A DNA stretch of 64,000 bases from Halodesulfovibrio sp. MK-HDV (GTDB lineage: Bacteria > Desulfobacterota > Desulfovibrionia > Desulfovibrionales > Desulfovibrionaceae). Below the pieces are notes generated by a model. That model searched no databases and was not told the origin of the DNA. It was given only the letters and a program-made list of their open reading frames with translations. Numbering within the stretch: the first letter of the stretch is position 1; every line of letters begins with the position of its first letter. The position numbers and the translations under genes are program-made. The stretch lies in assembly GCF_009914765.1 (NCBI RefSeq), contig NZ_WYDS01000015.1, positions 1 through 64,000 on the forward strand. The letters are read 5' to 3'. This document shows positions 1 through 64,000 of the stretch, piece after piece.

Positions 1-238
1 GATGATGCCCGCGTAATCTGATGCGCTGAATGCTTCTCACTTCAACACCCAGAATGTCTTGCAAGTGGCTGGTAAGCGGTTCGAACCGTTTTTTTATGTC
101 TGCATTTCCTTCTGTAGGGATAAATCCGATGCGGATTTTTGCAGGCCATGCATCCTGTCCGGCGGCAGCAAGGGCAGGCATTGCCAATGAGATAAGCATA
201 AACGCAGCAACAATGCTCACAACTAAACGACGAAACAT
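1..238 (-). pseudogene. phnD: phosphonate ABC transporter substrate-binding protein, partial and frameshifted
   Basis: Periplasmic phosphonate-binding component, running off the left edge. From ATG 238 there is a signal peptide (MFRRLVV through the Ala-rich stretch ending ALAAAG), then KIRIGFIPTEGNADIKKRFEPL and HLQDILGVEV, typical of the PhnD family. After GVEV the frame is lost. The next frame, read from base 36 down to base 1, gives EAFSASDYAGII, which is the expected PhnD continuation. One surplus base near position 37 therefore breaks the gene. It lies 46 bp downstream of phnC, as expected for a phnCDE operon. Either a real pseudogene or a sequencing indel; the rest of the gene is outside the window. 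Confidence 0.75.
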
Positions 239-284
239 AGTTTTCTCCAGAATGTTAAAAATAAAGAGTTGGTACCCGTCTACG

Positions 285-1112
285 CTAGGCACAAGCAGCA
301 AGCTCGCCCATAGCCTCGTTAATACGTGCTCCGTAAATCTCTGTGATCATGTCATCATCAAGATTTAACGGTGAGACATCGTGAATGACTTCGCCGTGGC
401 GCATACCGACAATGCGCTTGCCGTACCGAGTGGCAAAATCGATATGATGCAAGTTTACAAGAACCGGAATGTCGCGGGTTTCATGAATCTCCCGAAGGGT
501 ATCCATAACAACCTCTGCACTGTGTGGATCAAGACTTGCGATTGGTTCATCAGCAAGGAAAATTTCCGGCTCCTGCGCCAGTGCGCGGGCAATGGCGACA
601 CGCTGTTGCTGTCCGCCGGAAAGGGTGTCTGCCCGTTGAAAAGCAAGTTGTGCGATGCCGACTTGTTTTAGGCATTCAAAGGCGGCTTCTCTTTCATCTG
701 TACTGAAATGGCGCATCAGCGAGCAGCATTGACTGAACATTGAATTGTTGAAGCGCAGACGGCCGACCAGAACATTTTCCAGAACAGTAAGACGGCGAAC
801 CAGATGAAACTGCTGGAAGATCATTCCTACCTTGCTGCGCACTTGTCTGATTTGTTTTCCTGATACGGAAGTGATGTCCTGTCCGAACAGTTCAAGTGTT
901 CCGGAGGTCGGGCGAATAAGGCGGTTGATACATCGAAGCAGAGAAGACTTTCCTGCCCCTGATGACCCGATAATTGAAATGAATTCATTTGATGCCACTG
1001 TGAGTGACACATTTGAAACAGCACGCGTACCATTGGGATAGACTTTGGTCAGTCCGTTTGTAGCAATGGCTGGTGTTTGTTTATTAATGGTTACCTGTGT
1101 AACATTTTGCAT
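285..1112 (-). CDS. phnC: phosphonate ABC transporter ATP-binding protein
   Basis: Cytoplasmic ATPase that powers uptake of phosphonates together with PhnD and PhnE. The 275-residue protein has a Walker A (GSSGAGKSS), the ABC signature LSGGQQQR, Walker B (EIFLADEP followed by IASLD) and the switch His in the NLHHIDFA stretch. The length matches PhnC. ATG 1112 is preceded by a GAGGAAAT ribosome site. The next gene downstream on the same strand is the broken phnD. A related phosphate or phosphite importer cannot be excluded from sequence alone. Confidence 0.9.
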
Positions 1113-1619
1113 ACGTCATTTCCTCATGAACCGTTCAAAACAGAGTTTTTTGTTTTTGATGTGATGGTTCTACGGGGTGAATGTGGTAGCTTTGTTACAC
1201 AAATATTGCAGGGCGTTGACTGCTATTGATAATCTAGACAAGTGATGGATTGGTCTATTGGCAAAGGCCGTTTTAGGTGTTCTCTTGGTTGTGAACTTGG
1301 TGTGATTATTAGAGGAACAGTTTTGTGCCGTGCTTGAATTTGAGCTTGAAAATGTTTTGCAACAGGCAAGACAATACGAGTGGTGAAGGGACACATATGC
1401 GGGAAGGTGCGGCTGTTTAGGGTATGGGAATGATGTGTACACATGAAATTTTGCATGAAAAAAGGGTCATAGATTTGTATCTATGACCCTAATTTTTTGG
1501 AGTGGCAAGATGGGGGCAGCCTTTACCTTGAACGTATATGCAAGGTCGTAGGACAATCTTACCTGTCTTCTTTTTAGCGAGGCGTTTGAACCCTCATCCT
1601 TATATATGAACTGCTCGTG
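1113..1619. other. intergenic region between chemoreceptor gene and phnC
   Basis: No convincing gene. Reading on the minus strand, the stretch after the chemoreceptor stop holds a 6-bp stem (ACCTTG/CAAGGT, 1525-1546) and a GACA/TGTC stem, then the strong terminator at 1463-1490. The remaining 350 bp leads into phnC and presumably carries its promoter. Minus-strand frames here are low-complexity, lack ribosome sites and look like chance. Confidence 0.5.
1463..1490 (-). terminator. rho-independent terminator of the chemoreceptor gene
   Basis: A perfect 12-bp stem (AGGGTCATAGAT with its complement) around a 4-nt loop, with T-runs on both sides, so it can work in either direction. It most likely ends the chemoreceptor transcript and insulates phnC. 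Confidence 0.85.
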
Positions 1620-3746
1620 CTAGCCTTGTTGAAGTTCCTGAATCATGTTTTTGAGTGAGTCGGAAACAGTACTGAGGTCGCGCACAGAGTTTTCAGCATC
1701 ACGCATTTTTTCAGCAGTGATGGTTGAAATGTGACTGATTTCTTCGATTGCCTGTGTAATTTCTTCACTGGCGGAAGATTGTTGTTCAGCCGCTGTGGCA
1801 ATAGCTCTTACTTGGTCTGTTGCTGGTGTAACTTTTTCTACAATGCGCTCAAAAGCATGGCCGGATTCTGTAACGAGCTGAGTAGCAGCTTCTACCGCGT
1901 TGGCAGTGTTCGTCATAGCTTCAATGTTTTGATAGGTGCCGGATTGGATAGACTGGATGGCATCACCAACGTGTCTTGTGGCATCCATGGTTTTTTCAGC
2001 AAGCTTGCGCACCTCGTCTGCTACAACAGCAAAGCCGCGTCCGGCATCGCCAGCCCTTGCTGCTTCAATTGCAGCGTTCAGGGCGAGCAGGTTTGTCTGG
2101 TCTGCAATGTCGCTGATGACATTAAGGATGTCGCTGATAGAGCCAACCTGTGTTCCCAGATCGCCCATTTCTTTCTTTAGATGCTCACTTAATGAATATA
2201 CGTTTTTGATGGTTGAAACGGATTCTTCTACAACTTTCAAGCCGGATTTTGCTTCACTGAATACAGTATCTACGCTTGTTGCTGCTTCAGAGGCATTACG
2301 TGCAACTTCTAAAATTGTGCTGTTCATCTCTTCCATAGCAGTGGCTGTTTCGCTGTTGCGCATGTCCTGCTGGCTTACGCCGTCTGCAGTTGTGCGTACG
2401 CTTTCAGTCATATGGGAGGAAACAGTTGTAAGGTCGCGTTCAAATACTTCCAATTGCTCTGCCGCCGCAAGTTTGCCCTGACTATGTGCTTGAAGGGCTT
2501 CTTTTTCTGCTTGCTCAGCTTGTGCTGTTGCTTTTTTGGCTTCGTCAGAATGAAGGCTAACTTTTTTCATGTTGTCTTCAATTTCTTTCATGTTCTCTTG
2601 AAGCTTGGCTGCCATAGTGTTTACGGCTTGCTGCATGTCTGCAATTTCGTCTTGTCCCCGAACTACACAGCGCGAATCAAGCCTACCATTTGCGATGTCG
2701 CTGATGACTTTGGATGTGTCGACGATTGGACGGGAAATAAGTCCTGCAAGGTAGAAAATTCCTGCAAAGGCAACCAGAATACAGGCAAAGCCAGTAAGAA
2801 GCAGGGTGCGGGTGAGGTTGTTTGTTTCAGCAAGAACAACGTTCATGGGAACAGAGAAAGATACGACCCATTGTTTTTCAGACTTACCGAATTGAACAGG
2901 CATAAGGACTCGAAGAGTCTCGTCAGTTTCGTTGATGACCGTTTCACCATCCTGAGCGCGAATAAAAAGTTGGTGTCCGCTTTTTACCATGTCGTCGTAC
3001 GGAGTTCCAAGGGCATCAGGATTATTTGTTGCTGCTTGCACCTTACCGGAAGAATCAATCAATGCCATTTGGCTGTTACCGTCAAATGCATCAATATGGT
3101 TCACAATGTTATTGAGGAAATCGGCAGAGAGATCTACACCGACAACACCAATAGCTCTTCCGTTTACAATCGCTGGTACGGAAAGGCTTGAAATGGTGAA
3201 GGTGAGACCTTGTCTGTCTTTATACGCGGTAATAGCAGAAGCGCTTTCTTCTTTGGTGTCGCGGCTGTAGGTGTACCACGGCTTATCTAAGTTATTGCAG
3301 GAATAAAGAGCAAGTGCTCCATTTTTCTTGTTCCAGTATGGTGCAAAAACTCCCTGCTCTGTGCTGTGAGTCATCTCCGTAAGGTTGTCAGAATCTTTTC
3401 CGTACACGTTGGGTTCAAGCACAGCCCATACCCCAAAGAGTTCGGAGTTAGCTTCTCCGGTTCGCTGGAGCATTTCAACAATGAGATCACGGTCGGCAGG
3501 GCGGTTTGATTTAACAATAGCCTCGATTGATTGAGAGATAGTTCTGCCAATGGTGAAGCCGTCATTAAATCGCTCTTGAATGAGCAAAACTTGTTCTTGT
3601 GCAATTTTGTAACTGATGGCTTGAGCATCTCGTATGGCGGCTGAGCGCGTAAAGCTGATGGATGTGGTCAGCAAAACGGCAAACAGTACGATAATGCACG
3701 CCGAAATTTGAATGAGCAGTTTAACTTTTAGAGAATTCAGTCGCAT
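1620..3746 (-). CDS. methyl-accepting chemotaxis protein with extracellular Cache-type sensor
   Basis: Membrane chemoreceptor of 708 residues that signals to CheA/CheW. Domains in order: N-terminal membrane helix (about 10-32), a periplasmic dCache-like region to about 305 (contains PWYTYSRDT and [11 protein letters not shown], typical of dCache), a second membrane helix (about 312-335), HAMP (from [11 protein letters not shown]), coiled coil, and the MCP hairpin with the conserved tip ([18 protein letters not shown]). The C-terminus lacks a CheR-binding pentapeptide. A GGAGG site precedes ATG 3746. The ligand is unknown; dCache receptors usually bind amino acids, carboxylates or amines. Monocistronic, ended by the hairpin at 1463-1490. 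Confidence 0.93.
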
Positions 3747-4551
3747 AGATGCCTCCGAGACGTTAGTGTGAGAGAAACAGCGCGTGTGGGGGGAATAGTT
3801 ATGTAATCCAGTCTATTAGGAGGAAGATCGAGAGTCTTCGGGGTAATCGTCGATCTAATAAACGTGAAGTTACTGCTCTATTTTGAATGCTGTTTGTACG
3901 GTTCGCTCTACAGGTTGGGCAGAGTCGGGGAAGGCCGAGTGCTTTAAATGTATCTGGTCGCAAAGTGAACGTATAAATTTAGGACCTATTAGTTCAGAAT
4001 ATGAGCGTGGTGCCATAAAATGTGACTGTATTCTTATTCGAAACTAACTTACCAAATTTATTGAATAATCAGAGCAATAGGCATGCCAAGAGGATGCTTT
4101 GCGTTATTTTCTTTAGTTCATTAAATTCAGATGGTTATGTGTAGCGCTGTTTGTGTGATCATATAGTGTTGTAATATAGATGAGTGCATATTGACTCAGC
4201 TGTGCGGTTGTTACCGCGTTGTAAGCATTACAGGGTGAACCAAATTTGGTTCTTAGAGTCGTAACTGACTCGATTGGATGGTTTGTTTGCAAGAAACTGA
4301 CTAATCTTTTTTGCAGAAACGTATGACCCCTTCTAAGAAGAGAGAACTGATTGATGGAGGCTGTAAGCGTCGTCTGAAGAATATGTTTTGTCTGGGACAA
4401 GGTGGTACGAACTGCCAGCAAAGATGGGGATATGTGATGTGAAGAGAAAAGTGTTCAAATAAGATGTTGCAACTGTCTGTGAGTAGTACTTTTTTTGTTT
4501 TTTCTATATATGACATGATACTAGTATGCAGCAGTTAAGCTTGGAGGAAGG
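3747..4551. other. 800-bp intergenic region, no gene recognised
   Basis: AT-rich spacer between divergent transcription units (chemoreceptor to the left, acetyltransferase to the right). Frames in it are short, have no ribosome sites and resemble nothing I know. It presumably holds both promoters. I see no clear structured RNA. Confidence 0.4.
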
Positions 4552-5301
4552 ATGGAGTCGATTGTTAAACTTTCTGAAGAAAATATTGATGATGAGCACA
4601 TATGTTGCGCCATAGCGGATAAGAAATGTGCACACGGATATCAGGCAAAAAAGGACTGGCTGGCAGGGCAGTTTCAAGATGGATATGTTTTTAAAAAGCT
4701 GGATGTGCGCGGTAAGGTTTTTATTGAATATGTTCCGGCAGAACATGCATGGGTACCTGTTGATGCGCCTAACTATTTGTTGATCAACTGCTTCTGGGTT
4801 TCAGGTAAGTACAAAGGGCAGGGGTACGGACAAAAATTACTTGAAGAATGCATGGCAGATGCCCAAGGCAAGGACGGAGTAATTGTAGTTACTGGCAAGA
4901 CAAAGCAGCCGTTTATGTCCGATAAACGCTTTTTTAAAAAGCAAGGATTTGAACTGCTGGATACAGCGCCACCATATTTTGAGCTGTGGGGGAAATGCTT
5001 TTCAGAAAAAGGAGCTCGGCCTGCATTTAAAGCTTCGGCTAAGTCTGGTGAGTGTTCCATTAAAGACGGCTTAGCAGTCTATTACACCAATGCCTGTCCT
5101 TTTACAGAGCACTACGTTGAAGACTTGGTGCGCGTGGCAACTGCGCGTGGCAAAAAAATTACAGTTCGTAAGCTTGAATCAAAGGAAGAGGCACAAGCGC
5201 ACTGTATGCCATATACAAACTACACAGTCTTCAATGATGGCGTGTTTGTGACCCAACGTATTCTTTCTGAAAAAGAATTTGATAAGATTTTTTGCAGCTA
5301 G
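4552..5301 (+). CDS. GNAT acetyltransferase with C-terminal YoaP-like domain
   Basis: A 249-residue cytoplasmic protein. Residues about 1-150 form a GNAT acetyl-CoA transferase fold with motif A at KGQGYGQKLLEE and a FFKKQGFELL segment. Residues about 165-245 (from GLAVYYTNACPFTEHYVEDL) match the YoaP-like domain that often follows GNAT domains; its N-terminal CPFTEHYVED stretch resembles a thioredoxin-fold start. The GGAGGAAG site just before ATG 4552 fixes the start. The substrate is unknown. It stands alone, followed by a shared terminator. Confidence 0.8.
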   Translation: MESIVKLSEENIDDEHICCAIADKKCAHGYQAKKDWLAGQFQDGYVFKKLDVRGKVFIEYVPAEHAWVPVDAPNYLLINCFWVSGKYKGQGYGQKLLEECMADAQGKDGVIVVTGKTKQPFMSDKRFFKKQGFELLDTAPPYFELWGKCFSEKGARPAFKASAKSGECSIKDGLAVYYTNACPFTEHYVEDLVRVATARGKKITVRKLESKEEAQAHCMPYTNYTVFNDGVFVTQRILSEKEFDKIFCS

Positions 5302-5365
5302 CGATGCTTCGCAGTTAATATTGGAGAGGCCTACATGACTGCGCATGCGGGTTCTGTTTGGCAGT

Positions 5366-5405
5366 AAAAAAGGCAGCACAATGTAAATTTTGTGCTGCCT
5401 TTTTT
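5366..5405. terminator. bidirectional terminator between acetyltransferase and the decarboxylase operon
   Basis: A stem of about 15 bp (AAAAAGGCAGCACAA and complement) with an 8-nt loop and T-runs on both strands. It ends the plus-strand acetyltransferase and the minus-strand hpd operon. Confidence 0.9.
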
Positions 5406-5455
5406 GAATTTTTAGGCTTGGAAGAGCGAGTGCAGAATAGCGGCGCTATGCTGAG

Positions 5456-5977
5456 TTACGCTGTTTCAATATTGTATCGTTCAAAGAGGTTATTGTACCG
5501 CTGTTCGACTAAATTGAGTTTCTTAGCTTTGGCTTCCAATGTGGATTGTAATGTGAGGTCTAACGTTTTTTTGGACAGCGTTTCAAGCTCTGCGGATATG
5601 TATCGGGTAAAACCTTCGTGATCTCCATTGAAAACATCGGTTTTTTCCGCTGCAAACTGACTCATCCATTGAACTTCAATGGCTGCGATAGTCTTAATAG
5701 CCGGATGCTCATTGAGAGGAGGAATTTTATTTTCCATGCGGGCATACTTTTCAGTCATTAAATTTCGACCATGCATTCTTGCGACTGTAATATCGTAAAG
5801 ATGTGATTCCAGTGTTTCCTGCGTGGAGACTGAATGATGCATCCAGCGCATACTCCGGAACGTTTTAATGCGCTCCTGACATGGTGAATGAATAGTGGAA
5901 ATTGCTCCTTGAAACATTTCAAGTTCAATATCTACAATTTGTTCTATTAAAGTGTCATGCGTATCTTGGTTGTTCAT
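5456..5977 (-). CDS. DUF4125 family protein, last gene of the arylacetate decarboxylase operon
   Basis: A 173-residue cytoplasmic protein of unknown function. The stretch from LIEQIVDIELEMFQGA through RSMRWMHHSVSTQETLESHL and RNLMTEKYARMENKIPP is characteristic of DUF4125 as I know it. The start is placed at ATG 5977 because GGAG lies about 8 nt upstream; an earlier in-frame ATG would overlap hpdA and adds a sequence unlike the family. It follows hpdA by 40 bp and ends before the terminator at 5366-5405, so it is co-transcribed with the glycyl radical enzyme genes. A role in enzyme maturation, repair or aromatic handling is only inference from position. Confidence 0.7.
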   Translation of the reverse strand: MNNQDTHDTLIEQIVDIELEMFQGAISTIHSPCQERIKTFRSMRWMHHSVSTQETLESHLYDITVARMHGRNLMTEKYARMENKIPPLNEHPAIKTIAAIEVQWMSQFAAEKTDVFNGDHEGFTRYISAELETLSKKTLDLTLQSTLEAKAKKLNLVEQRYNNLFERYNIETA

Positions 5978-6017
5978 TTGTCCACTCCATGATGTCGTTG
6001 CATGAGTATGATTGGTC

Positions 6018-6983
6018 TTAAAAAGGTGTTTCCCAACCTGTGAAGCAAATGAGCCCTTCTTCTTCGGCAATCTTTTTGAAGCGCTGCATGTCCTCGTTGG
6101 AAGGTGGCTTCTGGTCTTCAAGCGCATAGGTAGTGCCAAGCTGGCGGTATTTGGATTCGCCCAGTCTGTGGAATGGAAGCAGGTTCAAAACATCTAAGCC
6201 AATGTCTGCAATAAATTTTGCAGTTTCTCTGATGTTTTCTTCACTTGCATTTAATCCCGGAATAACTGGGATACGTGGAACCATCACGCCGCGGTGCTCA
6301 CTTTGGGCTGCTGCCTTGATGTTATGAAGAATCAGCTCGTTTCCTACGCCAGTGAGTGCCTTATGGCTCTCGGAGTTCATGTGCTTGATATCGATAAATG
6401 CCCAGTCAACGTAGCTCATTACTTCGAGATAAAAGTCTGTTGCGACACATGATGTGGTTTCAATGCATGTGTGAATGTAGCTTTCTTTACAGTTTTTGAG
6501 CATTGGGAGAATGAAATTTCGTTGTAGTAGAGGCTCGCCACCACTGAATGTCACACCGCCGTTACTTCCCCAAAACTGCCTGTCGCGTTGGAAAATTCGC
6601 ATCAGTTCGTCAATGGTGTATTCAACACCGCTTGAAACTACGCCTTCGTAATAGCAGGTAGAGATGCAGTCCATGCTTTCGCATACATCACAGAATTCGC
6701 GATTGAAGTTGAGTTTGTCATCAACTAACTCCACAGCATCATTCGGACATGTCTCTATACAGTTGCCGCAGCATTGACAGCGGCTTTCTCTATACATCAT
6801 GACAGGTTTTCTGAACAAACCTTCCGGATTGCTGCACCAAAGACAGTTTAGTGGGCATCCACTTAAAAACACGGTTGTTCTAGTTCCGGGGCCGTCATGA
6901 ACTGAGTGTCCCTGAATGTCGAAGATAAGACCGTTAGAATTAATATCATGAGCGGGTTGGGTGGAAAGTGGGGCTTGCGACAT
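6018..6983 (-). CDS. hpdA: glycyl radical enzyme activase (4-hydroxyphenylacetate decarboxylase activating enzyme)
   Basis: Radical SAM protein of 321 residues that reductively cleaves S-adenosylmethionine and installs the glycyl radical on HpdB. The SAM cluster motif is SGCPLNCLWC (Cys43, Cys47, Cys50). A ferredoxin-like insert follows with two [4Fe-4S] sets: Cys69/72/75/79 and Cys98/101/106/110. GGVTFSGGEPLLQ is the glycine-rich SAM-binding motif. Length and the two extra clusters match the HpdA class rather than the short PflA class. It lies in the operon hpdB-hpdC-MFS-hpdA-DUF4125. Confidence 0.92.
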   Translation of the reverse strand: MSQAPLSTQPAHDINSNGLIFDIQGHSVHDGPGTRTTVFLSGCPLNCLWCSNPEGLFRKPVMMYRESRCQCCGNCIETCPNDAVELVDDKLNFNREFCDVCESMDCISTCYYEGVVSSGVEYTIDELMRIFQRDRQFWGSNGGVTFSGGEPLLQRNFILPMLKNCKESYIHTCIETTSCVATDFYLEVMSYVDWAFIDIKHMNSESHKALTGVGNELILHNIKAAAQSEHRGVMVPRIPVIPGLNASEENIRETAKFIADIGLDVLNLLPFHRLGESKYRQLGTTYALEDQKPPSNEDMQRFKKIAEEEGLICFTGWETPF

Positions 6984-7052
6984 TTGTCTCTCTCAGTGTG
7001 GACGTTTTTAAAACGGGAAGCTGAATGAACAGCTCCCCGACAATCTCTTGAA

Positions 7053-8351
7053 CTAGTTCGCAGGAAGTTCTTCAGAAACAGCTTCACTGGCTTCTGGCGC
7101 TGTGGAAAGCGGCAAGCTGGTAGCAAAGAGAACGGAAACACCAAATGCACATGCGGCAAATACAATAGAGTACTGGTAACTGCCGTATGTATCTTTCATG
7201 TAACCACCGATGAGAGGACCGATGAATGGGCCGATACCCATTACTATAAGGGTAGCAAGTCCCCATATTTTACCAAGAGTCGCTCGTCCGTAAACGGCTC
7301 CTGTGTAGCCGACAACGCCACCCGGAACGATTGCCCAGTAGATAGCAAAGATGAAACAGGCGGCTATGCCTAAAATTGTGCTTTCCGGCGTTTGAAGTAG
7401 CAGTAAGCCACATGCGAAAATACCTGTTGCAGGGCCGAAAATGAGCATTTTTTTACGTCCCTGTGCTTCACAGGAAGAGAACTGAACAACTTTGTCTGCA
7501 ACAATGCCGAGCAGCGGCATGGAGAAAATACCAACGATGCCGATGATGATGTACATGTTGGTGGCTTTTGAAAGGGAATGGCCAAGGTCAGCTGTCCAGT
7601 AGCTGACAACCTGTGTCCATACAAGAAATTCAGCAAGCATACTGGTCAGGAAGGTGAGAACAACACCCCAGATTGGATAGGTAGAGAATGCTTCTTTAAC
7701 ACCCCATACGTATTCAGGCTGGCCGGATGCAGATGGAACTTCGCCAAATGGCTTCATGCCATAATCTTCCGGACTCTTTTTGGCGAGTAAGGCTGCAGCA
7801 ATAAGGCAAACAAAAGTTAATCCGCCAAGCAGTATCATCGCAGAACGCCAAGCGTCGCCTTCTGCACCGGCAAGGCTCTGTTTTACAAACAGACTCATAA
7901 CTACCTGTGAGAGCGGAGCACCGGCAAAGGCAATACCGAACATTTTAGCGTATTGCTTACCTACATACCATTTGCGGATGGAAATGGTTGAAGAAACCCA
8001 GAGCATACCTGTAGCAACACCGGCGAGGATACCGTAGGAGGCATAGTAGGCATACAGGGAATGGACCTGACTGGTTACACAGAAACCGGCAGCTCCAAGA
8101 ATTGCACCAAGGAAGAATACAGGTTTCGTGCCCCATTTATCGAGAATCATACCGCAACCGAAAGCTGCGAGTGCGTAACAGACCATCATGAATGAGTAGC
8201 CGAGTGTTACCTCAGCCTGACTCCAACCCATATCGGCACTCATAGGCACCTTAAGGATTGAGAAGGTTGCGCGGTATCCGAATAGACAGAACATAGCCAG
8301 TCCTGATGCAGCGACAACTGACCAGCCGTATTTTTTTCGCTTATCTTGCAT
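7053..8351 (-). CDS. MFS transporter of the arylacetate decarboxylase operon
   Basis: Inner-membrane major facilitator protein of 432 residues with about 12 membrane segments. It resembles the oxalate/formate-antiporter-like branch (the N-terminal GWSVVAASGLAMFCLFGYR and a GMILDKWGTKP loop between helices 2 and 3). It sits between hpdC (54 bp upstream) and hpdA, so it is likely to import the arylacetate substrate or exchange it with the product. Direction and substrate are inference. Confidence 0.85.
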   Translation of the reverse strand: MQDKRKKYGWSVVAASGLAMFCLFGYRATFSILKVPMSADMGWSQAEVTLGYSFMMVCYALAAFGCGMILDKWGTKPVFFLGAILGAAGFCVTSQVHSLYAYYASYGILAGVATGMLWVSSTISIRKWYVGKQYAKMFGIAFAGAPLSQVVMSLFVKQSLAGAEGDAWRSAMILLGGLTFVCLIAAALLAKKSPEDYGMKPFGEVPSASGQPEYVWGVKEAFSTYPIWGVVLTFLTSMLAEFLVWTQVVSYWTADLGHSLSKATNMYIIIGIVGIFSMPLLGIVADKVVQFSSCEAQGRKKMLIFGPATGIFACGLLLLQTPESTILGIAACFIFAIYWAIVPGGVVGYTGAVYGRATLGKIWGLATLIVMGIGPFIGPLIGGYMKDTYGSYQYSIVFAACAFGVSVLFATSLPLSTAPEASEAVSEELPAN

Positions 8352-8405
8352 ATTCTTTTCCTGCTTTTATAAGGCGGAAGCATTTCTGCTCCCGCCTCGG
8401 GCTGG

Positions 8406-8666
8406 TTATTTAGATTTATACATTTCGCAGGTTACAGCATTCATGTCACCGTATGCGATGAATTTATTTTCCTGTTCGCTGGCTTCACACTGTCCAATGT
8501 ATGTATCAGATTCAGTGTAGTTTTGACAGAACTTGCATTTAGGCATCATGGTGTAGCTGGAAGGGGCTGTTGCATCAGCTTTTACCCATTCACCAGTAAG
8601 GCGATCGAGTCCTTTGTCCACGTCAACAGGTACAAATTCACGGGTATCACGATATGTAAGTTCCAT
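8406..8666 (-). CDS. hpdC: 4-hydroxyphenylacetate decarboxylase small (gamma) subunit, variant lacking N-terminal cluster ligands
   Basis: An 86-residue partner of HpdB, starting 2 bp after the hpdB stop. The C-terminal half (MPKCKFCQNY, then GQC and NAVTC) matches HpdC and supplies four cysteines, Cys44, 47, 60 and 80, enough for one [4Fe-4S] cluster. Clostridial HpdC, as I recall it, binds two clusters, the first through His/Cys in the N-terminal half. Here the N-terminal half keeps the fold-like pattern (VDVDKGLDRL) but has no Cys, and the whole protein has no His, so the first cluster cannot form in the known way. Its presence strongly favours the HPAD type of glycyl radical enzyme. Confidence 0.88.
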   Translation of the reverse strand: MELTYRDTREFVPVDVDKGLDRLTGEWVKADATAPSSYTMMPKCKFCQNYTESDTYIGQCEASEQENKFIAYGDMNAVTCEMYKSK

Positions 8667-8668
8667 AA

Positions 8669-11383
8669 TTAGATTCCTTCGTATTCGGTACGTGCAATAA
8701 GTTCATCCTGAACGCTCTTACCAATTTCAACCCAGTACTGGGTAAAGCCAGCAACTCGAACCATGAGGTCACGATAGTTTTGCGGGTTGTTCTGAGCGTC
8801 GACAAGCATTTTGGAGTCAACAACGTTGTACTGAACGTGGAAGCCGCCTTTACGCATGTACGCACGGGTAAGGTCGATAAGTTTGCGTGATCCAGCTTCG
8901 CCGTTAATTGCGCTTGGGTGGATCTTAATGTTGAGCTGTGAGTTCTGTGACTGGGAATGATCCCAACCGGCAGCGGAGCTCATCAATGCAAATGGACCAT
9001 TGCGATCTGTACCTGGGTATGCTGACAAGGAAGCATCAGCGAACGTAGTTCCGGAAAGACGTCCGTCAGCAGACGCGATGGTTGCTGAGCCCATTGCACC
9101 GTGTGTAGATACTGAGATCTGGCATGGGTACATTGGATGGCCGTAAAGGGATTCGTAGTTTGAACAATCCGGACAGAAGAAGTTTTCCCAGTCTTGCAGG
9201 ATGGAGTCGGCATACTCAACGTCGTTACCGTATTTTGGTGCCTGCAGGCACTGGAAGTGGAGTTTGTCCCACTCGCCGTGATCCAGATCTTTTTTCTGCT
9301 GGTCAGCAATGGAGAAAGAGTTAACTTCGTGCGCTGTTCTAAAGCCAAAGTTGTTTGCCATTGCTTCTTTCAGACCGTCAAGGGAAACTGTTTTTTCTTC
9401 AAAAACAAGTTTCTTGATGGCTGCAAGAGAGTTGATGGTTGTGATGGTACCGGCAGATTCTACGTTGTAGGTTGCATTGTAACGATAGCCAAGTTCGTTA
9501 ATGAGATGACCAGTTGCAAGGCAATCCGGTTTCAGCATGGAGTGGAAGACGCCCATGTTGTTTTTACGCCAAACATCATGCTGTACGTTGTTGGTAAGTG
9601 CCAGAACGTCACAAGCTTTCTGCCAGTACAACTTGAACTGATCCCAGATTGTATCGTAGGAATCAAGTTTACGGCCATGCGGTGCAAAAACCTGTTCTTT
9701 AGTTCTTTGATCCAAACCATTCCACAATGTGAGTTCAAGAACTTTAGGCATGGAAACAAAGTGGACACCAACGGAAGTCGGCTGGCCTGCACCACCAGGA
9801 ATCCAGTACTCTTTGTCATTAAGGTGTAGCGGTTTCCAGCAACATGCGGATGTTTCAAGACAGCCGCCGATAGCCCATGCACGGGCTTCTTCTTCTGTCA
9901 TACCTTCCGGGCCGTACTGCTTCATAAGGAAACTGTGAGCAACAGGGGTGTTCATGAATGCAGGGTAGCCAGCACCGGTTTTGATTACATCAGCAGCGAG
10001 CATGAGGAAATCTTCCGGTAATTTCTCATCATAAAGAAGAGCAATAGTCGGCTGCGGCATAGCGTTGGAAGCAGCAGCACGCAGAACAAGGTATTCAAGT
10101 TTGTTGGTTGCTGCGCGACCATCTTTATCCAGACCACCGATTGATACGGTGTTGAATGTGTTACCGGATAATACGCCGCCAACAACACCCATGGAAGCGA
10201 AACAGTCAATTGAACTTTTAACAAGTCGATCTAATTCGAGAAGTTCAAGTACTTCATCTTCAGTGATGCGTCCTGCTTCCATATCCTGTTCAAAGTAAGG
10301 GTATAGAACCTGACCGATACGTCCTGGAGAAAGACCGGAGATAGCATCTTCGTTCAGTACGGAAAGGTGGATTGTTTCGATGAGCTGGAATGCTTCGCGG
10401 AAGGTGCGAGGAGGATTGTGTGCAATCCATTCTAAAATTTCTGCCATTTCGCAGTATTCAGCACGCTGCTGGTCGTCTTTTTCAATAGCTTCCAGTCTGC
10501 GTGCTTCTTTAGCGTAGTTCAGAATCCAGTTCTGCACGCCTTCGATAGCGTAAATTACTGCATGGTAGTTGAAGAGACGGTTTGTGCCGACCATGCCGTC
10601 GCCATCTGCGCGTCCAGCAACTTCGTCGCGTAATTCTTTGGCCATTTTGATGAGGCCGTCAAAACCGTACTCAAGAGGGAAATAGTAGTTAATTACTTCA
10701 CGACCCTGCGGAAGTGTGTAGCCGGAGTCGAACATACAGACGATGTTACGCATAATGTTTTCTTTAACATTATAGTCTGGAACCATCATTTCGTATTTAT
10801 GTCCGAGATCGTCGACTGATTTGCCAACCCACATTTTGGCAAGCTTAACAAGCGCTGGGATTTCTTCCTGACGCATGCCGAATTTACCAGCAATTGAAAC
10901 TACATTACCAAAACTTGCGACAACGTTACCGCCGCCTTGACCAAATTTGGAATGTTCATCAGCGGAGGCAGAACCTCTTTCCAATGCTTCCTGATATAAT
11001 GCTTCTTCCTGAGCAACATAGAAGCCTTCGGACAACCATGGCATCGGGAATGAGCCACGGAAGTATGATGCTTTATGCATAACAAGTTTTTCACCAGGGT
11101 AGATTACCGGAGTCAAATTAGAGAAGGCACGCTTGAGTGCTTTGGCGCGGCGAACAACAGGAATTTCGCCGTCGTTTTTCATGTACTCACGTGTGTACCA
11201 GTAAGAAAACTCGTTGTTCGCACTGGAGAGAGTCTCCATGAAAATATCTTTGAGCTTTTTTACTCGTGGATGTGGTTCAATTCTAATTTCGCGGTCTACA
11301 ATTTCTTCAGGTGCTTTGCCGCATGCCTGAAAATCCATTGAAATACCGGCATCTGCCATGACTTCTTTAAAAGTCTTAGCCAT
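8669..11383 (-). CDS. hpdB: glycyl radical 4-hydroxyphenylacetate (arylacetate) decarboxylase, catalytic subunit
   Basis: A 904-residue glycyl radical enzyme, the length of HPAD. It removes CO2 from 4-hydroxyphenylacetate to give p-cresol, anaerobically in the cytoplasm. Radical site Gly879 lies in RVAGFTQYW. Active-site Cys508 and Glu510 are in GGCLETS, the HPAD signature; His541 (GVHF), Glu642 (NVESAG), Ser349 and Phe410 occupy the positions of the clostridial active-site residues. The sequence closely tracks clostridial HpdB throughout (for example [18 protein letters not shown]). Start ATG 11383 has CGGAGG upstream. First gene of a five-gene operon; a candidate sigma-54 promoter lies 64-80 bp upstream. 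Phenylacetate or another arylacetate as substrate is possible. Confidence 0.93.
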
Positions 11384-11446
11384 TGCTGCCTCCGAGTTGA
11401 TAATTGTCTAGTAAAACGTAATTTATCAATTGATGTAAGTACTCAC

Positions 11447-11463
11447 TACATAAAGCATGCCAA
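11447..11463 (-). promoter_or_regulatory. candidate sigma-54 promoter of the hpd operon
   Basis: Minus strand reads TTGGCATGCTTTATGTA: a good -24 box (TTGGCA) and a -12 box with GT in place of GC at the correct spacing. It gives a leader of about 50 nt before hpdB. A sigma-54 activator gene is divergently encoded next to it, which supports the call. Confidence 0.6.
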
Positions 11464-11634
11464 GGTTTGCAGTGAGAAAATAATTTTGGAGAAGCTGTAT
11501 TATTTTGGGTGGTTGAGTTATAGTTTTCGTGTTTTGGGAAAAAGTCCTGTAGATAGCAGGTGTTACAAAGCGTGACAGTTGGATGATGCCGCTTGATGAT
11601 AATGGGATGATTTATTCGAAGATATTGGTGATTA

Positions 11635-11650
11635 CCCTTGTATACAGGGG
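11635..11650. promoter_or_regulatory. palindromic candidate activator site between hpdB and its regulator
   Basis: The near-perfect palindrome CCCTTGTATACAGGGG lies about 175 bp upstream of the -24 element and about 95 bp upstream of the regulator start, a normal distance for a sigma-54 enhancer. It could serve both activation of hpd and autoregulation. Confidence 0.5.
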
Positions 11651-11743
11651 ATAATTGTCCGTGTAATGAAAGCCGACGGCAGGTGTAATGATATGTGACA
11701 GGTGTCTCTATTGATTACACATAAATGTTTCGGGAGTGAATTC

Positions 11744-13159
11744 ATGTTTCAACAAGTCGATATGTTTCCTGAATTGTGGCAGTTTGTAGAGTTTCAGAGC
11801 AAAGTATTAGATTATTCTGCAGACGGCCTGATGGTTGTAGATCGTTTTGGTAAGATTATTTTTGTGAATAACAGTTTTTGTGAACTGCACGATGTGGACA
11901 AGCTTGATGTGCAGGGTATGCACGTAAGTGATGTTATCGAGAATACCCGTATGCACCTTGTTGCCGAGTCCGGTGTGAGTGAACACGATGATGTGCAGCA
12001 GATTAACGGGAAGACATATGTTGTTTCCCGTGTTCCTATCGTGGAGGAAGGCGAGTGCCGTGGTGCTGTCGGAATTGTTCGTTTTCGATATGTAGATGAG
12101 GTTGCTGCGCTTAGTGACAACATTAAAAGGCTACAGAAAAAGATCTTAGCCATGCGCGAAGTCCGTCGCGTGAGCGCAGGAACAGAATATTCTTTCGATA
12201 ATATTCAGGGAAAGACGCTGGCGCTGAAGCAGGCAAAAGAGACGGCAATGCAGGCAGCAATGGCGCAAGCCACCGTGTTGCTGCACGGAGAATCTGGTGT
12301 GGGCAAGGAGTGCTTTGCACAGAGCATTCATAATTTAAGCCCTCGAGCAGACGGGCCTTTTATTCGCCTGAACTGTTCTGCAATTCAGGAGACGCTTTTT
12401 GAGTCCGAATTATTCGGTTACGAAGAAGGCGCTTTTACCGGAGCACGTAAAGGCGGCAAGAAAGGGAAGTTTGAATTAGCCCACGGCGGTACAATTTTCT
12501 TGGATGAGATTGGCGATATGCCTCTTTCAACACAGGCAAAGCTGCTGCGTGTAATTCAGGAAAAGGAAGTTGATAGACTGGGTAGTGAAAAACGAACTAC
12601 CGTTGATGTGCGAATTATTGCCGCAACAAACTGTGATTTGCAGAAAATGATTGCTGAGAAGCGATTCAGGGAAGATCTGTTTTACCGGTTGAACGTCATT
12701 CCTATTACTGTTCCCCCATTGCGTGACTGTCCGAAAGATATTCCGTTGCTGGCAAAGAATATTTGGCGTCAGCTTTCCATTAAAAATGGTATTTTCCATA
12801 AGCGTCTGACAAATATGGCATTTCAAGAATTGCAATCACGTCCTTGGAATGGGAATATTCGTGAGCTGAAAAATGTGCTCGAAAGAGCGCTGGTTATGAT
12901 TCAGCATAATGAGATTACAGAGCACGATTTGCAAAATATTCTTATTGAGAATGAGGCTCGCACAGCTTCTGCTCATGACGAACTGGACGGTGCGCCATTC
13001 AGTTTGACTGTTCTTGTAGAGAATACAGAAAGGCGTGCGGTAACGCAGGCGCTGAGTGTTGCGGAAGGCAACAGGTCAAAGGCTGCCAAGCTGCTGGGAA
13101 TATCAAGACCGCTACTGTACAAAAAAATGCATAAGTACAATCTGGATGATACGGAATAG
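11744..13159 (+). CDS. sigma-54-dependent activator of the arylacetate decarboxylase operon
   Basis: A 471-residue regulator. An N-terminal PAS-like sensor (FVEFQSKVLDYSADGLMVVDRFGKIIFVNNSF) is followed by the AAA+ domain with Walker A GESGVGKE, an intact GAFTGA loop (contacts sigma-54) and FLDEIGD, and a C-terminal Fis-type helix-turn-helix (NRSKAAKLLGISRPLLYKKM). There is no receiver domain, so it probably senses a small molecule rather than a phosphate. The start is placed at ATG 11744 with GGGAG 7 nt upstream; a GTG at 11702 is possible but has no site. It is divergent from hpdB, so activation of hpd in response to arylacetate is the natural inference. Confidence 0.9.
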   Translation: MFQQVDMFPELWQFVEFQSKVLDYSADGLMVVDRFGKIIFVNNSFCELHDVDKLDVQGMHVSDVIENTRMHLVAESGVSEHDDVQQINGKTYVVSRVPIVEEGECRGAVGIVRFRYVDEVAALSDNIKRLQKKILAMREVRRVSAGTEYSFDNIQGKTLALKQAKETAMQAAMAQATVLLHGESGVGKECFAQSIHNLSPRADGPFIRLNCSAIQETLFESELFGYEEGAFTGARKGGKKGKFELAHGGTIFLDEIGDMPLSTQAKLLRVIQEKEVDRLGSEKRTTVDVRIIAATNCDLQKMIAEKRFREDLFYRLNVIPITVPPLRDCPKDIPLLAKNIWRQLSIKNGIFHKRLTNMAFQELQSRPWNGNIRELKNVLERALVMIQHNEITEHDLQNILIENEARTASAHDELDGAPFSLTVLVENTERRAVTQALSVAEGNRSKAAKLLGISRPLLYKKMHKYNLDDTE

Positions 13160-13162
13160 CGC

Positions 13163-14002
13163 TTAGCAGGTGCTGTGACAATGGGCGTGGATCGTTTCAA
13201 GGATGACTTGCGTTGTCCAGACTACGCCTATGTGTGTACGTATGAAGCTCGAAGAGCCAGTGGTGAGTCCTTCAAGTCGTCCTGCATAGACTCCGAGAAG
13301 TTGGTCAACAAGCGGGTAGGAATTGAGGGCACGTGTCAGGTGGTTATTTGCATCTGTCTTCAGGTAACCGTTTGTGTCGCGAGCTATGACTATACCACCG
13401 GAACAGCCGGATGATGTGTAGCCGGAAAGCAGTATTGTCGGCTCGTTTGGATCATACGCTGCTATTTTACTTCCGACAGCGATAGGGCGGCCATTGTAGT
13501 CTCTTCCTCCGGGATAGCCATACACCAGTGCATTACTTCCGGCAGGCAGGAACATGTCTGTCACAATATGATGCGGCCGTGTTGGTGTCTGTTGATTGGA
13601 CTCAAGAGGAAAACCAAGCGTGTTGTTCCAATTGGGGATTGTCGTTTCTTCCGGAATTATTGCATGTAAGTTAAGTGTGGCAACGTCGCAGCCGCGTAAA
13701 TGAGTTGCGGCGGGGTGCACTGTAAATAAGCTTTTGTTGTGAACGTATGGAACGAACGACAGTAATAATTTGTTCGCATAATAGAGTTCTATACGGGATG
13801 GACGGGGCGGAAATTTTTGTTTGAAATGGGCTTCAGCAGATACGCCGCCGCTCAAGTTGTGGAATGCAGTGACGAGATATTGTGTGTTTTTATAATACAG
13901 TATGAATCCGGAACCGACAGCCCAGCTCTCATCACCAAGGTCAATAATGATCTTGATTAAGTAGTCCTGAATGGGGTCTGGAATATACGAATTGTACTGC
14001 AT
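13163..14002 (-). CDS. trypsin-like serine peptidase domain protein
   Basis: A 279-residue protein with a chymotrypsin-fold outline. It has GSGFI near the start, His48 in VTAFHNL, Asp106 in CDVATLNL and Ser201 in SGCSGGIVI, so the catalytic triad order His-Asp-Ser is present. No signal peptide is visible, which suggests cytoplasmic location. It runs convergently towards the hpd regulator and ends 3 bp from that gene's stop. Substrate and role are unknown. Such proteins are sometimes defence- or stress-linked, but nothing nearby shows that. Confidence 0.7.
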   Translation of the reverse strand: MQYNSYIPDPIQDYLIKIIIDLGDESWAVGSGFILYYKNTQYLVTAFHNLSGGVSAEAHFKQKFPPRPSRIELYYANKLLLSFVPYVHNKSLFTVHPAATHLRGCDVATLNLHAIIPEETTIPNWNNTLGFPLESNQQTPTRPHHIVTDMFLPAGSNALVYGYPGGRDYNGRPIAVGSKIAAYDPNEPTILLSGYTSSGCSGGIVIARDTNGYLKTDANNHLTRALNSYPLVDQLLGVYAGRLEGLTTGSSSFIRTHIGVVWTTQVILETIHAHCHSTC

Positions 14003-14130
14003 AGCGTAGTTTTTTGGGTGAAAGGTTCTCCCGCATTATAGTAGATTAAATGGTGGCGTGATCGTTGTAATGTATATGTTACGTTTGAATCGTTGGGGAC
14101 GAGCCGCAGAATTTGTCTATGTAAATACAA

Positions 14131-14157
14131 AATCCAGACACAAAGAATGTCTGGATT
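14131..14157 (-). terminator. terminator of the phenylacetate-CoA ligase gene
   Basis: A perfect 10-bp stem (AATCCAGACA with complement) and a 7-nt loop, followed on the minus strand by ATTTTGTATTT, 29 bp after the ligase stop. Confidence 0.75.
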
Positions 14158-14185
14158 CTGCAAAATATAGTCGAATGGAGCGGGG

Positions 14186-15475
14186 CTAGCGATTGTCTAC
14201 AACACGCTGTGCTTTACCGGGAGATTTCGGGAGGCTGTTCCGTTGTACGAGCTCAATACGTGGTGTGATGAGAATCTCGCTGCGGAGCTGGTCTGCAATT
14301 CTATGCTGAAGTCCCTGAAGGACGCGCATATCTTCTACAAAGTATTCTTCTTTTATTTCAACTTTGATACGCATCTGGTCTATGAAGCTATCGTTTTCAA
14401 GCTCAATGACGTAGTTCTCTCCAACCTCAGGGAAGTTCATCAAAACTTCTTCCACCTGCATCGGGTAAATATTCACCCCTTTGAGGATAAGCATGTCATC
14501 GGCTCGTCCCAAAATTCTATCAATCCTGCGGTGGACTCTACCGCACTCACATTCGCCGGTAATGAAACGCGTTAAATCTCTAGTTCGGTAGCGAATAATC
14601 GGCATTGCTTTTCTGTTGAGTGTCGTCATAACCAGTTCGCCGATTTCTCCGTCAGGAACAGGCTGTAACGTCATTGGATCAACAATTTCTGCAATGAATG
14701 CATCTTCCCAAATATGCAAACCTGACTGATAGGTGCACTCAAAGCCCACACCCGGTCCGTTCATTTCTGAAAGACCATATGAGTTGTACGCTTTTGCGCC
14801 GAGGAATTGTTCAATGCGCTGACGTGTTTCTTCCGTATGTGGTTCAGCGCCTGTGACGATAATTTCCAAAGGTAGTTCTTCAGGAGAGTATCCTTGTTCC
14901 TGTAGTGAAGCGCCTAGGTAGAGTGCGTAGGATGGAATTATGTGGGCTGCATGAGTATTGAAATCCTGCATAAGCTTTAATTGTCGTGCTGTATTACCGG
15001 GGCCTGATGGAATAGTGAGACAACCCAGTCGTTCTGCACCGTAATGTAAGCCAAGGCCGCCAGTGAAGAGACCATATCCAGTCATATTCTGAAAGGCATG
15101 AGTAGGGCGTACTCCCACCATATGAAGGCATCGGGCAACAAGGCTTGTCCAGTTATTCAAATCTTCTTGAGTGTGATGAATAACAGTCGGCGAACCTGTT
15201 GTACCGCTTGATGCGTGCATCCGCACAATTTCAGTCCGTGGAACTGTGGTCATTTTGTCTGGATACTGTGACCGCAGGTCGTCCTTTGTTGTGAAAGGAA
15301 GTTTCCGGATATCTTCGGGAGTAGTTATGGATGAAGGGGTAACACCAGCATCTGCAAACTGCTGTCGATAAAACGGTGCTTTTGCAGCTTGATTCATTGT
15401 TGATTGAAGACGTTCAACTTGAATTTGAGAAATCTGATCCCTAGACCAGCCTTCAGCAGGGTCGTAGTAGTGCAT
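14186..15475 (-). CDS. paaK: phenylacetate-CoA ligase
   Basis: AMP-forming acyl-CoA synthetase of 429 residues that converts phenylacetate, ATP and CoA to phenylacetyl-CoA. The AMP-binding motif is SSGTTGSPTVIHHT; NSYGLSEMNGPG and the C-terminal hinge region (RILGRADDMLILKGVNIYP) fit the PaaK family, as does the length. In anaerobes these enzymes also serve indoleacetate or other arylacetates made from aromatic amino acids. It is only 2.8 kb from the arylacetate decarboxylase operon but in its own unit, so a shared arylacetate theme is plausible, not proven. Start ATG 15475 follows a purine-rich site (AAAAGAGG). Confidence 0.92.
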   Translation of the reverse strand: MHYYDPAEGWSRDQISQIQVERLQSTMNQAAKAPFYRQQFADAGVTPSSITTPEDIRKLPFTTKDDLRSQYPDKMTTVPRTEIVRMHASSGTTGSPTVIHHTQEDLNNWTSLVARCLHMVGVRPTHAFQNMTGYGLFTGGLGLHYGAERLGCLTIPSGPGNTARQLKLMQDFNTHAAHIIPSYALYLGASLQEQGYSPEELPLEIIVTGAEPHTEETRQRIEQFLGAKAYNSYGLSEMNGPGVGFECTYQSGLHIWEDAFIAEIVDPMTLQPVPDGEIGELVMTTLNRKAMPIIRYRTRDLTRFITGECECGRVHRRIDRILGRADDMLILKGVNIYPMQVEEVLMNFPEVGENYVIELENDSFIDQMRIKVEIKEEYFVEDMRVLQGLQHRIADQLRSEILITPRIELVQRNSLPKSPGKAQRVVDNR

Positions 15476-15683
15476 GGTGTACCTCTTTTAAATCATGTAG
15501 TTATCCTGTCGCGCTAGACTGCTGTCTTGCTTTTTGTGTGTCAATTAGTATCGTTATACGTTGTATAGAATAAGGCTGGCTATCTTTTTCAAGCAGTATC
15601 CGTGATGGCGGGACTATTGATCTGTTTGGGTTTTCTTTTGAGACAAGATCGCCAATGCGAAATATGCAATGTATTGCGAAGGT

Positions 15684-15717
15684 TCAAAAAAAGCCCCTCA
15701 CCATTGGTGAGAGGCTT
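15684..15717 (-). terminator. terminator of the lipoprotein gene pair
   Basis: Minus strand: a 12-bp stem with one mismatch (AAGCCTCTCACC against GGTGAGGGGCTT), a 3-nt loop and a following run of seven T residues. Confidence 0.85.
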
Positions 15718-15784
15718 AATTTGTCTCAAAAGTATCTGTCAGCAGTTTCAGCGAAGTACGCTGAAAGGCAGAGTGTTGCGGCTG

Positions 15785-16318
15785 CTACATATTTTCTTTT
15801 TCAAGGAAAACAGCTTTACCGACTTTAGAGAAAATACTTTGGTACACGGTGGCATTGTATACAGGCTGTGACCAGATATTACCGCCAGCGTTACTTACGG
15901 CTTTTTGTACGATGCTGATTCGCACCTGAACATTTTTTCCGTAGGTTTTAATAAATGATGAAGCCTCGGAGCGGAGTGTTGTCTGGTATGTGCCAGCACC
16001 TGCGCCAAGGTTAAATTCTGCGGCAAATTTTGTGCTGCTATCAAGTTCGTAAACTTCTTTAGCGGCAGTAATTACGCCTAATTCTTTGTCTGTTGAACTG
16101 ATACTGAAGCCTTCATCCATAAGCGCCCCAATAACAGCTTTAACTACTTGCAGTTCTGTTACACCAGAGTATTCGCGTGTCTGCATCTGGCGGATCTGTA
16201 GTTGAGTAAGATCAGGTGCAGGTGGCGGTGTAGGAGAGTGCGCGCAGCCTGCAAGAAACATTAAACAAAGTGATACGAGAAGCAGTTTAGAACTTGCTTG
16301 AGTGATACGAAATTTCAT
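15785..16318 (-). CDS. hypothetical lipoprotein
   Basis: A 177-residue protein with a lipoprotein signal (LLLVSLCLMFLAGC, lipobox LAGC), so it is probably anchored in the outer membrane. The mature part (GFSISSTDKELGVITAAKE and later VQVRISIVQKAV) looks like an alpha/beta domain seen in small envelope lipoproteins. I do not recognise a named family. Its start overlaps the end of the upstream lipoprotein gene by 32 bp, so the two are translationally coupled and probably act together. Confidence 0.75.
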   Translation of the reverse strand: MKFRITQASSKLLLVSLCLMFLAGCAHSPTPPPAPDLTQLQIRQMQTREYSGVTELQVVKAVIGALMDEGFSISSTDKELGVITAAKEVYELDSSTKFAAEFNLGAGAGTYQTTLRSEASSFIKTYGKNVQVRISIVQKAVSNAGGNIWSQPVYNATVYQSIFSKVGKAVFLEKENM

Positions 16319-16694
16319 CTACAAATCCTTCAACAAATTTGATGATAACTGTGAGTGTGTTTTGGGAAGACTGCACTGCACCTGCGCTGCCTTCACCACT
16401 AAGAAGGAACAGGAAATATCCATTGGAACTGTTAGAATAGCTTTTTGCAGAGCTAACTTTATCCCAAATGTAGGTTTCTTTACCGGAAGAGTCTTTTGTC
16501 ACGATGTTAGGTGATCCTAACGCGGCAATAACGTCAGGCTGACTCATTCCTTTCTGAATTTTAGCTTGCACTACACCAGGTGTAAGCTTTTTCCCGTCTT
16601 CAATTCCAACGCCTTTCTGGTGATGCTGTGCACCACATCCTGAAGCAAAAATAGTCAGGATAACAATAAGGCTGAGTGTGGCTAATCTATACAT
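16287..16694 (-). CDS. SmpA/BamE-like small lipoprotein
   Basis: A 135-residue lipoprotein (signal ending IFASGC). The mature part has KIQKGMSQPDVIAALGSPN followed by ETYIWDK, the helix-then-strand pattern of the SmpA/OmlA (BamE-like) domain, in which a short helix is followed by a G-x-P turn. BamE proteins support outer-membrane protein assembly, but many paralogues have unknown roles. It is first in a two-gene unit with the overlapping downstream lipoprotein. The Ser/Gly-rich segment SYSNSSNGYFLFLLSGEGSAG is unusual. Confidence 0.65.
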   Translation of the reverse strand: MYRLATLSLIVILTIFASGCGAQHHQKGVGIEDGKKLTPGVVQAKIQKGMSQPDVIAALGSPNIVTKDSSGKETYIWDKVSSAKSYSNSSNGYFLFLLSGEGSAGAVQSSQNTLTVIIKFVEGFVDEISYHSSKF

Positions 16695-17015
16695 ACTTTC
16701 TCCTTAGCGGATCTTTTAGTTCTTTTATTGGTTATGGGCAATTTTTTTCTTTATTTTTTAAGCGATCTCGGGTTGTTAGGATAGAAATTGGCTTTTTAAT
16801 ATAACTACTTGTACTGTTAGGAAAAATGATCATCTAACAGCAGAATGTATATCTGTTTTACATTCTTTTTTTATGCAACATTCCATGTGACTATCCATAT
16901 AATTTTCGTGAAAGACAATTTGAATAGCGCGGAATGTAAAGGGACGATGGTTATCGTAAGGGAAAGATGATGGCTATGATGTAAGAAAAGGTACAGAAAA
17001 AGGGCAGAGTGCGGG
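16695..17015. other. intergenic region, no gene recognised
   Basis: AT-rich spacer between the end of the AraC gene remnant and the lipoprotein pair, presumably carrying the lipoprotein promoter. No clear hairpin or small gene seen. Confidence 0.4.
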
Positions 17016-17833
17016 CTAGTTGGAATTTGTTTTGCGGTAATTTCCAGGTGAAACGCCCATTACTTTACGGAAGGTGCGTGTAAAGTGGCTTTGATCGAAA
17101 AAGCCTAACGAGATAGCAAGCTCGCTCAGCGGGATGTTCATGCTCAGTTGTTGTCTTGCTTCGGCGACACGGTGAGCTTGCAGGTAGTCGTTGGGGCTTA
17201 TTCCCATGCGTTTAGAAAGATCCGCTGAAAGTGGAATGGGCTTAAACGTGCATGTTCTGCAAGGGAAGATAAAGGCAGTTTTTGGGCGTGGTTCTTTTTT
17301 AGAAATTGGCAGGCACTGTCTACCACCGGCTCAGGGAGCTGAATGTCTTTAGGCGTTGTTGTAGGCTGGTATTGCAGCAGGGCAGCTATATATTGTTGGA
17401 TTAAAGTAAGGGCATGATGATTCATGCCCTGTGTTTTTATGAGAGCAAAAATGTTCCGAAGTTGTTGAGAAAGGTGTTCGTTTTTGTGGCAAATTTCCGG
17501 AAAAAATGGGCGGGAATGCTTGCTGCCGAGATGTTGTGGAACAATCTCTTCTACCATTTCAGGTGTTACACTGAGAATGCTATAGCAATGATCAGCACTG
17601 CACGTACATGCATGAACCTGTGAAGGTTGCAATACGAACAGCTCTTTCTCGGCAATACAATACGTATCGTCGCCACATGTAATACTCCGTGTACCCGCTT
17701 CAACAAGTCCGAAGAGGTAGGTGGAGTGGATATGGCGCTGGAAGGTGTTTTGTATTCGCTTGCCGAATATCGCTTCAATTCCCCATTCTTCAGAAAAATT
17801 GAGAATGCGGACTTCGTTTTTCTCTTTTACCAT
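17016..17833 (-). pseudogene. AraC family transcriptional regulator, disrupted by a single-base frameshift
   Basis: The first 211 codons (17833 down to 17198) carry an AraC-type cupin sensor (HIHSTYLFGLVEAGTRSITCG) and the first helix-turn-helix (LPLSSLAEHARLSPFHFQRIF), then run into a stop. The second helix-turn-helix (MGISPNDYLQAHRVAEARQQ through FDQSHFTRTFRKVMGVSPGNYR) continues in another frame to 17016. Adding one T to the TTT at 17216-17218 (minus strand) restores IFSKRMGISPNDYL. Either a recent pseudogene or a homopolymer sequencing error. It lies 18 bp after the cupin gene on the same strand, so the two are probably one unit. Confidence 0.85.
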
Positions 17834-17851
17834 TCGTACCCACGTCTATAA

Positions 17852-18232
17852 TTATACAAGTGGTGGAAAAAATTTTGCTAACAGAATGAGCCCCTGCGTA
17901 CCAGCCATCACCTGATGGGGCTCACCTTCATTAATTACTGTCATTACTCCAGGTTCATAACAGATTGTTTTTCCGGTTAAAACACATTCTCCACTGCCAT
18001 CTATAATTTCGTGCAACTCTTTTTGTTCTTCGTGGCAGTGAGATTCCAGACCGCATTGTGGGGCAACCTTAATAAGGTGGGAGCTGAAGGTGTTGCCTGT
18101 TTCAGCACTTGTAAGCAAATGTTTGATCTGAATACCTTTGAAGGTAGGATGATCAATCCATGCAACATCGCTAAGATTTTTTGAGCTGTGTGAAAAGTAA
18201 ACAGTATTATTGGCAATTGTAGAAACGTTCAT
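17852..18232 (-). CDS. cupin domain protein
   Basis: A 126-residue single-domain cupin. Metal-binding motif 1 is partly visible (LESHCHEEQKELHEIIDGSGECVLTG: His, His, Glu) and motif 2 at GVMTVINEGEPHQVMAG (His). Start ATG 18232 is set by AGGAG seven nt upstream; a longer frame to 18319 has no such site. Small cupins of this type often act as metal-dependent isomerases or ligand sensors. Function unknown here. It lies immediately upstream of the AraC gene, which suggests that the regulator controls it. Confidence 0.75.
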   Translation of the reverse strand: MNVSTIANNTVYFSHSSKNLSDVAWIDHPTFKGIQIKHLLTSAETGNTFSSHLIKVAPQCGLESHCHEEQKELHEIIDGSGECVLTGKTICYEPGVMTVINEGEPHQVMAGTQGLILLAKFFPPLV

Positions 18233-18474
18233 TGGTATACTCCTTGTGTTTCCAGCAAAGTATAGCCAGTAGATTGTGCCGTATTGTACAATCTTGCTTT
18301 TGCGATGATGAATCTGCATATATGAATGGTTACTAAAAAATTAATCATGGTTATGGGCTCTAATCTGTTCAGATTATTATCTTGCGCCTTGACTTTGTGC
18401 TAAAAATCACAATAGAATATTTCTATTCAGGTATAATAAATTCAATGTGTTGTGTGGTTCGGTCAGGAGGGTGG

Positions 18475-19908
18475 ATGCTGAGACTTAACGTTCGACAGCG
18501 GATTATTGCAGGCTTTCTCATCCTTTCTATTTGCTTAGGGGGGCAGACCTACTTCTCCTATAAGCAATTACTTCTTGTTGAGGATAAAACATATTCAGTT
18601 GAATTTATTGATGATGTGGAAAGTTCTATTTTGAATTTCCGTCGGCAGGAAAAAAACTACCTGCTGTATGGAGAGGAAAGCAGCTATGATCTCGCCCTTG
18701 AGGAAATAGAAAATACGCTGCTGTTGTTGAATCAGCATTCTGATTTGAATTTTGATGCAACCATGATCGGCAATATAATTAAGCTGAAGAAAACTATTTC
18801 TGCTTATCGGGCAGGCATCATTTCCATGTATACTGTTGCAACACAACAGGGTCGGAATCTGAAGGCAGAGATAGTAAAGCTGCGTGAAATCGGGCAGGAA
18901 CTGGTTATTCAGGCGCAGAGTATTGCTACGTTGGAACGCGAAAATATTCTCAAAATTAACAGGCAATTGCGTAAGCAGTTGCTTTTTTCTATTTTAACAG
19001 TGACTTTTTTATTCCTGTGCACCCTGTATTTTATCTCCAAACGAATTGTGAGTCCGCTTAAGATTATTGAAGAGACTACAAAACAAATTGCGCAAGGTAA
19101 CTTTGCACCTGTTGAAGTGGAAAATGTGCATGATGAAATTGCACAAGTTCAGGTCGCTTTTAACCGTATGGTTTCTGAACTGGAACATCGCCAATCGCAA
19201 CTGGTTCAGGCTCAGAAAATGTCATCCATCGGTACGCTCAGTGCCGGTATCGCCCATCAGGTGAATAATCCACTCAACAATATTTCTACTTCTGCGCAAA
19301 TTTTGCAAGGTGAGCTGAGTAGTTCCATCGATCCCTTCGCTAAAAAGCTTCTTGATAATATTGAAACAGAAACAGCGCGTGCGCGGGATATTGTCCGTGG
19401 GTTGCTTGAATTTGCACGCTGTGCAGATTTGTCCGTGCGTACTGTGTCGTTGAAGACTGTTGTAGAGAATGCTGTACGGCTTGTTTCGTCACAGGTTCCT
19501 TCCGGAGTGACTTTGGAAGTGGATGTGCCAGAAGATATCTTTGTGCATATTGATCCACAGAGAATGGGTGAGGTGCTGATCAACCTCATCATTAATGCTA
19601 TTCAAGCCATGAAGGTGAATACTTCGGGGTTCATCACGATAACCGTACTGGAAGAACATGCTGAGGAGTCTGTAACGCTTGTTGTAACTGATTCCGGTAG
19701 GGGGATTAGTGACGCTGATTTGCCCAAGGTGTTTGACCCGTTCTTTACACGCAAAGATGTGGGTGAGGGCACGGGACTTGGGCTTTCTGTCGCATACGGC
19801 ATAATAGAAGAACTTGATGGAGAAATCCGCGTAGAAAGCACGCTCGGCGTCGGTTCCAGATTTTATATAGACTTACCGCTGGTGAACAGCGATGAGAGTG
19901 TCGCCTGA
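18475..19908 (+). CDS. sensor histidine kinase (HAMP, NtrB-like)
   Basis: A 477-residue membrane kinase: helix at about 9-28, an all-helical periplasmic sensor to about 165, a second helix at about 168-188, HAMP (RIVSPLKIIEETTKQIAQG), a short coil, HisKA with phospho-acceptor His261 in GIAHQVNNPLNN, and HATPase_c with the N box, DSGRGISD and GEGTGLGLSVAYGII. ATG 18475 has AGGAGG upstream; the frame extends further but has no other good start. It is 75 bp upstream of the NtrC-type regulator and is its evident partner. It may also phosphorylate the receiver domain of the Lon-like protease encoded convergently. Confidence 0.9.
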   Translation: MLRLNVRQRIIAGFLILSICLGGQTYFSYKQLLLVEDKTYSVEFIDDVESSILNFRRQEKNYLLYGEESSYDLALEEIENTLLLLNQHSDLNFDATMIGNIIKLKKTISAYRAGIISMYTVATQQGRNLKAEIVKLREIGQELVIQAQSIATLERENILKINRQLRKQLLFSILTVTFLFLCTLYFISKRIVSPLKIIEETTKQIAQGNFAPVEVENVHDEIAQVQVAFNRMVSELEHRQSQLVQAQKMSSIGTLSAGIAHQVNNPLNNISTSAQILQGELSSSIDPFAKKLLDNIETETARARDIVRGLLEFARCADLSVRTVSLKTVVENAVRLVSSQVPSGVTLEVDVPEDIFVHIDPQRMGEVLINLIINAIQAMKVNTSGFITITVLEEHAEESVTLVVTDSGRGISDADLPKVFDPFFTRKDVGEGTGLGLSVAYGIIEELDGEIRVESTLGVGSRFYIDLPLVNSDESVA

Positions 19909-19983
19909 AAGAGCCATTCAAGCGGCTGGCAGCTACCGTTATCACGACGGTGGTGTTCGGCTCAAAAGCATATGTAGGGCGTT

Positions 19984-21351
19984 ATGAATGAAGCGAAGAT
20001 ATTAATAGCTGAAGACGAGTTAATTGCTCGGGAAAATTTAGCGCATGTACTCTCTCAACAGGGCGCAACAGTCACAGCTGTTGAAAACGGTGCGCAGGCA
20101 CAGGCCGCTGTAGAAAAATATCAGTACGATGTTGTGCTGACGGATATGCGTATGCCCGACATCAGCGGGATGGAGTTGCTTCAGTTTATTAAGGCCAAGG
20201 CTCCGGATACAGAGGTTATTGTGCTGACAGGATACGCCACTGTAGATAATGCCGTGCAGGCAATGGGCAGAGGTGCATTTCAATATCTTGCAAAACCGGT
20301 TCGTCTTGATGAAGTGAGTTTGATGACGCAGAAGGCGCTGGAAAAGAAGCGGATGAAAGAAGAAGTAGCCATGTTGCGACAGCAGCTGGGAACTTCCGGT
20401 TCTGATAGAATAGTGGGGCATAGTACGCCGATTAATGTTCTGAAGCGTCAGATAGATCAAGTTGCGGCTGTGGGGTGCACGGTGCTTATTCAAGGCGAAA
20501 CAGGAACAGGCAAAGAGCTTGTTGCTAAAGCTCTGCATATGGGAAGCCCTAGAAGAAAGAATTTATTCTTCGCCATTAACTGTGCCTCGTTTAATGAAGA
20601 GCTGCTTGCGAACGAATTGTTCGGGCATGAAAAATCTGCATTTACCGGTGCTCATAGCGCGAAAAAAGGTCTGCTTGAATCTGCGGATAACGGTACATTT
20701 TTTCTGGATGAAGTTGGCGATATGCCATTGAGTATGCAGGCGAACTTGTTGCGAGTACTTGAAACTAGAAAGCTACTCCGAGTTGGCGGAACAATAGAAG
20801 TGCCGGTTGATGTGCGCATTATCGCAGCAACAAACCGAGATTTATTGAGCATGGTGGAGCATGGAACATTCCGCCGTGACCTGTATTACAGATTAAATGT
20901 TATAACGCTTGATGTGCCGCCGCTTCGTAAACGTAAAGATGACATACCGCTGTTGGCAGGCTTCTTTGTGAACAAATTTGCGTCTGTGTTTAAGAAAAAA
21001 ATTACAGATATTGATGATGAAGTGCTGAATATTCTGTCTGGATATGCTTTTCCCGGTAACGTTCGTGAACTGGAAAACTTAATGGAACGTGCCGTTGTGC
21101 TATGTAACGGAAAAGTTATTCGCGTAGCACAGTTACCGCCTGATTTATGGGGCGATAAACTGCTCCGGTCAACAGTGCCGGCTTCGCCTATTGAGTTCGA
21201 TGACGTGGTGTCGCTTGAAGATAATGAGCGTCGATACCTGCGTTGGGTTCTGGAACAGGCAGAAGGCAACAAAACCCGTGCGGCAGAATTGCTGGGCTTG
21301 AATAGAGGCTCTCTGTGGAGAAAAATGAAACGGCTCGGGCTTGATAATTAG
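19984..21351 (+). CDS. NtrC-family sigma-54 response regulator
   Basis: A 455-residue regulator with an N-terminal receiver (acidic ED pair at the start, phospho-acceptor Asp54 in VVLTDMRMPD, Thr in VLTGYATV, Lys in LAKP), an AAA+ domain (GETGTGKE, then SAFTGA in place of GAFTGA, FLDEVGD) and a Fis helix-turn-helix (NKTRAAELLGLNRGSLWRKM). It pairs with the upstream kinase. A likely target is the sigma-54 promoter at 23705-23721 with its three palindromes. From memory, a comparable kinase, regulator and Lon-like trio occurs in Desulfovibrio vulgaris around DVU3303-DVU3305; I could not check that. Confidence 0.92.
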   Translation: MNEAKILIAEDELIARENLAHVLSQQGATVTAVENGAQAQAAVEKYQYDVVLTDMRMPDISGMELLQFIKAKAPDTEVIVLTGYATVDNAVQAMGRGAFQYLAKPVRLDEVSLMTQKALEKKRMKEEVAMLRQQLGTSGSDRIVGHSTPINVLKRQIDQVAAVGCTVLIQGETGTGKELVAKALHMGSPRRKNLFFAINCASFNEELLANELFGHEKSAFTGAHSAKKGLLESADNGTFFLDEVGDMPLSMQANLLRVLETRKLLRVGGTIEVPVDVRIIAATNRDLLSMVEHGTFRRDLYYRLNVITLDVPPLRKRKDDIPLLAGFFVNKFASVFKKKITDIDDEVLNILSGYAFPGNVRELENLMERAVVLCNGKVIRVAQLPPDLWGDKLLRSTVPASPIEFDDVVSLEDNERRYLRWVLEQAEGNKTRAAELLGLNRGSLWRKMKRLGLDN

Positions 21352-21435
21352 TCCGTATTTGTCCTTTGGTTCTTATTTTTCGCTAATATTGTTTTACTTG
21401 TGTCGTTTTTGCTCTGAAAGCGCGTTTCTTGTACT

Positions 21436-23481
21436 TTAGCCTTCTCCCTGCGCGTGCTGTAACTCTGAGGACGGCAGGAGTACTAAATCTACCACTTCAT
21501 TGATAGAAGATATGAAATGCAGTTCCGCTGCGTTGCGCACTTCATCATTCATAACAAGCACTTCTCTTTTGTTGCGTTCCGGCAGCAGAATAGTGCGGAC
21601 TCCGGCTTGCTGCGCTGCCAAAATCTTTTCGCGCAATCCCCCTACAGGTAATACTCGTCCGCTCAGGGTAAATTCCCCCGTCAGGGCAACGTCCCTTCGT
21701 GCAGGTCGTCTCGTGAGTAGTGACAGCAGCGCCATCGCGATTGTTATTCCTGCTGATGCACCGTCTTTGGATATGTCACCAGCTGGGATGTGAACATGGA
21801 TGTCCGTTTGTTCAAACATATTCTCATCAATTGAAAACTGCGTAGCATTGCTTCGGATGAAACTGAGTGCTGTCTGGGCGGATTCTTTCAAAATGTCCCC
21901 CAGAGAGCCTGTCATCAGCAGTTGTCCAGTGCCTTTCATTTTGGCTGTTTCAATATAGATAAGCTGTCCGCCATATTCGCTCCATACCAGACCCGCCGTT
22001 ACACCGATAAGCGGCTGCGCTGTTGCAGCCTCAAATGTGTATCGCTCGTACCCCAGCAGTGAAACAATATCGTCGCTTGAAACAGAGATAGGTGGCTGTT
22101 TGGACTGTTGCAGAATCTGTAAATTGATTTTGCGGCAGACATTACCAATTTCTCTGTTCACACTGCGCAGCCCTGCATCTCTGGTGTAACCGGAAATGAG
22201 TGTGGACATGGCTTCCGGTGTGAACGAAATTTCGTTTTGAGAATAGCCGAGAGTGCGTAGCTGACGCGGCGCAAGGTAATCCAACCCGATTTGTTTCTTT
22301 TCATTCAAGGTGTAGCAGGAGAAGGGGATAATCTCCATTCTGTCCCGCAACGGTGCGGGGAGATTTTCTACTACGTTTGCTGTTGTAATGAACATGACGC
22401 GGGAAAGGTCGAACGGAGTATCAATATAGTAGTCTAAAAAATGCCTGTTCTGTTCAGGATCAAGAATTTCCAGCAGGACAGATGCAGGATCGCCTCGGAA
22501 GTCCTGACCTATTTTATCTATCTCATCCAACATAAAGACGGGGTTGTTTACACCGCATTTGTTCAGTTCACTGATGATGCGGCCAGCCATTGCGCCCACG
22601 TACGTGCGTCTGTGCCCGCGAAGTTCTGCCTCGTCGCGCATTCCGGCAAGTGAGAGTCTAACAAATTTTCTGGAAAGGGCATTGGCAACAGATTTGCCGA
22701 TGGATGTTTTTCCGGTACCCGGAGGGCCCGTGAAGCACAGGATTGGGCCTGAAACGGAACATGCCTGTTTCTGCTGTTCTAAAATTTCTTGAACGGTGTT
22801 GCGAAGAATCTCTAAGTTGATGGGTTTAGGCAAATAATGCAGAGCACCTTGTTTGAGTGCGCCAATGGCGTTGTCTACGGTTGCGTAGCCAGTAACAATA
22901 ATAAGCTTGGTGTCCGGCCATTCTTCCTGAACATAGTTAAGCAGCTCAAGCCCATCCATTTTCTGCATTTTAAGGTCAGTTACAATGCAGTCCACATTGC
23001 GTTCTTCCAGAATACTTACAGCCTCCAGACCATTTGAGGCGACAAGGATTTCGCAGGAAAGTTTTCCAAGTGCATATGCCATGTTGTCGCGGGAGATTTC
23101 TTCATCATCCACAACAAGTACGGTACTTTTTTTAATATGACAGGTGATGTTGGAAGCTAGATATTCTAGAATGCGCTGCTTTACGCCATTCAATCCAAAG
23201 TGTTCCTGATTAAGCACGGTGACGGCGTTTTCAAGCTCCAGATTATCCTGAGATGAAATATTCCACGGAAGCGAAAGCAGCATTTCTACATAGGTCACAC
23301 CAACGCCAAACTCGGCAATGGACGGATCTGTTCTGTCCAGCTTGGTGATTTCTTCCAGTGCAATGTGCCGTACATTTTCAGGCAGCTTTGCTTTCTCAAC
23401 GGCGCTACGCAGCTCTTCCTGCGTGGTTGCGGTTGTTTCCGGTACAGGGGCAATGTTCTCTGGTCTGCTAAAAAGTCCCAT
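21436..23481 (-). CDS. Lon-type ATP-dependent protease with an inserted response-regulator receiver domain
   Basis: A 681-residue hybrid. Residues about 1-112 match only the last part of the Lon N-terminal region (TYVEMLLSLPWN, then GLNGVKQRILEYLA). A complete receiver follows at about 120-235, with the VVDDEE acidic pocket, phospho-acceptor Asp169, VTGYATV and LPKP. The Lon AAA+ module then resumes at GPILCFTGPPGTGKT (Walker A 252-259) with FMLDEID, and ends in the Lon proteolytic domain with catalytic Ser576 (KDGASAG) and Lys619 (GGLREK), spaced 43 residues as in LonA. All catalytic and phosphorylation residues are intact. The substrate-binding LAN domain is missing. The start is taken at ATG 23481; an in-frame ATG at 23604 would add 41 residues across the operator region. 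Confidence 0.9.
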   Translation of the reverse strand: MGLFSRPENIAPVPETTATTQEELRSAVEKAKLPENVRHIALEEITKLDRTDPSIAEFGVGVTYVEMLLSLPWNISSQDNLELENAVTVLNQEHFGLNGVKQRILEYLASNITCHIKKSTVLVVDDEEISRDNMAYALGKLSCEILVASNGLEAVSILEERNVDCIVTDLKMQKMDGLELLNYVQEEWPDTKLIIVTGYATVDNAIGALKQGALHYLPKPINLEILRNTVQEILEQQKQACSVSGPILCFTGPPGTGKTSIGKSVANALSRKFVRLSLAGMRDEAELRGHRRTYVGAMAGRIISELNKCGVNNPVFMLDEIDKIGQDFRGDPASVLLEILDPEQNRHFLDYYIDTPFDLSRVMFITTANVVENLPAPLRDRMEIIPFSCYTLNEKKQIGLDYLAPRQLRTLGYSQNEISFTPEAMSTLISGYTRDAGLRSVNREIGNVCRKINLQILQQSKQPPISVSSDDIVSLLGYERYTFEAATAQPLIGVTAGLVWSEYGGQLIYIETAKMKGTGQLLMTGSLGDILKESAQTALSFIRSNATQFSIDENMFEQTDIHVHIPAGDISKDGASAGITIAMALLSLLTRRPARRDVALTGEFTLSGRVLPVGGLREKILAAQQAGVRTILLPERNKREVLVMNDEVRNAAELHFISSINEVVDLVLLPSSELQHAQGEG

Positions 23482-23544
23482 CTTTCCCGCCTTTTGTTTA
23501 TCTATGTATATCAGGTTGATATCAGTAAATCTATGTATTCCGCT

Positions 23545-23559
23545 GCTGCAATATGCAGC
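23545..23559. promoter_or_regulatory. palindromic operator copy A (GCTGCA arms)
   Basis: GCTGCAATATGCAGC: perfect 6-bp inverted arms around a 3-bp centre. First of three matching sites between the Lon-hybrid gene and the divergent stress operon, centred about 167 bp from the -12 box. Confidence 0.65.
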
Positions 23560-23597
23560 ATTTTTTTTGCGATATAATCCCATGTTGCAAATGAATT

Positions 23598-23612
23598 GCT
23601 GCAAATTACAGC
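23598..23612. promoter_or_regulatory. palindromic operator copy B
   Basis: GCTGCAAATTACAGC, with the same arms except one mismatch. Its centre lies 53 bp from copy A and 30 bp from copy C. Confidence 0.6.
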
Positions 23613-23627
23613 GATATAATTACAACC

Positions 23628-23642
23628 GCTGCAATTTGTAGC
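23628..23642. promoter_or_regulatory. palindromic operator copy C
   Basis: GCTGCAATTTGTAGC, extended to CCGCT...AGCGG outside. Closest of the three to the sigma-54 promoter (about 84 bp from its -12 box), in the normal enhancer range for an NtrC-type activator. Confidence 0.65.
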
Positions 23643-23704
23643 GGTTTTTTTAGTAGTAAAAATGCATCTGTAAAATAAAATCAATTAAAATAGATAGTTA
23701 TAAA

Positions 23705-23721
23705 TTGGCACGAATGCTGCT
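23705..23721 (+). promoter_or_regulatory. sigma-54 promoter of the stress/exporter operon
   Basis: TTGGCACGAATGCTGCT matches the -24/-12 consensus at nearly every position, including GG and GC at ten-base spacing. It lies 42 bp before the first gene of the operon and downstream of three palindromes, so the NtrC-type regulator of this locus is the probable activator. Confidence 0.85.
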
Positions 23722-23763
23722 TTATTGAGGGAGATAACCCCGAGGAGAATGGTGAGATAATTC

Positions 23764-24252
23764 ATGAAGATACTTAAGATGCTGGAGTCCGTAACAACCG
23801 CAGCAGCATTTGCGGAAGCAGGTGAGTGGGATACGGCTCTGGAAATGATGAAGGCAGATGAGAAGCAGAAGAAGATCATCGTTGCCTATGACGGAGAACC
23901 AGCCGAAAGGCAGGTTATCCAAGCTGCGTTGCCTATTGCAGCACGTTTAGGATGCGAACTGTTGTTCGCCTGCGTGCTGGGCAAAGCAAAGGCAGGGCAG
24001 CTGGGTAAAAAGTTTCTTGAATCATCAAACCGTTCTTTCAAACAAATATTTAGCGAGGAGGTCGCCAAATTACCGGGTTCCACCCCAAGCATTAATGCCA
24101 GGCAAGTTATTGTGTTTTCGAGCTTTTGCGAGGCAGTACGAAATATTTGCAATGAAACGAGAGAAGTAGAATTTGTTCTTCTGCGGTGTGAAGAACGCAT
24201 ACCAGCTCAATTACACATAGATGTGCCCTATTTTTTTATGACGAATACTTAG
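23764..24252 (+). CDS. universal stress protein-like protein, first gene of the sigma-54 operon
   Basis: A 162-residue protein. Residues 1-32 form a helical module (MKILKMLESV, FAEAGEWDTALEMM) that recurs in the next gene. Residues about 37-160 look like a USP/nucleotide-binding alpha/beta fold (KKIIVAYDGEPAERQVIQAALPIAARLGCELLFACVL), but the usual C-terminal glycine-rich ATP-binding motif is not evident. GGTGAG lies a few bases before ATG 23764. It heads a six-gene run with small gaps. Confidence 0.65.
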   Translation: MKILKMLESVTTAAAFAEAGEWDTALEMMKADEKQKKIIVAYDGEPAERQVIQAALPIAARLGCELLFACVLGKAKAGQLGKKFLESSNRSFKQIFSEEVAKLPGSTPSINARQVIVFSSFCEAVRNICNETREVEFVLLRCEERIPAQLHIDVPYFFMTNT

Positions 24253-24306
24253 CATGGGGAGATGCTGAGTAACGCAGAGGTCCTACGCTTGATAAAGGAG
24301 GGCGTT

Positions 24307-24474
24307 GTGAATCTGTTTAAAACGCTAGAAAGGCTATTTGTAGCGGTCGTGTTTGCTGAGAGTGGCGATAGTGATACGGCTAATCGTATCGTCAACGAGC
24401 ATAAGGGGAAAAAAGCAACATCTAACAGACAGGCTTCAAAGAACGCAAAAAAAAGACCTCAGTTACGTGCGTAA
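24307..24474 (+). CDS. small protein sharing the FAE-G-DTA module
   Basis: A 55-residue protein. The start is taken at GTG 24307 because AAGGAGG lies five nt before it; an ATG at 24262 has no usable spacing. The first 30 residues (MNLFKTLERL, FAESGDSDTANRIV) match the N-terminus of the preceding USP-like protein (FAEAGEWDTALEMM), then a Lys/Arg-rich tail follows. No known family. The shared module suggests a common partner or oligomerisation site. Confidence 0.65.
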   Translation: MNLFKTLERLFVAVVFAESGDSDTANRIVNEHKGKKATSNRQASKNAKKRPQLRA

Positions 24475-24506
24475 CACCAAACGCAGGTAGTACCGAAGGA
24501 GATATA

Positions 24507-24815
24507 ATGAACGCTCACGACAGAAAGAAAAAAGCAAAAATCAAAGCTCTATTATTCGGCGCAGTAAGTATCGCCTTATACGCAGCTGTTTTTAAATTTG
24601 CAGATCCTATGGTCACTTTATATGCAAAGGGTGGCGCGTACTGTTTGCTGCCTGTTTCAACTGTATTTTTGTTTTCCTACGTACATGGGAACTTCGCCAG
24701 TAACGTTTGGACAGCATTAGGCATTGAAGCTTCCTCAAGTGCTGGGAGAAAGACTAAAAAGGCAGAAACAACCCAGCGTAAAGACACCCGAAGTCGCGCG
24801 GCAATGAATGCGTAG
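24507..24815 (+). CDS. small two-helix membrane protein
   Basis: A 102-residue protein with a basic N-terminus (DRKKKAKIK), two membrane helices (about 13-33 and 40-60) and a charged, Lys/Arg/Thr-rich cytoplasmic tail. It has a very good AAGGAGATATA ribosome site. No family recognised. It sits between the small-module gene and the TauE/SafE exporter, so it may be an accessory subunit of that exporter; this is inference. Confidence 0.65.
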   Translation: MNAHDRKKKAKIKALLFGAVSIALYAAVFKFADPMVTLYAKGGAYCLLPVSTVFLFSYVHGNFASNVWTALGIEASSSAGRKTKKAETTQRKDTRSRAAMNA

Positions 24816-24842
24816 CAGTGACGAATAGTCAGGAGATATACC

Positions 24843-25910
24843 ATGCATGATTTATTATTAGACGGCGCGCGCTTTGTAGACTTGTCTCTTGCGGGTGTGC
24901 TTTTTCTCTTCTTTGTAGGCTTCGTAGGCGGACTGGTAAGTGGCTTTATCGGCTCCGGCGGCGCATTTGTTCTTACACCGGGTATGATGAGTCTCGGCGT
25001 TCCGGGACCTGTCGCTGTTGCAAGTAACATGTGCCATAAATTCCCTAAAGCACTTGTAGGCGCATTAAAACGTTACAAGTACGGTCAGGTAGATATTAAA
25101 ATGGGTTTGATTGTCGGTATCTCTGCCGAAGTTGGCGTGCAGATTGGTATTCAAATTCAAAAACTAATTCTTGAGTTATGGGGACCAGCTGGTTCAAACC
25201 TCTACGTTTCGTTAGCATTTGTGTTCGTGCTGGTTACCGTTGGCAGCTTTGTTATGAAAGATGCCATCACTACAAAACGCAATGGTGGTGAAGAAAAAGT
25301 AACCAACCTTGCTAAAAAACTGCAAAGCATCGAACTGTGGCCGATGGTGACCTTTAAAGGCAGCGACATCCGAATTTCATTCTGGTTTACCGCACCGGTT
25401 GGCCTTGCAGCAGGTTTGCTTGCAGCTACTATTGCTGTTGGCGGTTTCGCAGGCGTACCGGGCATGATCTACATTATCGGTATGACCAGCCTTATGGCAT
25501 CTGCAACCGAGCTTGTTGTTGCATTTGTAATGGGTCTTGGCGGCACACTCATCTGGGCATTCTATGGTATGGTAGACATTCGCCTTACCCTTATAATTCT
25601 TGCCGGTTCATTATTTGGTGTTCAGCTTGGCGCAATCGGTACTACGTATGTTAAGGATTATGTAATCAAATATGTAATGGCGACTATTATGCTGATCGTT
25701 GCATTCAGTCGCGGTCTTGCTATTCCTAAATACTTAAAACAGCTTGATGCTATTAACTGGGACTCCGGTCTTATCAGTAGCATGAGTCAGGTAAGTTTCG
25801 GACTTATGTGTTTTGCTTTGGGCGTAGGCGCGTACATCATCCTTAAAGGTATGATCGTTGGTCGCAGAAAAGAACGTGAAATGGAAATGGGTGCAGGCTC
25901 TAACGCATAA
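24843..25910 (+). CDS. TauE/SafE family sulfite/organosulfonate exporter
   Basis: Inner-membrane protein of 355 residues with about eight helices. The family pattern of two related halves is visible: GGLVSGFIGSGGAFVLTP in the first half and GLLAATIAVGGFAGVPGMIYIIG in the second. These proteins move sulfite, sulfoacetate or similar anions; in a sulfur-reducing organism sulfite export is plausible, but the substrate is not shown. The AGGAGATATACC site fixes the start. Universal stress proteins lie on both sides in the same operon. Confidence 0.85.
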   Translation: MHDLLLDGARFVDLSLAGVLFLFFVGFVGGLVSGFIGSGGAFVLTPGMMSLGVPGPVAVASNMCHKFPKALVGALKRYKYGQVDIKMGLIVGISAEVGVQIGIQIQKLILELWGPAGSNLYVSLAFVFVLVTVGSFVMKDAITTKRNGGEEKVTNLAKKLQSIELWPMVTFKGSDIRISFWFTAPVGLAAGLLAATIAVGGFAGVPGMIYIIGMTSLMASATELVVAFVMGLGGTLIWAFYGMVDIRLTLIILAGSLFGVQLGAIGTTYVKDYVIKYVMATIMLIVAFSRGLAIPKYLKQLDAINWDSGLISSMSQVSFGLMCFALGVGAYIILKGMIVGRRKEREMEMGAGSNA

Positions 25911-25945
25911 GCACGATGTAATCTAAGCACAGAAGGGCGTTACGA

Positions 25946-26809
25946 ATGTATAAAAAAATGCTTGTAGCTTTTGACGGCGCAGAATCATCCTTGGATATAG
26001 TTCGGCAGGCAGCACGCTTTGCACGTTCTGAAAATTCCATGATCGATATTGTTACGGTTTGTCCGGAGTATCAGGGTGATTTGCGAATCCAAGGTGATAC
26101 AAGTGTTCTGTACAATATGTACGAAGATATTCGTAACGCTCTTAATAATGCAGTCTCTTTATGTGAATCAGAAGGCATGAAGGTTCGGGGACATTTCTGC
26201 ATAGGAAATCCGGCAGATGTTCTTGTGGAGCAGATAACTTCCCTCGGATGTGACCTTGTCGCACTCGGCACGCACTCAAAAAAGCTTCTGCAATCCATAG
26301 TGATCGGCTCTGTTGCCGGTACGGTAGTGCGTCAGACAGATTGTGATCTTCTGGTAATCACCGGAAACAAAGGGCTTTCATTACAAAGTATTTTTCTAGC
26401 ATATGACGCAAGTGCAGAAGCCAACGCTGCGGCGCAACAGGCGAGCGCATTGGCAGAACGCTATGGCTCTCGACTTACAGCCGGTATCGCCTACGAAATG
26501 GACATGGAGGCGTTCAGTCTTTCACCAGTGGTAGAACGTGCCGTGGTGGAAAAAACAGAGCAGGCTGTGGAAGCCGTGAAAAGCATAGTCGACGCTTCGG
26601 ATGTAAGGGACTTTGATGTGGCAGTGCGCTACGGCAATCCAACACACGAGGTGTTAATTGAAGAGGCGCAGAAAAAGAACGCAGGGCTGGTCGTTATTGG
26701 GGCGGGTGTACGCAGTAAGCTGTCCCATCTTCTAGTGGGTGGTGTGGTGCATAAACTTGTATACAGCAGTGCTTGTCCCGTACTTATTGTGAAGGAGCAG
26801 ATGCAATGA
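25946..26809 (+). CDS. tandem universal stress protein
   Basis: A 287-residue protein of two USP domains. Domain 1 (about 1-140) starts MYKKMLVAFDGAESS and ends GTHSKKLLQSIVIGSVAGTVV. Domain 2 (about 145-285) starts SIFLAYDASAEAN and ends GAGVRSKLSHLLVGGVVHKLV before CPVLIV. The G-x2-G-x9-G(S/T) ATP motif is imperfect in both, so nucleotide binding is uncertain. It is 35 bp after the exporter and overlaps the next gene by 4 bp (ATGA), showing co-translation. Confidence 0.88.
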   Translation: MYKKMLVAFDGAESSLDIVRQAARFARSENSMIDIVTVCPEYQGDLRIQGDTSVLYNMYEDIRNALNNAVSLCESEGMKVRGHFCIGNPADVLVEQITSLGCDLVALGTHSKKLLQSIVIGSVAGTVVRQTDCDLLVITGNKGLSLQSIFLAYDASAEANAAAQQASALAERYGSRLTAGIAYEMDMEAFSLSPVVERAVVEKTEQAVEAVKSIVDASDVRDFDVAVRYGNPTHEVLIEEAQKKNAGLVVIGAGVRSKLSHLLVGGVVHKLVYSSACPVLIVKEQMQ

Positions 26810-27156
26810 GCGTAGAAGTGATAGCAGACGAATGTGATGCAGTGTCAGAGCTGGAATATGCTGATGACGACAATATGCGGTTCAGCACATACACCTTTGT
26901 TAATGTAACGACAAATGAGCAGTACGACTTTGACTATATGGTTCTGGAAGAGTCTTTGGTCATAAAAGGCGGGCTTGTTGTGTTTATATTGGAACCAGAC
27001 AAACCGCGTTTTTATACAGTCGAATTGGTGGATGACACAAATCAACGTGTCGAGCTGACAAAGGCTAAGAATGGCTTCAGTAAAATTTTACTATTGTTTG
27101 CGTTACTCGGCGCAAGCTGGTTTGTTCTCGACTACATTATGAAGTTCTTTTTCTAA
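26806..27156 (+). CDS. hypothetical protein with C-terminal membrane anchor
   Basis: A 116-residue protein. Start ATG 26806 overlaps the stop of the tandem USP gene and has AAGGAG eight nt upstream. The soluble N-terminal part is acidic (about 1-90) and ends in one membrane helix (ILLLFALLGASWFVLDYIMKFF), a tail anchor with the bulk in the cytoplasm. No family recognised. It is last in the sigma-54 operon. Confidence 0.65.
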   Translation: MSVEVIADECDAVSELEYADDDNMRFSTYTFVNVTTNEQYDFDYMVLEESLVIKGGLVVFILEPDKPRFYTVELVDDTNQRVELTKAKNGFSKILLLFALLGASWFVLDYIMKFFF

Positions 27157-27329
27157 GACGAGTTCTACCAATAAACTTTGATTGAAAAAGTAGCGTATAA
27201 AAAATTTATGTTGGCTTTCAGGTTGCTGAAAGATGCAGAGTGACGGTGTCACGAGATGGCATTTGTTCCCATGTTTTTCCAAAAAATCAGCTATGCACCC
27301 AACCTGCATCTGCTGAATGCACAATAATA

Positions 27330-27359
27330 GTATGTAGCTCTTGGCGTGGAGCTACATAC
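27330..27359 (+). terminator. hairpin after the stress operon, weak terminator
   Basis: A perfect 11-bp stem (GTATGTAGCTC with complement) around an 8-nt loop, 173 bp after the last gene. There is no clear T-run, so it may be an RNA-stabilising 3' structure. Confidence 0.4.
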
Positions 27360-27419
27360 CCCAAATTTACCCCCAGTTCCGTATCGGCTGCATGAACTTT
27401 TTCCTCCTGTAGCCTTTTA

Positions 27420-27446
27420 CCCCCTTCTCAGTGCATGAGAAGGGGG
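27420..27446. terminator. terminator between stress operon and alcohol dehydrogenase gene
   Basis: A perfect 11-bp stem (CCCCCTTCTCA with complement) and a 5-nt loop, followed by CATTTGGTTTT on the plus strand. It lies between converging genes and may serve both. Confidence 0.6.
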
Positions 27447-27510
27447 CATTTGGTTTTGCGAGGAGCGGAAACACAAGGGCATGGGGATGCCGTTGTGTAT
27501 GATGGTTTAG

Positions 27511-28692
27511 TTACATAGCGGCTTCATAAATCTCCATAACTTCTTCATGAGTGAGAGTACGTGGATTTGTGAGTACGCATGCGTCTTTTTGAGCATTTTC
27601 AGTCATGATCGGAATGTCAGCGATTTTCACTTCTTTCCCGTAGCGTTTTCCCAGTTCTTTTAATCCGCTCGGGATGCCGACATCTTTAGATAATGCGCGG
27701 ATTGCTTTCATACATTTTTTAGCAGCATCGCGGGTGCTGATGCCTTCGGTATCTTCACCCAGCCATGCAGCCATTTCTGCAAAGCGATCCATTTTAGCGA
27801 TCAGATTTCGTTCTTCAACAAATGGTAAAAGAATAGCATTACATTCGCCATGCGGCAGGTTGTAATAGCCGCCTAACTGGTGCGCCATAGCATGAACATG
27901 CCCGACACTTGCATTGTTGAAGGCCATTCCTGCCAGATATTGAGCGTAGCACATGCCTTCGCGAGCATTAATGTCCTGCCCGTTGGCAACGGCCGGGCGC
28001 AGGTGCTTTGATACAAGTTTGATTGCTTTTTCCGCACATGCATCAGTCAGATGTGTAGCTGCTATGGATACATATGCTTCAATGGCATGCGTTAATGCAT
28101 CCATGCCGGTTGCTGCTGTGAGGGCAGGTGGCATTCCCATCATCAGCAGCGGGTCATCTAGCGCGATGGCAGGTGTTACGTGCCAATCAATGATGGCCAT
28201 TTTTACTTTGCGCGCTGTGTTGGTAATAACGCAACAGCGTGTCATTTCTGAAGCAGTACCGGCAGTGGTGTTAACTGCTATATATGGCGGCATACCTTTT
28301 TCTGATTTATCCAGCCCTTCATAATCGTGAATAGTACCACCGTTGGTGCTTACCAGTCCTATGCCCTTGCCGCAGTCATGTGCGCTGCCGCCACCAAGGG
28401 TGATAAGCGAATCACATTGTTCTTTTTGATATACGGCAAGCCCGTCCGCTACGTTTTTATCTGTAGGGTTCGGCACTGTTTCATCAAAAACAACACAGTG
28501 AATACCGTCCGCCACAAGCAGATCTACAATTTTTTGAGTCATGCCGATGGCAGTCATTCCCTTATCTGTTACCAGCAGCGGCTTGGTTCCACCCAACGAG
28601 CGGACTTTAGCAGGGAGCTCTTTATGTGCTCCGATTCCCATCAAGGTAACGCTTGGAATAAAAAATCCATTTACTTGTTCGCATATAGGCAT
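27511..28692 (-). CDS. iron-containing alcohol dehydrogenase
   Basis: A group III Fe-dependent, NAD(P)-linked dehydrogenase of 393 residues that interconverts primary alcohols and aldehydes. It shows the nucleotide-binding GGGSAHDCGKGIGL stretch, the family tract STNGGTIHDYEG, and metal-ligand histidines in HAMAHQLGGYYNLPHGE. The start is set at ATG 28692 with GGAG six nt upstream; an ATG four codons earlier has none. Length and sequence recall the abundant ethanol-oxidising enzyme of Desulfovibrio (DVU2405 type, from memory). Monocistronic. Confidence 0.9.
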   Translation of the reverse strand: MPICEQVNGFFIPSVTLMGIGAHKELPAKVRSLGGTKPLLVTDKGMTAIGMTQKIVDLLVADGIHCVVFDETVPNPTDKNVADGLAVYQKEQCDSLITLGGGSAHDCGKGIGLVSTNGGTIHDYEGLDKSEKGMPPYIAVNTTAGTASEMTRCCVITNTARKVKMAIIDWHVTPAIALDDPLLMMGMPPALTAATGMDALTHAIEAYVSIAATHLTDACAEKAIKLVSKHLRPAVANGQDINAREGMCYAQYLAGMAFNNASVGHVHAMAHQLGGYYNLPHGECNAILLPFVEERNLIAKMDRFAEMAAWLGEDTEGISTRDAAKKCMKAIRALSKDVGIPSGLKELGKRYGKEVKIADIPIMTENAQKDACVLTNPRTLTHEEVMEIYEAAM

Positions 28693-29351
28693 AGCAGTCT
28701 CCATAACTTAAGTTAATTTGAACTGACGAAAAGAAGGCACAAGGGGAACTGCACTCATCGCTGTACGATTTTGGTGTTCGACGGTCAGTGAGGTGAACCT
28801 GAACGTCGAAGATTAGAATATACGGAAGTACAGCCATTCATTAAAATATACAGAAAAATAAAGAGTTAAGACATTCATCAAAATGTACAGAATGCAGACA
28901 TTCACTGCCAGAGACAGAGTGAAGACACTCCTTGGGCGACACGATGTGTCGCCCTTAACGTATCAGGGAGAGTGTTTGCCTTCTATTCTGTGAGTGTTGC
29001 TCTTGATCTGAAACAGTATGTACTCCTATGCTTTTGAAGCAACATAACCATCCGTACATGTTAGAAATAATAACCACCGCAGTAGTGAATCCAGCAAGTC
29101 TACACAGCTTCTACTGTGCAGGGCGGGTATTAGAATTTCTGAAAAAGTTGAATCATCTAACTGTTTGAAATTGCAAGATGTTGTTGTTTGTGAACTTAGT
29201 CATGTTGTGACAGCTGTTTGTGGCTGGAGACGCAAGGGGTGATGTCACGGTTTATATTATTTACGTGACTCGGTTGTGTTTGAGGTTGGCTTTACATAGA
29301 GAATCAGCGTTGTGCGTTATGCTTTTTTGTATCTATGTAAGGATAAATATT
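28693..29351. other. 660-bp intergenic region between divergent adh and modA
   Basis: No gene recognised. It holds three imperfect direct repeats starting CATTCA at 28835, 28872 and 28899 (spacing 37 and 27), a 9-bp perfect stem GGGCGACAC/GTGTCGCCC at 28934-28954 without a T-run, and the GTCACG/CGTGAC inverted repeat at 29244-29269. These are probably regulatory sites for the strongly expressed dehydrogenase and for modA. Confidence 0.45.
29244..29269. promoter_or_regulatory. candidate operator upstream of modA
   Basis: Inverted repeat GTCACG with CGTGAC separated by 14 AT-rich bases, ending about 82 bp before the modA start. Size and symmetry suit a dimeric repressor. No regulator gene lies beside it. 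Confidence 0.35.
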
Positions 29352-30080
29352 ATGAATTTACTTCGAATTGCTCTCATGGGTGTATTTCTGTTTGTTTCTT
29401 CAGTAACAGCATGTTTGGCTGACGATGTTGTTTTAGCATCCGGTGCTGGATACAAAAAAATGGTGAACGCTCTTGTTGCTGAATATGCGCAGCAGACAGG
29501 TAATTCTGTTGATCTTATCTTTGGCAATATGGCTCGTGTAACCATGTTGGCAAAGCAGGGGGGTAAGGTAGGGTTGGTTCTTGGTGACACCGGATTTTTG
29601 AAAAAAGCACACCTTCCCATGCAGTCGATGTACGAACTCGGACGCGGCAAGCTTGTGCTGGCATTTTCCAAATCCGTAAAAGCATCAACTGTTGAAGGGT
29701 TGGATGCTCCGCAGACAACTCGCGTTGCGTTACCGGATGGTAAGAAAGCTATTTATGGCAAAGCTGCGCGTGAATTTTTACAATCAAGCGGAAGGATTCC
29801 TGCAATTCAACCCAAACTTGTGGAAGTATCCACTGTTCCGCAGGTATTTTCATACTTAGCAACCAATGAAGTTGATATGGGATTCTTGAACCTTACCCAT
29901 GCGTTGAATGTTGCAGATAAGCTTGGCGGGTATGTAATGGTGGATGAGTCATTGTACTCCCCCATTTCAATTGTTGTGGGCGTACTTGCCAACAAATCGC
30001 AGGAAAAAGAACAGCAGGATTTTTTGAAATTTCTCAATACGCCCGAAGCGCAGGCCATCGTTCATAAGCACGGGCTATAG
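29352..30080 (+). CDS. modA: molybdate/tungstate ABC transporter substrate-binding protein (ModA family)
   Basis: A 242-residue periplasmic protein with a signal peptide (MNLLRIALMG through TACLA). The mature part starts DDVVLASGAGYKKMVNALVAEY and shows the ModA-like type II binding fold (RVALPDGKKAIYGKAAREFL, DMGFLNLTHAL). AAGGA precedes ATG 29352. Molybdate or tungstate is the usual ligand; tungstate matters to formate dehydrogenases of these bacteria. The permease gene follows 5 bp later. No ATPase gene (modC) lies in the window. Confidence 0.8.
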   Translation: MNLLRIALMGVFLFVSSVTACLADDVVLASGAGYKKMVNALVAEYAQQTGNSVDLIFGNMARVTMLAKQGGKVGLVLGDTGFLKKAHLPMQSMYELGRGKLVLAFSKSVKASTVEGLDAPQTTRVALPDGKKAIYGKAAREFLQSSGRIPAIQPKLVEVSTVPQVFSYLATNEVDMGFLNLTHALNVADKLGGYVMVDESLYSPISIVVGVLANKSQEKEQQDFLKFLNTPEAQAIVHKHGL

Positions 30081-30085
30081 TCTGT

Positions 30086-30763
30086 ATGGATTTTTTTGCA
30101 ATATTATCGGAGCAGCAAACTACTACTCCTCTGTACCTTACGCTAAAAACGCTATGTCTTGTGGGGATACTGCATTTAGTAAGTGGTGTTTTACTTGGGT
30201 ATTATCTGACAAGTAAAAAAAGCATGATGCGTTCTGTGGTGGATTTTTTGGTCACGCTGCCGCTGGTGTTTCCACCAATAGCCACAGGATTTGTACTGCT
30301 TATGCTACTTGGACGCTCAGGGCTTATCGGTACTGCGCTTCCTGTAGATATTGTGTTCAGTTTTACAGGTGTGGTCATAGCCTCGTTTGTGGCGGGGCTG
30401 CCGCTTATGGTAAAGTCTGTCGAAACGGCACTGAGGGGCGATGTTCGCCGGTTGGCGGAGCTTGCCCATGTGCTGGGAAAGAATGATTGGGAAACCTTCT
30501 GGCAGGTTCTTCTTCCCAATATTCGTCGTAGTATAGCGACCGGTTGGTTTCTTGCCCTTGGGAGGGGACTCGGTGAAGTGGGTATAACCCTTATGCTGGG
30601 TGGAAATATTATCGGTAAAACCAACACGCTGTCTCTTGAAATTTACAACGCTGTGTTCAGCGGTGAGTTTGATAGAGCAATGGTGCTGGCATCAATCTTG
30701 GCTGTTTTTTCTTGTGTGATCTTTATTGCGCTGAAAAAACTTTCGTCACCTAACCTGTTATAG
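30086..30763 (+). CDS. modB: molybdate/tungstate ABC transporter permease
   Basis: A 225-residue inner-membrane permease with about five or six helices. The ABC-contact EAA loop is visible (ETALRGDVRRLAELAHVLGKNDWETFWQVLLPNIRRSI) with the later GRGLGEVGITLMLGGN typical of ModB. It is coupled to modA by a 5-bp gap. The ATPase must come from elsewhere in the genome. Confidence 0.88.
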   Translation: MDFFAILSEQQTTTPLYLTLKTLCLVGILHLVSGVLLGYYLTSKKSMMRSVVDFLVTLPLVFPPIATGFVLLMLLGRSGLIGTALPVDIVFSFTGVVIASFVAGLPLMVKSVETALRGDVRRLAELAHVLGKNDWETFWQVLLPNIRRSIATGWFLALGRGLGEVGITLMLGGNIIGKTNTLSLEIYNAVFSGEFDRAMVLASILAVFSCVIFIALKKLSSPNLL

Positions 30764-30783
30764 GCGTACTGAATACAATACTG

Positions 30784-32457
30784 ATGATCACAAATACATT
30801 TCTTCATATTAGAGGAATCAGCAAGCGGCAGGAAGAAGTTCTCTGGCAACAGGGGGTAACGGACTGGACGCTGTTTGCGAAGGATGCGCCGGTTTCACGT
30901 CCCTGCGCGTTGAATGATTCTGTTGATGCACTTAGTTCAGGCGATGCTGAGTTCTTTGCCCGTGCCTTGCCAAAGGCAGAGCATTACAGGATTGCTTTGG
31001 AGTTTCCTGACGATGTGATGTTTTTGCGTGTGGAAACTACCGGAAGCAGCCTGTATTATGATTCGCTCACTATGATAGGCTGGTCGTTTGGTAAAACATA
31101 CAATGTGTATGTGGCGGGGGAGGATTCGAGTGCATTTGTAGAAGCAATACGGCGCGCAAAAGTTGTTGTGACGTTTAACGGTACGATGCACGACTGCAAA
31201 TTTATTCAGAAGCACTTTCCAGAAATGGTGCTGCCGTCTGCTCATATTGATCTACGATATTGTGCAAAGCGGGCGGGATTGTCTGGCGGCAGAACGGCCA
31301 TTGAACATGCTGTCGGGCTGGTACGCCTCACAGCTACTGAGTCCCCATCTGTATTGTGGCATCGTTATCGTCGTGGAGATTCTGCTGCGTTGCGGCGGAT
31401 GATCACGCATAACCATGCGGATATTGAAGCGCAGAAAGTGTTGCAGGATGCCTGCATCGCTCGTTTGTACGCCAAGAAGTCTATTCCTGTTGCTGTGCGC
31501 TCCTCAGTTCGCTTTGCAAAGTCTTCAAGCGTAATCAAATGGGCAACGGCAACGAACTATGGATTTAGTTCCGGCATTAAAATCTCTGCATACAAAGGTG
31601 ATCAAGCTCCTGCTGTGACCTACAGCCAGTTGCAAGCGGAAATGTCGCTTGATGATGTTTGCGTTGTGGGAATAGATCTCGTTGCGTCAGAAAAAAGGGA
31701 GTCCGGTTTTTGTGTTCTGCGCGGCAATATTGCGACGACATCACGCATGAAGACTGATGAAGATATGATTGAAGCGGCACTCGTTGCAGGAGCAAATTTA
31801 ATTTCTATAGATTCCCCGCTTGGTATCCCTCATGGACGAACAACGTTTTGGGATGATGACATCATGCGTGAGCAGTATGGCATTACTCGTGAATGCGAAA
31901 GGGTGTTAAAGCAGCGCGGGATTTCGAGCTATCCTTGTCTTATTCCCAGTATGCAAAAGTTAACGCAGCGGGGCATGGGGCTTGCGGCCAAATTTAAGGC
32001 GCTTGGTCTGGAAGTAATTGAAGGGTACCCCGGCGGCACGCAGGACATTCTTTCTATTCCGCGCAAGCAGGCAGGGTTGGCAGATCTTATTGAGGGACTG
32101 ATTGAATTCGGTATCACAGGTCAATTTACACAGGGCGCAGTGAGTCAGAAGGAAGAAGCGCAGGTTTCCAGTGCCATTACGATTAGTCCTAAAAAGATAC
32201 GCGCTAAAGCCAGCTGGAGTCAGCACGTGGATAATCGGACACCGTTAGATGGTGTTTCGGCGAAAAAAATTTCAACACAAGCTTCTTCCACCAAAAAAAC
32301 TGTCACACAAAAAAGAATAAAGATCAGCCACGATGAATTGGATGCCATCACATCTGCCATTGTAGGATTATTCTATCTTTGTGGCAGGTACGAGGCATTA
32401 GGCAATGCGGAAGAAGGGTATTTGATAGTACCGTGCCTAAGGGGAGTATCTTGCTAG
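30784..32457 (+). CDS. fusion of an RNase H-like/YprB-type domain with a DUF429 nuclease-like domain
   Basis: A 557-residue cytoplasmic protein. Residues 1-40 resemble a helix-hairpin-helix (HIRGISKRQEEVLWQQGV). Residues about 70-230 match the exonuclease-like RNase H fold of YprB proteins: FLRVETTG, then VVTFNGTMHDCKF and HNHADIEAQ. The first catalytic Asp is Arg82 here, while Glu84, Asp137 and Asp213 remain. Residues about 292-550 match DUF429 (CVVGIDLVASEK, ISIDSPLGIPHG, VIEGYPGGTQ, HDELDAITSAIVG), split by a Ser/Lys/Thr-rich insert near 455-515. It begins 21 bp after modB, so it is likely in the same operon. Nucleic acid processing is the likely role; the link to metal uptake is unexplained. 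Confidence 0.75.
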   Translation: MITNTFLHIRGISKRQEEVLWQQGVTDWTLFAKDAPVSRPCALNDSVDALSSGDAEFFARALPKAEHYRIALEFPDDVMFLRVETTGSSLYYDSLTMIGWSFGKTYNVYVAGEDSSAFVEAIRRAKVVVTFNGTMHDCKFIQKHFPEMVLPSAHIDLRYCAKRAGLSGGRTAIEHAVGLVRLTATESPSVLWHRYRRGDSAALRRMITHNHADIEAQKVLQDACIARLYAKKSIPVAVRSSVRFAKSSSVIKWATATNYGFSSGIKISAYKGDQAPAVTYSQLQAEMSLDDVCVVGIDLVASEKRESGFCVLRGNIATTSRMKTDEDMIEAALVAGANLISIDSPLGIPHGRTTFWDDDIMREQYGITRECERVLKQRGISSYPCLIPSMQKLTQRGMGLAAKFKALGLEVIEGYPGGTQDILSIPRKQAGLADLIEGLIEFGITGQFTQGAVSQKEEAQVSSAITISPKKIRAKASWSQHVDNRTPLDGVSAKKISTQASSTKKTVTQKRIKISHDELDAITSAIVGLFYLCGRYEALGNAEEGYLIVPCLRGVSC

Positions 32458-32603
32458 TATCTGTAACTTTGTCTGATCCTTGAGGCGGAAGAACAATGAC
32501 TAAGCGGAACTGGCGTAAGGCTTAACGTCGTTGGTCTGAGAACGCACTACCTTGAAGGAAGAGACGTGGTTTAGGGTACTTGAGACATCCCCCAATAAAA
32601 AAG

Positions 32604-32632
32604 GCTCCATCTATAGACAACGTAGATGGAGC
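32604..32632. terminator. bidirectional terminator after the mod operon
   Basis: A 10-bp stem (GCTCCATCTA with complement; 9-nt loop) flanked by A and T runs on each side. It ends both the plus-strand mod operon and the minus-strand small gene. Confidence 0.85.
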
Positions 32633-32649
32633 TTTTTTATGTGCAGTGA

Positions 32650-32904
32650 TTACATAAGAGCTTGAAGAGAAGCGTAATCGTATGCAGCTGTAATTTTTTC
32701 ATGAATTTCTTTGGAAGAAATTTCACGGCTTATTTTGAGCTGCGTGGTTGTTTCGCCTAATCCGTCGTTCCAAGTGATGTCTACAAAGTAGAAATCTATG
32801 AAGTTCTCCGCAGTGTTTACAACTACTTTTGCATACTTAATTGGCTCTTCAGGAAGTGTTCCAAGCGCCGCCTTAACCTCTTTATCAAAAGTGGAAATAT
32901 CCAT
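32650..32904 (-). CDS. hypothetical protein, 84 residues
   Basis: Small soluble acidic protein of unknown family. Start ATG 32904 has AGGAGG a few bases upstream; an earlier in-frame ATG would bury that site. Predicted strands (AKVVVNTAENFIDFYFVDITW) and a C-terminal helix suggest one compact alpha/beta domain. It stands alone with its own terminator. Confidence 0.6.
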   Translation of the reverse strand: MDISTFDKEVKAALGTLPEEPIKYAKVVVNTAENFIDFYFVDITWNDGLGETTTQLKISREISSKEIHEKITAAYDYASLQALM

Positions 32905-33516
32905 ATTCCCTCCTATAAAAAATTTCATATCGTATCATTGTAACAATACGCTGATATTTAGGTAGACGCAGCCTTTGTAGTGTACATAGTGACCAGTGGC
33001 AAGTATGTGTGTCTCAGTAAAATTACGTATTAAATTGTACGTAAATTGTCTGTTTATATTGCAGATGCACTCCACTACAAGATAAGAGCATAACTATGAA
33101 AGAAAATGATCCTTTTTATACGAAGCTGGCTTGGGCAATTATGATGACAGGGGTTGCCATAGGCGTAAGTGTTTTTGTTTACTGCGTTAAAAAAGGTCTG
33201 TAATTGCAGACTGATGAAAAACGAACACATTCTGCGCCGAATACTTGTTGCTGTATGGCTTTCTTACTTCACGCGATTGCCTGATCGTACTTCATAAAAA
33301 AATCAAATTCTTACATACGGCTATATGGCTTTGGACTTAGATTTTTCCGTGTTGTAACACTGCCCAGATTTATTCCGACCTAAGGGTGGGGGTATCTTTG
33401 AAGCATATGCAGGGTAAATAATCGTCAGTACTATTTTGCAACGGGTACTGTAGGCTGAACATTTTAGAGCCTGTTTTGGGTTAGTAGCAATTTGAACTTT
33501 GGGTACATGGAAAGAT
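32905..33516. other. intergenic region with one possible 35-codon gene
   Basis: About 600 bp between the divergent 84-residue gene and the Bcr/CflA transporter. The only frame I would keep is the membrane mini-protein at 33096-33203. The rest is AT-rich with no clear hairpin. Confidence 0.4.
33096..33203 (+). CDS. possible single-helix membrane mini-protein, 35 residues
   Basis: ATG 33096 opens MKENDPFYTKLAWAIMMTG, followed by a hydrophobic helix (VAIGVSVFVYC) and a basic end (VKKGL). This is the polar-helix-basic layout of small bacterial membrane proteins. The ribosome site is weak (AAGAG). Codon use looks real, but the frame is short enough to be chance. Confidence 0.4.
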   Translation: MKENDPFYTKLAWAIMMTGVAIGVSVFVYCVKKGL

Positions 33517-34692
33517 ATGTCACATTTTGTTTTTATTACGCTTCTGGCGGCGTTCCCAGCGCTGTCTACGGATATGTATCTTCCTGCGTTGCCTATTATT
33601 CAGGAACAGATGGGGATACCGCTGGCTACTGCGAACTTGTCGCTGGTACTTTTCTTTGTGTTTTTCAGCTTTTCGCTGTTGATCTACGGTCCGCTATCAG
33701 ACCGTGTCGGCAGGCGTCCTGTCTTGCTGGGCGGCATTACTATCTATATTCTTGGCAGCCTGCTATGTGCTTTGTCTCAAAGTATCTGGCTACTTGTTAT
33801 TGCCCGTATTATTCAGGCAGCCGGGGCGGCATCAGCTTCTGCACTATCTATGGCTCTTGCTAAAGATTTGTACACAGGTGCGGAACGCCAAAAAGTGCTG
33901 GCGTACATGGGGGTTATTGTCCCGTTGTGCCCAATGCTTGCACCGTTGTTCGGTAGTTTTGTGTTGGAATTCGCATCATGGCATTGGATTTTTGTATGTC
34001 AGGCGGTGCTTGCAACATTGGCAATGTACGGGAGCATTACTTTTGACGAACCGGAGTTCGAAAAAATACGCGGTTCTGTTTGGAAAGTCGTTTCCCGTTA
34101 CTCTGCGGTATTGTCCAATGTGCCATTTTCCTTAAGCTGTTTTACCTTTTCCTTCATGGGGATCGGTTTTTTTGGATTTCTTGCTGGCTCCGCAGATATT
34201 TACATTCTGTCATACGGACTGACGGAACAAGAGTACGCAATCTTTTTTGGTTTTAATGCCTTAGGATTTATGCTGGGCTCTTTCCTTTGCTCACGTCTAT
34301 GTATTGGCATGACTTCTATGGAAATATTGCAGGGTTCGCTTCTTGGCATCTTGGTTTCGAGTATTGCATTGTTTTTCTTTGGGCACACCGCGATAGGGTT
34401 TGCCATTACCATGTTTTTTATGACCTTCTCGATTGGCGTAAGCCGACCTGTAAGTAACCATATGATCTTGGAAACTGTGGATTCCGACGTAGGTACAGCC
34501 GCGTCCATTCTCACATTTACTTATTTTATTCTTGGCGCATTCGCCATGCAGTTCATTTCCTTTGATTGGGTCAGCAAGTCGGCTGTTATTTCTCAAATGG
34601 GTATTGCAGCGGCGATTATTCCTCTAGTGGCGCTTTTATTTATGCGTAGAAAGCATAAGCTAGCTCATCAGGTTGAACAGGAACAAGAATAA
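33517..34692 (+). CDS. Bcr/CflA family multidrug efflux MFS transporter
   Basis: Inner-membrane drug:proton antiporter of 391 residues with 12 predicted helices. The family signature near the start is clear (ALSTDMYLPALP), as are the helix 2-3 loop GPLSDRVGRRPVLLGG and the antiporter motif region (RIIQAAGAASASA). ATG 33517 is chosen because the protein then starts like its family; an upstream TTG adds six residues. Substrates of homologues include bicyclomycin and chloramphenicol. Not in an operon. Confidence 0.9.
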   Translation: MSHFVFITLLAAFPALSTDMYLPALPIIQEQMGIPLATANLSLVLFFVFFSFSLLIYGPLSDRVGRRPVLLGGITIYILGSLLCALSQSIWLLVIARIIQAAGAASASALSMALAKDLYTGAERQKVLAYMGVIVPLCPMLAPLFGSFVLEFASWHWIFVCQAVLATLAMYGSITFDEPEFEKIRGSVWKVVSRYSAVLSNVPFSLSCFTFSFMGIGFFGFLAGSADIYILSYGLTEQEYAIFFGFNALGFMLGSFLCSRLCIGMTSMEILQGSLLGILVSSIALFFFGHTAIGFAITMFFMTFSIGVSRPVSNHMILETVDSDVGTAASILTFTYFILGAFAMQFISFDWVSKSAVISQMGIAAAIIPLVALLFMRRKHKLAHQVEQEQE

Positions 34693-34836
34693 AAATTGTT
34701 GGTGAATACTGAATTTGTAAGAATACTAGTATGAAGAATGCTTGATCTGACAGTTTGTGTGAGTGGAATAAAATAGCATAGGCGCTGTTTCAGTAGGCGT
34801 ACCACCGTTGGAATGTAAGATATAAAAATAGAACGA

Positions 34837-34869
34837 ACGTCCCTGTTTTCGAATGAGAACAGGGACGTT
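34837..34869 (+). terminator. terminator after the Bcr/CflA transporter gene
   Basis: Stem AACGTCCCTGTT with complement, then a seven-T run on the plus strand. It lies 145 bp after the stop. Confidence 0.8.
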
Positions 34870-35131
34870 TTTTTATGGGAAAAACAAGTTTTGCCAATTG
34901 AAAATGAGGAAGCGCGCTGAAGAGTTGTGAGTAATTATTGATGATCTCGGTGGAGCTTTTCGCTTATTGCTTTTTAGGAGGCAAAAGAGTGCTGTGAAGG
35001 TTCGAAGCGCATAAAACAGCTTTAGAAGAATTTGTAATGTAAGGAACTCGGTAAGGAATATAGAATAAGTGAGATTGGGTGTTGTGTTCGCTGGCGTAGT
35101 ACTTGCCACTCTTACGAAGAGGTTTCAGCAT

Positions 35132-37441
35132 ATGGGGCGTTTATTCTTTGCCATCTGTTTCATGTGGGTTCTTGCTTTCCCTGTCTTGGCTTTCTCTCAA
35201 GATGAGGCCATGTCGGCGAATGCTGCTGATACTGGTCGTCTTAATGTTCTGGCAATTCTTGAAGACGAAGAAACTTCTTTACGTAAAGCAGGCGACATTA
35301 AGCTGGATGAAATTAGGGACGAATTACAGTTCTTGAACTCTGGATATCGGCAGATAATTTTAAGTCTGGGGATAGCGAGCACCACGCCAATGGTGCTTTG
35401 TGAGTTTTATGCACACCTGTCCAGTATTAATGAAAAAAGTTCTGATATTTTTGACGCATTGAAGGTTCTACAAAAACAGGTTCAAACACGATTTGATGGT
35501 TTGGAAAATGCGTCAGGAAATTTTTCCAGTAAAGATGAAGCGCCATTGTCATCCGAAGATGACTGGAATTATCAAAAATATACCGACCGACTAAACGCAC
35601 TCCAGAGTACATTAAAGCAACAATCCGTACGAATAAAGATCGAATTAGATATTGCAGGGCGGCTAGAAAAGAAATCGCTGACTCTTTTGACGCGAATGGA
35701 AAAAGAGATACCTTCCAAGTGGGAGAACTATTTTTTGGTAGGGAAAAATCTACCATTAACCAGTGAGTTCTGGACGAGTGATTTTTCGCCCAGTTATTGG
35801 CTGTCGTTACGACTTCCTGTTTGGTTGGGACGCCTTTCCGCCGCCTCAACAGATTATAGCAGCAAAATTCTCTTCTTTTCTTCAGTTTTTTTACTCTTGA
35901 GTGGGCTGGGAGTGTTCATTGGAAAAAGTATTTTTCTTAAAAATGAACATAAGTCTGACCTGCCGAAATTTATAGCTGCCAGTGTGGTGGTGAGTATCGG
36001 CGCTTCCATTATGCTCACCAAGCATCATTTTTACCCCCATGTGACCGGTATGGTCGCCATTCTGGGAGTGAGCATTTATAGCTTCGGCTCAATGTGGGCG
36101 GGAGATATTATTCGACGTACATTTAGTGACTACGACAATCCTTCCAGAATTCTTTTAACGTGGTTGTTTGCAGTGGGTGGGCTTTTGCTTGTAACTGGTC
36201 TGCCGGAGCAACTTGTTATTTTTGTGTGGGTGTTATTGGTTGTAATCATTGTCGCCGTTATGAAACGTCGCCTCTCTGCTCGTTCTCTTAGAATAAAACA
36301 GACAATCTGGTTTTGGGGGCTGATAGCCTCTGTCGTAATGGCATTGTTTGGATTCGGTCGGCTTGCTGTCTTGGCGGGAATGCTGATTTATACAGGCTAT
36401 TACATCTATACGATAGGCATGGCGGTAACGTGTCTCGCAGGATATGGAATTTCCCGTCTTCCGGATACCGGCGCATACGCATTCGTTCGTGCATTGCTTA
36501 TGGGAATATTGTCACCATTAATATGGGCAGCATCGGCAGCGCTTGCTGGATCTTGGCTTTATGATTTCTTCGGTGCAGGCGTGTTTAAAGCAACAGGCGA
36601 TTTAAAGTTCGGCTGGAAAGGTTTTTCTTTGCAGTTGTTCAATGTTGTCATGGTCGTGGCTCTTTTTTTCCTGACTCGTGCGGCAATTGCAGTGGTTAAA
36701 ACCTATATTAACCGTGAGGGGAAAAAGTGGCCAAGGTCAAAGCGCGGCACAATACATTCTTTAGAAACTATTTCAGCATATACATTCTGGGCGTTGTTTG
36801 CCTTGTTTACAATGGGATTTCTTGGTGTAAATTTAACAAGCTTCACTGTTATCGCAGGTGGTCTTTCTGTGGGTATCGGCTTTGGTATGCAGGCTATCTT
36901 TAATAACTTTATTAGCGGCTTAATTTTACTTTTTGGTCGTTCCATTCAACAGGAAGATATTATTCAGGTAGGGCAGCTGTGGTGCACTGTGAAAAAAATT
37001 AATATTAGAACCACAGTCGTTGAATCGTTCGAAAATGCGAGCATCATAATTCCCAATTCCGATCTGATTGCAACACAGGTAACAAACTGGACAAAAGACG
37101 ATCCTACATTGCGCAGGGACATTCTTGTTGGAGTTGCATACGGCTCAGATACAAAGCTTGTTGAAAAAACTCTCATGAAAATAGCTAAAGATCATTCGCG
37201 CGTATTACCTAAACCGGAACCTCGGGTTCTGTTCAATGACTTTGGTGCAAGTAGTTTAGATTTCATTTTACGTGTATGGATTGATGACATTGATTTTACG
37301 TTAAAAACGATGTCTGATTTACGCTATGAAATCGATGGAGCTTTCCGCGAGCTGGGAATTGAGATTGCATTCCCGCAAATGGATCTACATGTGCGGTCTG
37401 CTGAAGGGTTGAAGGCATTAAAAGATGTGCCTTCAAGTTAG
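35132..37441 (+). CDS. large MscS-family mechanosensitive channel (MscK/MscM-like)
   Basis: A 769-residue inner-membrane channel that releases solutes under hypo-osmotic shock. It has a signal peptide (MGRLFFAICFMWVLAFPVLAFS), a coiled-coil periplasmic domain to about 230, about eight to ten membrane helices, then the MscS core: the pore helix with GGLSVGIGFGMQAIFNNFISGLILLF, the beta domain (CTVKKINIRTTVVESFENASIIIPNS) and the C-terminal cage. The start is chosen at ATG 35132 so that the signal peptide leads; a frame from ATG 35069 adds 21 residues. Monocistronic. Confidence 0.87.
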   Translation: MGRLFFAICFMWVLAFPVLAFSQDEAMSANAADTGRLNVLAILEDEETSLRKAGDIKLDEIRDELQFLNSGYRQIILSLGIASTTPMVLCEFYAHLSSINEKSSDIFDALKVLQKQVQTRFDGLENASGNFSSKDEAPLSSEDDWNYQKYTDRLNALQSTLKQQSVRIKIELDIAGRLEKKSLTLLTRMEKEIPSKWENYFLVGKNLPLTSEFWTSDFSPSYWLSLRLPVWLGRLSAASTDYSSKILFFSSVFLLLSGLGVFIGKSIFLKNEHKSDLPKFIAASVVVSIGASIMLTKHHFYPHVTGMVAILGVSIYSFGSMWAGDIIRRTFSDYDNPSRILLTWLFAVGGLLLVTGLPEQLVIFVWVLLVVIIVAVMKRRLSARSLRIKQTIWFWGLIASVVMALFGFGRLAVLAGMLIYTGYYIYTIGMAVTCLAGYGISRLPDTGAYAFVRALLMGILSPLIWAASAALAGSWLYDFFGAGVFKATGDLKFGWKGFSLQLFNVVMVVALFFLTRAAIAVVKTYINREGKKWPRSKRGTIHSLETISAYTFWALFALFTMGFLGVNLTSFTVIAGGLSVGIGFGMQAIFNNFISGLILLFGRSIQQEDIIQVGQLWCTVKKINIRTTVVESFENASIIIPNSDLIATQVTNWTKDDPTLRRDILVGVAYGSDTKLVEKTLMKIAKDHSRVLPKPEPRVLFNDFGASSLDFILRVWIDDIDFTLKTMSDLRYEIDGAFRELGIEIAFPQMDLHVRSAEGLKALKDVPSS

Positions 37442-37526
37442 AGCGAAAGGCAGGAGCATTTGCAGACAGCATTCCGTTCATATTTGAGCGATGGGCACCT
37501 CTGGCATGACAATTTATTAGGTGTAA

Positions 37527-37574
37527 GTACATAAAAAGCCCCGTACAGCGAACTGTACGGGGCTTTTTATGTAC
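37527..37574. terminator. bidirectional terminator with a perfect 22-bp stem
   Basis: Two perfectly complementary 22-base arms (GTACATAAAAAGCCCCGTAC and two more bases) around a CGAA tetraloop. It separates the channel gene and the zinc-ribbon gene and carries T-runs on both sides. Confidence 0.9.
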
Positions 37575-37582
37575 GGAAAATC

Positions 37583-37816
37583 TTATTTTTCTTCTTCTGG
37601 CTTGCACCAAACGCAGAATTTTTCTTCACGTTCGGTAACTTTGCCGCCGCAAGTTGGACAGCCGTTTTTAACGCCGCCAGCTTGAACTACTTTTACTACG
37701 TCGCCAGTGTTGGCAACCCATGCGCCATTAGGACCTTTGGAGAATCCAAGCATGCCACATTTTTCACAGTAGTAATTGATCATTTTATTGTCGCCACAAC
37801 GTATACATCCGTTCAT
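37583..37816 (-). CDS. small double zinc-ribbon protein
   Basis: A 77-residue protein with four CxxC knuckles: CIRC (4-7), CEKC (17-20), CPTC and CVWC, enough for two zinc sites, and a hydrophilic tail. Function unknown; ribbons like this bind nucleic acid or partner proteins. The stop lies 9 bp from the bidirectional terminator. Confidence 0.75.
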   Translation of the reverse strand: MNGCIRCGDNKMINYYCEKCGMLGFSKGPNGAWVANTGDVVKVVQAGGVKNGCPTCGGKVTEREEKFCVWCKPEEEK

Positions 37817-38020
37817 GTGTAATCTCGCTTTATGGTAAGAGCTTGACGGCTCATGTGTTTAATTTTGAACAACCATAATAAGGTGAGGAAAACTGCAAGT
37901 CAACGGATACCCGAAGCGAGCGTCTTGTTCTTGCTTGTACAGCATGTGGTTCAGAACAGAGCTCCAGGTAGAATTCACTGAGCACTGGTTGTAACGCACT
38001 GTCCGCTATTGGCTATGAGA

Positions 38021-38317
38021 TTAATCAGCGTTGTTGAGGGACGCGCTTAATTCGTCCAGCAAGGCCGTTTTTTCGGTCGCTGTGCATTCCTGTACAAACT
38101 CTTCCAGCAGGCCAATTACTTCTTCAACACACGGGGCGTTGTTATCCTGTAAAAGCTCTGCAAGAAACAGCGTCATGCCCATGCCGTCAGCACGGTTCAA
38201 TTCAGCGCTTTGTTCTGCGGAAGCGGTTGTAGTGTCATCCCAAGTGTATTTTTCACAGTATGGGCTGTCCTGTAATACGTCTTTAACTATGATTTCGCAT
38301 TCTGAAAGAGTACGCAT
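38021..38317 (-). CDS. hypothetical acidic protein, 98 residues
   Basis: Soluble, helical and acidic (LLEEFVQECTATEKTALLDELS), with four cysteines but no motif I recognise. The upstream stretch on the minus strand (AGTAAAAGGTATTTAC) offers AAAGG as a modest ribosome site before ATG 38317. Stands alone. Confidence 0.6.
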   Translation of the reverse strand: MRTLSECEIIVKDVLQDSPYCEKYTWDDTTTASAEQSAELNRADGMGMTLFLAELLQDNNAPCVEEVIGLLEEFVQECTATEKTALLDELSASLNNAD

Positions 38318-38414
38318 AAAGTAAATACCTTTTACTTAGAGGTTATGTTTGCAGTACTCGTAATAAGATGAGGTTATAAAGTAAAGTCTACATGCGTTAA
38401 AAATAGAATATAAA

Positions 38415-38448
38415 AGAGCTGCCATATTGAAAATTAATATAGCGGCTC
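38415..38448 (-). terminator. terminator of the DUF3955 gene
   Basis: A 14-bp stem with one mismatch (AGAGCCGCTATATT on the minus strand) and a small loop, followed by TTTTATATT. It lies 145 bp downstream of the DUF3955 stop. Confidence 0.6.
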
Positions 38449-38593
38449 TCGCAGTATAGAGAACATAGTTGGGACTAAATAACGATGTTCACCCCCAACA
38501 ATTTGTAGACTGCCTTTAGGCAGGAATTTTGGGTGTTACGCTTTATTTACCACTTCTTTCTAAAGACAGTGCTTGTTTCAGATAGTTGTATGC

Positions 38594-38827
38594 TCACCAT
38601 TTTTTTAAGGATGCTCTTTTTTTATGGAAGCACACAGTGCGGGTGAATCCGATAATGAAGGAGAGCATACTGATGAAAAAAAATAGCCATGTGAGCGGAA
38701 TAAGGAAAAATGGTTCAATGAGGAAGCCGTTTTCATCGATATGAGATCCAATGACATTATAGCTAATGCCACAGACCAAACTTGCTATCAGAAATAGCCA
38801 AGCAATCTTGTTTTTAAAAATACACAT
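38594..38827 (-). CDS. DUF3955-like small membrane protein
   Basis: A 77-residue protein with two membrane helices and the DUF3955 hallmark DENGFLIEPFFLIPLTWLFF between them. Start ATG 38827 has GGAGG five nt upstream; the frame extends to 38968 without a better start. Function unknown. Confidence 0.7.
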   Translation of the reverse strand: MCIFKNKIAWLFLIASLVCGISYNVIGSHIDENGFLIEPFFLIPLTWLFFFISMLSFIIGFTRTVCFHKKRASLKKW

Positions 38828-38973
38828 AACGTCCTCCATCAATTCATTTCTACAGTAGCCAGAAGTTTGGCGTATGAGATTGTGCGTTGTGATCAGGACG
38901 GCAGTGTAAGCGGACAGATTGCAAGCATAAAGTCTTTTCTCGGTTATCCTCACGAAATAAGGTTGCATATTGA

Positions 38974-39019
38974 AAAAGCCAAAATCTTACATGCAATGAA
39001 TGTCAGATTTTGGCTCTTT
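38974..39019 (-). terminator. terminator of the TDT transporter gene
   Basis: A long stem (minus strand AAAGAGCCAAAATCTGACAT pairing with ATGTAAGATTTTGGC, one bulge) followed by TTTTTC, about 70 bp after the stop. Confidence 0.8.
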
Positions 39020-39088
39020 CTAGTGCCGTTGTATTGCACTTGTGAGAATCACGTCGGGCAATACTGTTTTGTCGCTAGGCGGGAAAAA

Positions 39089-40093
39089 TTAGTGAGAAAC
39101 TGTTCCTGCTACCAGACGCGCTTTATTGAAGGATGGGAAAATCGCTTCCTTCGGGAAGAAAAAGAGTGCGTAGCGGATAGCAACGTAGGAAACGATAATG
39201 GTTGCAATGTACAGTTCCATTGTTGCAAGGCTTGCTACCTGATCTACAATCTCCTGCTGCCATCCCTGTGCGCTCATCCATGCACTGGATTTGTACAGTG
39301 CGGTAGACCCGATTACGAGCGGGAATGTGAAAGCTGCGAATCCAGGGCTGAAAGGAAGACGAAGAAGTTTTATAAATGCTACGTAGAGTACAAATGTCAT
39401 GAGTACTGCAATGCCGAGTAATACTGCAATAATTAATGCAGAAGGAGAGCTTGTCATGGACAGGTAGCCTGCAAGTGAGAGACTTGCCGGTGCTGCCATA
39501 ATTGCGATGGTCGGCTTTGCTGCGTCTACAATTTCATTACAGAAGATGAGACGGTAGATCATGATCGGCAACATGATGGCGTAAGCAACCATGCCGAAGT
39601 ACAATAACAATGTTGCAAAAGAGTAGAAGTGTGTTCCAGCGAAGCTTACGTTAGCTACGATAATGCCCACTGGTGGCACAAACCAGCTCGGAACCATTTT
39701 CTGTAAGGAAAAATCGTTGATCTGGTGAAAGATAAAAAATGCAAGAAATATAAGGTGAATTCCGACAGCTGCAAGCCAGAGTGCTTCGCCTGCCATTGGA
39801 GCAAATTTTGAAACTGCGTTGGAGATAACCATAGTTGCCATGGCGAATGTTGGAGCAACGCTGCCAACAACGGGATGAGCAAGATCGTTCAGCAACGATT
39901 TAGGGTAGAAAACAAAACGAGCGAGGAGCGCAACGAGTAACATGGCAGCAATAGCTGCACCTGTTAACTGTGCGTAGCCCTGTAAAGGTGCTGCATTTTC
40001 CCAACACCAACCAAGGCTGGCAATACCAAGAGCAAGACCGGCAGTAGGAGTAGGAAGATCAGCGACTCGAATAATAGTTTTCGGATGGTTCAT
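39089..40093 (-). CDS. TDT/SLAC1 family transporter (TehA-like)
   Basis: Inner-membrane protein of 334 residues with ten predicted helices. The sequence LPTPTAGLALGIASLGWCWE near the start and the central FYSFATLLLYFGMVAYAIMLPIMIYRLI match the tellurite-resistance/dicarboxylate transporter family, whose members move anions such as sulfite, nitrate, malate or tellurite-linked species. Substrate unknown. ATG 40093 has GAGG upstream. Monocistronic. Confidence 0.85.
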   Translation of the reverse strand: MNHPKTIIRVADLPTPTAGLALGIASLGWCWENAAPLQGYAQLTGAAIAAMLLVALLARFVFYPKSLLNDLAHPVVGSVAPTFAMATMVISNAVSKFAPMAGEALWLAAVGIHLIFLAFFIFHQINDFSLQKMVPSWFVPPVGIIVANVSFAGTHFYSFATLLLYFGMVAYAIMLPIMIYRLIFCNEIVDAAKPTIAIMAAPASLSLAGYLSMTSSPSALIIAVLLGIAVLMTFVLYVAFIKLLRLPFSPGFAAFTFPLVIGSTALYKSSAWMSAQGWQQEIVDQVASLATMELYIATIIVSYVAIRYALFFFPKEAIFPSFNKARLVAGTVSH

Positions 40094-40452
40094 GGCGACC
40101 TCATTTGTGGTGAATGTGTAAGGTCGTTATAGGGAGAGTTTTTTGTGTAGCATAGTTTAATGTTTTTACTTTTTGTGTAAGAAAAATTGAATATCTAAAA
40201 ATATATGACAGAAAATCGCATTACTGTCTAAAATTCTTACACTTTATTCTTTGTCCATTTTTGCGCAGCTGGGAAGCTATAGCATCCCCGTTTAATTATT
40301 TTTTTTAATTCGCTCTTGCGGGCACAAAAAAAGCCAGAATCACATTGCTGCTATACACATGTGATTCTGGCTTTCATAACATCTCTTACTGTACCGAGGG
40401 GGTTTGGTAGTTAAGGGGACATACCGACAGTAAGGATGAAAAAGGCTGGCTG
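40094..40452. other. intergenic region holding the rhodanese gene terminator
   Basis: Contains the terminator at 40331-40373 and an AT-rich stretch before the TDT gene, which presumably carries its promoter. No gene recognised. Confidence 0.5.
40331..40373 (-). terminator. terminator of the three-domain rhodanese gene
   Basis: A perfect 15-bp stem (AAGCCAGAATCACAT with complement) and 13-nt loop, followed by TTTTTTTG on the minus strand. Confidence 0.88.
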
Positions 40453-41742
40453 CTACTTCACAGGTGTGCCTGTTGCAGTAGGATTAGCTGGATTCATACT
40501 CCAAATATGCCAACCATCATCATAGAGACTAGCTTGGGTGAACCCCATAGCCTGAGCATACAGTAACGCTTCACTGGCGCGCCAGCCAGTGCCGCAATAA
40601 AAAGAAACTTCTTTGTCCGGAGTAATGCCCCATTCTTTCCAGAATGCTGCAATCTCTGTGTAATCGCGCATGGTGTTATCAGGGTTGCGGAAGTCATCCA
40701 TGTTGTAGGAATCTTTTCCTGCATGTCCCCATGTAGCACCTTTGATGCGCCCTTTAGGCTTAATATATGAGTAGCCGGTTGTTTCCCCGATGTATTCATC
40801 CCATGTACGGATGGAAACAAGCTCGCCATTTTTATCTTTAAGAATCCGCTTTGCCTCTTTGATGTCGATGATGAGGCTTGTGTCTGGAGTCGCTGTGCCA
40901 AAAGTTGTGGCAGGTGTAGGCGTTACTTCGGTTCGTTCAGTTTTGAATCCGGCTGCCTTCCATGCGGAAAGTCCGCCGTTAAGGATTCGAACGTCCTTTA
41001 CGCCGAGGGAGCGCATGGCAACGGCTGCGCGTGCTGCGTCAATTCCAGCTTCACCGTACAGCACCACTGGTGTGTCTGCGGTAACGCCGATCGAGAGCAG
41101 GTTAGTGCGAATTTCATCAGCCGGAAGGTAGTTCCATCTGCGTGCTTCAGATTCAAGAAGATCTGTATTCAGGTGCACAGCTGTAGGAATGTGGTTCTGA
41201 TTGTATACTTTGCCTTCGCCCCATGAGGCTTCCACAACGAGAATATTTTTTTCAGCAATACGTTTTTGTACCCATTGGGCAGGAACGATACCTTCGTAAT
41301 GCGGCAGACGCTCAAGAGGTAATCCTGCTTGCACCCATGCGGCAAAGGAATCTTTATAAAGAGAGATTTGTGATGCGCTGACGCCTTGTTCAACAAGCCA
41401 GTTAGCTACAATGGTAGCCTGTTCAAGTGTGTATCCGTAGACGATGATGGATTTGGCAGCGGAAAGATTTTTTGCCGCAGTTACTTCAGCAGTGCGGGGA
41501 AGGTCTTGCGTAACCCAGGAAGCTGAAAGGTTGGTGGCAGCGGGAAGGTGGCCCGTGCGTTTCTCACCCTGTAATGCCCAGCCGTTAAAGGCATTGGGAT
41601 TACGTGCATCTACAATACGTGTGCCTTGCTGGCTGCGCAGCGTGTCGACTTGCGCTGTGTCGAGCTGGGGAAATGTGGTAGCAAAGGCTGCTGTGGAAAT
41701 AAGAAGAGCAAAGAATGTGTAAACAATGGTGCGAAACGCCAT
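40453..41742 (-). CDS. periplasmic three-domain thiosulfate sulfurtransferase, YnjE-like
   Basis: A 429-residue protein with a signal peptide (MAFRTIVYTF through AAFA), so it is exported. Three rhodanese domains follow: about 25-125, 140-270 and 285-425. Only the third has a catalytic cysteine, Cys383 in the loop CGTGWRAS; the first two have lost it (IIVYGYTLEQ and VVLYGEAG). The layout and active loop match E. coli YnjE. It transfers sulfane sulfur, for example from thiosulfate to cyanide or thiol acceptors; its natural acceptor is unknown. GGGAG precedes the start. Confidence 0.88.
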   Translation of the reverse strand: MAFRTIVYTFFALLISTAAFATTFPQLDTAQVDTLRSQQGTRIVDARNPNAFNGWALQGEKRTGHLPAATNLSASWVTQDLPRTAEVTAAKNLSAAKSIIVYGYTLEQATIVANWLVEQGVSASQISLYKDSFAAWVQAGLPLERLPHYEGIVPAQWVQKRIAEKNILVVEASWGEGKVYNQNHIPTAVHLNTDLLESEARRWNYLPADEIRTNLLSIGVTADTPVVLYGEAGIDAARAAVAMRSLGVKDVRILNGGLSAWKAAGFKTERTEVTPTPATTFGTATPDTSLIIDIKEAKRILKDKNGELVSIRTWDEYIGETTGYSYIKPKGRIKGATWGHAGKDSYNMDDFRNPDNTMRDYTEIAAFWKEWGITPDKEVSFYCGTGWRASEALLYAQAMGFTQASLYDDGWHIWSMNPANPTATGTPVK

Positions 41743-41925
41743 GAAGACTCCCGAAAAAGATTTTCCATTTCATAACCTACCTGAGAAGATAGAACAAATT
41801 GAATAAACTAATAGAAGGAGTAGATGGGTATAGATTGATGTGATTGAATGAGCTTGCATTATGCAACTCACTAACTTACTGAATAAAGTTTGTGATCGCT
41901 AACATGTTTTGACAATGAGAAAATA

Positions 41926-42822
41926 ATGAATCTTCCTCCTCAGCTTGCTCGTTATGGCGGATACCTGTTTGCGTTGATGGCCACCGTTATCTGGTCCGGT
42001 AACTTTATTGTTGCCCGTGGATTATCCAGTGAGATTGCTCCGGTTACGCTTGCTTTTTGCCGCTGGACAACCGCGACAGTTGTTTTGCTGCCGTTTGCAT
42101 TTGCTGCATTGTACCGTCAGCGTACAGAGCTGCTTTTAAGTTTGCGTCATCTTATCCCCACAGCATTTATGGGTGTTACCGTCTTTAACACCTTAATTTA
42201 TATTGCAGGGCATAAAACTACGGCGCTGAACTTGTCGTTGATTGCCATTTTCTCACCAGTTTTCATTATCGTATTGGCGCATATCTTTTTGAATGATCGC
42301 ATCACTGTGACACGTCTGTGTGGTGTTGTGCTTTCTGTGCTGGGTGTTGTGATGCTTACAACACGGGGTGATCTTGGGTTATTGCTTGAATTGCAGTTTA
42401 ATGACGGCGATTTGCTGATGCTGTTCGCCACACTTATTTTTGCAATCTACACCATTTTAGTCCGCCGTAAGCCGATTGCGTTATTGCCGACAGCGTACCT
42501 TGGTGCCAACTTTATTCTTGGTTGGATAATGCTGTTGCCGTGGGTGTTGTGGGAATGGACATACGCACCGCCTGTTATGCCAGCACCGCACGTTTTAGGA
42601 TCTATTTTATATATTGGTGTAGGCGCATCACTTCTAGCATACCTTTTCTGGAACTATGCCATCGCGAGCATAGGCCCTGCAAAAGCGGGCATTGTGTATT
42701 ACAGTTTGCCCCTGTTTTGCGGTATCGAGGCGTGGCTTATTTTAGGTGAAGCAATTACATGGGTGCATGGCTTGTCCGGCTTCCTGATTGTTTGCGGTAT
42801 CTTTATTGCGAACCGTCAATAG
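41926..42822 (+). CDS. EamA/DMT family transporter
   Basis: Inner-membrane protein of 298 residues with ten helices in two EamA repeats. The first contains ATVIWSGNFIVARGLS and the second AYLFWNYAIASIGPAKAGIVYYSLPLFCGIEAWLILGE, a typical family ending. Members export amino acids, metabolites or drugs; substrate unknown. It ends convergently with the photolyase-related gene, overlapping it by 20 bp. Confidence 0.88.
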   Translation: MNLPPQLARYGGYLFALMATVIWSGNFIVARGLSSEIAPVTLAFCRWTTATVVLLPFAFAALYRQRTELLLSLRHLIPTAFMGVTVFNTLIYIAGHKTTALNLSLIAIFSPVFIIVLAHIFLNDRITVTRLCGVVLSVLGVVMLTTRGDLGLLLELQFNDGDLLMLFATLIFAIYTILVRRKPIALLPTAYLGANFILGWIMLLPWVLWEWTYAPPVMPAPHVLGSILYIGVGASLLAYLFWNYAIASIGPAKAGIVYYSLPLFCGIEAWLILGEAITWVHGLSGFLIVCGIFIANRQ

Positions 42823-44302
42823 CTGGCGGTAGCGACGCAAGGTAAGTTTCCGCCACGGACAGATGTTGTTGCAGCTTGGTTTCATCCATGCGTTGCAATC
42901 CCCAGATCATGGGGCGTGTGCGGTTGTTGCCTTCAAATAATTCATAATGTGTGAAGATAAAACGCCAGTATAGCCCGTCCCAGATAGGGCACCATTCATC
43001 TTGAGGGAAATCGCTCATCTTGCGTACGTAATTGCTACTGCTCACATACGGTTTGGTAGTAATGAGCCCGCCATCCGCGTACTGACTCATGCCGTACACA
43101 TTGGGCACCATAACCCAGTCGTAAGAATCTATGAAAAGCTCTAAAAACCACGTGTACACCTGCGTGGGGTCGAACTCACAGAGCAACATGAAATTCCCCA
43201 GAATCATAAGCCGTTCTATGTGATGGCAATATCCGTGTTCCAGCACTCGTTTGATGACTGTATCCACAGGAGTAATTCCTGTGGTGCCGGTGTAGAACGA
43301 TTGTGGAATCGGACGGGTATGCTTGAAAAAGTTTGATGTACGTTGCTGCACACCTAGCTTGCAGTAAGTTGCGTGCATAAATTCCCGCCAGCCGATAAGT
43401 TGCCGTATAAATCCTTCTATAGAATTGAGAGGAATCTTGCGTTCTTCCCATATGTCCAGAACTGCATTAAGCACCTGCTGCGGACTAAGTAATCCTATGT
43501 TCAACGCCGGAGATATGAGGGCGTGAAAAAGGAAGTCGTGATCGTGCATGATGGCATCCTGATAGATGCCGAAATGGGGCAGTTTGTGTTCGATGAAGTC
43601 ATCAAGCCATTGCTGCGCCTGTTCATGTGTGTGCGGGTAGAGAAGTTGTAAGTCTGAACCGAATGCATCTGGATAGGCTGTTGTTACGTGTGCGTATGCC
43701 TCTGTGGAAAATGGAGATGTTACATCCGGTGGTGGCGGGGGAACCGGCACAATGCCATCATACGCATAGCGATTCTGGGTATCCATTGACCATTTGCCGC
43801 CCACTGGCTTTCCGTTTTCCTGTAGCAATACGTTTAACGTTTTACGCTGGGCAGAATAGAATGATGCCTGACGCGGCTTGTCGCCTAACAGTGCCTCGGC
43901 TTCGCCTTTTTGCAAAAAGAATGAGGGTGTTGGTAGTGTGGTCAGGGTGATGTTGTGTGCGATACACTCGCGCTGGAGTCGTTTTTCCAGCAGGTAATCT
44001 GAAAGGGCGGCGATGTAGATGTGCGTAATTTCGGCTTCTGCCAGTGCTGCAAACAGATTGTGCATGTTCTGCGATGGAAGATGGGAAATGTACGTGGTCG
44101 CGTGTCCCGCCTGTTGCAGACGGTGCTCATATGCCTTCAAGCTGGCGCGATGAAGCATGAGTTTTTGTTTATGAAAGTTGCTCTGCCAGCGGTGATCGCC
44201 AAACATAAGCTGTTCTTCCAATAAAAAGACAGGACGGTTCTGCACAACGGCAGGATGATCCAAAAAAAGCTGATGAGGAAAGACTACTGCTGCTTCTCGC
44301 AT
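42803..44302 (-). CDS. cryptochrome/photolyase-related protein (FeS-BCP lineage) lacking the Fe-S ligands
   Basis: A 499-residue protein of the deoxyribodipyrimidine photolyase-related family: an N-terminal Rossmann domain (VVFPHQLFLDHPAV) and a C-terminal helical FAD domain (GWREFMHATY, HHIERLMILGNFMLLCEFDP, VPNVYGMSQYADGG). Prokaryotic 6-4 photolyases of this group normally hold a [4Fe-4S] cluster through several cysteines near the C-terminus. Here that segment reads NYVRKMSDFPQDEWCPIWDGLYW with a single cysteine. DNA repair by light is the family role. GAGG precedes ATG 44302. Convergent with the EamA gene. Confidence 0.85.
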   Translation of the reverse strand: MREAAVVFPHQLFLDHPAVVQNRPVFLLEEQLMFGDHRWQSNFHKQKLMLHRASLKAYEHRLQQAGHATTYISHLPSQNMHNLFAALAEAEITHIYIAALSDYLLEKRLQRECIAHNITLTTLPTPSFFLQKGEAEALLGDKPRQASFYSAQRKTLNVLLQENGKPVGGKWSMDTQNRYAYDGIVPVPPPPPDVTSPFSTEAYAHVTTAYPDAFGSDLQLLYPHTHEQAQQWLDDFIEHKLPHFGIYQDAIMHDHDFLFHALISPALNIGLLSPQQVLNAVLDIWEERKIPLNSIEGFIRQLIGWREFMHATYCKLGVQQRTSNFFKHTRPIPQSFYTGTTGITPVDTVIKRVLEHGYCHHIERLMILGNFMLLCEFDPTQVYTWFLELFIDSYDWVMVPNVYGMSQYADGGLITTKPYVSSSNYVRKMSDFPQDEWCPIWDGLYWRFIFTHYELFEGNNRTRPMIWGLQRMDETKLQQHLSVAETYLASLPPAIDGSQ

Positions 44303-44416
44303 ATCAACACCTCGTCAGAGCAGTGTATCAGGTCGTACGTTTTACTTCCACTATGCTCGTAGATTTTGTTGGTATGCGAGATTCAGCAGGATAAATTGGT
44401 ATGTTGTGCCCAATTC

Positions 44417-45172
44417 TTAAACAACGGCTAATTCCATTTTGCCCCATACGCTGACTTTGTCACCGCACTGAGCAAAAACGCCTTCAATACCGTGGTGCTG
44501 TAAGCGCATGGCCTCTTCTGTAACGCGTTCCACATCGCCGGGAAGTTTCAGCATATTACAAAATGAGGTTGCACATGCATCCGCAAGGCTGCCGTTTTTG
44601 GATCGAACTGCAACAAGTTCGCCGGAGCCTAGGCTGATGGAATGCCCGATGGTAGCGGAGGAGGCACAGATTCCCACAGGGAAGTCCGTATCATCCAGCT
44701 TAATACCAACGGTGGCATCACTGTTAGGGTCCGGTAATAGACCTGCAATTCTTGGTTTGGAAGAAAGCATGTATACGTCGCCGCCGTTCTCGACAATAAG
44801 TTCGGGGCTCTGATATGCAAATTTTTCGCACACCATCTGTGAGATAGTGCCAGCTACTGCCGCCATAGGTCCAACATTAGCAATGTTGGCAGCTTCTGCC
44901 ATGCGTCTAATGATGAGTGCCGCGTGCTCCGGCACAACTACAGGGGAAAAGCTTTCCAAAAACTCGGGGTGAAATGTGATGTAGGACTTCAACATGCCGC
45001 GTAGTTCTGTCACATACGCGGCAATCTCTAAAGACAGATTCTTACATGCAGTTACATGCAAGTCTGTCTCTTCGACTAAAACTTGAAATGCCTGTTCATC
45101 ATCGTGCCGAGTATACTGCTGCCGATAATGTCGCAAGGGATTGCTGTATGCTTTTGTACTCATTGTGAACAT
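44417..45172 (-). CDS. UPF0280 family protein (ApbE-like fold)
   Basis: A 251-residue protein of the UPF0280 family. The glycine-rich core NVGPMAAVAGTISQMV and IVENGGDVYM, with GICASSATIGHS and SLADACATSF, match it. The fold is related to the flavin transferase ApbE. Members appear beside methanogenic or anaerobic redox genes, but no reaction is established. The start could also be three codons later (ATG 45163); no strong ribosome site helps to choose. Confidence 0.82.
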   Translation of the reverse strand: MFTMSTKAYSNPLRHYRQQYTRHDDEQAFQVLVEETDLHVTACKNLSLEIAAYVTELRGMLKSYITFHPEFLESFSPVVVPEHAALIIRRMAEAANIANVGPMAAVAGTISQMVCEKFAYQSPELIVENGGDVYMLSSKPRIAGLLPDPNSDATVGIKLDDTDFPVGICASSATIGHSISLGSGELVAVRSKNGSLADACATSFCNMLKLPGDVERVTEEAMRLQHHGIEGVFAQCGDKVSVWGKMELAVV

Positions 45173-45627
45173 ATACCGAGGCTTGCATAGTTTTGCAACA
45201 CTTCAAAAATGGAACCGTTTGCATATTGATGACAAAGGCATACAGCAACGCCTTTTGGTCTGTAATGTGAGCTCCGGTCAAAATGGGGCGCTGCAGTAGT
45301 GCAGGGCAGTGTTTTAAGTGGATATTCCGCGAAAAATTCATACGGCGTGGGTTTACAAGATTGTGCATTCAGCCTAAAACATCTGCTTCAGGTTATTTTC
45401 GGCAAGGATATTCCAGATTGATGGCAACCTTGTACATTGCTTTGCTGCTTTAAAGCCCCAAATGCCACATGCTTCTATGTATGCTTTGATCTTGGTTTTT
45501 TTGCACTTTGTACTGCACAGATTTGCTTTGATCCGGCAAAAGGAGCTTTAAAAGCTGCAAGTTCTGCTGAAAATCTGAGACTATTTTTTAAGGATTTTAT
45601 TGGGAAAGCACATAATTACAGGGGGTC
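45173..45627. other. intergenic region upstream of argF
   Basis: A 455-bp spacer between divergent UPF0280 and argF genes, presumably with both promoters. A 64-codon plus-strand frame (45437-45631) overlaps the argF start and has no family or ribosome site. No ARG-box-like palindrome was obvious to me. Confidence 0.4.
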
Positions 45628-46536
45628 ATGATGACCAAGCACTTTACACGTATCAGAGATTTGGGTTGCCAAGCTGCATATGACCTTATTGCCCGCGCTA
45701 AAGAGATGAAGGACACTGATCACCGAAGTGAACTTCTAGCTGGTAAAACAGCGATTATGCTTTTTGAGAAGGCATCCACCCGTACACGCGTTTCTTTTGA
45801 AACTGCTGTGTACCAACTTGGCGGCAAAACCATTTTTATGACTCCGGCTGAAAGCCAGTTGGGTCGAAGTGAACCGCTAAAAGATACTGCTCGAGTGCTC
45901 TCCCGATACAATGACTGTATGATTGTTCGAACCTTCGGTCAGGAAAACATTGAACAGCTGGTACACTATGGTGATATTCCGGTTGTAAACGCGCTTACTG
46001 ACCAAGGGCACCCATGTCAGATTATGAGTGACCTCTTAACTATCCACGAGCGCACTCCTAACTTTGACGCAGTACGTGTTGCATGGATTGGCGATGGCAA
46101 CAACATGGCCAACTCATGGATTGAAGCTGCAATGTACTTTCCGTTTGAGCTGTTTATGGCGTTTCCGGAAGGCTACGAGCCGGATAAAGAACTGCTTGCA
46201 TTTGCGTTGCAGGCTGGAGCTAAAATCTTCTGTACCCACGAGCCTAAATTGGCTCTCGACGGTGCACACTACGTAAACACAGACGTATGGGCATCAATGG
46301 GACAGGAAGAAGAGCAAAAGCGCCGTGAAAAAGCATTTGCAGGATACATGATTGATGAGAAGATGATGGCTCTTGCTCATCCGGACGCAATGTTTATGCA
46401 TTGCCTGCCAGCACACCGCGGCGAGGAAGTGAGTGAAGAAGTTATCGAAGGTCCGGCTTCGATTGTATGGGATCAGGCAGAAAACCGCCTGCACATGCAA
46501 AAAGCAATTCTCGAATGGGTATTCAAAGCAGATTAA
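45628..46536 (+). CDS. argF: ornithine carbamoyltransferase
   Basis: A 302-residue enzyme that makes citrulline from ornithine and carbamoyl phosphate. It has the carbamoyl phosphate loop STRTR (KASTRTRVSF), HPCQ (QGHPCQIMSD), the ornithine-binding DVWASMGQ and the catalytic HCLPAHRG. First gene of the arginine run argF-argG-argH. A GGGGGT tract precedes tandem ATG codons at 45628 and 45631. Confidence 0.96.
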   Translation: MMTKHFTRIRDLGCQAAYDLIARAKEMKDTDHRSELLAGKTAIMLFEKASTRTRVSFETAVYQLGGKTIFMTPAESQLGRSEPLKDTARVLSRYNDCMIVRTFGQENIEQLVHYGDIPVVNALTDQGHPCQIMSDLLTIHERTPNFDAVRVAWIGDGNNMANSWIEAAMYFPFELFMAFPEGYEPDKELLAFALQAGAKIFCTHEPKLALDGAHYVNTDVWASMGQEEEQKRREKAFAGYMIDEKMMALAHPDAMFMHCLPAHRGEEVSEEVIEGPASIVWDQAENRLHMQKAILEWVFKAD

Positions 46537-46635
46537 GACAAACAGACAACAGACTGTGTCGCTGCTAGGAATATAAATTCAAAGCAGCATACACATTACG
46601 TTGCTGATTTATTGAGATTTGTTGCTAGATAGTAT

Positions 46636-46658
46636 GCGGAGCATGTAATGTGCTCCGC
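46636..46658 (+). terminator. hairpin between argF and argG
   Basis: An 8-bp stem GCGGAGCA with complement and a 7-nt loop, then TTTTC, 100 bp after argF and 28 bp before argG. Terminator or attenuator, so argG may also have its own promoter. Confidence 0.6.
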
Positions 46659-46686
46659 TTTTCAATAAAAGAATGGAAGGTACGAA

Positions 46687-47883
46687 ATGTCTAATGATAT
46701 TAAAAAGGTTGTGCTCGCATACTCCGGCGGGCTCGATACTTCTGTAATCCTCAAATGGATTGCCCTTACTTACAATTGTGAAGTTGTTACTCTTACTGCT
46801 GACTTAGGTCAGGAAGAAGACCTCGACGGCGTAGATGAAAAAGCATTGGCTACCGGTGCTACCCGCGCATACGTTGAAGACCTTCGTGAAGAGTACGCAC
46901 GCGATTTTATCTTCCCGATGATGCGCGCTAACGCAATTTACGAAAGCCGCTACCTGCTCGGTACTGCCATTGCGCGTCCGCTTATCACTAAACGCCTTAT
47001 CGAAATTGCACACGAGGAAGGCGCTCAGGCAGTAGCCCACGGCGCAACCGGTAAAGGCAACGATCAGGTTCGTTTCGAACTTTCTGCAATGGCTCTTGAT
47101 CCATCCATCAAAGTAATTGCTCCTTGGCGTGAATGGAACTTCCGTTCCCGTACTGACCTCACCAACTTTGCTGAGCAGCACGACATTCCGCTTCCAGTTG
47201 CAGCTTCCCGTAAGCTGTACTCCATGGACAGAAATATGCTTCATTGCTCCTTTGAAGGTGGCGAGCTGGAAAACCCTTGGCTTGAGCCGGGTCCAGGTTC
47301 CTACCTCATGGCTGTTCCAGTAGAACAGGCTCCGGACGAAGCAGAGTACATTGAACTCGAATTTATCAGCGGTGACCCTGTTGCTCTTAACGGTGAAAAA
47401 TTAAGCCCTGCCGAAATGGTTAAAGCGCTTAACACTGTTGGCGGCAAACACGGCGTTGGTCGTCTCGATATGGTTGAGAACCGCTTTGTTGGCATGAAGT
47501 CACGTGGCGTTTACGAAACCCCGGGCGGCACAATTCTGCACGTTGCTCATCGCGATCTCGAAGGCATCTGCCTCGACCGTGACACCATGCACCTGCGTGA
47601 TTCTTTGATTCCTAAGTATGCAGATTGCATCTACAACGGATTCTGGTTCGCTCCAGAGCGTGAAGCAATGCAGAAACTTATTGATGAAACCCAGAAAAAC
47701 GTTTCCGGTACTGTTCGTATCAAACTGTACAAAGGTAACGTTATTCCTGTTGGTCGTAAGTCTCCTTACTCTCTCTACCGCGAAGATCTCGCAACTTTTG
47801 AAGAGGACGACGTTTACGATCAGGCAGACGCAGCTGGCTTTATTAAGCTTCAGGGCTTACGTTTGCTCGGCTACAAAAAGTAG
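46687..47883 (+). CDS. argG: argininosuccinate synthase
   Basis: A 398-residue cytoplasmic enzyme that joins citrulline and aspartate with ATP. The PP-loop is at AYSGGLDTS, and [15 protein letters not shown] and the tetramer-forming C-terminus are present. Length is standard. GGAAGG precedes ATG 46687. argH follows after 9 bp. Confidence 0.97.
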
Positions 47884-47892
47884 GTTTTCATC

Positions 47893-49272
47893 ATGGCAGA
47901 AAAAAAGATGTGGGGCGGACGTTTTCGTCAGAAAACCGCTGCGCTCGTAGAAGAATATACAGAATCTGTTTCCTACGATAAAAACCTCTACAAGCAGGAT
48001 ATCGCAGGGTCTAAAGCCCATGCGCGTATGCTCGCTCGTCAGCAGGTTATTTGTCAGGCAGATGCAGATTCCATCGTATCCGGCCTTGATGCTATTCTTA
48101 AGGAAATTGAAGACGGTCAGTTCCAGTGGAAAACTGAGTACGAAGATGTTCACATGAACATCGAAAACCGTCTTTCTGAGCTTATCGGTGATGCTGGCAA
48201 ACGCCTGCATACCGGACGTTCCAGAAACGATCAGGTGGCGCTTGATTTCCGCCTGTACGTGTCTGACTCTATCCGCGAATGGCAGGACCTTATTAAAGGC
48301 GTAGTTGCAGAGCTTGTTAAGCAGGCAGAAGAGCACGTGGATACCTTGCTTCCAGGTTGCACTCATATGCAGCCAGCACAGCCTGTATCCCTTGCACATC
48401 ATCTTCTTGCCTACGCATGGATGCTTCAGCGCGATTTTGAGCGTCTGGTAGACTGCGACAAACGCGCTCGTGTGTGTCCGCTTGGTGCAGCAGCACTTGC
48501 AGGCACCACATATCCGCTTGATCCTGCATCAGTTGCAGAAGAACTCGGCATGTACGGAACTTTCAAAAACTCTATGGATGCGGTGTCCGACAGAGATTTT
48601 GTTCTGGAATCCTTGTTCGACGGTTCACTCGTTATGACGCATCTTTCGCGCCTCAACGAAGAACTCGTATACTGGGCAAACCCTAACTTCGGGTACATCT
48701 ACCTGCCAGATGCTTACGCCACCGGCTCAAGCATCATGCCGCAGAAGAAAAACCCCGACGTTTCGGAGATCATGCGCGGTAAAGTAGGTCGTACTTTCGG
48801 TTCTCTCATCAACCTGCTTGCTACAGTTAAAGGTCTTCCAATGACCTACAACCGTGATATGCAGGAAGATAAAGAGCCGTTTATTGATACTGATAAAACA
48901 GTTTCAACATCCCTCGCCATCATGGCAGGTATGCTTTCCGAATTGCGTTTTAATACAAAACGCATGGAAGAAGTGCTCAAACAGGGCTTCCTTAACGCAA
49001 CAGAACTCGCTGACTACCTCGTAGGCAAAGGCGTTCCGTTCCGTGAAGCTCACCACATCACCGGCGCTGCGGTGGCGCTTGCAGAAGACAAAAACAAAGG
49101 ACTCGAAGATCTCAGCATCGAAGAGTTCAACACTGTTTCTGATCTGATTGCAGACGATGTGTACGAAGTACTCTCCTACAAAAATGCTGTCGCTCGTCGC
49201 AGAACTCAGGGCGGTACTGGCCCCGATGCTGTAAGAGCACAGATTGCAGAATTGAACGACTGGCTTAGCTAA
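47893..49272 (+). CDS. argH: argininosuccinate lyase
   Basis: A 459-residue fumarase-superfamily enzyme that releases arginine and fumarate. It contains the signature [23 protein letters not shown] and the THMQPAQP loop. It is the third arginine gene, nearly abutting argG and ending at a clear terminator. Confidence 0.97.
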
Positions 49273-49292
49273 GTCGGCCAATATAGATTCCC

Positions 49293-49320
49293 AAAGGGGG
49301 CAGCGGTTGCTGTCCCCTTT
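49293..49320 (+). terminator. terminator after argH
   Basis: Stem AAAGGGG-CAGC with GCTG-CCCCTTT around GGTT, then a T-run, 20 bp after the stop. Confidence 0.85.
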
Positions 49321-49390
49321 TTTTGTGCTTTTTTACGATGTTCACAGATGGGGTGTTTTGGGGAAGCTTCTAGTGGTGTTTACCAGTAAG

Positions 49391-49530
49391 GTGCCTCTGG
49401 CAGCGCCTATCAGCGGGATGTCTCCGACGGCTTAAGAACCTCTTGCAAGAGGTTCTTAAGCATCTCCAGAAACCTTTATCTGCGAGGTGAACTGGTTAAT
49501 TATGATCTCACGCGGCTTATGCCTCACTAC
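49391..49530 (+). repeat. dispersed intergenic repeat, copy 1
   Basis: Starts TGCCTCTGGCAG, has CTTATCAGCGGGATG-like text, a perfect 30-bp palindrome at 49431-49460 (arms CTTAAGAACCTCTTG), AACCTTTATCTGCGAGG, and ends CACGCGGCTTATGCC. Copy 2 at 50201-50374 is its inverted relative, and copies 3 and 4 near 57 kb share both ends with a different central hairpin. Confidence 0.8.
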
Positions 49531-49800
49531 CTTGTGTATAATTTGTTATGTGTCAGTTATCTCGGTTTGATTAACTTGAAGTGTGTCTGGTTAAGTCAGC
49601 TTTTCTTTGTGTGTGCGGGGTAGAGTATCTCAGTGTGGAGCTAGTAGGATACGTAAGGCAACTCGGTATGGGGTGAGGCTGTGGAGGGAGAATATTCTAC
49701 GGGATATTTTGTGGGGCGTATATTTTCGTTGCGACCATTCCCAATTTCGGTATATTGCAGCAGAACCACGGGAGAGCCGTGAAATTTTATGGAGAATCAG

Positions 49801-50058
49801 ATGGTAAAAAGTATTTTTGTTGGCAACCTTGCATGGTCTGCTGAAGACGATGACTTGCGTGACTTCTTTGAAGAATGTGGCACCGTAATCCGTGTACGCA
49901 TTATGAAAGATCAGGAAACTGGTCGTTCCCGCGGGTTTGCCTTTGTAGACATGGATGCTGATGAAGCAGACGCTGCAATTGAAACCCTTAATGGAAAAAA
50001 CTTGATGGGTCGCCCAGCAACTCTTTCCGAAGCTAAAGCACGCGAGCCACGTCGCTAG
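49801..50058 (+). CDS. small RRM RNA-binding protein
   Basis: An 85-residue single RNA recognition motif with RNP2 (IFVGNLAW) and RNP1 (RGFAFVDM) intact, like the Rbp proteins of cyanobacteria and many deltaproteobacteria. Start ATG 49801 has GGAG seven nt upstream; another ATG four codons earlier would include that site. The 5' leader contains a CACGG/CCGTG hairpin at 49767-49781 that could control translation. It probably binds mRNA or ribosomal RNA. It is flanked by inverted repeat copies 1 and 2. Confidence 0.9.
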   Translation: MVKSIFVGNLAWSAEDDDLRDFFEECGTVIRVRIMKDQETGRSRGFAFVDMDADEADAAIETLNGKNLMGRPATLSEAKAREPRR

Positions 50059-50096
50059 TAACTGCTTTTTAGCTACTACAACAAATTTCGGTGTGT

Positions 50097-50129
50097 AAAA
50101 GCCCCTACCTCTCATAGGTAGGGGCTTTT
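50097..50129 (+). terminator. terminator after the RRM gene
   Basis: A perfect 14-bp stem (AAAAGCCCCTACCT with complement), 5-nt loop and following T-run. Confidence 0.9.
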
Positions 50130-50200
50130 TTTGGGTGTTTCTGTGTAAATATGTTAGCTACGTGCACAGAAGAATCAAATTTTGGAGAGTTCTGCTCAAG

Positions 50201-50374
50201 GTCGTGGGGCATAAGCCGCGTGAGACCATAAAAAAACGTGCTGGTCTCGCTAATAAAAGTTTCTGGAGATTCTTAAGAACCTCTTGCAAGAGGTTCTTAA
50301 GTCGCCGAAGGCATCCCGCTGATAAGCGCTGTCGGAGACAACAAAGCGTCGCAGACCTGCCAGAGGCAACGCAC
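50201..50374 (-). repeat. dispersed intergenic repeat, copy 2, inverted to copy 1
   Basis: Read on the minus strand it begins TGCGTTGCCTCTGGCAGG, carries the same perfect 30-bp palindrome as copy 1 (50272-50301), the AGAAACTTTTATTAGCGAG stretch, and ends CACGCGGCTTATGCC. With copy 1 it brackets the RRM gene. Confidence 0.8.
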
Positions 50375-50411
50375 CACAAATTCACATCGGTAATATACAG
50401 TAGTCACAAAA

Positions 50412-50436
50412 AAGACGCCCAAAAGGGCGCCTTTTT
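50412..50436 (-). terminator. terminator of ilvE
   Basis: Minus strand: GGCGCCC paired with GGGCGTC around TTTT, with T-runs after. It lies 24 bp past the stop. Confidence 0.75.
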
Positions 50437-50459
50437 AATGATCTAAGGGCAGGTGATGC

Positions 50460-51530
50460 TTAGTAGCGAGGAACCTGAACGAGCCAGCCTTCTGGAGCTT
50501 CAGTATCGCCGCGCTGCATGCTTACGTATTTATCGTAGATAGCGCGGGTGTGTTCACCGATTTCGCCGTTACCTACAACATATTCTTTGCCAGCATCGGT
50601 TACGTATTTACCAACTGGGGTAATTACTGCTGCGGTACCGAAACCGCCAGCTTCGATGATGTCACCGTTTTCAATCTGCTCGAGGAAGTCAGCAATTTTG
50701 ATGCGTTCCTGACGAGCATTCGGGAAGAGATCCAGCACTGACTGAGAAGTGATGGATTTAAGGATTGTGTCGGTAAATTCTGGAATGATGATAGTACCGT
50801 CTTTCTTGATATGGAAGTGGTTCATTGCACCAACTTCTTCAAGATAGGTATTGGTTGTATCAAGGTAGAGTACCTGAGCACAATTTTTTGATTTTGCAAA
50901 TTCCTGTGCACGCAGAGACGCGGCGTAGTTGCCACATGCTTTAGCAGCACCGGTGCCGCCTGGTGTAGCGCGGTGGAATTTTTCTGTTACGAGCAGGGTA
51001 ACTGTATTGCTGAAGCCGCCAGCGTAGTAAGGGCCACTTGGTGAGAGCATGATACAGTAAGTGTAGTTAGCACTTGGATGCACACCAAGGGAGTCCTGTG
51101 TAGCGAACATGAACGGGCGAATGTACAGAGAAGATTCTTCAATGTTTGGACACCAGTCACGTTCAACGTCGAGCAGGCGATTGAGTGCTTCAACCTGAAG
51201 ATCTACTGGAATTTCAGGCATGCAGAGAATTCGTGCAGATTCGTTAAGGCGTTCTGCGTTTTTATCAAAGCGCCATGTGAAAATCTCATCATTGCGCTGA
51301 AATGCTTTTGCACCTTCAAAAATAGCCTGACCGTAATGGAGTACCATAGCGCCAGGGGCAATAGAGAAGTCCTGATAAGGAACAACACGCGGGTCTTTCC
51401 ATTCGCCATCTTCGTAATCGCAAAGGAACATGTGGTCACTGCGCATCTGGCCGAATGAGAGTGTTTCAAGCTCTAACAAACATTCGTGATTCCGTTTTTC
51501 TTCAGGGAGCAAATCAAGTTTAAAATCCAT
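50460..51530 (-). CDS. ilvE: branched-chain amino acid aminotransferase
   Basis: A 356-residue class IV PLP enzyme that transaminates leucine, isoleucine and valine with 2-oxoglutarate. The PLP lysine lies in GAAKACGNYAASLRAQ. ALNRLLDVERDWCP, LYLDTTNTYLEEVGAMNHF and GFGTAAVITPVG are typical of the longer BCAT subtype. ATG 51530 follows GAGGATTC. Monocistronic. Confidence 0.95.
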   Translation of the reverse strand: MDFKLDLLPEEKRNHECLLELETLSFGQMRSDHMFLCDYEDGEWKDPRVVPYQDFSIAPGAMVLHYGQAIFEGAKAFQRNDEIFTWRFDKNAERLNESARILCMPEIPVDLQVEALNRLLDVERDWCPNIEESSLYIRPFMFATQDSLGVHPSANYTYCIMLSPSGPYYAGGFSNTVTLLVTEKFHRATPGGTGAAKACGNYAASLRAQEFAKSKNCAQVLYLDTTNTYLEEVGAMNHFHIKKDGTIIIPEFTDTILKSITSQSVLDLFPNARQERIKIADFLEQIENGDIIEAGGFGTAAVITPVGKYVTDAGKEYVVGNGEIGEHTRAIYDKYVSMQRGDTEAPEGWLVQVPRY

Positions 51531-51705
51531 TCCAGAATCCTCTTCTATCCGGTTGCATACCGTTTATAATTCAAATTGGTGGTTCACCAATATTCAGTCA
51601 ATCTGAAGAATATTTGAACAGATTAACATATGTTGTCAACGACTTTTGCACAAAAGTGTAAGTTCTGTTGCGAGTTCTAATTATGTTAAAAAGTGTGAGG
51701 AAAAA

Positions 51706-51738
51706 AGAAAGCCCGACGCGGATAGCGTCGGGCTTTCT
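51706..51738 (-). terminator. terminator of the multi-helix membrane protein gene
   Basis: A perfect 14-bp stem (AGAAAGCCCGACGC with complement), 5-nt loop, then TTTTTTCC on the minus strand. Confidence 0.9.
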
Positions 51739-51761
51739 AAAAACTCGCAATGAGTTGGACG

Positions 51762-52766
51762 CTAGCTAACAATTATTGGCTGTACCATGGTCATCATGAT
51801 GCCAATGTAGGCTGCGAACAATAGACTGATGTCGGCAATAACCATGACGATTCCGGCACAGTAGATGCTGACTTTTCTGCGCATTGGTGTTGCGCTAAGT
51901 ACAATAAATGTCCAGAGAATGCAGGCAAAGACAGGCAGAAGAAGGGCAAAAGCCCACGCCATTACAATTGGGTTCTGCAACAGGTCGTTAAACATACTCG
52001 TGGTTATGAGTTCAGTAACAACGGACAGGTGGGTAGCTGCAAGCATTGCAAAGGAAGCTGCAAGCTGGAGCACTGTGCCACCAATAGCCCATTTGGCTGC
52101 GTATGGTATTGCAAATTTATAGTAATCACGACCGAAGTCGTCTTTTTCTCTGCGGGATATCAGGTACATTTGCCCGAAGGTGCCGCACAGGGCGAAGCCT
52201 GTAATGAGACCAAGACCGATGTAGGTAATGAATGCTTTTGAACTTGCGGCTGTAATAAGCGCAGTCAGTATCTCGAGCGGTGTTCCAGCAGAAGGAAGGA
52301 AATGCTCAATGGACTGAAGCACGTTTGCAAACATTCCAATGCAGATAACTGCACAGAACAGGAGAGCAGAACTTACCAATCCAAGAGTGATATGCGCGCT
52401 TTTTTGTTTGCGCATAGCTTTCCAAGCGTTGAAGTACACGGTCAAGACGATTGATGCGAGTATGATAACGCCGATCGTTATAAACAGTGGTAGTTGATAC
52501 GGGCCTTGAAGCATAATCGGATCAACTGTCAGGTAGCGGACAACTCCAAGGGCGAGTATTGCCAGCGTGGTGCCACCGAAAACGAGACACATACGTGTAA
52601 GCTGCTTGCCGAATTTATCGTAGAAACTCTTTTTTTGAGATTTTGCGATGCTCTGGCTGATAGCAGAAATAAGAGGAAGAGACGGCACGGCGAGAACAGT
52701 CATAATGACTAAAAAGCCGGCAAGTCTAAGTCCTAAAAACTGAGGGTCGTTGAGTAGCCCATTCAT
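51762..52766 (-). CDS. multi-helix membrane protein of unknown function
   Basis: Inner-membrane protein of 334 residues with about nine predicted helices. The start (PQFLGLRLAGFLVIMTVLAVPSLPLISAISQ) followed by KKSFYDKFGKQLTRMCLVFGGTT faintly recalls the first helices of cytochrome bd-like subunits, but conserved haem ligands cannot be assigned from this sequence. No other family recognised. Own terminator; ATG 52766 follows a distant AAAGGAG tract. Confidence 0.7.
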   Translation of the reverse strand: MNGLLNDPQFLGLRLAGFLVIMTVLAVPSLPLISAISQSIAKSQKKSFYDKFGKQLTRMCLVFGGTTLAILALGVVRYLTVDPIMLQGPYQLPLFITIGVIILASIVLTVYFNAWKAMRKQKSAHITLGLVSSALLFCAVICIGMFANVLQSIEHFLPSAGTPLEILTALITAASSKAFITYIGLGLITGFALCGTFGQMYLISRREKDDFGRDYYKFAIPYAAKWAIGGTVLQLAASFAMLAATHLSVVTELITTSMFNDLLQNPIVMAWAFALLLPVFACILWTFIVLSATPMRRKVSIYCAGIVMVIADISLLFAAYIGIMMTMVQPIIVS

Positions 52767-53031
52767 GCTACAAGAACTCCTTTGGATGCATTTGCACGGC
52801 TTCTATGCCGAGCAATGGTTTATTGCACCATTTATACACGAAAAGCAAGTTTCCCTGTGTTTGCCAGTATGCACGAAAAAAGGTGTAACAGGTGTTCTTT
52901 CTTGAAAAAATAACTTCTGTTGAAAACAAATTGAAGGTATGCTGCGCGTTATATTGGGTTGCAGATGTAGTTATCGACTGCTGTAATCGGAAAATGGCTT
53001 GGTAGCAGTGGGCGGGCATAGAGGAGCGGCA

Positions 53032-54147
53032 ATGATTCGGCGGTTATTTGTAGGTAGTATAATATTAGTATGTTGCGGGTGTAGTACTGCGAATATGCAT
53101 ACGGACGTGGCAAGTACTAAGTGGCGTATGGAAAATTTGGAGCAGCGTTTTCTGGATTTTAGAGAAAATGCTGCGGTGCGCGAAGCTGGTCTTTCGACGC
53201 GCATTGCCAATTTAGAGAAGCAACTGGGTCTTCCTGTCCCGTCGCAAAAAGAGTTGATCGGTTCGTCTGCTCAGCTAACATCAGATGTGCATGTTTTTAC
53301 ATCACCTCGTAGCGTTAATACTGCGAAACAGAGTATGGCAGACGATCTTAGTGGTTCTGCATTGTCTAGCGGCACACGAAAGGCCGTTAAGAGAGGCTCT
53401 AGTTCAAAGTACGTTGATGCAAAAAATTCAGCTGTAGAAAAATCTCTTAAAACGAATCCACGTCCCGCTACTCTGGCGAAAGCAAATGCACGGGTGCCTT
53501 TTGTGCCGTTGAAGAAGGACTCTGTAAAGCCTTCTTCGCAGCGCTTGGCTGCTAGTACCAAGAGTATCGCAAAGCCTTTGCATACACCTTCCGGTAAGCG
53601 TTCCGCGTCACCATCTGTAAAGCCAGCAGCTATGACTTCGGTTCAACCTGTCAAAAAGGCTGCACCAACGCCTGTTGTAAAAACACCTACAACACCAAAA
53701 GCTACATTGGCTAGTTCTGCGCCGCGTGTTGTTCCTCAGACTTCCAAAAGAAGTGTTCGTCCGCCTGTAATGAAGACCGGTTCCACTTCCATGTACAAAC
53801 ATGCCTTGCAGCTTCTTGGGAAAGGAAGCTACATAGAAGGGCGTGAGCGTCTTGAAGAGTTCTTAACTGAATTTCCGCATGATCCATTAATGCCTAATGC
53901 TGTGTATTGGGTGGGTGAGTCGTTCTATTCGCAAAAAGATTATCTCATTGCTGTGGACTTGTTCCGCGAAGTGCTCCGTCGTTTTCCAGATAGCAGCAAA
54001 GCACAGGCGGCAATGTTGAAAATTGGTTATTCCTATGAGCGGCTGGATGAATTTTCTGAAGCGCGTCGATACCTTCTTAAAGTGGTTGAGAAATATCCAA
54101 AAACGAACGAAGCGCGTCTTGCCCGCAAAATGCTTTCCGGTATTTAA
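53032..54147 (+). CDS. lipoprotein with C-terminal tetratricopeptide repeats, CpoB/YbgF-like
   Basis: A 371-residue envelope protein. It has a lipoprotein signal with a double-cysteine lipobox (VCCGC), a short coiled coil (ENLEQRFLDFRENAAVREA, ISL-like helix), a long Lys/Ser/Pro/Thr-rich disordered linker (about 75-265), then three TPR units (SMYKHALQLLGKGSYIEG, NAVYWVGESFYSQKDY, KAQAAMLKIGYSYERLDE). This matches the Tol-Pal accessory protein YbgF/CpoB, which coordinates outer-membrane constriction and peptidoglycan synthesis. Start ATG 53032 has GAGGAG upstream. It precedes dprA by 9 bp. Confidence 0.85.
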   Translation: MIRRLFVGSIILVCCGCSTANMHTDVASTKWRMENLEQRFLDFRENAAVREAGLSTRIANLEKQLGLPVPSQKELIGSSAQLTSDVHVFTSPRSVNTAKQSMADDLSGSALSSGTRKAVKRGSSSKYVDAKNSAVEKSLKTNPRPATLAKANARVPFVPLKKDSVKPSSQRLAASTKSIAKPLHTPSGKRSASPSVKPAAMTSVQPVKKAAPTPVVKTPTTPKATLASSAPRVVPQTSKRSVRPPVMKTGSTSMYKHALQLLGKGSYIEGRERLEEFLTEFPHDPLMPNAVYWVGESFYSQKDYLIAVDLFREVLRRFPDSSKAQAAMLKIGYSYERLDEFSEARRYLLKVVEKYPKTNEARLARKMLSGI

Positions 54148-54156
54148 TAGATAGAT

Positions 54157-55893
54157 ATGAATGCAACTCCTGTAAGCTGCCTTGCGACTTTGTCGGAAGA
54201 TAGACGAGAAGATTTTTGGGCGTCATTGGCGCTACGGTACACTGCTGGCATCGGATTTAGAACCGCCAAGCGGCTTCTGGCTGAGTATGGTTCTGCCAAT
54301 GCCGCCATGAAAGATATTAAAGGCTGGTCTGCGCGGGCTTCCATTTCCGCAAAGGTTGTGCAGGCTGTGCTTAGTAACCAGTGGCGGGAGCAGGCACGAA
54401 AAGAGTGGGAGAATGCCGCGCAGGTTGCTTGCGAGGTGCTGCTGTGGTCTGACCCGACGTATCCTGACCTGTTGCGCGAAATCCCCGACCCACCACTATT
54501 TCTGTACTATAAGGGCGATGTTTCGTTGCTGACGAATCCGTCTATCGGGGTTGTTGGCTCCAGACGCTGTTCTAAAGACGGAATACGCACCACGGAGATG
54601 CTGAGCCGGACATTGTCTGCCTCCGGTGTGACAACTGTTTCCGGTCTTGCACGCGGTATTGATTCCGTTGCTCATGCCCATGCTCTTGCAGGATGGGGAA
54701 GCACGATTGCTGTACTTGGTACTGGCATCTCGCATGTGTACCCGCCGGAAAACAGAGACTTATTTTTTGATGTTGCAGATCGCGGCATTATCGTTACGGA
54801 ATTTCCTCCCAATATGCCTCCGGAAGGGCGCAATTTTCCTCTACGAAATCGTATCATCAGTGGCCTGTCTCTTGGTGTGCTCGTTATCGAAGCAGTACCT
54901 AAAAGTGGCAGCCTTATTACTGCACGCCATGCTCTGGAGCAAGGGCGCGAAGTTTTTGCTGTGCCGGGGCGTATGCAGGCGCGTTCTTCATCAGGATGTC
55001 ATGATCTTATCCGTCAGGGTGCAACCGCTGTGTTCTCTTGCGACGATATTCTTGTATCTATCGCCCCGTTGCTCGGAATTTCGCTTGATAACTTCACCAG
55101 AACAGGGAATATCTCAACCTCAGTTTCTTCTGCGCAACCTTCTGTTGTAGCTCCGATGCCGGATCTCCCAGAATCGGAGGCTGCTGATGTTGTATGTGTA
55201 GGAGTCGAACCTCATCAACTTGATGAATCCCATGACACTGAAGAAGCTACTAAGCCTGAACAACCTACTAAAGTTGAAGGACTTTCTAAGCCTGAAAAAA
55301 TTGCTAAATCTGAAGAAACTTTTAAGCCTGAAGAAATTATTAAGCTTGAAGAAACGGCCACACCCGAAGAAACTGTCAAAGTAGAAGTTGTCAAACTAGA
55401 AGAATCTGCTCAGCCAGCCGAATCTATTTTTGCTGAACCAGATTCCGTCGAGCCTGACCACAACGAACGAGCAGTTGAGCGTGAGCTAAGCATAGAAGAG
55501 CAGCTTCAAGCGATCCCAGAAGTTATTGAGATTCCTTTGTCAGTGCCTGTTGCAAGTGATGAACCTGCAATAACGGACGTGGCTTCAGACGGATCGAATG
55601 CTAGCAACGAGAATGCTCATTCTGTTTTGAATTCCGAAGATGATGTAGTGCTTCCTAAGGCTAAGCTTTGGGTGCATTCCGACATTCTACCGTTAGAAGA
55701 AAAAGTTATTGATCCAGATGCGCCGCTCGATGATCGAATAATTTTACTACTCACAGGCGAAGAGTCTGTGCATATAGATGTGCTCAGCAGAATGCTCAGC
55801 GTTCCTGCATCGCAGATCAGCACCGCATTACTGATGCTCGAAGTGGCAGGGATAGTGCGGCAGGTTCCGGGAATGAAGTACGCAAAAGTTTAG
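54157..55893 (+). CDS. dprA: DNA-processing protein DprA with a long charged linker
   Basis: Loads RecA on incoming single-stranded DNA. The 578-residue protein is about 200 residues longer than usual. N-terminal helical domain (about 10-70), Rossmann DNA-binding core (about 100-310; GVVGSRRCSKDG, GLARGIDSVAHAHAL, PPEGRNFPLRNRIISGLS, GSLITARHALEQGR), then an acidic, Glu/Pro/Lys-rich linker with tandem repeats (about 320-510), and a C-terminal winged helix (about 515-578; ILLLTGEESVHIDVLSRML). No ribosome site is visible, so coupling to cpoB is likely. xerC follows 130 bp later. Confidence 0.92.
   Translation: MNATPVSCLATLSEDRREDFWASLALRYTAGIGFRTAKRLLAEYGSANAAMKDIKGWSARASISAKVVQAVLSNQWREQARKEWENAAQVACEVLLWSDPTYPDLLREIPDPPLFLYYKGDVSLLTNPSIGVVGSRRCSKDGIRTTEMLSRTLSASGVTTVSGLARGIDSVAHAHALAGWGSTIAVLGTGISHVYPPENRDLFFDVADRGIIVTEFPPNMPPEGRNFPLRNRIISGLSLGVLVIEAVPKSGSLITARHALEQGREVFAVPGRMQARSSSGCHDLIRQGATAVFSCDDILVSIAPLLGISLDNFTRTGNISTSVSSAQPSVVAPMPDLPESEAADVVCVGVEPHQLDESHDTEEATKPEQPTKVEGLSKPEKIAKSEETFKPEEIIKLEETATPEETVKVEVVKLEESAQPAESIFAEPDSVEPDHNERAVERELSIEEQLQAIPEVIEIPLSVPVASDEPAITDVASDGSNASNENAHSVLNSEDDVVLPKAKLWVHSDILPLEEKVIDPDAPLDDRIILLLTGEESVHIDVLSRMLSVPASQISTALLMLEVAGIVRQVPGMKYAKV
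55240..55420 (+). repeat. imperfect tandem repeat inside dprA
   Basis: Codes for repeating units of about 5-10 residues of the kind K-PE-x-x-K-x-E-E (KPEKIAKSEETFKPEEII, then KLEETATPEETVKVE). The DNA units share AAGCCTGAAGAA-like cores. Such tracts can change length by slippage. Confidence 0.7.
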
Positions 55894-56025
55894 CGAGCAT
55901 CCGGTGCGGCACGTCAGCATTCTTCAGGCGCCAATTTTCTATTGTTGACGGCTGTTGACCGTCTTTCACAGCCTTTTGTTTTTATAAAAAGACGTTGCGA
56001 CATCCCAGATTAGATGGAGAAGATC

Positions 56026-56994
56026 ATGTTTGCGGACGATACGTTTGATGGTGAATTACCCGACCTGCCTGATATGGCGGAAATGTACATAGGGCACTTG
56101 AGTATTGAAAAAGGATATTCAGGTGCGACTATCGAAGCGTACGCACGGGATTTGTTCCAGTTTGAAACGTACCTGCATCGAACACAACACACGCTTGATA
56201 CGCCAGAAAAAATTGGACGCGAGCATATCCGTGGTTTTTTAGCAGAGCTGCATCGTGTGCAAATTGGCAAAACTTCCATGGGACGCAAACTTTCTGCGCT
56301 ACGTGGATTTTTTAGATATATGGCAAAGCGTAAGCTTATCGAAAATATTCCAACAGAGGGCGTTCGCAATCCCAAAGCACCGCAAAAACATCCGATAGCT
56401 CTCAATGTTGATCAAACTTTTGAAGTGCTGAATAAAAAGAAGCAAGTAGCAGCAGAATCCACCCGTAAGCGCGCCTATGGCGAAGAGCAATTGTTACGCG
56501 ATCTCGCATTAGCTGAACTTCTTTATGGTTCGGGATTACGTATTTCCGAAGCGCTGCGACTCGATCTTTACGATATCAACGTGAATTCAGGCATAGTGCG
56601 AGTGACAGGCAAAGGCGAAAAAGATCGCGTTGTGCCTCTTTCAGACACTGCAAAAGATGCCATGAACGCATGGATTTCTGTCCGGAGTAACCTCGACGGA
56701 ACTGGGCAGGAGCCTGCGTTGTTTCTCGGTGCTCGCGGCGGCAGACTCAACCGTCGTCAGGCAGCACGGCTTATAGAAGACCTCTGCAAGCGTGTAGGTC
56801 TACCGCAAGCCGTTTCGCCGCACAGTTTACGCCATTCTTTCGCAACGCATCTACTCGAAGCAGGAGCCGACATGCGCAGTGTTCAAGAGTTACTCGGACA
56901 CGCACGGCTCACCACAACGCAGCGCTACACGCATCTTACCATCGCCAAGCTCGTTGAAGTTTACGACAAAGCACATCCTGGTGGGAAAGAGTAA
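56026..56994 (+). CDS. tyrosine recombinase XerC/XerD-like
   Basis: A 322-residue recombinase that resolves chromosome dimers at dif. SAM-like N-terminal domain (about 15-105) and catalytic domain with Arg172 (GSGLRISEAL), Lys196 (TGKGEKDR), His266-x-x-Arg269 (HSLRHSFATHL), His292 (LGHARLTTTQ) and nucleophile Tyr301, all present. GGAG lies before ATG 56026; an ATG four codons earlier contains that site. The dprA-xer order is common in this group, which argues for a housekeeping Xer protein rather than an integrase. Confidence 0.9.
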   Translation: MFADDTFDGELPDLPDMAEMYIGHLSIEKGYSGATIEAYARDLFQFETYLHRTQHTLDTPEKIGREHIRGFLAELHRVQIGKTSMGRKLSALRGFFRYMAKRKLIENIPTEGVRNPKAPQKHPIALNVDQTFEVLNKKKQVAAESTRKRAYGEEQLLRDLALAELLYGSGLRISEALRLDLYDINVNSGIVRVTGKGEKDRVVPLSDTAKDAMNAWISVRSNLDGTGQEPALFLGARGGRLNRRQAARLIEDLCKRVGLPQAVSPHSLRHSFATHLLEAGADMRSVQELLGHARLTTTQRYTHLTIAKLVEVYDKAHPGGKE

Positions 56995-57010
56995 GTAATA
57001 TTTACCTTTT

Positions 57011-57175
57011 TTATACCTCTGGCGACGCTTATCAGGGGGATGCCTCTGGCAAGTCTCCGACGGCTCTCCGAGGGGCAAGGGCGCTGCCCTGCACCCGCAA
57101 GGGGGACGCCCCCTTGACCGCGATTTTTATTGCGAGTGGCTTTTGTCAAAGATATTTTCACGCGGCTTAAAACCA
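57011..57175 (+). repeat. dispersed intergenic repeat, copy 3
   Basis: Starts TACCTCTGGCGACGCTTATC, has TGCCTCTGGCAAGTCTCCGACGG and a GC-rich middle with nested stems (GGGCAAGGGCGCTGCCCTG, then AAGGGGGACGCCCCCTT), and ends CACGCGGCTTAAAACC. It shares the ends of copies 1 and 2 but has a different middle. Confidence 0.75.
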
Positions 57176-57194
57176 CTGACTTGAATAATGAGAT

Positions 57195-57228
57195 AAAGGG
57201 TTATCCTTCATTTGAAGGATAACCCTTT
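57195..57228 (+). terminator. terminator between repeat copies 3 and 4
   Basis: A perfect 16-bp stem (AAAGGGTTATCCTTCA with complement) and a T-run. The likely transcription end for the xer gene. Confidence 0.85.
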
Positions 57229-57246
57229 TTTAGTTTCTGAAAGGTA

Positions 57247-57409
57247 ATGGCGCATAAGCCGCGATGTAGCCATAAGAAACGTGCTGGCCTCGTAGATAAA
57301 AGTTTTAGGAGAGTCCAGAGAAGCCCTTTTACAAAAGGGTTCTCTGGCCGCCGGAGGCTCGTCGAAGACCCGCCGGAGGCATATAAAAACTCAAGCGCCG
57401 CAGGCACAA
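57247..57409 (-). repeat. dispersed intergenic repeat, copy 4, inverted to copy 3
   Basis: Read on the minus strand it starts TGCCTGCGGCGCTTGAG, has TATGCCTCCGGCGGGTCTTCGACG, a stem AGAGAACCCTTTTG with its complement, AAACTTTTATCTACGAGGCCAGCACG, and ends ATCGCGGCTTATGCGCC. The AACTTTTAT-GCGAG-GCTTATGCC end is shared with copy 2. Confidence 0.75.
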
Positions 57410-57415
57410 TAAAAG

Positions 57416-57444
57416 AAAAGCCCGTCACAACGTGACGGGCTTTT
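57416..57444 (-). terminator. terminator of the radical SAM gene
   Basis: A perfect 13-bp stem (AAAAGCCCGTCAC with complement), 3-nt loop. It lies 33 bp past the stop. Confidence 0.85.
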
Positions 57445-57476
57445 CTTCTTCTATTAACTTATTTTCGACCAGCTGC

Positions 57477-60052
57477 TTAAGGCATGTGCTGATCGAGCTT
57501 GGTCATTTTGAAATCAAGGATGTCGAAACCTGGTGTGATGGCTTTAACGATGTTGACTGGCGACACGTAGTTGGTTGTCCAGTCGAGGGTGATGGTGATG
57601 TTGTCTTCGTTGAAGATAACTTTTGCGAACACAGGACGTACATCCATGGTGCGGTCACCTTTTTTAGTAGGGCGCGTCCACATGATGGATTCTTCTTCGA
57701 GCATATCTTTGAATGCCTGAATAAAATCGTCTTTGCGTGCTTCGTCGCCTACGTATTCAACACTGAATGTCTCTGCATATGGCTGCGCTTGTTTTTTGGA
57801 CAAGGTGAGCTTTTCTACGGCAACTGGGTACATGCCGGTAGGTAACGCAGGGATGAGCTTTTTGAATACTTCTTCTGGTGTGAATGGCTCACGAATGAAG
57901 ATGTTCACCCATTCTTTTTTGCTTGTTACGCCGATTGGCAGCGCGCGGCCGAAAGAAATGAGCGGCAGCGGGTGGAAGCCCTGAGAGAAGGTGAGCGGAA
58001 GCTCTACGCGCCGGAAGATACGCTCAAAGATGGATTGTAGTTCCAACTGTGAGAGGAAGATGGATGCGCCTTCTTTGCTGTACCAGATGCGCAGATGCGC
58101 AGCTTTAATAGTGAGGTGCTCTGCAAGCTTTGGCGGCTTGTTGGAGACTTCGGACTTGATGACAATTCGGCCTTTTTCGTCCAGCTCAAGCTCGTGTGCT
58201 TCCTGATCCCGTGCGTCGTTGTTGAGAATGTTCTGGTATTTTGTGTCTTCGGTAAGACGTTCCAGCTCGGATTCTAGTGCGCCTTTGTCACAGGCGCCAC
58301 ATGCACGGCATGCACCGTATCGACAGTCGTCAGTAATTTTTTCTTCTTTCGCGCGTTTGAGTTCGCGAAGGAGGAATTCTTTATTCACACCGTTGTTGAG
58401 ATGATCCCACGGGAGAGCTGCTTCGGTGTCGCGACCGCCTGTGTATTCTTCAATGGTGAGCCCGTGTTCTTCGAGTGCTTCGAGGTACGGATCAACGGAG
58501 AAATGCTCCATCCAGCTGCTGAATACAGCACCTTTGGCGTAGGCGGTTTCCACAACGTTGGCGAGACGACGATCACCACGGGAGAAGATGCCTTCGAGAA
58601 GACTGGATTCTGGCTCATGCCAGCGCATACGCATATTTTTTTCTTTCTTGAACTGGTCGCGAAGATAGAAAATGCGGCTGCGTATTTCTTCGTAAGAAAT
58701 TTGCGGTTCCCACTGGAACGGAGTGTTCGGCTTTGGAACAAATGGAGAGATACCTGCGGTTACCTGCATTTTTCTGCCAGCTGCGCTGCGTACTTTGCGG
58801 CAAAGCTCTACAATTTCATCAAGGTCTTCGTAGGTCTCAGTAGGCAAGCCGATCATAAAGTACAGTTTAACCTGCTGCCAGCCGTGCTGCCAGAGCTTAC
58901 GTACGTGGGTGATGATGGCTTCTTCTGTGATGCCTTTGTTGATTACGTCGCGAAGACGTTGGCTGCCTGCTTCCGGTGCAAGGGTTGCACCTGTGCGGCG
59001 GATGGAAGCCATTTTTTCCATGATGTCATCATCGATGGAGCCAACGCGTAATGAAGGCAATGATACGGAAACTTGTTCCTGTGTACAGCGATCTACGGTG
59101 TTCATAAACAGCTCTTTAAGAGCGGAGAAGTCACCGGTGGATAAAGAGAGGAAAGAAAGATCGTCGTAGCCTGTTGTTGTGAGGCTTTCCTGTACGATTT
59201 TTTCCACGTTCGGTACGGACCGTTCACGCGCAGGGCGGTAGGTCATACCTGCCTGACAGAAACGACAGCCGCGGGTACAACCGCGTGCGATTTCCAACGC
59301 AAGACGGCTATGTACTGCGCCGAACGGGATCGGCTGGCTGGTAGGGAAAATGGCATCGTCCATTTCTGGTACAACTCGGCGAGTTGGGCGTGCGGTAATG
59401 TCTTCAGTCGGCACGAGCATGGCGCCTGCTTCTTTTTCTTCAAAGAAGGACGGTACGTATACACCCGGAATTTTCGCCGCACGAAGGAGAAATTCGTGTC
59501 GTGATGTGTTTTCTTTTTTACACTGCTCAAGAGTTTCGAGCAAATCTACCATCATGAACTCGCCTTCACCAAGAGTCATGAGATCCATGAATGGTGCAAG
59601 TGGTTCGGCAGATAAGGTGCAACCGCCGCCAGCATGATGATCGGTATGTCGAGTGTGTCGCCACGATCTGCTGTACGGAACGGAATATTGCTTAAGTCAA
59701 GCATGTACAGGATGTTTGTGTAGCAAAGCTCGTGAGTAACATGGAAGCCAACCATGTCGAGATCGCCAAGAGGTGTGTCGGATTCCAGCGTTGCAAGCGG
59801 TGTATTGTGGTCACGCAGAACCTGTGCGGTATCTACACACGGGGTGAAAACGCGTTCTGCCCACCAGTTTTCACGCTCGTTGAGAATTCCGTAAAGAATC
59901 TTTTGACCAAGGTATGACATACCCACTTCGTACATGTCTGGAAATGCAAGTGCGGTGTGGATGGAAATGTCTTTACCTTGTTTATGAACGGTTCCTTCTT
60001 CAATGCCGAGGTAACGGCTTGGTTTTGGAACCAATTGCAGCAATTCACGCAT
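57477..60052 (-). pseudogene. TIGR03960-type B12-binding/radical SAM protein with DUF2344 domain, frameshifted
   Basis: The first part (60052 to about 59625) is the cobalamin-binding-like N-terminus (GEGEFMM follows later; LAFPDMYEVGMSYLGQKILYGILN, PLGDLDMVGFHVTHELCYTNILYMLDL). The frame then breaks after IPIIMLA. Reading one base over gives GGCTLSAEPLAPFMDLMTLGEGE and the main part: radical SAM motif RGCTRGCRFCQAG, a C-terminal CRYGACRACGACDKG ferredoxin-like site and DUF2344 (from HLRIWYSKEGASIFLSQLELQ). A single missing C in the plus-strand tract at 59623-59630 explains the break. The domain set is near-universal in this group, so sequencing error is likely; otherwise the protein is split. 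Function unknown. Confidence 0.88.
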
Positions 60053-60156
60053 GGAATGTCCTTATTTTATACCTTTGGCAGGGTAACGGCGCTTGTATCT
60101 GCGACACATTCTCACATTCGTGATGTGTCGTAAAAAGTTATGTCGTGCAAAACAGG

Positions 60157-60184
60157 TAAGAGGCGACAAAAATGCCGCCTCTTA
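60157..60184 (-). terminator. terminator of the Sm-like protein gene
   Basis: A 9-bp stem TAAGAGGCG with its complement and 10-nt loop, 24 bp past the stop. The T-run is weak. Confidence 0.5.
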
Positions 60185-60207
60185 GAAACTGTTGTAAAAT
60201 AGCGTAA

Positions 60208-60561
60208 TTATTTTTTCAGAAGCTGGGAGATATCGGTAACGTTACCGCCTGCGCCACCCTGAAGGTCAAGATTGCCAAGGCCACCGGTGGAAACGGTAAG
60301 GTTAGAAGTAGCTTCGAGATATTTTGTTTTAAGATCTTCCGGACACTCTTTGTATTCGTAGATTACGTGTGCGGTAGAAATTTTAGCGTCGAAATCTTGC
60401 TCAAACGGATACCCGAAAGGCAGGAGCATCATCTGTACACCTTGCTGAGTTGGTACAGTCTGTAAAACAGCAACTTCGGTAAGCATGTTATCTTCAACGT
60501 TTGCTTTGCCAATGAGCATGTCGCCGCTCACCAATTTAACTAATTTAATTTCATAAGCCAT
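60208..60561 (-). CDS. small Sm-like-fold candidate protein
   Basis: A 117-residue protein. The stretch IKLVKLVSGDMLIGKANVEDNMLTEVAVLQ resembles the Sm1 motif (hydrophobic strand, G-D-x-L-x-G), with MMLLPFGYPFEQDFDAKIS as a later strand pair, then a Gly-rich tail (GGLGNLDLQGGAGGN). Start ATG 60561 has AAGGAG upstream; an earlier ATG at 60612 has none. Conserved-looking but of unknown function. Confidence 0.65.
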   Translation of the reverse strand: MAYEIKLVKLVSGDMLIGKANVEDNMLTEVAVLQTVPTQQGVQMMLLPFGYPFEQDFDAKISTAHVIYEYKECPEDLKTKYLEATSNLTVSTGGLGNLDLQGGAGGNVTDISQLLKK

Positions 60562-60632
60562 GTTCTGCTCCTTAAAGTAAGTTCCGGCTTTAGGTAGGTA
60601 TTCGTTCTGCAACTGTCAAGTTATTCAGTGTG

Positions 60633-61817
60633 CTAATCTTTTGATGGCGTAATGAATAGCGCGAGCATACTTGCGAAGGTAAGCGCGCTTAGTATTCCAA
60701 AACCAGCCTCAAAGGAGAACACGTCACCGCAGTATCCCAAAAAGTTCGGCATGATACCTGAGCCGATGAAGCCAATAAAGGGCATGGTAAATGCGAGAAC
60801 AAGTGATTGTTCTTCCGGTGGAAAGAAATCCGAAAAAACCTTGAAGATTACAGGGAATAGAATAGCTGGAAATAGTGGTTGTGCAATTATTGCCGCTGTG
60901 AGGAACGCACCCTGCATTGTTGCCATGAGCGCAAGGGATACCCCGCTTAAAAACAGTCCTGCGAAAAGTAGAGGTTTAATACCTGTTTTGCTGGACACAA
61001 AACCGGCAGAAAGCGCCATGACTGGTGTTGCGAGTCTTGATATGGCAAGCAGGTTGTTTGCTTCTGGGCTTGTCATATTCTGTTGATCAACCAAGAACAG
61101 TGGCAGCACATAATACGGTGCAATCTCTAGCGTAAGCCCGATGCCGGCAAGCACAAAGAAGATCCATGTGTTACGTCTGGTAATGATGCGCTTGAGGGTA
61201 GCAAAGCGTGGTGGGGCTCCATTGCCTGTGCCTCCTTTGCTGAAAAGCCCAAAGAAAATGGCAAGTAGCATTGCCGCTATGCCTACATACCGCATGGCAC
61301 CACGCCAGTCTGTGAACAGAAGCATGATTTCTACAATGAACGGTGCGGTAATGAATGCGAGATTGGGTGCTAATTCATGGATGGAGAATGCTTTGCTTAT
61401 ATCGTCTTTCTCAACAAGGGAGGCAAGTGTTGCCATGCCGGATGGAAAGTACAGTCCGGCAGAAAGTCCGAAAAACAATAAGCCTAGTTGCAGTTGCAGG
61501 TAGGTTGTCGTGAGCGATAGCAGGGCAAAGCTTGCACCGGAAAAAAATATAGATGCTGTAATGATGTGTTTGTGTGTGAAGTGGGTAGCAAGAAAGCCGT
61601 TCGCAAAAAGGCTAACGCTTAACCCAAGCGAGCGCACAACAAGTAAGCTGGTTGTCAGCGTGTAGGAGAAGTGAAATTCTTTTTGAATGGAAACAAGTAG
61701 AGGCGATAGGAGTGCCCGTTCCACACAATTAAAATAAAAAATGAGCGCAACAAGGCAAAGATAAGGAAATGCAGTGCGAAAAGGTAGCGCGTTGTGTTGT
61801 GGGCTAGTTGTAGACAT
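60633..61817 (-). CDS. MFS transporter
   Basis: Inner-membrane transporter of 394 residues with 12 predicted helices; the helix-5 region (LGLLFFGLSAGLYFPSGMATLASLV) is clear. It belongs to the broad CynX/NNP-like drug or metabolite branch. Substrate unknown. AAGAG precedes ATG 61817. It ends 20 bp before the upstream boundary of the Sm-like frame, on the same strand. Confidence 0.85.
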   Translation of the reverse strand: MSTTSPQHNALPFRTAFPYLCLVALIFYFNCVERALLSPLLVSIQKEFHFSYTLTTSLLVVRSLGLSVSLFANGFLATHFTHKHIITASIFFSGASFALLSLTTTYLQLQLGLLFFGLSAGLYFPSGMATLASLVEKDDISKAFSIHELAPNLAFITAPFIVEIMLLFTDWRGAMRYVGIAAMLLAIFFGLFSKGGTGNGAPPRFATLKRIITRRNTWIFFVLAGIGLTLEIAPYYVLPLFLVDQQNMTSPEANNLLAISRLATPVMALSAGFVSSKTGIKPLLFAGLFLSGVSLALMATMQGAFLTAAIIAQPLFPAILFPVIFKVFSDFFPPEEQSLVLAFTMPFIGFIGSGIMPNFLGYCGDVFSFEAGFGILSALTFASMLALFITPSKD

Positions 61818-61943
61818 GCATAGCTCTTGTTCGGAATGTAGAGGTACTATTGATGGCGGAATATTTTGAAGAAATTAAAGCGTATTATGAAGTTGTGAAA
61901 GAGCTGTATGCGGGTACTTGCTGATGGCATAATTTTTTTGAAA

Positions 61944-61987
61944 GGCGGCTGTGAAAATCTAGCTTTAGCAAGACTTACCCAGCCGCC
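61944..61987 (-). terminator. terminator of the DRTGG-domain gene
   Basis: Minus strand: GGCGGCTG paired with CAGCCGCC across a 28-nt loop that can fold further, followed by TTTC and a T-run. It lies 20 bp past the stop. Confidence 0.6.
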
Positions 61988-62006
61988 GGAGCAACAATCT
62001 AAAAAA

Positions 62007-63080
62007 TTATTTGTTAACCAGTCCCATACGTTCTTTGAGGTATTCGAAATCGATTGAGGAACTCACAAGCTGAGCACCCTGACGAATTTTAATAACATCG
62101 CGCAATTTGTGTCTGGAAAGAATTGTTTCCATCTTTTTTGCTACGGTATAGGTATCGTCGCGAACAACGACAATAGGGATATTCAGCACCTCTGAGCGGG
62201 TGAGAATAATATCGTTAGGGTAAAGGTTACCGGTGAGCACGAGGCACGGGCAGTTGCCTTCAAGGGCAACAAGCTGCACGTCGGAACGGTCACCACCTAC
62301 GATAACGGCGGAGTTTTTATTCTTTCTAAAGTGCGTCATGAAGTTTTCAACCTGCATGGTGCCGATGAGGAAGTTTTCAACAACTTTCCCAGACTTGGAC
62401 GGGCAGGAGATAACTTTACCGCCGAGGCGTTCTGCAAGGTCACTTACTTTGATCGCACCCATAAGCGGATCTTTTGGAATTACGCCGAGTACTTTAATGT
62501 CATTACGTTCTAGGAAAGGCTTAATGAGTCCATCCACTTCATTCATAAAGCTGGAAGGAATATCATTTAAGATAACACCTGCGAGGCTGTCCCCGAGAAC
62601 ATCTTTGAGCACGACAAGGTAGTCGTAGTTCAATTCTTTATCGAGTCGATCGATAACGATAATTTGCAGGCCGAGCGCTTTGGCAACGCGCATGCCATCA
62701 ATGTTGCAATAACGGCCAGAGTACATAGAGCCGGAGCCTGCAACAACCATGGCATCTTTGCCCTCTGAAAGTTGTTCATACCCGTGCTTAATTGATGGCA
62801 TAAGATCATCAAACTGCCCGCTGAAAGCACGAACTTTAAAGTCCTGTGTTACGACGACCGGACTGACAAACTGCGGCGGTGCATCTTGTCCAAGAATATC
62901 CTGAACAAAAAATGCATCCTGATCACCGAGTACTCCGTCACGTTCTTCCGGTACAGCGCCCACTGGTTTCATGTAACCTACATCAAACCCTTCTTTTTGA
63001 AGACGCAGACCAATGCCCATAACAACCATGTTTTTACCGGAATATCCGGATGTAGAGCCAATGTAAATTCCTGCAGCCAT
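62007..63080 (-). CDS. BioD-like P-loop protein with DRTGG domain
   Basis: A 357-residue cytoplasmic protein like the N-terminal half of long phosphotransacetylases. Residues 1-215 form a dethiobiotin-synthetase-like P-loop domain (IYIGSTSGYSGKNMVVMGIG with the GYSGKN loop). Residues about 220-345 form a DRTGG domain (FRKNKNSAVIVGGDRSDVQ, LVLTGNLYPNDIILTRS). The phosphate acetyltransferase domain is absent, so it is probably a sensor or regulator of acetyl-CoA metabolism. ATG 63080 has GGAGG upstream. Confidence 0.85.
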   Translation of the reverse strand: MAAGIYIGSTSGYSGKNMVVMGIGLRLQKEGFDVGYMKPVGAVPEERDGVLGDQDAFFVQDILGQDAPPQFVSPVVVTQDFKVRAFSGQFDDLMPSIKHGYEQLSEGKDAMVVAGSGSMYSGRYCNIDGMRVAKALGLQIIVIDRLDKELNYDYLVVLKDVLGDSLAGVILNDIPSSFMNEVDGLIKPFLERNDIKVLGVIPKDPLMGAIKVSDLAERLGGKVISCPSKSGKVVENFLIGTMQVENFMTHFRKNKNSAVIVGGDRSDVQLVALEGNCPCLVLTGNLYPNDIILTRSEVLNIPIVVVRDDTYTVAKKMETILSRHKLRDVIKIRQGAQLVSSSIDFEYLKERMGLVNK

Positions 63081-63594
63081 TGCGTCCTCCTGTCAAAAAA
63101 CTATATAACCGTACTGCGTTACGTATGCACAGTTGAGCAGAAAATGCTAACACAGATGTCGGAACAATATCATAAAAAGTAGTCAGCCGTGAATAGACGA
63201 CGGACTAAAAAAGTATAATAAAACAGATAAAGCAGTTTGAGCTAAAATGCGAGTTACACTTTGCCGTATTATAACAGAGAAAATCAAGGAAGATATTCAC
63301 TGTTTTTTGGTTCAGGATGCCCAACGAGCCATCTGTTCGTATATCTAATTGAGTGTATGTTACGAATGTGTAGTGTATGTTGCACAAATGCAATGTTTAT
63401 TACATAGTTTTGGACATAATTGATAGAAAAATAGCATCTGTATTTACATACGGACAAAAAAAAGATAACCGCCAATGCAAACTTATACGATCACCGTATG
63501 CTGTTGATAAGAATTGTGTAGAAAAGGCAGCTATTTTCTTTTTTACCCAGGCATTTATTAGCAGAAAAGCACCGTTGTGTGCGAGAAGGATAGT
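63081..63594. other. intergenic region upstream of rnc
   Basis: About 500 bp of AT-rich spacer between divergent genes, presumably with both promoters. Frames in it lack ribosome sites. No structured RNA recognised. Confidence 0.4.
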
Positions 63595-64000
63595 ATGCTC
63601 GAAAGATTGCAAGAATACATTCGTTATACATTTACCGACATTTCATTGCTTGAAACAGCTCTTACGCACAGTTCATTTGCGAATGAACATGGCGGAGCGA
63701 TAGAACATAACGAACGATTAGAATTTTTAGGTGACGCAGTTCTTGAAATTTGCGTTTCCGAGCGCTTGTTTGCCAAGTTTCCTAAGGCTAGAGAGGGCAT
63801 ATTAACCCGTATGCGCGCGAAGCTGGTAAGTAAACCGTCTCTCGCGAATTTGGCTATTGAAATGCAGCTTGAAATATATTTGAAGCTTGGCAGAGGTGAA
63901 GAAGCACAGGGCGGGCGTGACAGACATTCTTTATTGAGTGATGCGTTCGAGGCTGTGCTTGGTGCAGTATTCCTTGATGGCGGATATGACAGCGCGCTGG
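63595..64000 (+). CDS. rnc: ribonuclease III, N-terminal part
   Basis: Runs off the right edge. From ATG 63595 (GAGAAGGA upstream) the reading is [28 protein letters not shown], then the RNase III signature [13 protein letters not shown] and later [17 protein letters not shown], which carries the second set of catalytic acids. It cleaves double-stranded RNA in rRNA and mRNA processing. The dsRNA-binding domain lies outside the window. Confidence 0.95.

What the first reader, a model, noticed from the sequence alone, without database searches (positions are those of the whole stretch)
21436..23481. Lon protease with a phospho-receiver domain inserted exactly before its ATPase
The Lon sequence stops at RILEYLA, a full receiver (Asp169, Thr and Lys switch residues) follows, and Lon resumes at GPILCFTGPPGTGKT. 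All ATPase and Ser576/Lys619 protease residues are intact, and the usual substrate-recognition LAN domain is missing. The receiver closely resembles that of the neighbouring NtrC-type regulator (shared stretch LTGYATVDNA or VTGYATVDNA). This looks like a protease switched on or off by histidine-kinase phosphorylation, which Lon is not known to be in textbooks.
Basis: partly seen in the sequence, partly recalled or inferred. Interest (0 to 1): 0.78.

Follow-up and report, generated by a model that had tools for sequence, protein, structure and literature searches.

The report
Lon protease carrying a kinase-signal receiver
A Halodesulfovibrio-like bacterium encodes a protein-destroying enzyme (Lon) with a signalling domain plugged into its middle, so that a membrane sensor probably controls it; the same kind of hybrid was noted in Desulfovibrio in 2011, I found no biochemical test of it, and it belongs to an old, conserved gene cluster.

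Summary
The minus-strand gene 23481-21436 encodes a 681-aa LonA-type protease with a complete receiver (residues 119-240) inserted between the three-helix bundle/neck and the ATPase core. No LAN domain is found. The phosphorylation, ATPase and Ser/Lys protease residues are intact and nearly invariant in 91 aligned sequences. An AlphaFold model (pLDDT 86.9) overlays LonA chains with the receiver as an insert. Sampled hybrids form one clade. They occur in 36 of 297 genomes of the window's phylum and 24 of 198 of a second. 74 of 90 lie beside an NtrC-type regulator and a histidine kinase, 60 of 90 beside a TauE-type transporter; 0 of 69 ordinary Lon loci have either.

The implied novelty is not right. 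Rajeev et al. 2011 described DVU3303 of Desulfovibrio vulgaris as a response regulator with a lon protease, in a 'three-component system', that may need phosphorylation. A 2023 transposon study found the three genes cofit (>0.9). My searches found no biochemistry. Verdict: new member of a known, untested kind.

An unannotated 55-aa helical-hairpin microprotein family in the divergent operon is the fresh lead.

The parts
21436..23481 (-). REC-Lon hybrid protease (681 aa): short N-tail, three-helix bundle 18-70, neck helices 83-116, receiver 119-240, AAA+ 245-400, lid 401-480, Ser576/Lys619 protease 490-670
22762..23127 (-). receiver domain insert, residues 119-240; acid pair D125/D126, phospho-acceptor D169, switch T197/Y216, K219
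18475..19908 (+). histidine kinase (HAMP-HisKA-HATPase), presumed phosphate donor
   Evidence: Pfam; neighbour in most clusters
19984..21351 (+). NtrC-type sigma-54 response regulator, convergent with the protease gene
   Evidence: Pfam; closest receiver in the genome by E-value
23544..23560 (.). palindromic operator box 1 (TGYTGCA-N3-TGCARCA)
23597..23613 (.). palindromic operator box 2
23628..23642 (.). palindromic operator box 3 (weaker)
23706..23721 (+). sigma-54 promoter-like site TGGCAC-N5-CTGCT, in register in 9 of 9 sequences of the genus compared, window included
23764..24252 (+). 162-aa protein: hairpin motif at N-terminus plus Usp-like stretch (below the Pfam cut-off)
24307..24474 (+). 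55-aa microprotein (GTG start after aaaggaggg): helical hairpin plus basic tail ending RPQLRA
24507..24815 (+). 102-aa protein, no Pfam hit at E<=0.001
24843..25910 (+). TauE/SafE-type putative anion transporter, conserved cluster member
25946..26809 (+). tandem universal stress protein

Best explanation
The gene encodes an extra Lon protease that is itself a response regulator. SHOWN: a complete receiver sits in the hinge between the N-terminal helices and the ATPase core of a LonA that lacks only its LAN/coiled-coil front; the sampled hybrids are one clade with catalytic and phosphorylation residues kept; they travel with a kinase, an NtrC-type regulator and a divergent Usp/TauE operon with operator-like boxes. 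INFERRED: the kinase phosphorylates D169 of the protease and the Asp of the NtrC-type regulator in parallel. Phosphorylation moves the receiver (its long last helix 223-242 runs straight into the first ATPase strand) and so sets assembly or substrate entry of the Lon ring, most likely switching it on. Transcription of the transport/stress operon and turnover of a small set of proteins are thus changed by one signal. The substrate and the sign of the switch are unknown.
For: Residue conservation in 91 sequences; split from ordinary Lons with receiver columns removed, support 100 (43 and 29 rows); NtrC+HK beside 74 of 90 distinct hybrids and TauE beside 60 of 90 against 0 of 69 and 0 of 69 ordinary Lon loci (38 of the 69 hold both flanks, same zeros); the neighbouring NtrC receiver is the closest in the genome by E-value, and family-wide the two receivers share helix alpha1, a kinase-contact face (recalled): 0.52 identity against 0.27-0.31 in alpha2/alpha3; the model overlays 517 of 518 residues of LonA chain 6on2_D and 249 of 250 of the three-helix-bundle/AAA fragment 4ypn across the insert; boxes upstream of 61 of 91 hybrids against 2.4% of random windows; in D. 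vulgaris the three genes have pairwise cofitness >0.9 (PMC10102598 passage).
Against: No phosphotransfer, ATPase or degradation data exist here or in what I found. The receiver likeness is not specific evidence of one kinase: alpha4, the beta5-alpha5 loop and core strands are as alike as alpha1 (0.56-0.58); in the window itself alpha1 identity to the NtrC receiver (0.36) is matched by the best of 18 other own receivers (mean 0.15); same-cluster pairs are hardly closer than cross-cluster pairs (0.49 against 0.47; own neighbour median rank 19 of 75; all). 16 of 90 hybrids lack a nearby NtrC+HK pair, 7 of them with at least 6 kb held on both sides. The D. vulgaris cofitness may be a polar effect, since lon seems, from gene numbers, to head that operon. 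Mutants of all three genes grow better in chlorate while loss of the target transporter DVU3299 hurts, which simple activation of DVU3299 does not predict.
Confidence: 0.6

Rival explanations
1. The receiver is a built-in adaptor rather than a gate: with the LAN domain gone, it recruits substrates (for example the partner NtrC-type regulator through receiver-receiver pairing, or the hairpin proteins of the divergent operon) in a phosphorylation-dependent way, like the ClpXP adaptors RssB and CpdR but fused in cis.
For: LAN domain not found although both other Lons of the genome keep it; receiver alpha4 face shared with the NtrC receiver (0.58; the best of 18 other own receivers also reaches 0.58); a small-protein family is encoded next door.
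Against: No interaction data. If it degraded the NtrC partner, lon and ntrC mutants should have opposite phenotypes, whereas in D. vulgaris they match, polarity aside.
Confidence: 0.25
2. The receiver mainly competes with the NtrC-type regulator for the kinase (phosphate sink or insulator), and the protease part works without regard to phosphorylation.
For: The two receivers resemble each other and share one kinase locus.
Against: A sink needs no fusion into the protease hinge, kept in the 91 sequences aligned.
Confidence: 0.07
3. The receiver is a structural spacer that is no longer phosphorylated.
For: None found.
Against: D125, D169 and K219 in 91 of 91, T or S at 197 in 91 of 91.
Confidence: 0.04

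Closest known systems
DVU3303 (REC-Lon response regulator of Desulfovibrio vulgaris Hildenborough) in the DVU3303-3305 three-component system
   Same: Receiver plus Lon protease in one protein, adjacent kinase and sigma-54 regulator, adjacent operon of membrane, hypothetical and UspA-type proteins, regulator controls its own operon and the neighbouring one (PMC3333781 passages; PMC4641369 table row).
   Different: Here the protease gene is convergent with kinase and regulator instead of apparently heading one operon. Sequence identity to DVU3303 itself was not measured: its sequence was not in hand by name.
LonA (endopeptidase La, S16)
   Same: Three-helix bundle, AAA+ core, lid, Ser-Lys protease, over the TIGR00763 cut-off; model superposes on LonA chains.
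   Different: No LAN substrate-binding domain or preceding coiled coil; about 120-residue receiver inserted before the ATPase.
NtrC/DctD-type response regulators
   Same: Receiver controls an AAA+ ATPase next to it in the chain; receiver matches NtrC-type receivers.
   Different: Output is a Lon unfoldase-protease, not a sigma-54 activator with DNA-binding domain; receiver is internal, not N-terminal.
RssB and CpdR (receiver-type adaptors of ClpXP; recalled, RssB also in an abstract listed)
   Same: A receiver links two-component signalling to an AAA+ protease.
   Different: There the receiver is a separate adaptor acting in trans on ClpXP; here it is fused in cis to Lon.

Membership tests
Lon protease, endopeptidase La | Score over the curated TIGR00763 cut-off; AAA+ motifs and Ser-Lys dyad | tested here: met
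   680.1 bits against 608.05; K258, D319/E320, S576, K619
Lon protease, endopeptidase La | LonA N-terminal LAN (PF02190) substrate-binding domain | tested here: not met
   absent at E<=0.001; present in both other full Lons of the genome. So it is a LonA derivative, not a canonical LonA
Lon protease, endopeptidase La | ATP-dependent proteolysis by a hexamer | not testable with these tools
   needs protein
Response regulator (receiver domain) | PF00072 over cut-off with acid pair, phospho-acceptor Asp, Thr/Ser and Lys | tested here: met
   93.3 bits against 30.2; residues
Response regulator (receiver domain) | Phosphorylation by a cognate histidine kinase | not testable with these tools
   only indirect: kinase next door in most clusters
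DVU3303-type REC-Lon three-component system | Receiver and Lon protease in one open frame | tested here: met
   91 of 92 regions; L254 holds a fragment
DVU3303-type REC-Lon three-component system | Adjacent histidine kinase and sigma-54 response regulator | tested here: met
   window; 74 of 90 clusters
DVU3303-type REC-Lon three-component system | Neighbouring UspA/membrane-protein operon with a conserved operator | tested here: met
   operon; boxes. Whether the boxes equal the published DVU3305 motif was not tested: its letters were not seen
DVU3303-type REC-Lon three-component system | Direct sequence orthology to DVU3303 | not tested
   no named D. vulgaris sequence was compared

The most novel reading that the evidence does not exclude
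The hybrid is the executor of a four-part circuit that my searches did not find described: kinase to REC-Lon to a dedicated microprotein family to a TauE-type anion transporter. The hairpin microprotein (24307-24474) and the hairpin-tagged Usp-like protein (23764-24252), made from the operon divergent from the protease gene, are its phosphorylation-gated substrates or adaptors, with the hairpin or the conserved basic RPxxRA-like tail as recognition signal; the signal thus acts on the transporter by proteolysis as well as by transcription.
Probability: 0.12. Interest if true: 0.78.

Novelty: new member of a known kind. Interest (0 to 1): 0.5.

Why it matters
If phosphorylation does switch the protease, this is a two-component output that destroys proteins directly, with no separate adaptor and no gene expression in between. 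The hexamer would be a simple system for asking how a signalling domain gates a AAA+ machine. The convergent gene order here (35 of 75 clusters with an NtrC-type neighbour) should allow a lon deletion without polarity on kinase and regulator, which the D. vulgaris order seems not to, so a hypothesis open since 2011 becomes cleanly testable.

Tried and rejected
Rejected: pseudogene or frameshift fusion (one open frame here, and in 91 of 92 regions). Rejected: missed upstream LAN domain (the stop-to-stop frame is only 727 codons). Not found: a match on plasmids at 1e-25. Rejected as strong evidence: pairwise co-evolution of the two receivers. The receiver tree (132 rows, 127 columns, few for so many rows) puts Lon receivers on one side of a branch with support 0, and separates 35 cluster NtrC receivers plus 17 other own receivers from the rest (96*); descent from the neighbour's receiver by duplication is possible, not shown. 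The window-wide count of sigma-54-like sites with one mismatch is at chance (7 against 6.3; a first pattern with the wrong spacing also gave chance); only the exact site and its register in 9 of 9 sequences of the genus count, and the strict pattern found such a site upstream of only 7 of 91 hybrids. The operator pattern was read off the same sequences that were then counted; it also occurs elsewhere in the genome (39 strand-hits with up to 1 mismatch against 9 for the reversed pattern), with a triple at C13:94700-94802 near another NtrC gene, so it is not unique to this regulator. The motif profiles (A3, A4) were seeded from REC-Lon loci, so their association is partly built in. No REC-Lon chain among the best 60 PDB sequence matches shown of 273. 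A first index slip for the catalytic serine and one for the side of overlapping frames were corrected.

Rows dropped: of 35 non-own hits, 34 were fetched (G206 not); of 24, 20 were fetched (G439, G447, G476, G547 not); all 26 non-own full-length hybrids were (the fragment in G030 not). L037 and L196 are one protein, hence 90 distinct; the counts out of 91 include both. Of 48 other own receivers only 18 rows (two of them one receiver) entered the identity comparison; the second-best by E-value (L167) is not among them. In the tree near-copies were dropped (91 hybrids and 71 ordinary Lons to 43 and 29), and the ordinary Lons come from the capped list of 80 plus two of the own genome.

Full report
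WHAT IS THERE. The finding is real. The gene runs on the minus strand from 23481 to 21436 and gives 681 residues; the plus strand is closed. Pfam finds a receiver at 121-230, AAA at 248-385, Lon lid at 412-462 and the Lon protease domain at 467-668, and no LAN domain. The NCBIfam model for endopeptidase La is passed at 680 bits against 608. Aligned with the two other full Lons of the genome, which both carry a LAN domain, the hybrid keeps the three-helix bundle and neck, breaks after RILEYLA for about 120 residues of receiver, and resumes at GPILCF. The nearest named relative is a Halodesulfovibrio sp. MAG, 93% identical over its best segment.

MORE THAN CHANCE. Full-length hybrids occur in 27 of 59 relatives including the window's genome. 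With residues 1-245 as query (E<=1e-33), they occur in 36 of 297 genomes of the phylum including the own one (two of the 36 matches, in G063 and G206, lie in frames of about 250 aa, too short for the whole hybrid) and in 24 of 198 of the phylum of a Nitrospira japonica MAG, that MAG included. Of 10 hand-picked genomes 4 had one, three of them already known. I took 92 regions (80 fetched named loci, and the window); 91 hold receiver, ATPase and protease in one frame. In these 91, D125, D169, K219, K258, D319, S576 and K619 are invariant, 126 is D or E, 197 is T or S, and E320 is E in 90. With the receiver columns removed, hybrids and ordinary Lons are two sides of one branch with support 100 (43 and 29 rows after near-copies were dropped): one origin is the simplest reading.

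STRUCTURE. AlphaFold on 67 family members gives pLDDT 86.9 and pTM 0.79. The model aligns to LonA chains with the receiver as an insert: 517 of 518 residues of 6on2_D (Z 31.7, 3.0 A), 249 of 250 of 4ypn, a three-helix-bundle/AAA fragment (Z 31.3, 2.0 A) (the 50 Foldseek rows shown are all Lon). So the receiver is plugged into a hinge without disturbing the predicted Lon fold. Its last helix, 223-242, runs directly into the first ATPase strand. A PDB sequence search returned Lons and separate receivers, no hybrid among the 60 rows shown of 273.

SURROUNDINGS. Convergent with the gene lie a histidine kinase (18475-19908) and an NtrC-type regulator (19984-21351); divergent from it lie a 162-aa Usp-like protein, a 55-aa microprotein, a 102-aa protein, a TauE/SafE-type transporter and a tandem Usp protein. 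In 90 distinct hybrids, NtrC+HK within 7 kb is found in 74, TauE in 60, all three in 54; with 6 kb held on both sides, 58 and 44 of 65, and neither NtrC nor TauE in 5. Among 69 ordinary Lon loci from the scan, with flanks up to 6 kb (both held in 38), 0 have NtrC+HK, 1 has NtrC alone, 0 have TauE. Gene order varies: convergent with NtrC in 35 of 75, same direction downstream in 26, other in 14. Of 48 other receivers in the genome, the neighbouring NtrC's is closest by E-value, but by identity its lead is slight (0.38 against at most 0.37 in 18 rows). Family-wide the alpha1 helix is shared (0.52, against 0.27-0.31 in alpha2/alpha3), yet alpha4, the beta5-alpha5 loop and the core strands are as alike (0.56-0.58), and same-cluster pairs are barely closer than cross-cluster pairs.

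CIS SITES. A palindrome TGYTGCA-N3-TGCARCA lies upstream of 61 of 91 hybrids with up to 2 mismatches, against 2.4% of random windows of the same loci and 0.3% of shuffles; 48 of 59 clusters with TauE and 12 of 29 without have it. The pattern was derived from these sequences. The window has three boxes and a sigma-54-like site at 23706-23721 facing the Usp/TauE operon; two boxes 52-53 bp apart and the TGGCAY-N6-TGCT site are found in 9 of 9 sequences of the genus, window included. Outside the genus a strict sigma-54 pattern was rarely found (7 of 91 in all). The NtrC-type regulator is the obvious binder (inference); DVU3305 was reported to regulate its own operon and DVU3302-3298 (PMC3333781, passages).

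WHAT IS KNOWN. Rajeev et al. 2011 (PMC3333781; passages; [quoted passage not shown] PMC4641369 (2015; passages) lists DVU3302-3298 and DVU3303-3305 as targets of DVU3305. The 2023 transposon study (PMC10102598, passages) finds the three genes detrimental in 6.25 mM chlorate with pairwise cofitness >0.9, and the target transporter DVU3299 important (-2.3). The signs do not fit simple activation of DVU3299; the authors suggest an effect on its expression. A 2005 census of signalling proteins does not mention Lon in its main text (PMC1183210). None of my nine paper searches listed biochemistry of the hybrid in the titles and abstract openings shown.

MECHANISM. Most likely (0.60): kinase to D169, receiver movement through its last helix, change in ring assembly or substrate entry, probably activation, in parallel with phosphorylation of the NtrC partner. 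Shown are anatomy, conservation, linkage and boxes; phosphotransfer, gating, sign and substrate are inferred. Main rival (0.25): the receiver replaces the lost LAN domain as a substrate-recruiting adaptor, as RssB and CpdR do in trans for ClpXP (recalled).

A NEW LEAD. The divergent operon encodes small proteins with a motif K-L-E-x4-A-x-A-F-A-E-x-G-E-x2-T-A. A first pattern found it in 28 of 91 hybrid regions; a profile built from such hits finds it in 60 of 91 (56 within 2.5 kb) and in 0 of 69 ordinary Lon loci. In 57 regions with a Met-started copy, 49 have a stand-alone copy of at most 75 aa, 29 a copy in a 120-200 aa protein. The stand-alone form has a basic tail; 24 of 46 have RPxxR in the last 14 residues. 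AlphaFold gives a two-helix hairpin, residues 2-31, with a low-confidence tail (pLDDT 78, pTM 0.48). Pfam and NCBIfam show no match near a cut-off for the hairpin of five members (the Usp stretch of the 162-aa protein lies just under Pfam's cut-off). Among 59 relatives, 28 have a match at E<=1e-3; of the 31 listed matches under 1e-7, 27 lie beside a hybrid (two of these beside a contig-end fragment), 4 do not. In the 297-genome sample, 21 of 36 genomes with the hybrid and 15 of 261 without have a match (Fisher). All these profiles were seeded from hybrid loci, which inflates the link. It is not exclusive: the own genome's other copies under E 1e-3 (two in one 126-aa protein; a fifth match has E 0.5) lie in a Lon-free cluster of kinases, receivers, an NtrC-type regulator and a TauE-like transporter (the roles there read from the translations, not scanned). 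So the microprotein is tied to TauE/two-component clusters, and to REC-Lon within them; whether it is a substrate, an adaptor or a transporter partner is open.

VERDICT. A true, well-conserved hybrid and a real puzzle, but a new member of a kind in print since 2011. Interest 0.5.

Noticed in passing
window 23764-24252 and 24307-24474 (+): Unannotated microprotein family: helical hairpin motif AFAEAGE, stand-alone with a basic, often RPxxRA-like C-terminus or in front of a Usp-like stretch, found in 60 of 91 REC-Lon regions, mostly divergent from the protease gene.
   Followed up: partly
L332 (G000:C8:111000-124000): A second cluster of kinases, single receivers, NtrC-type regulator and a TauE/SafE-like transporter without Lon (read from translations), holding a 126-aa protein with two hairpin motifs: a possible Lon-free paralogous system.
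   Followed up: partly
L292 (G000:C13:94700-94802): Three palindromes like the operator boxes stand between an NtrC-type regulator gene and an aminopeptidase P-like gene.
   Followed up: no
D. vulgaris data in PMC10102598: Kinase, regulator and Lon mutants gain fitness in chlorate while the mutant of their target transporter loses it; the signs do not fit simple activation.
   Followed up: no
window 24843-25910 (+): The TauE-type transporter is about 60% identical even in the second phylum, more than the REC-Lon N-terminal/receiver part there (about 40%): it may be the functional core of the cluster.
   Followed up: no
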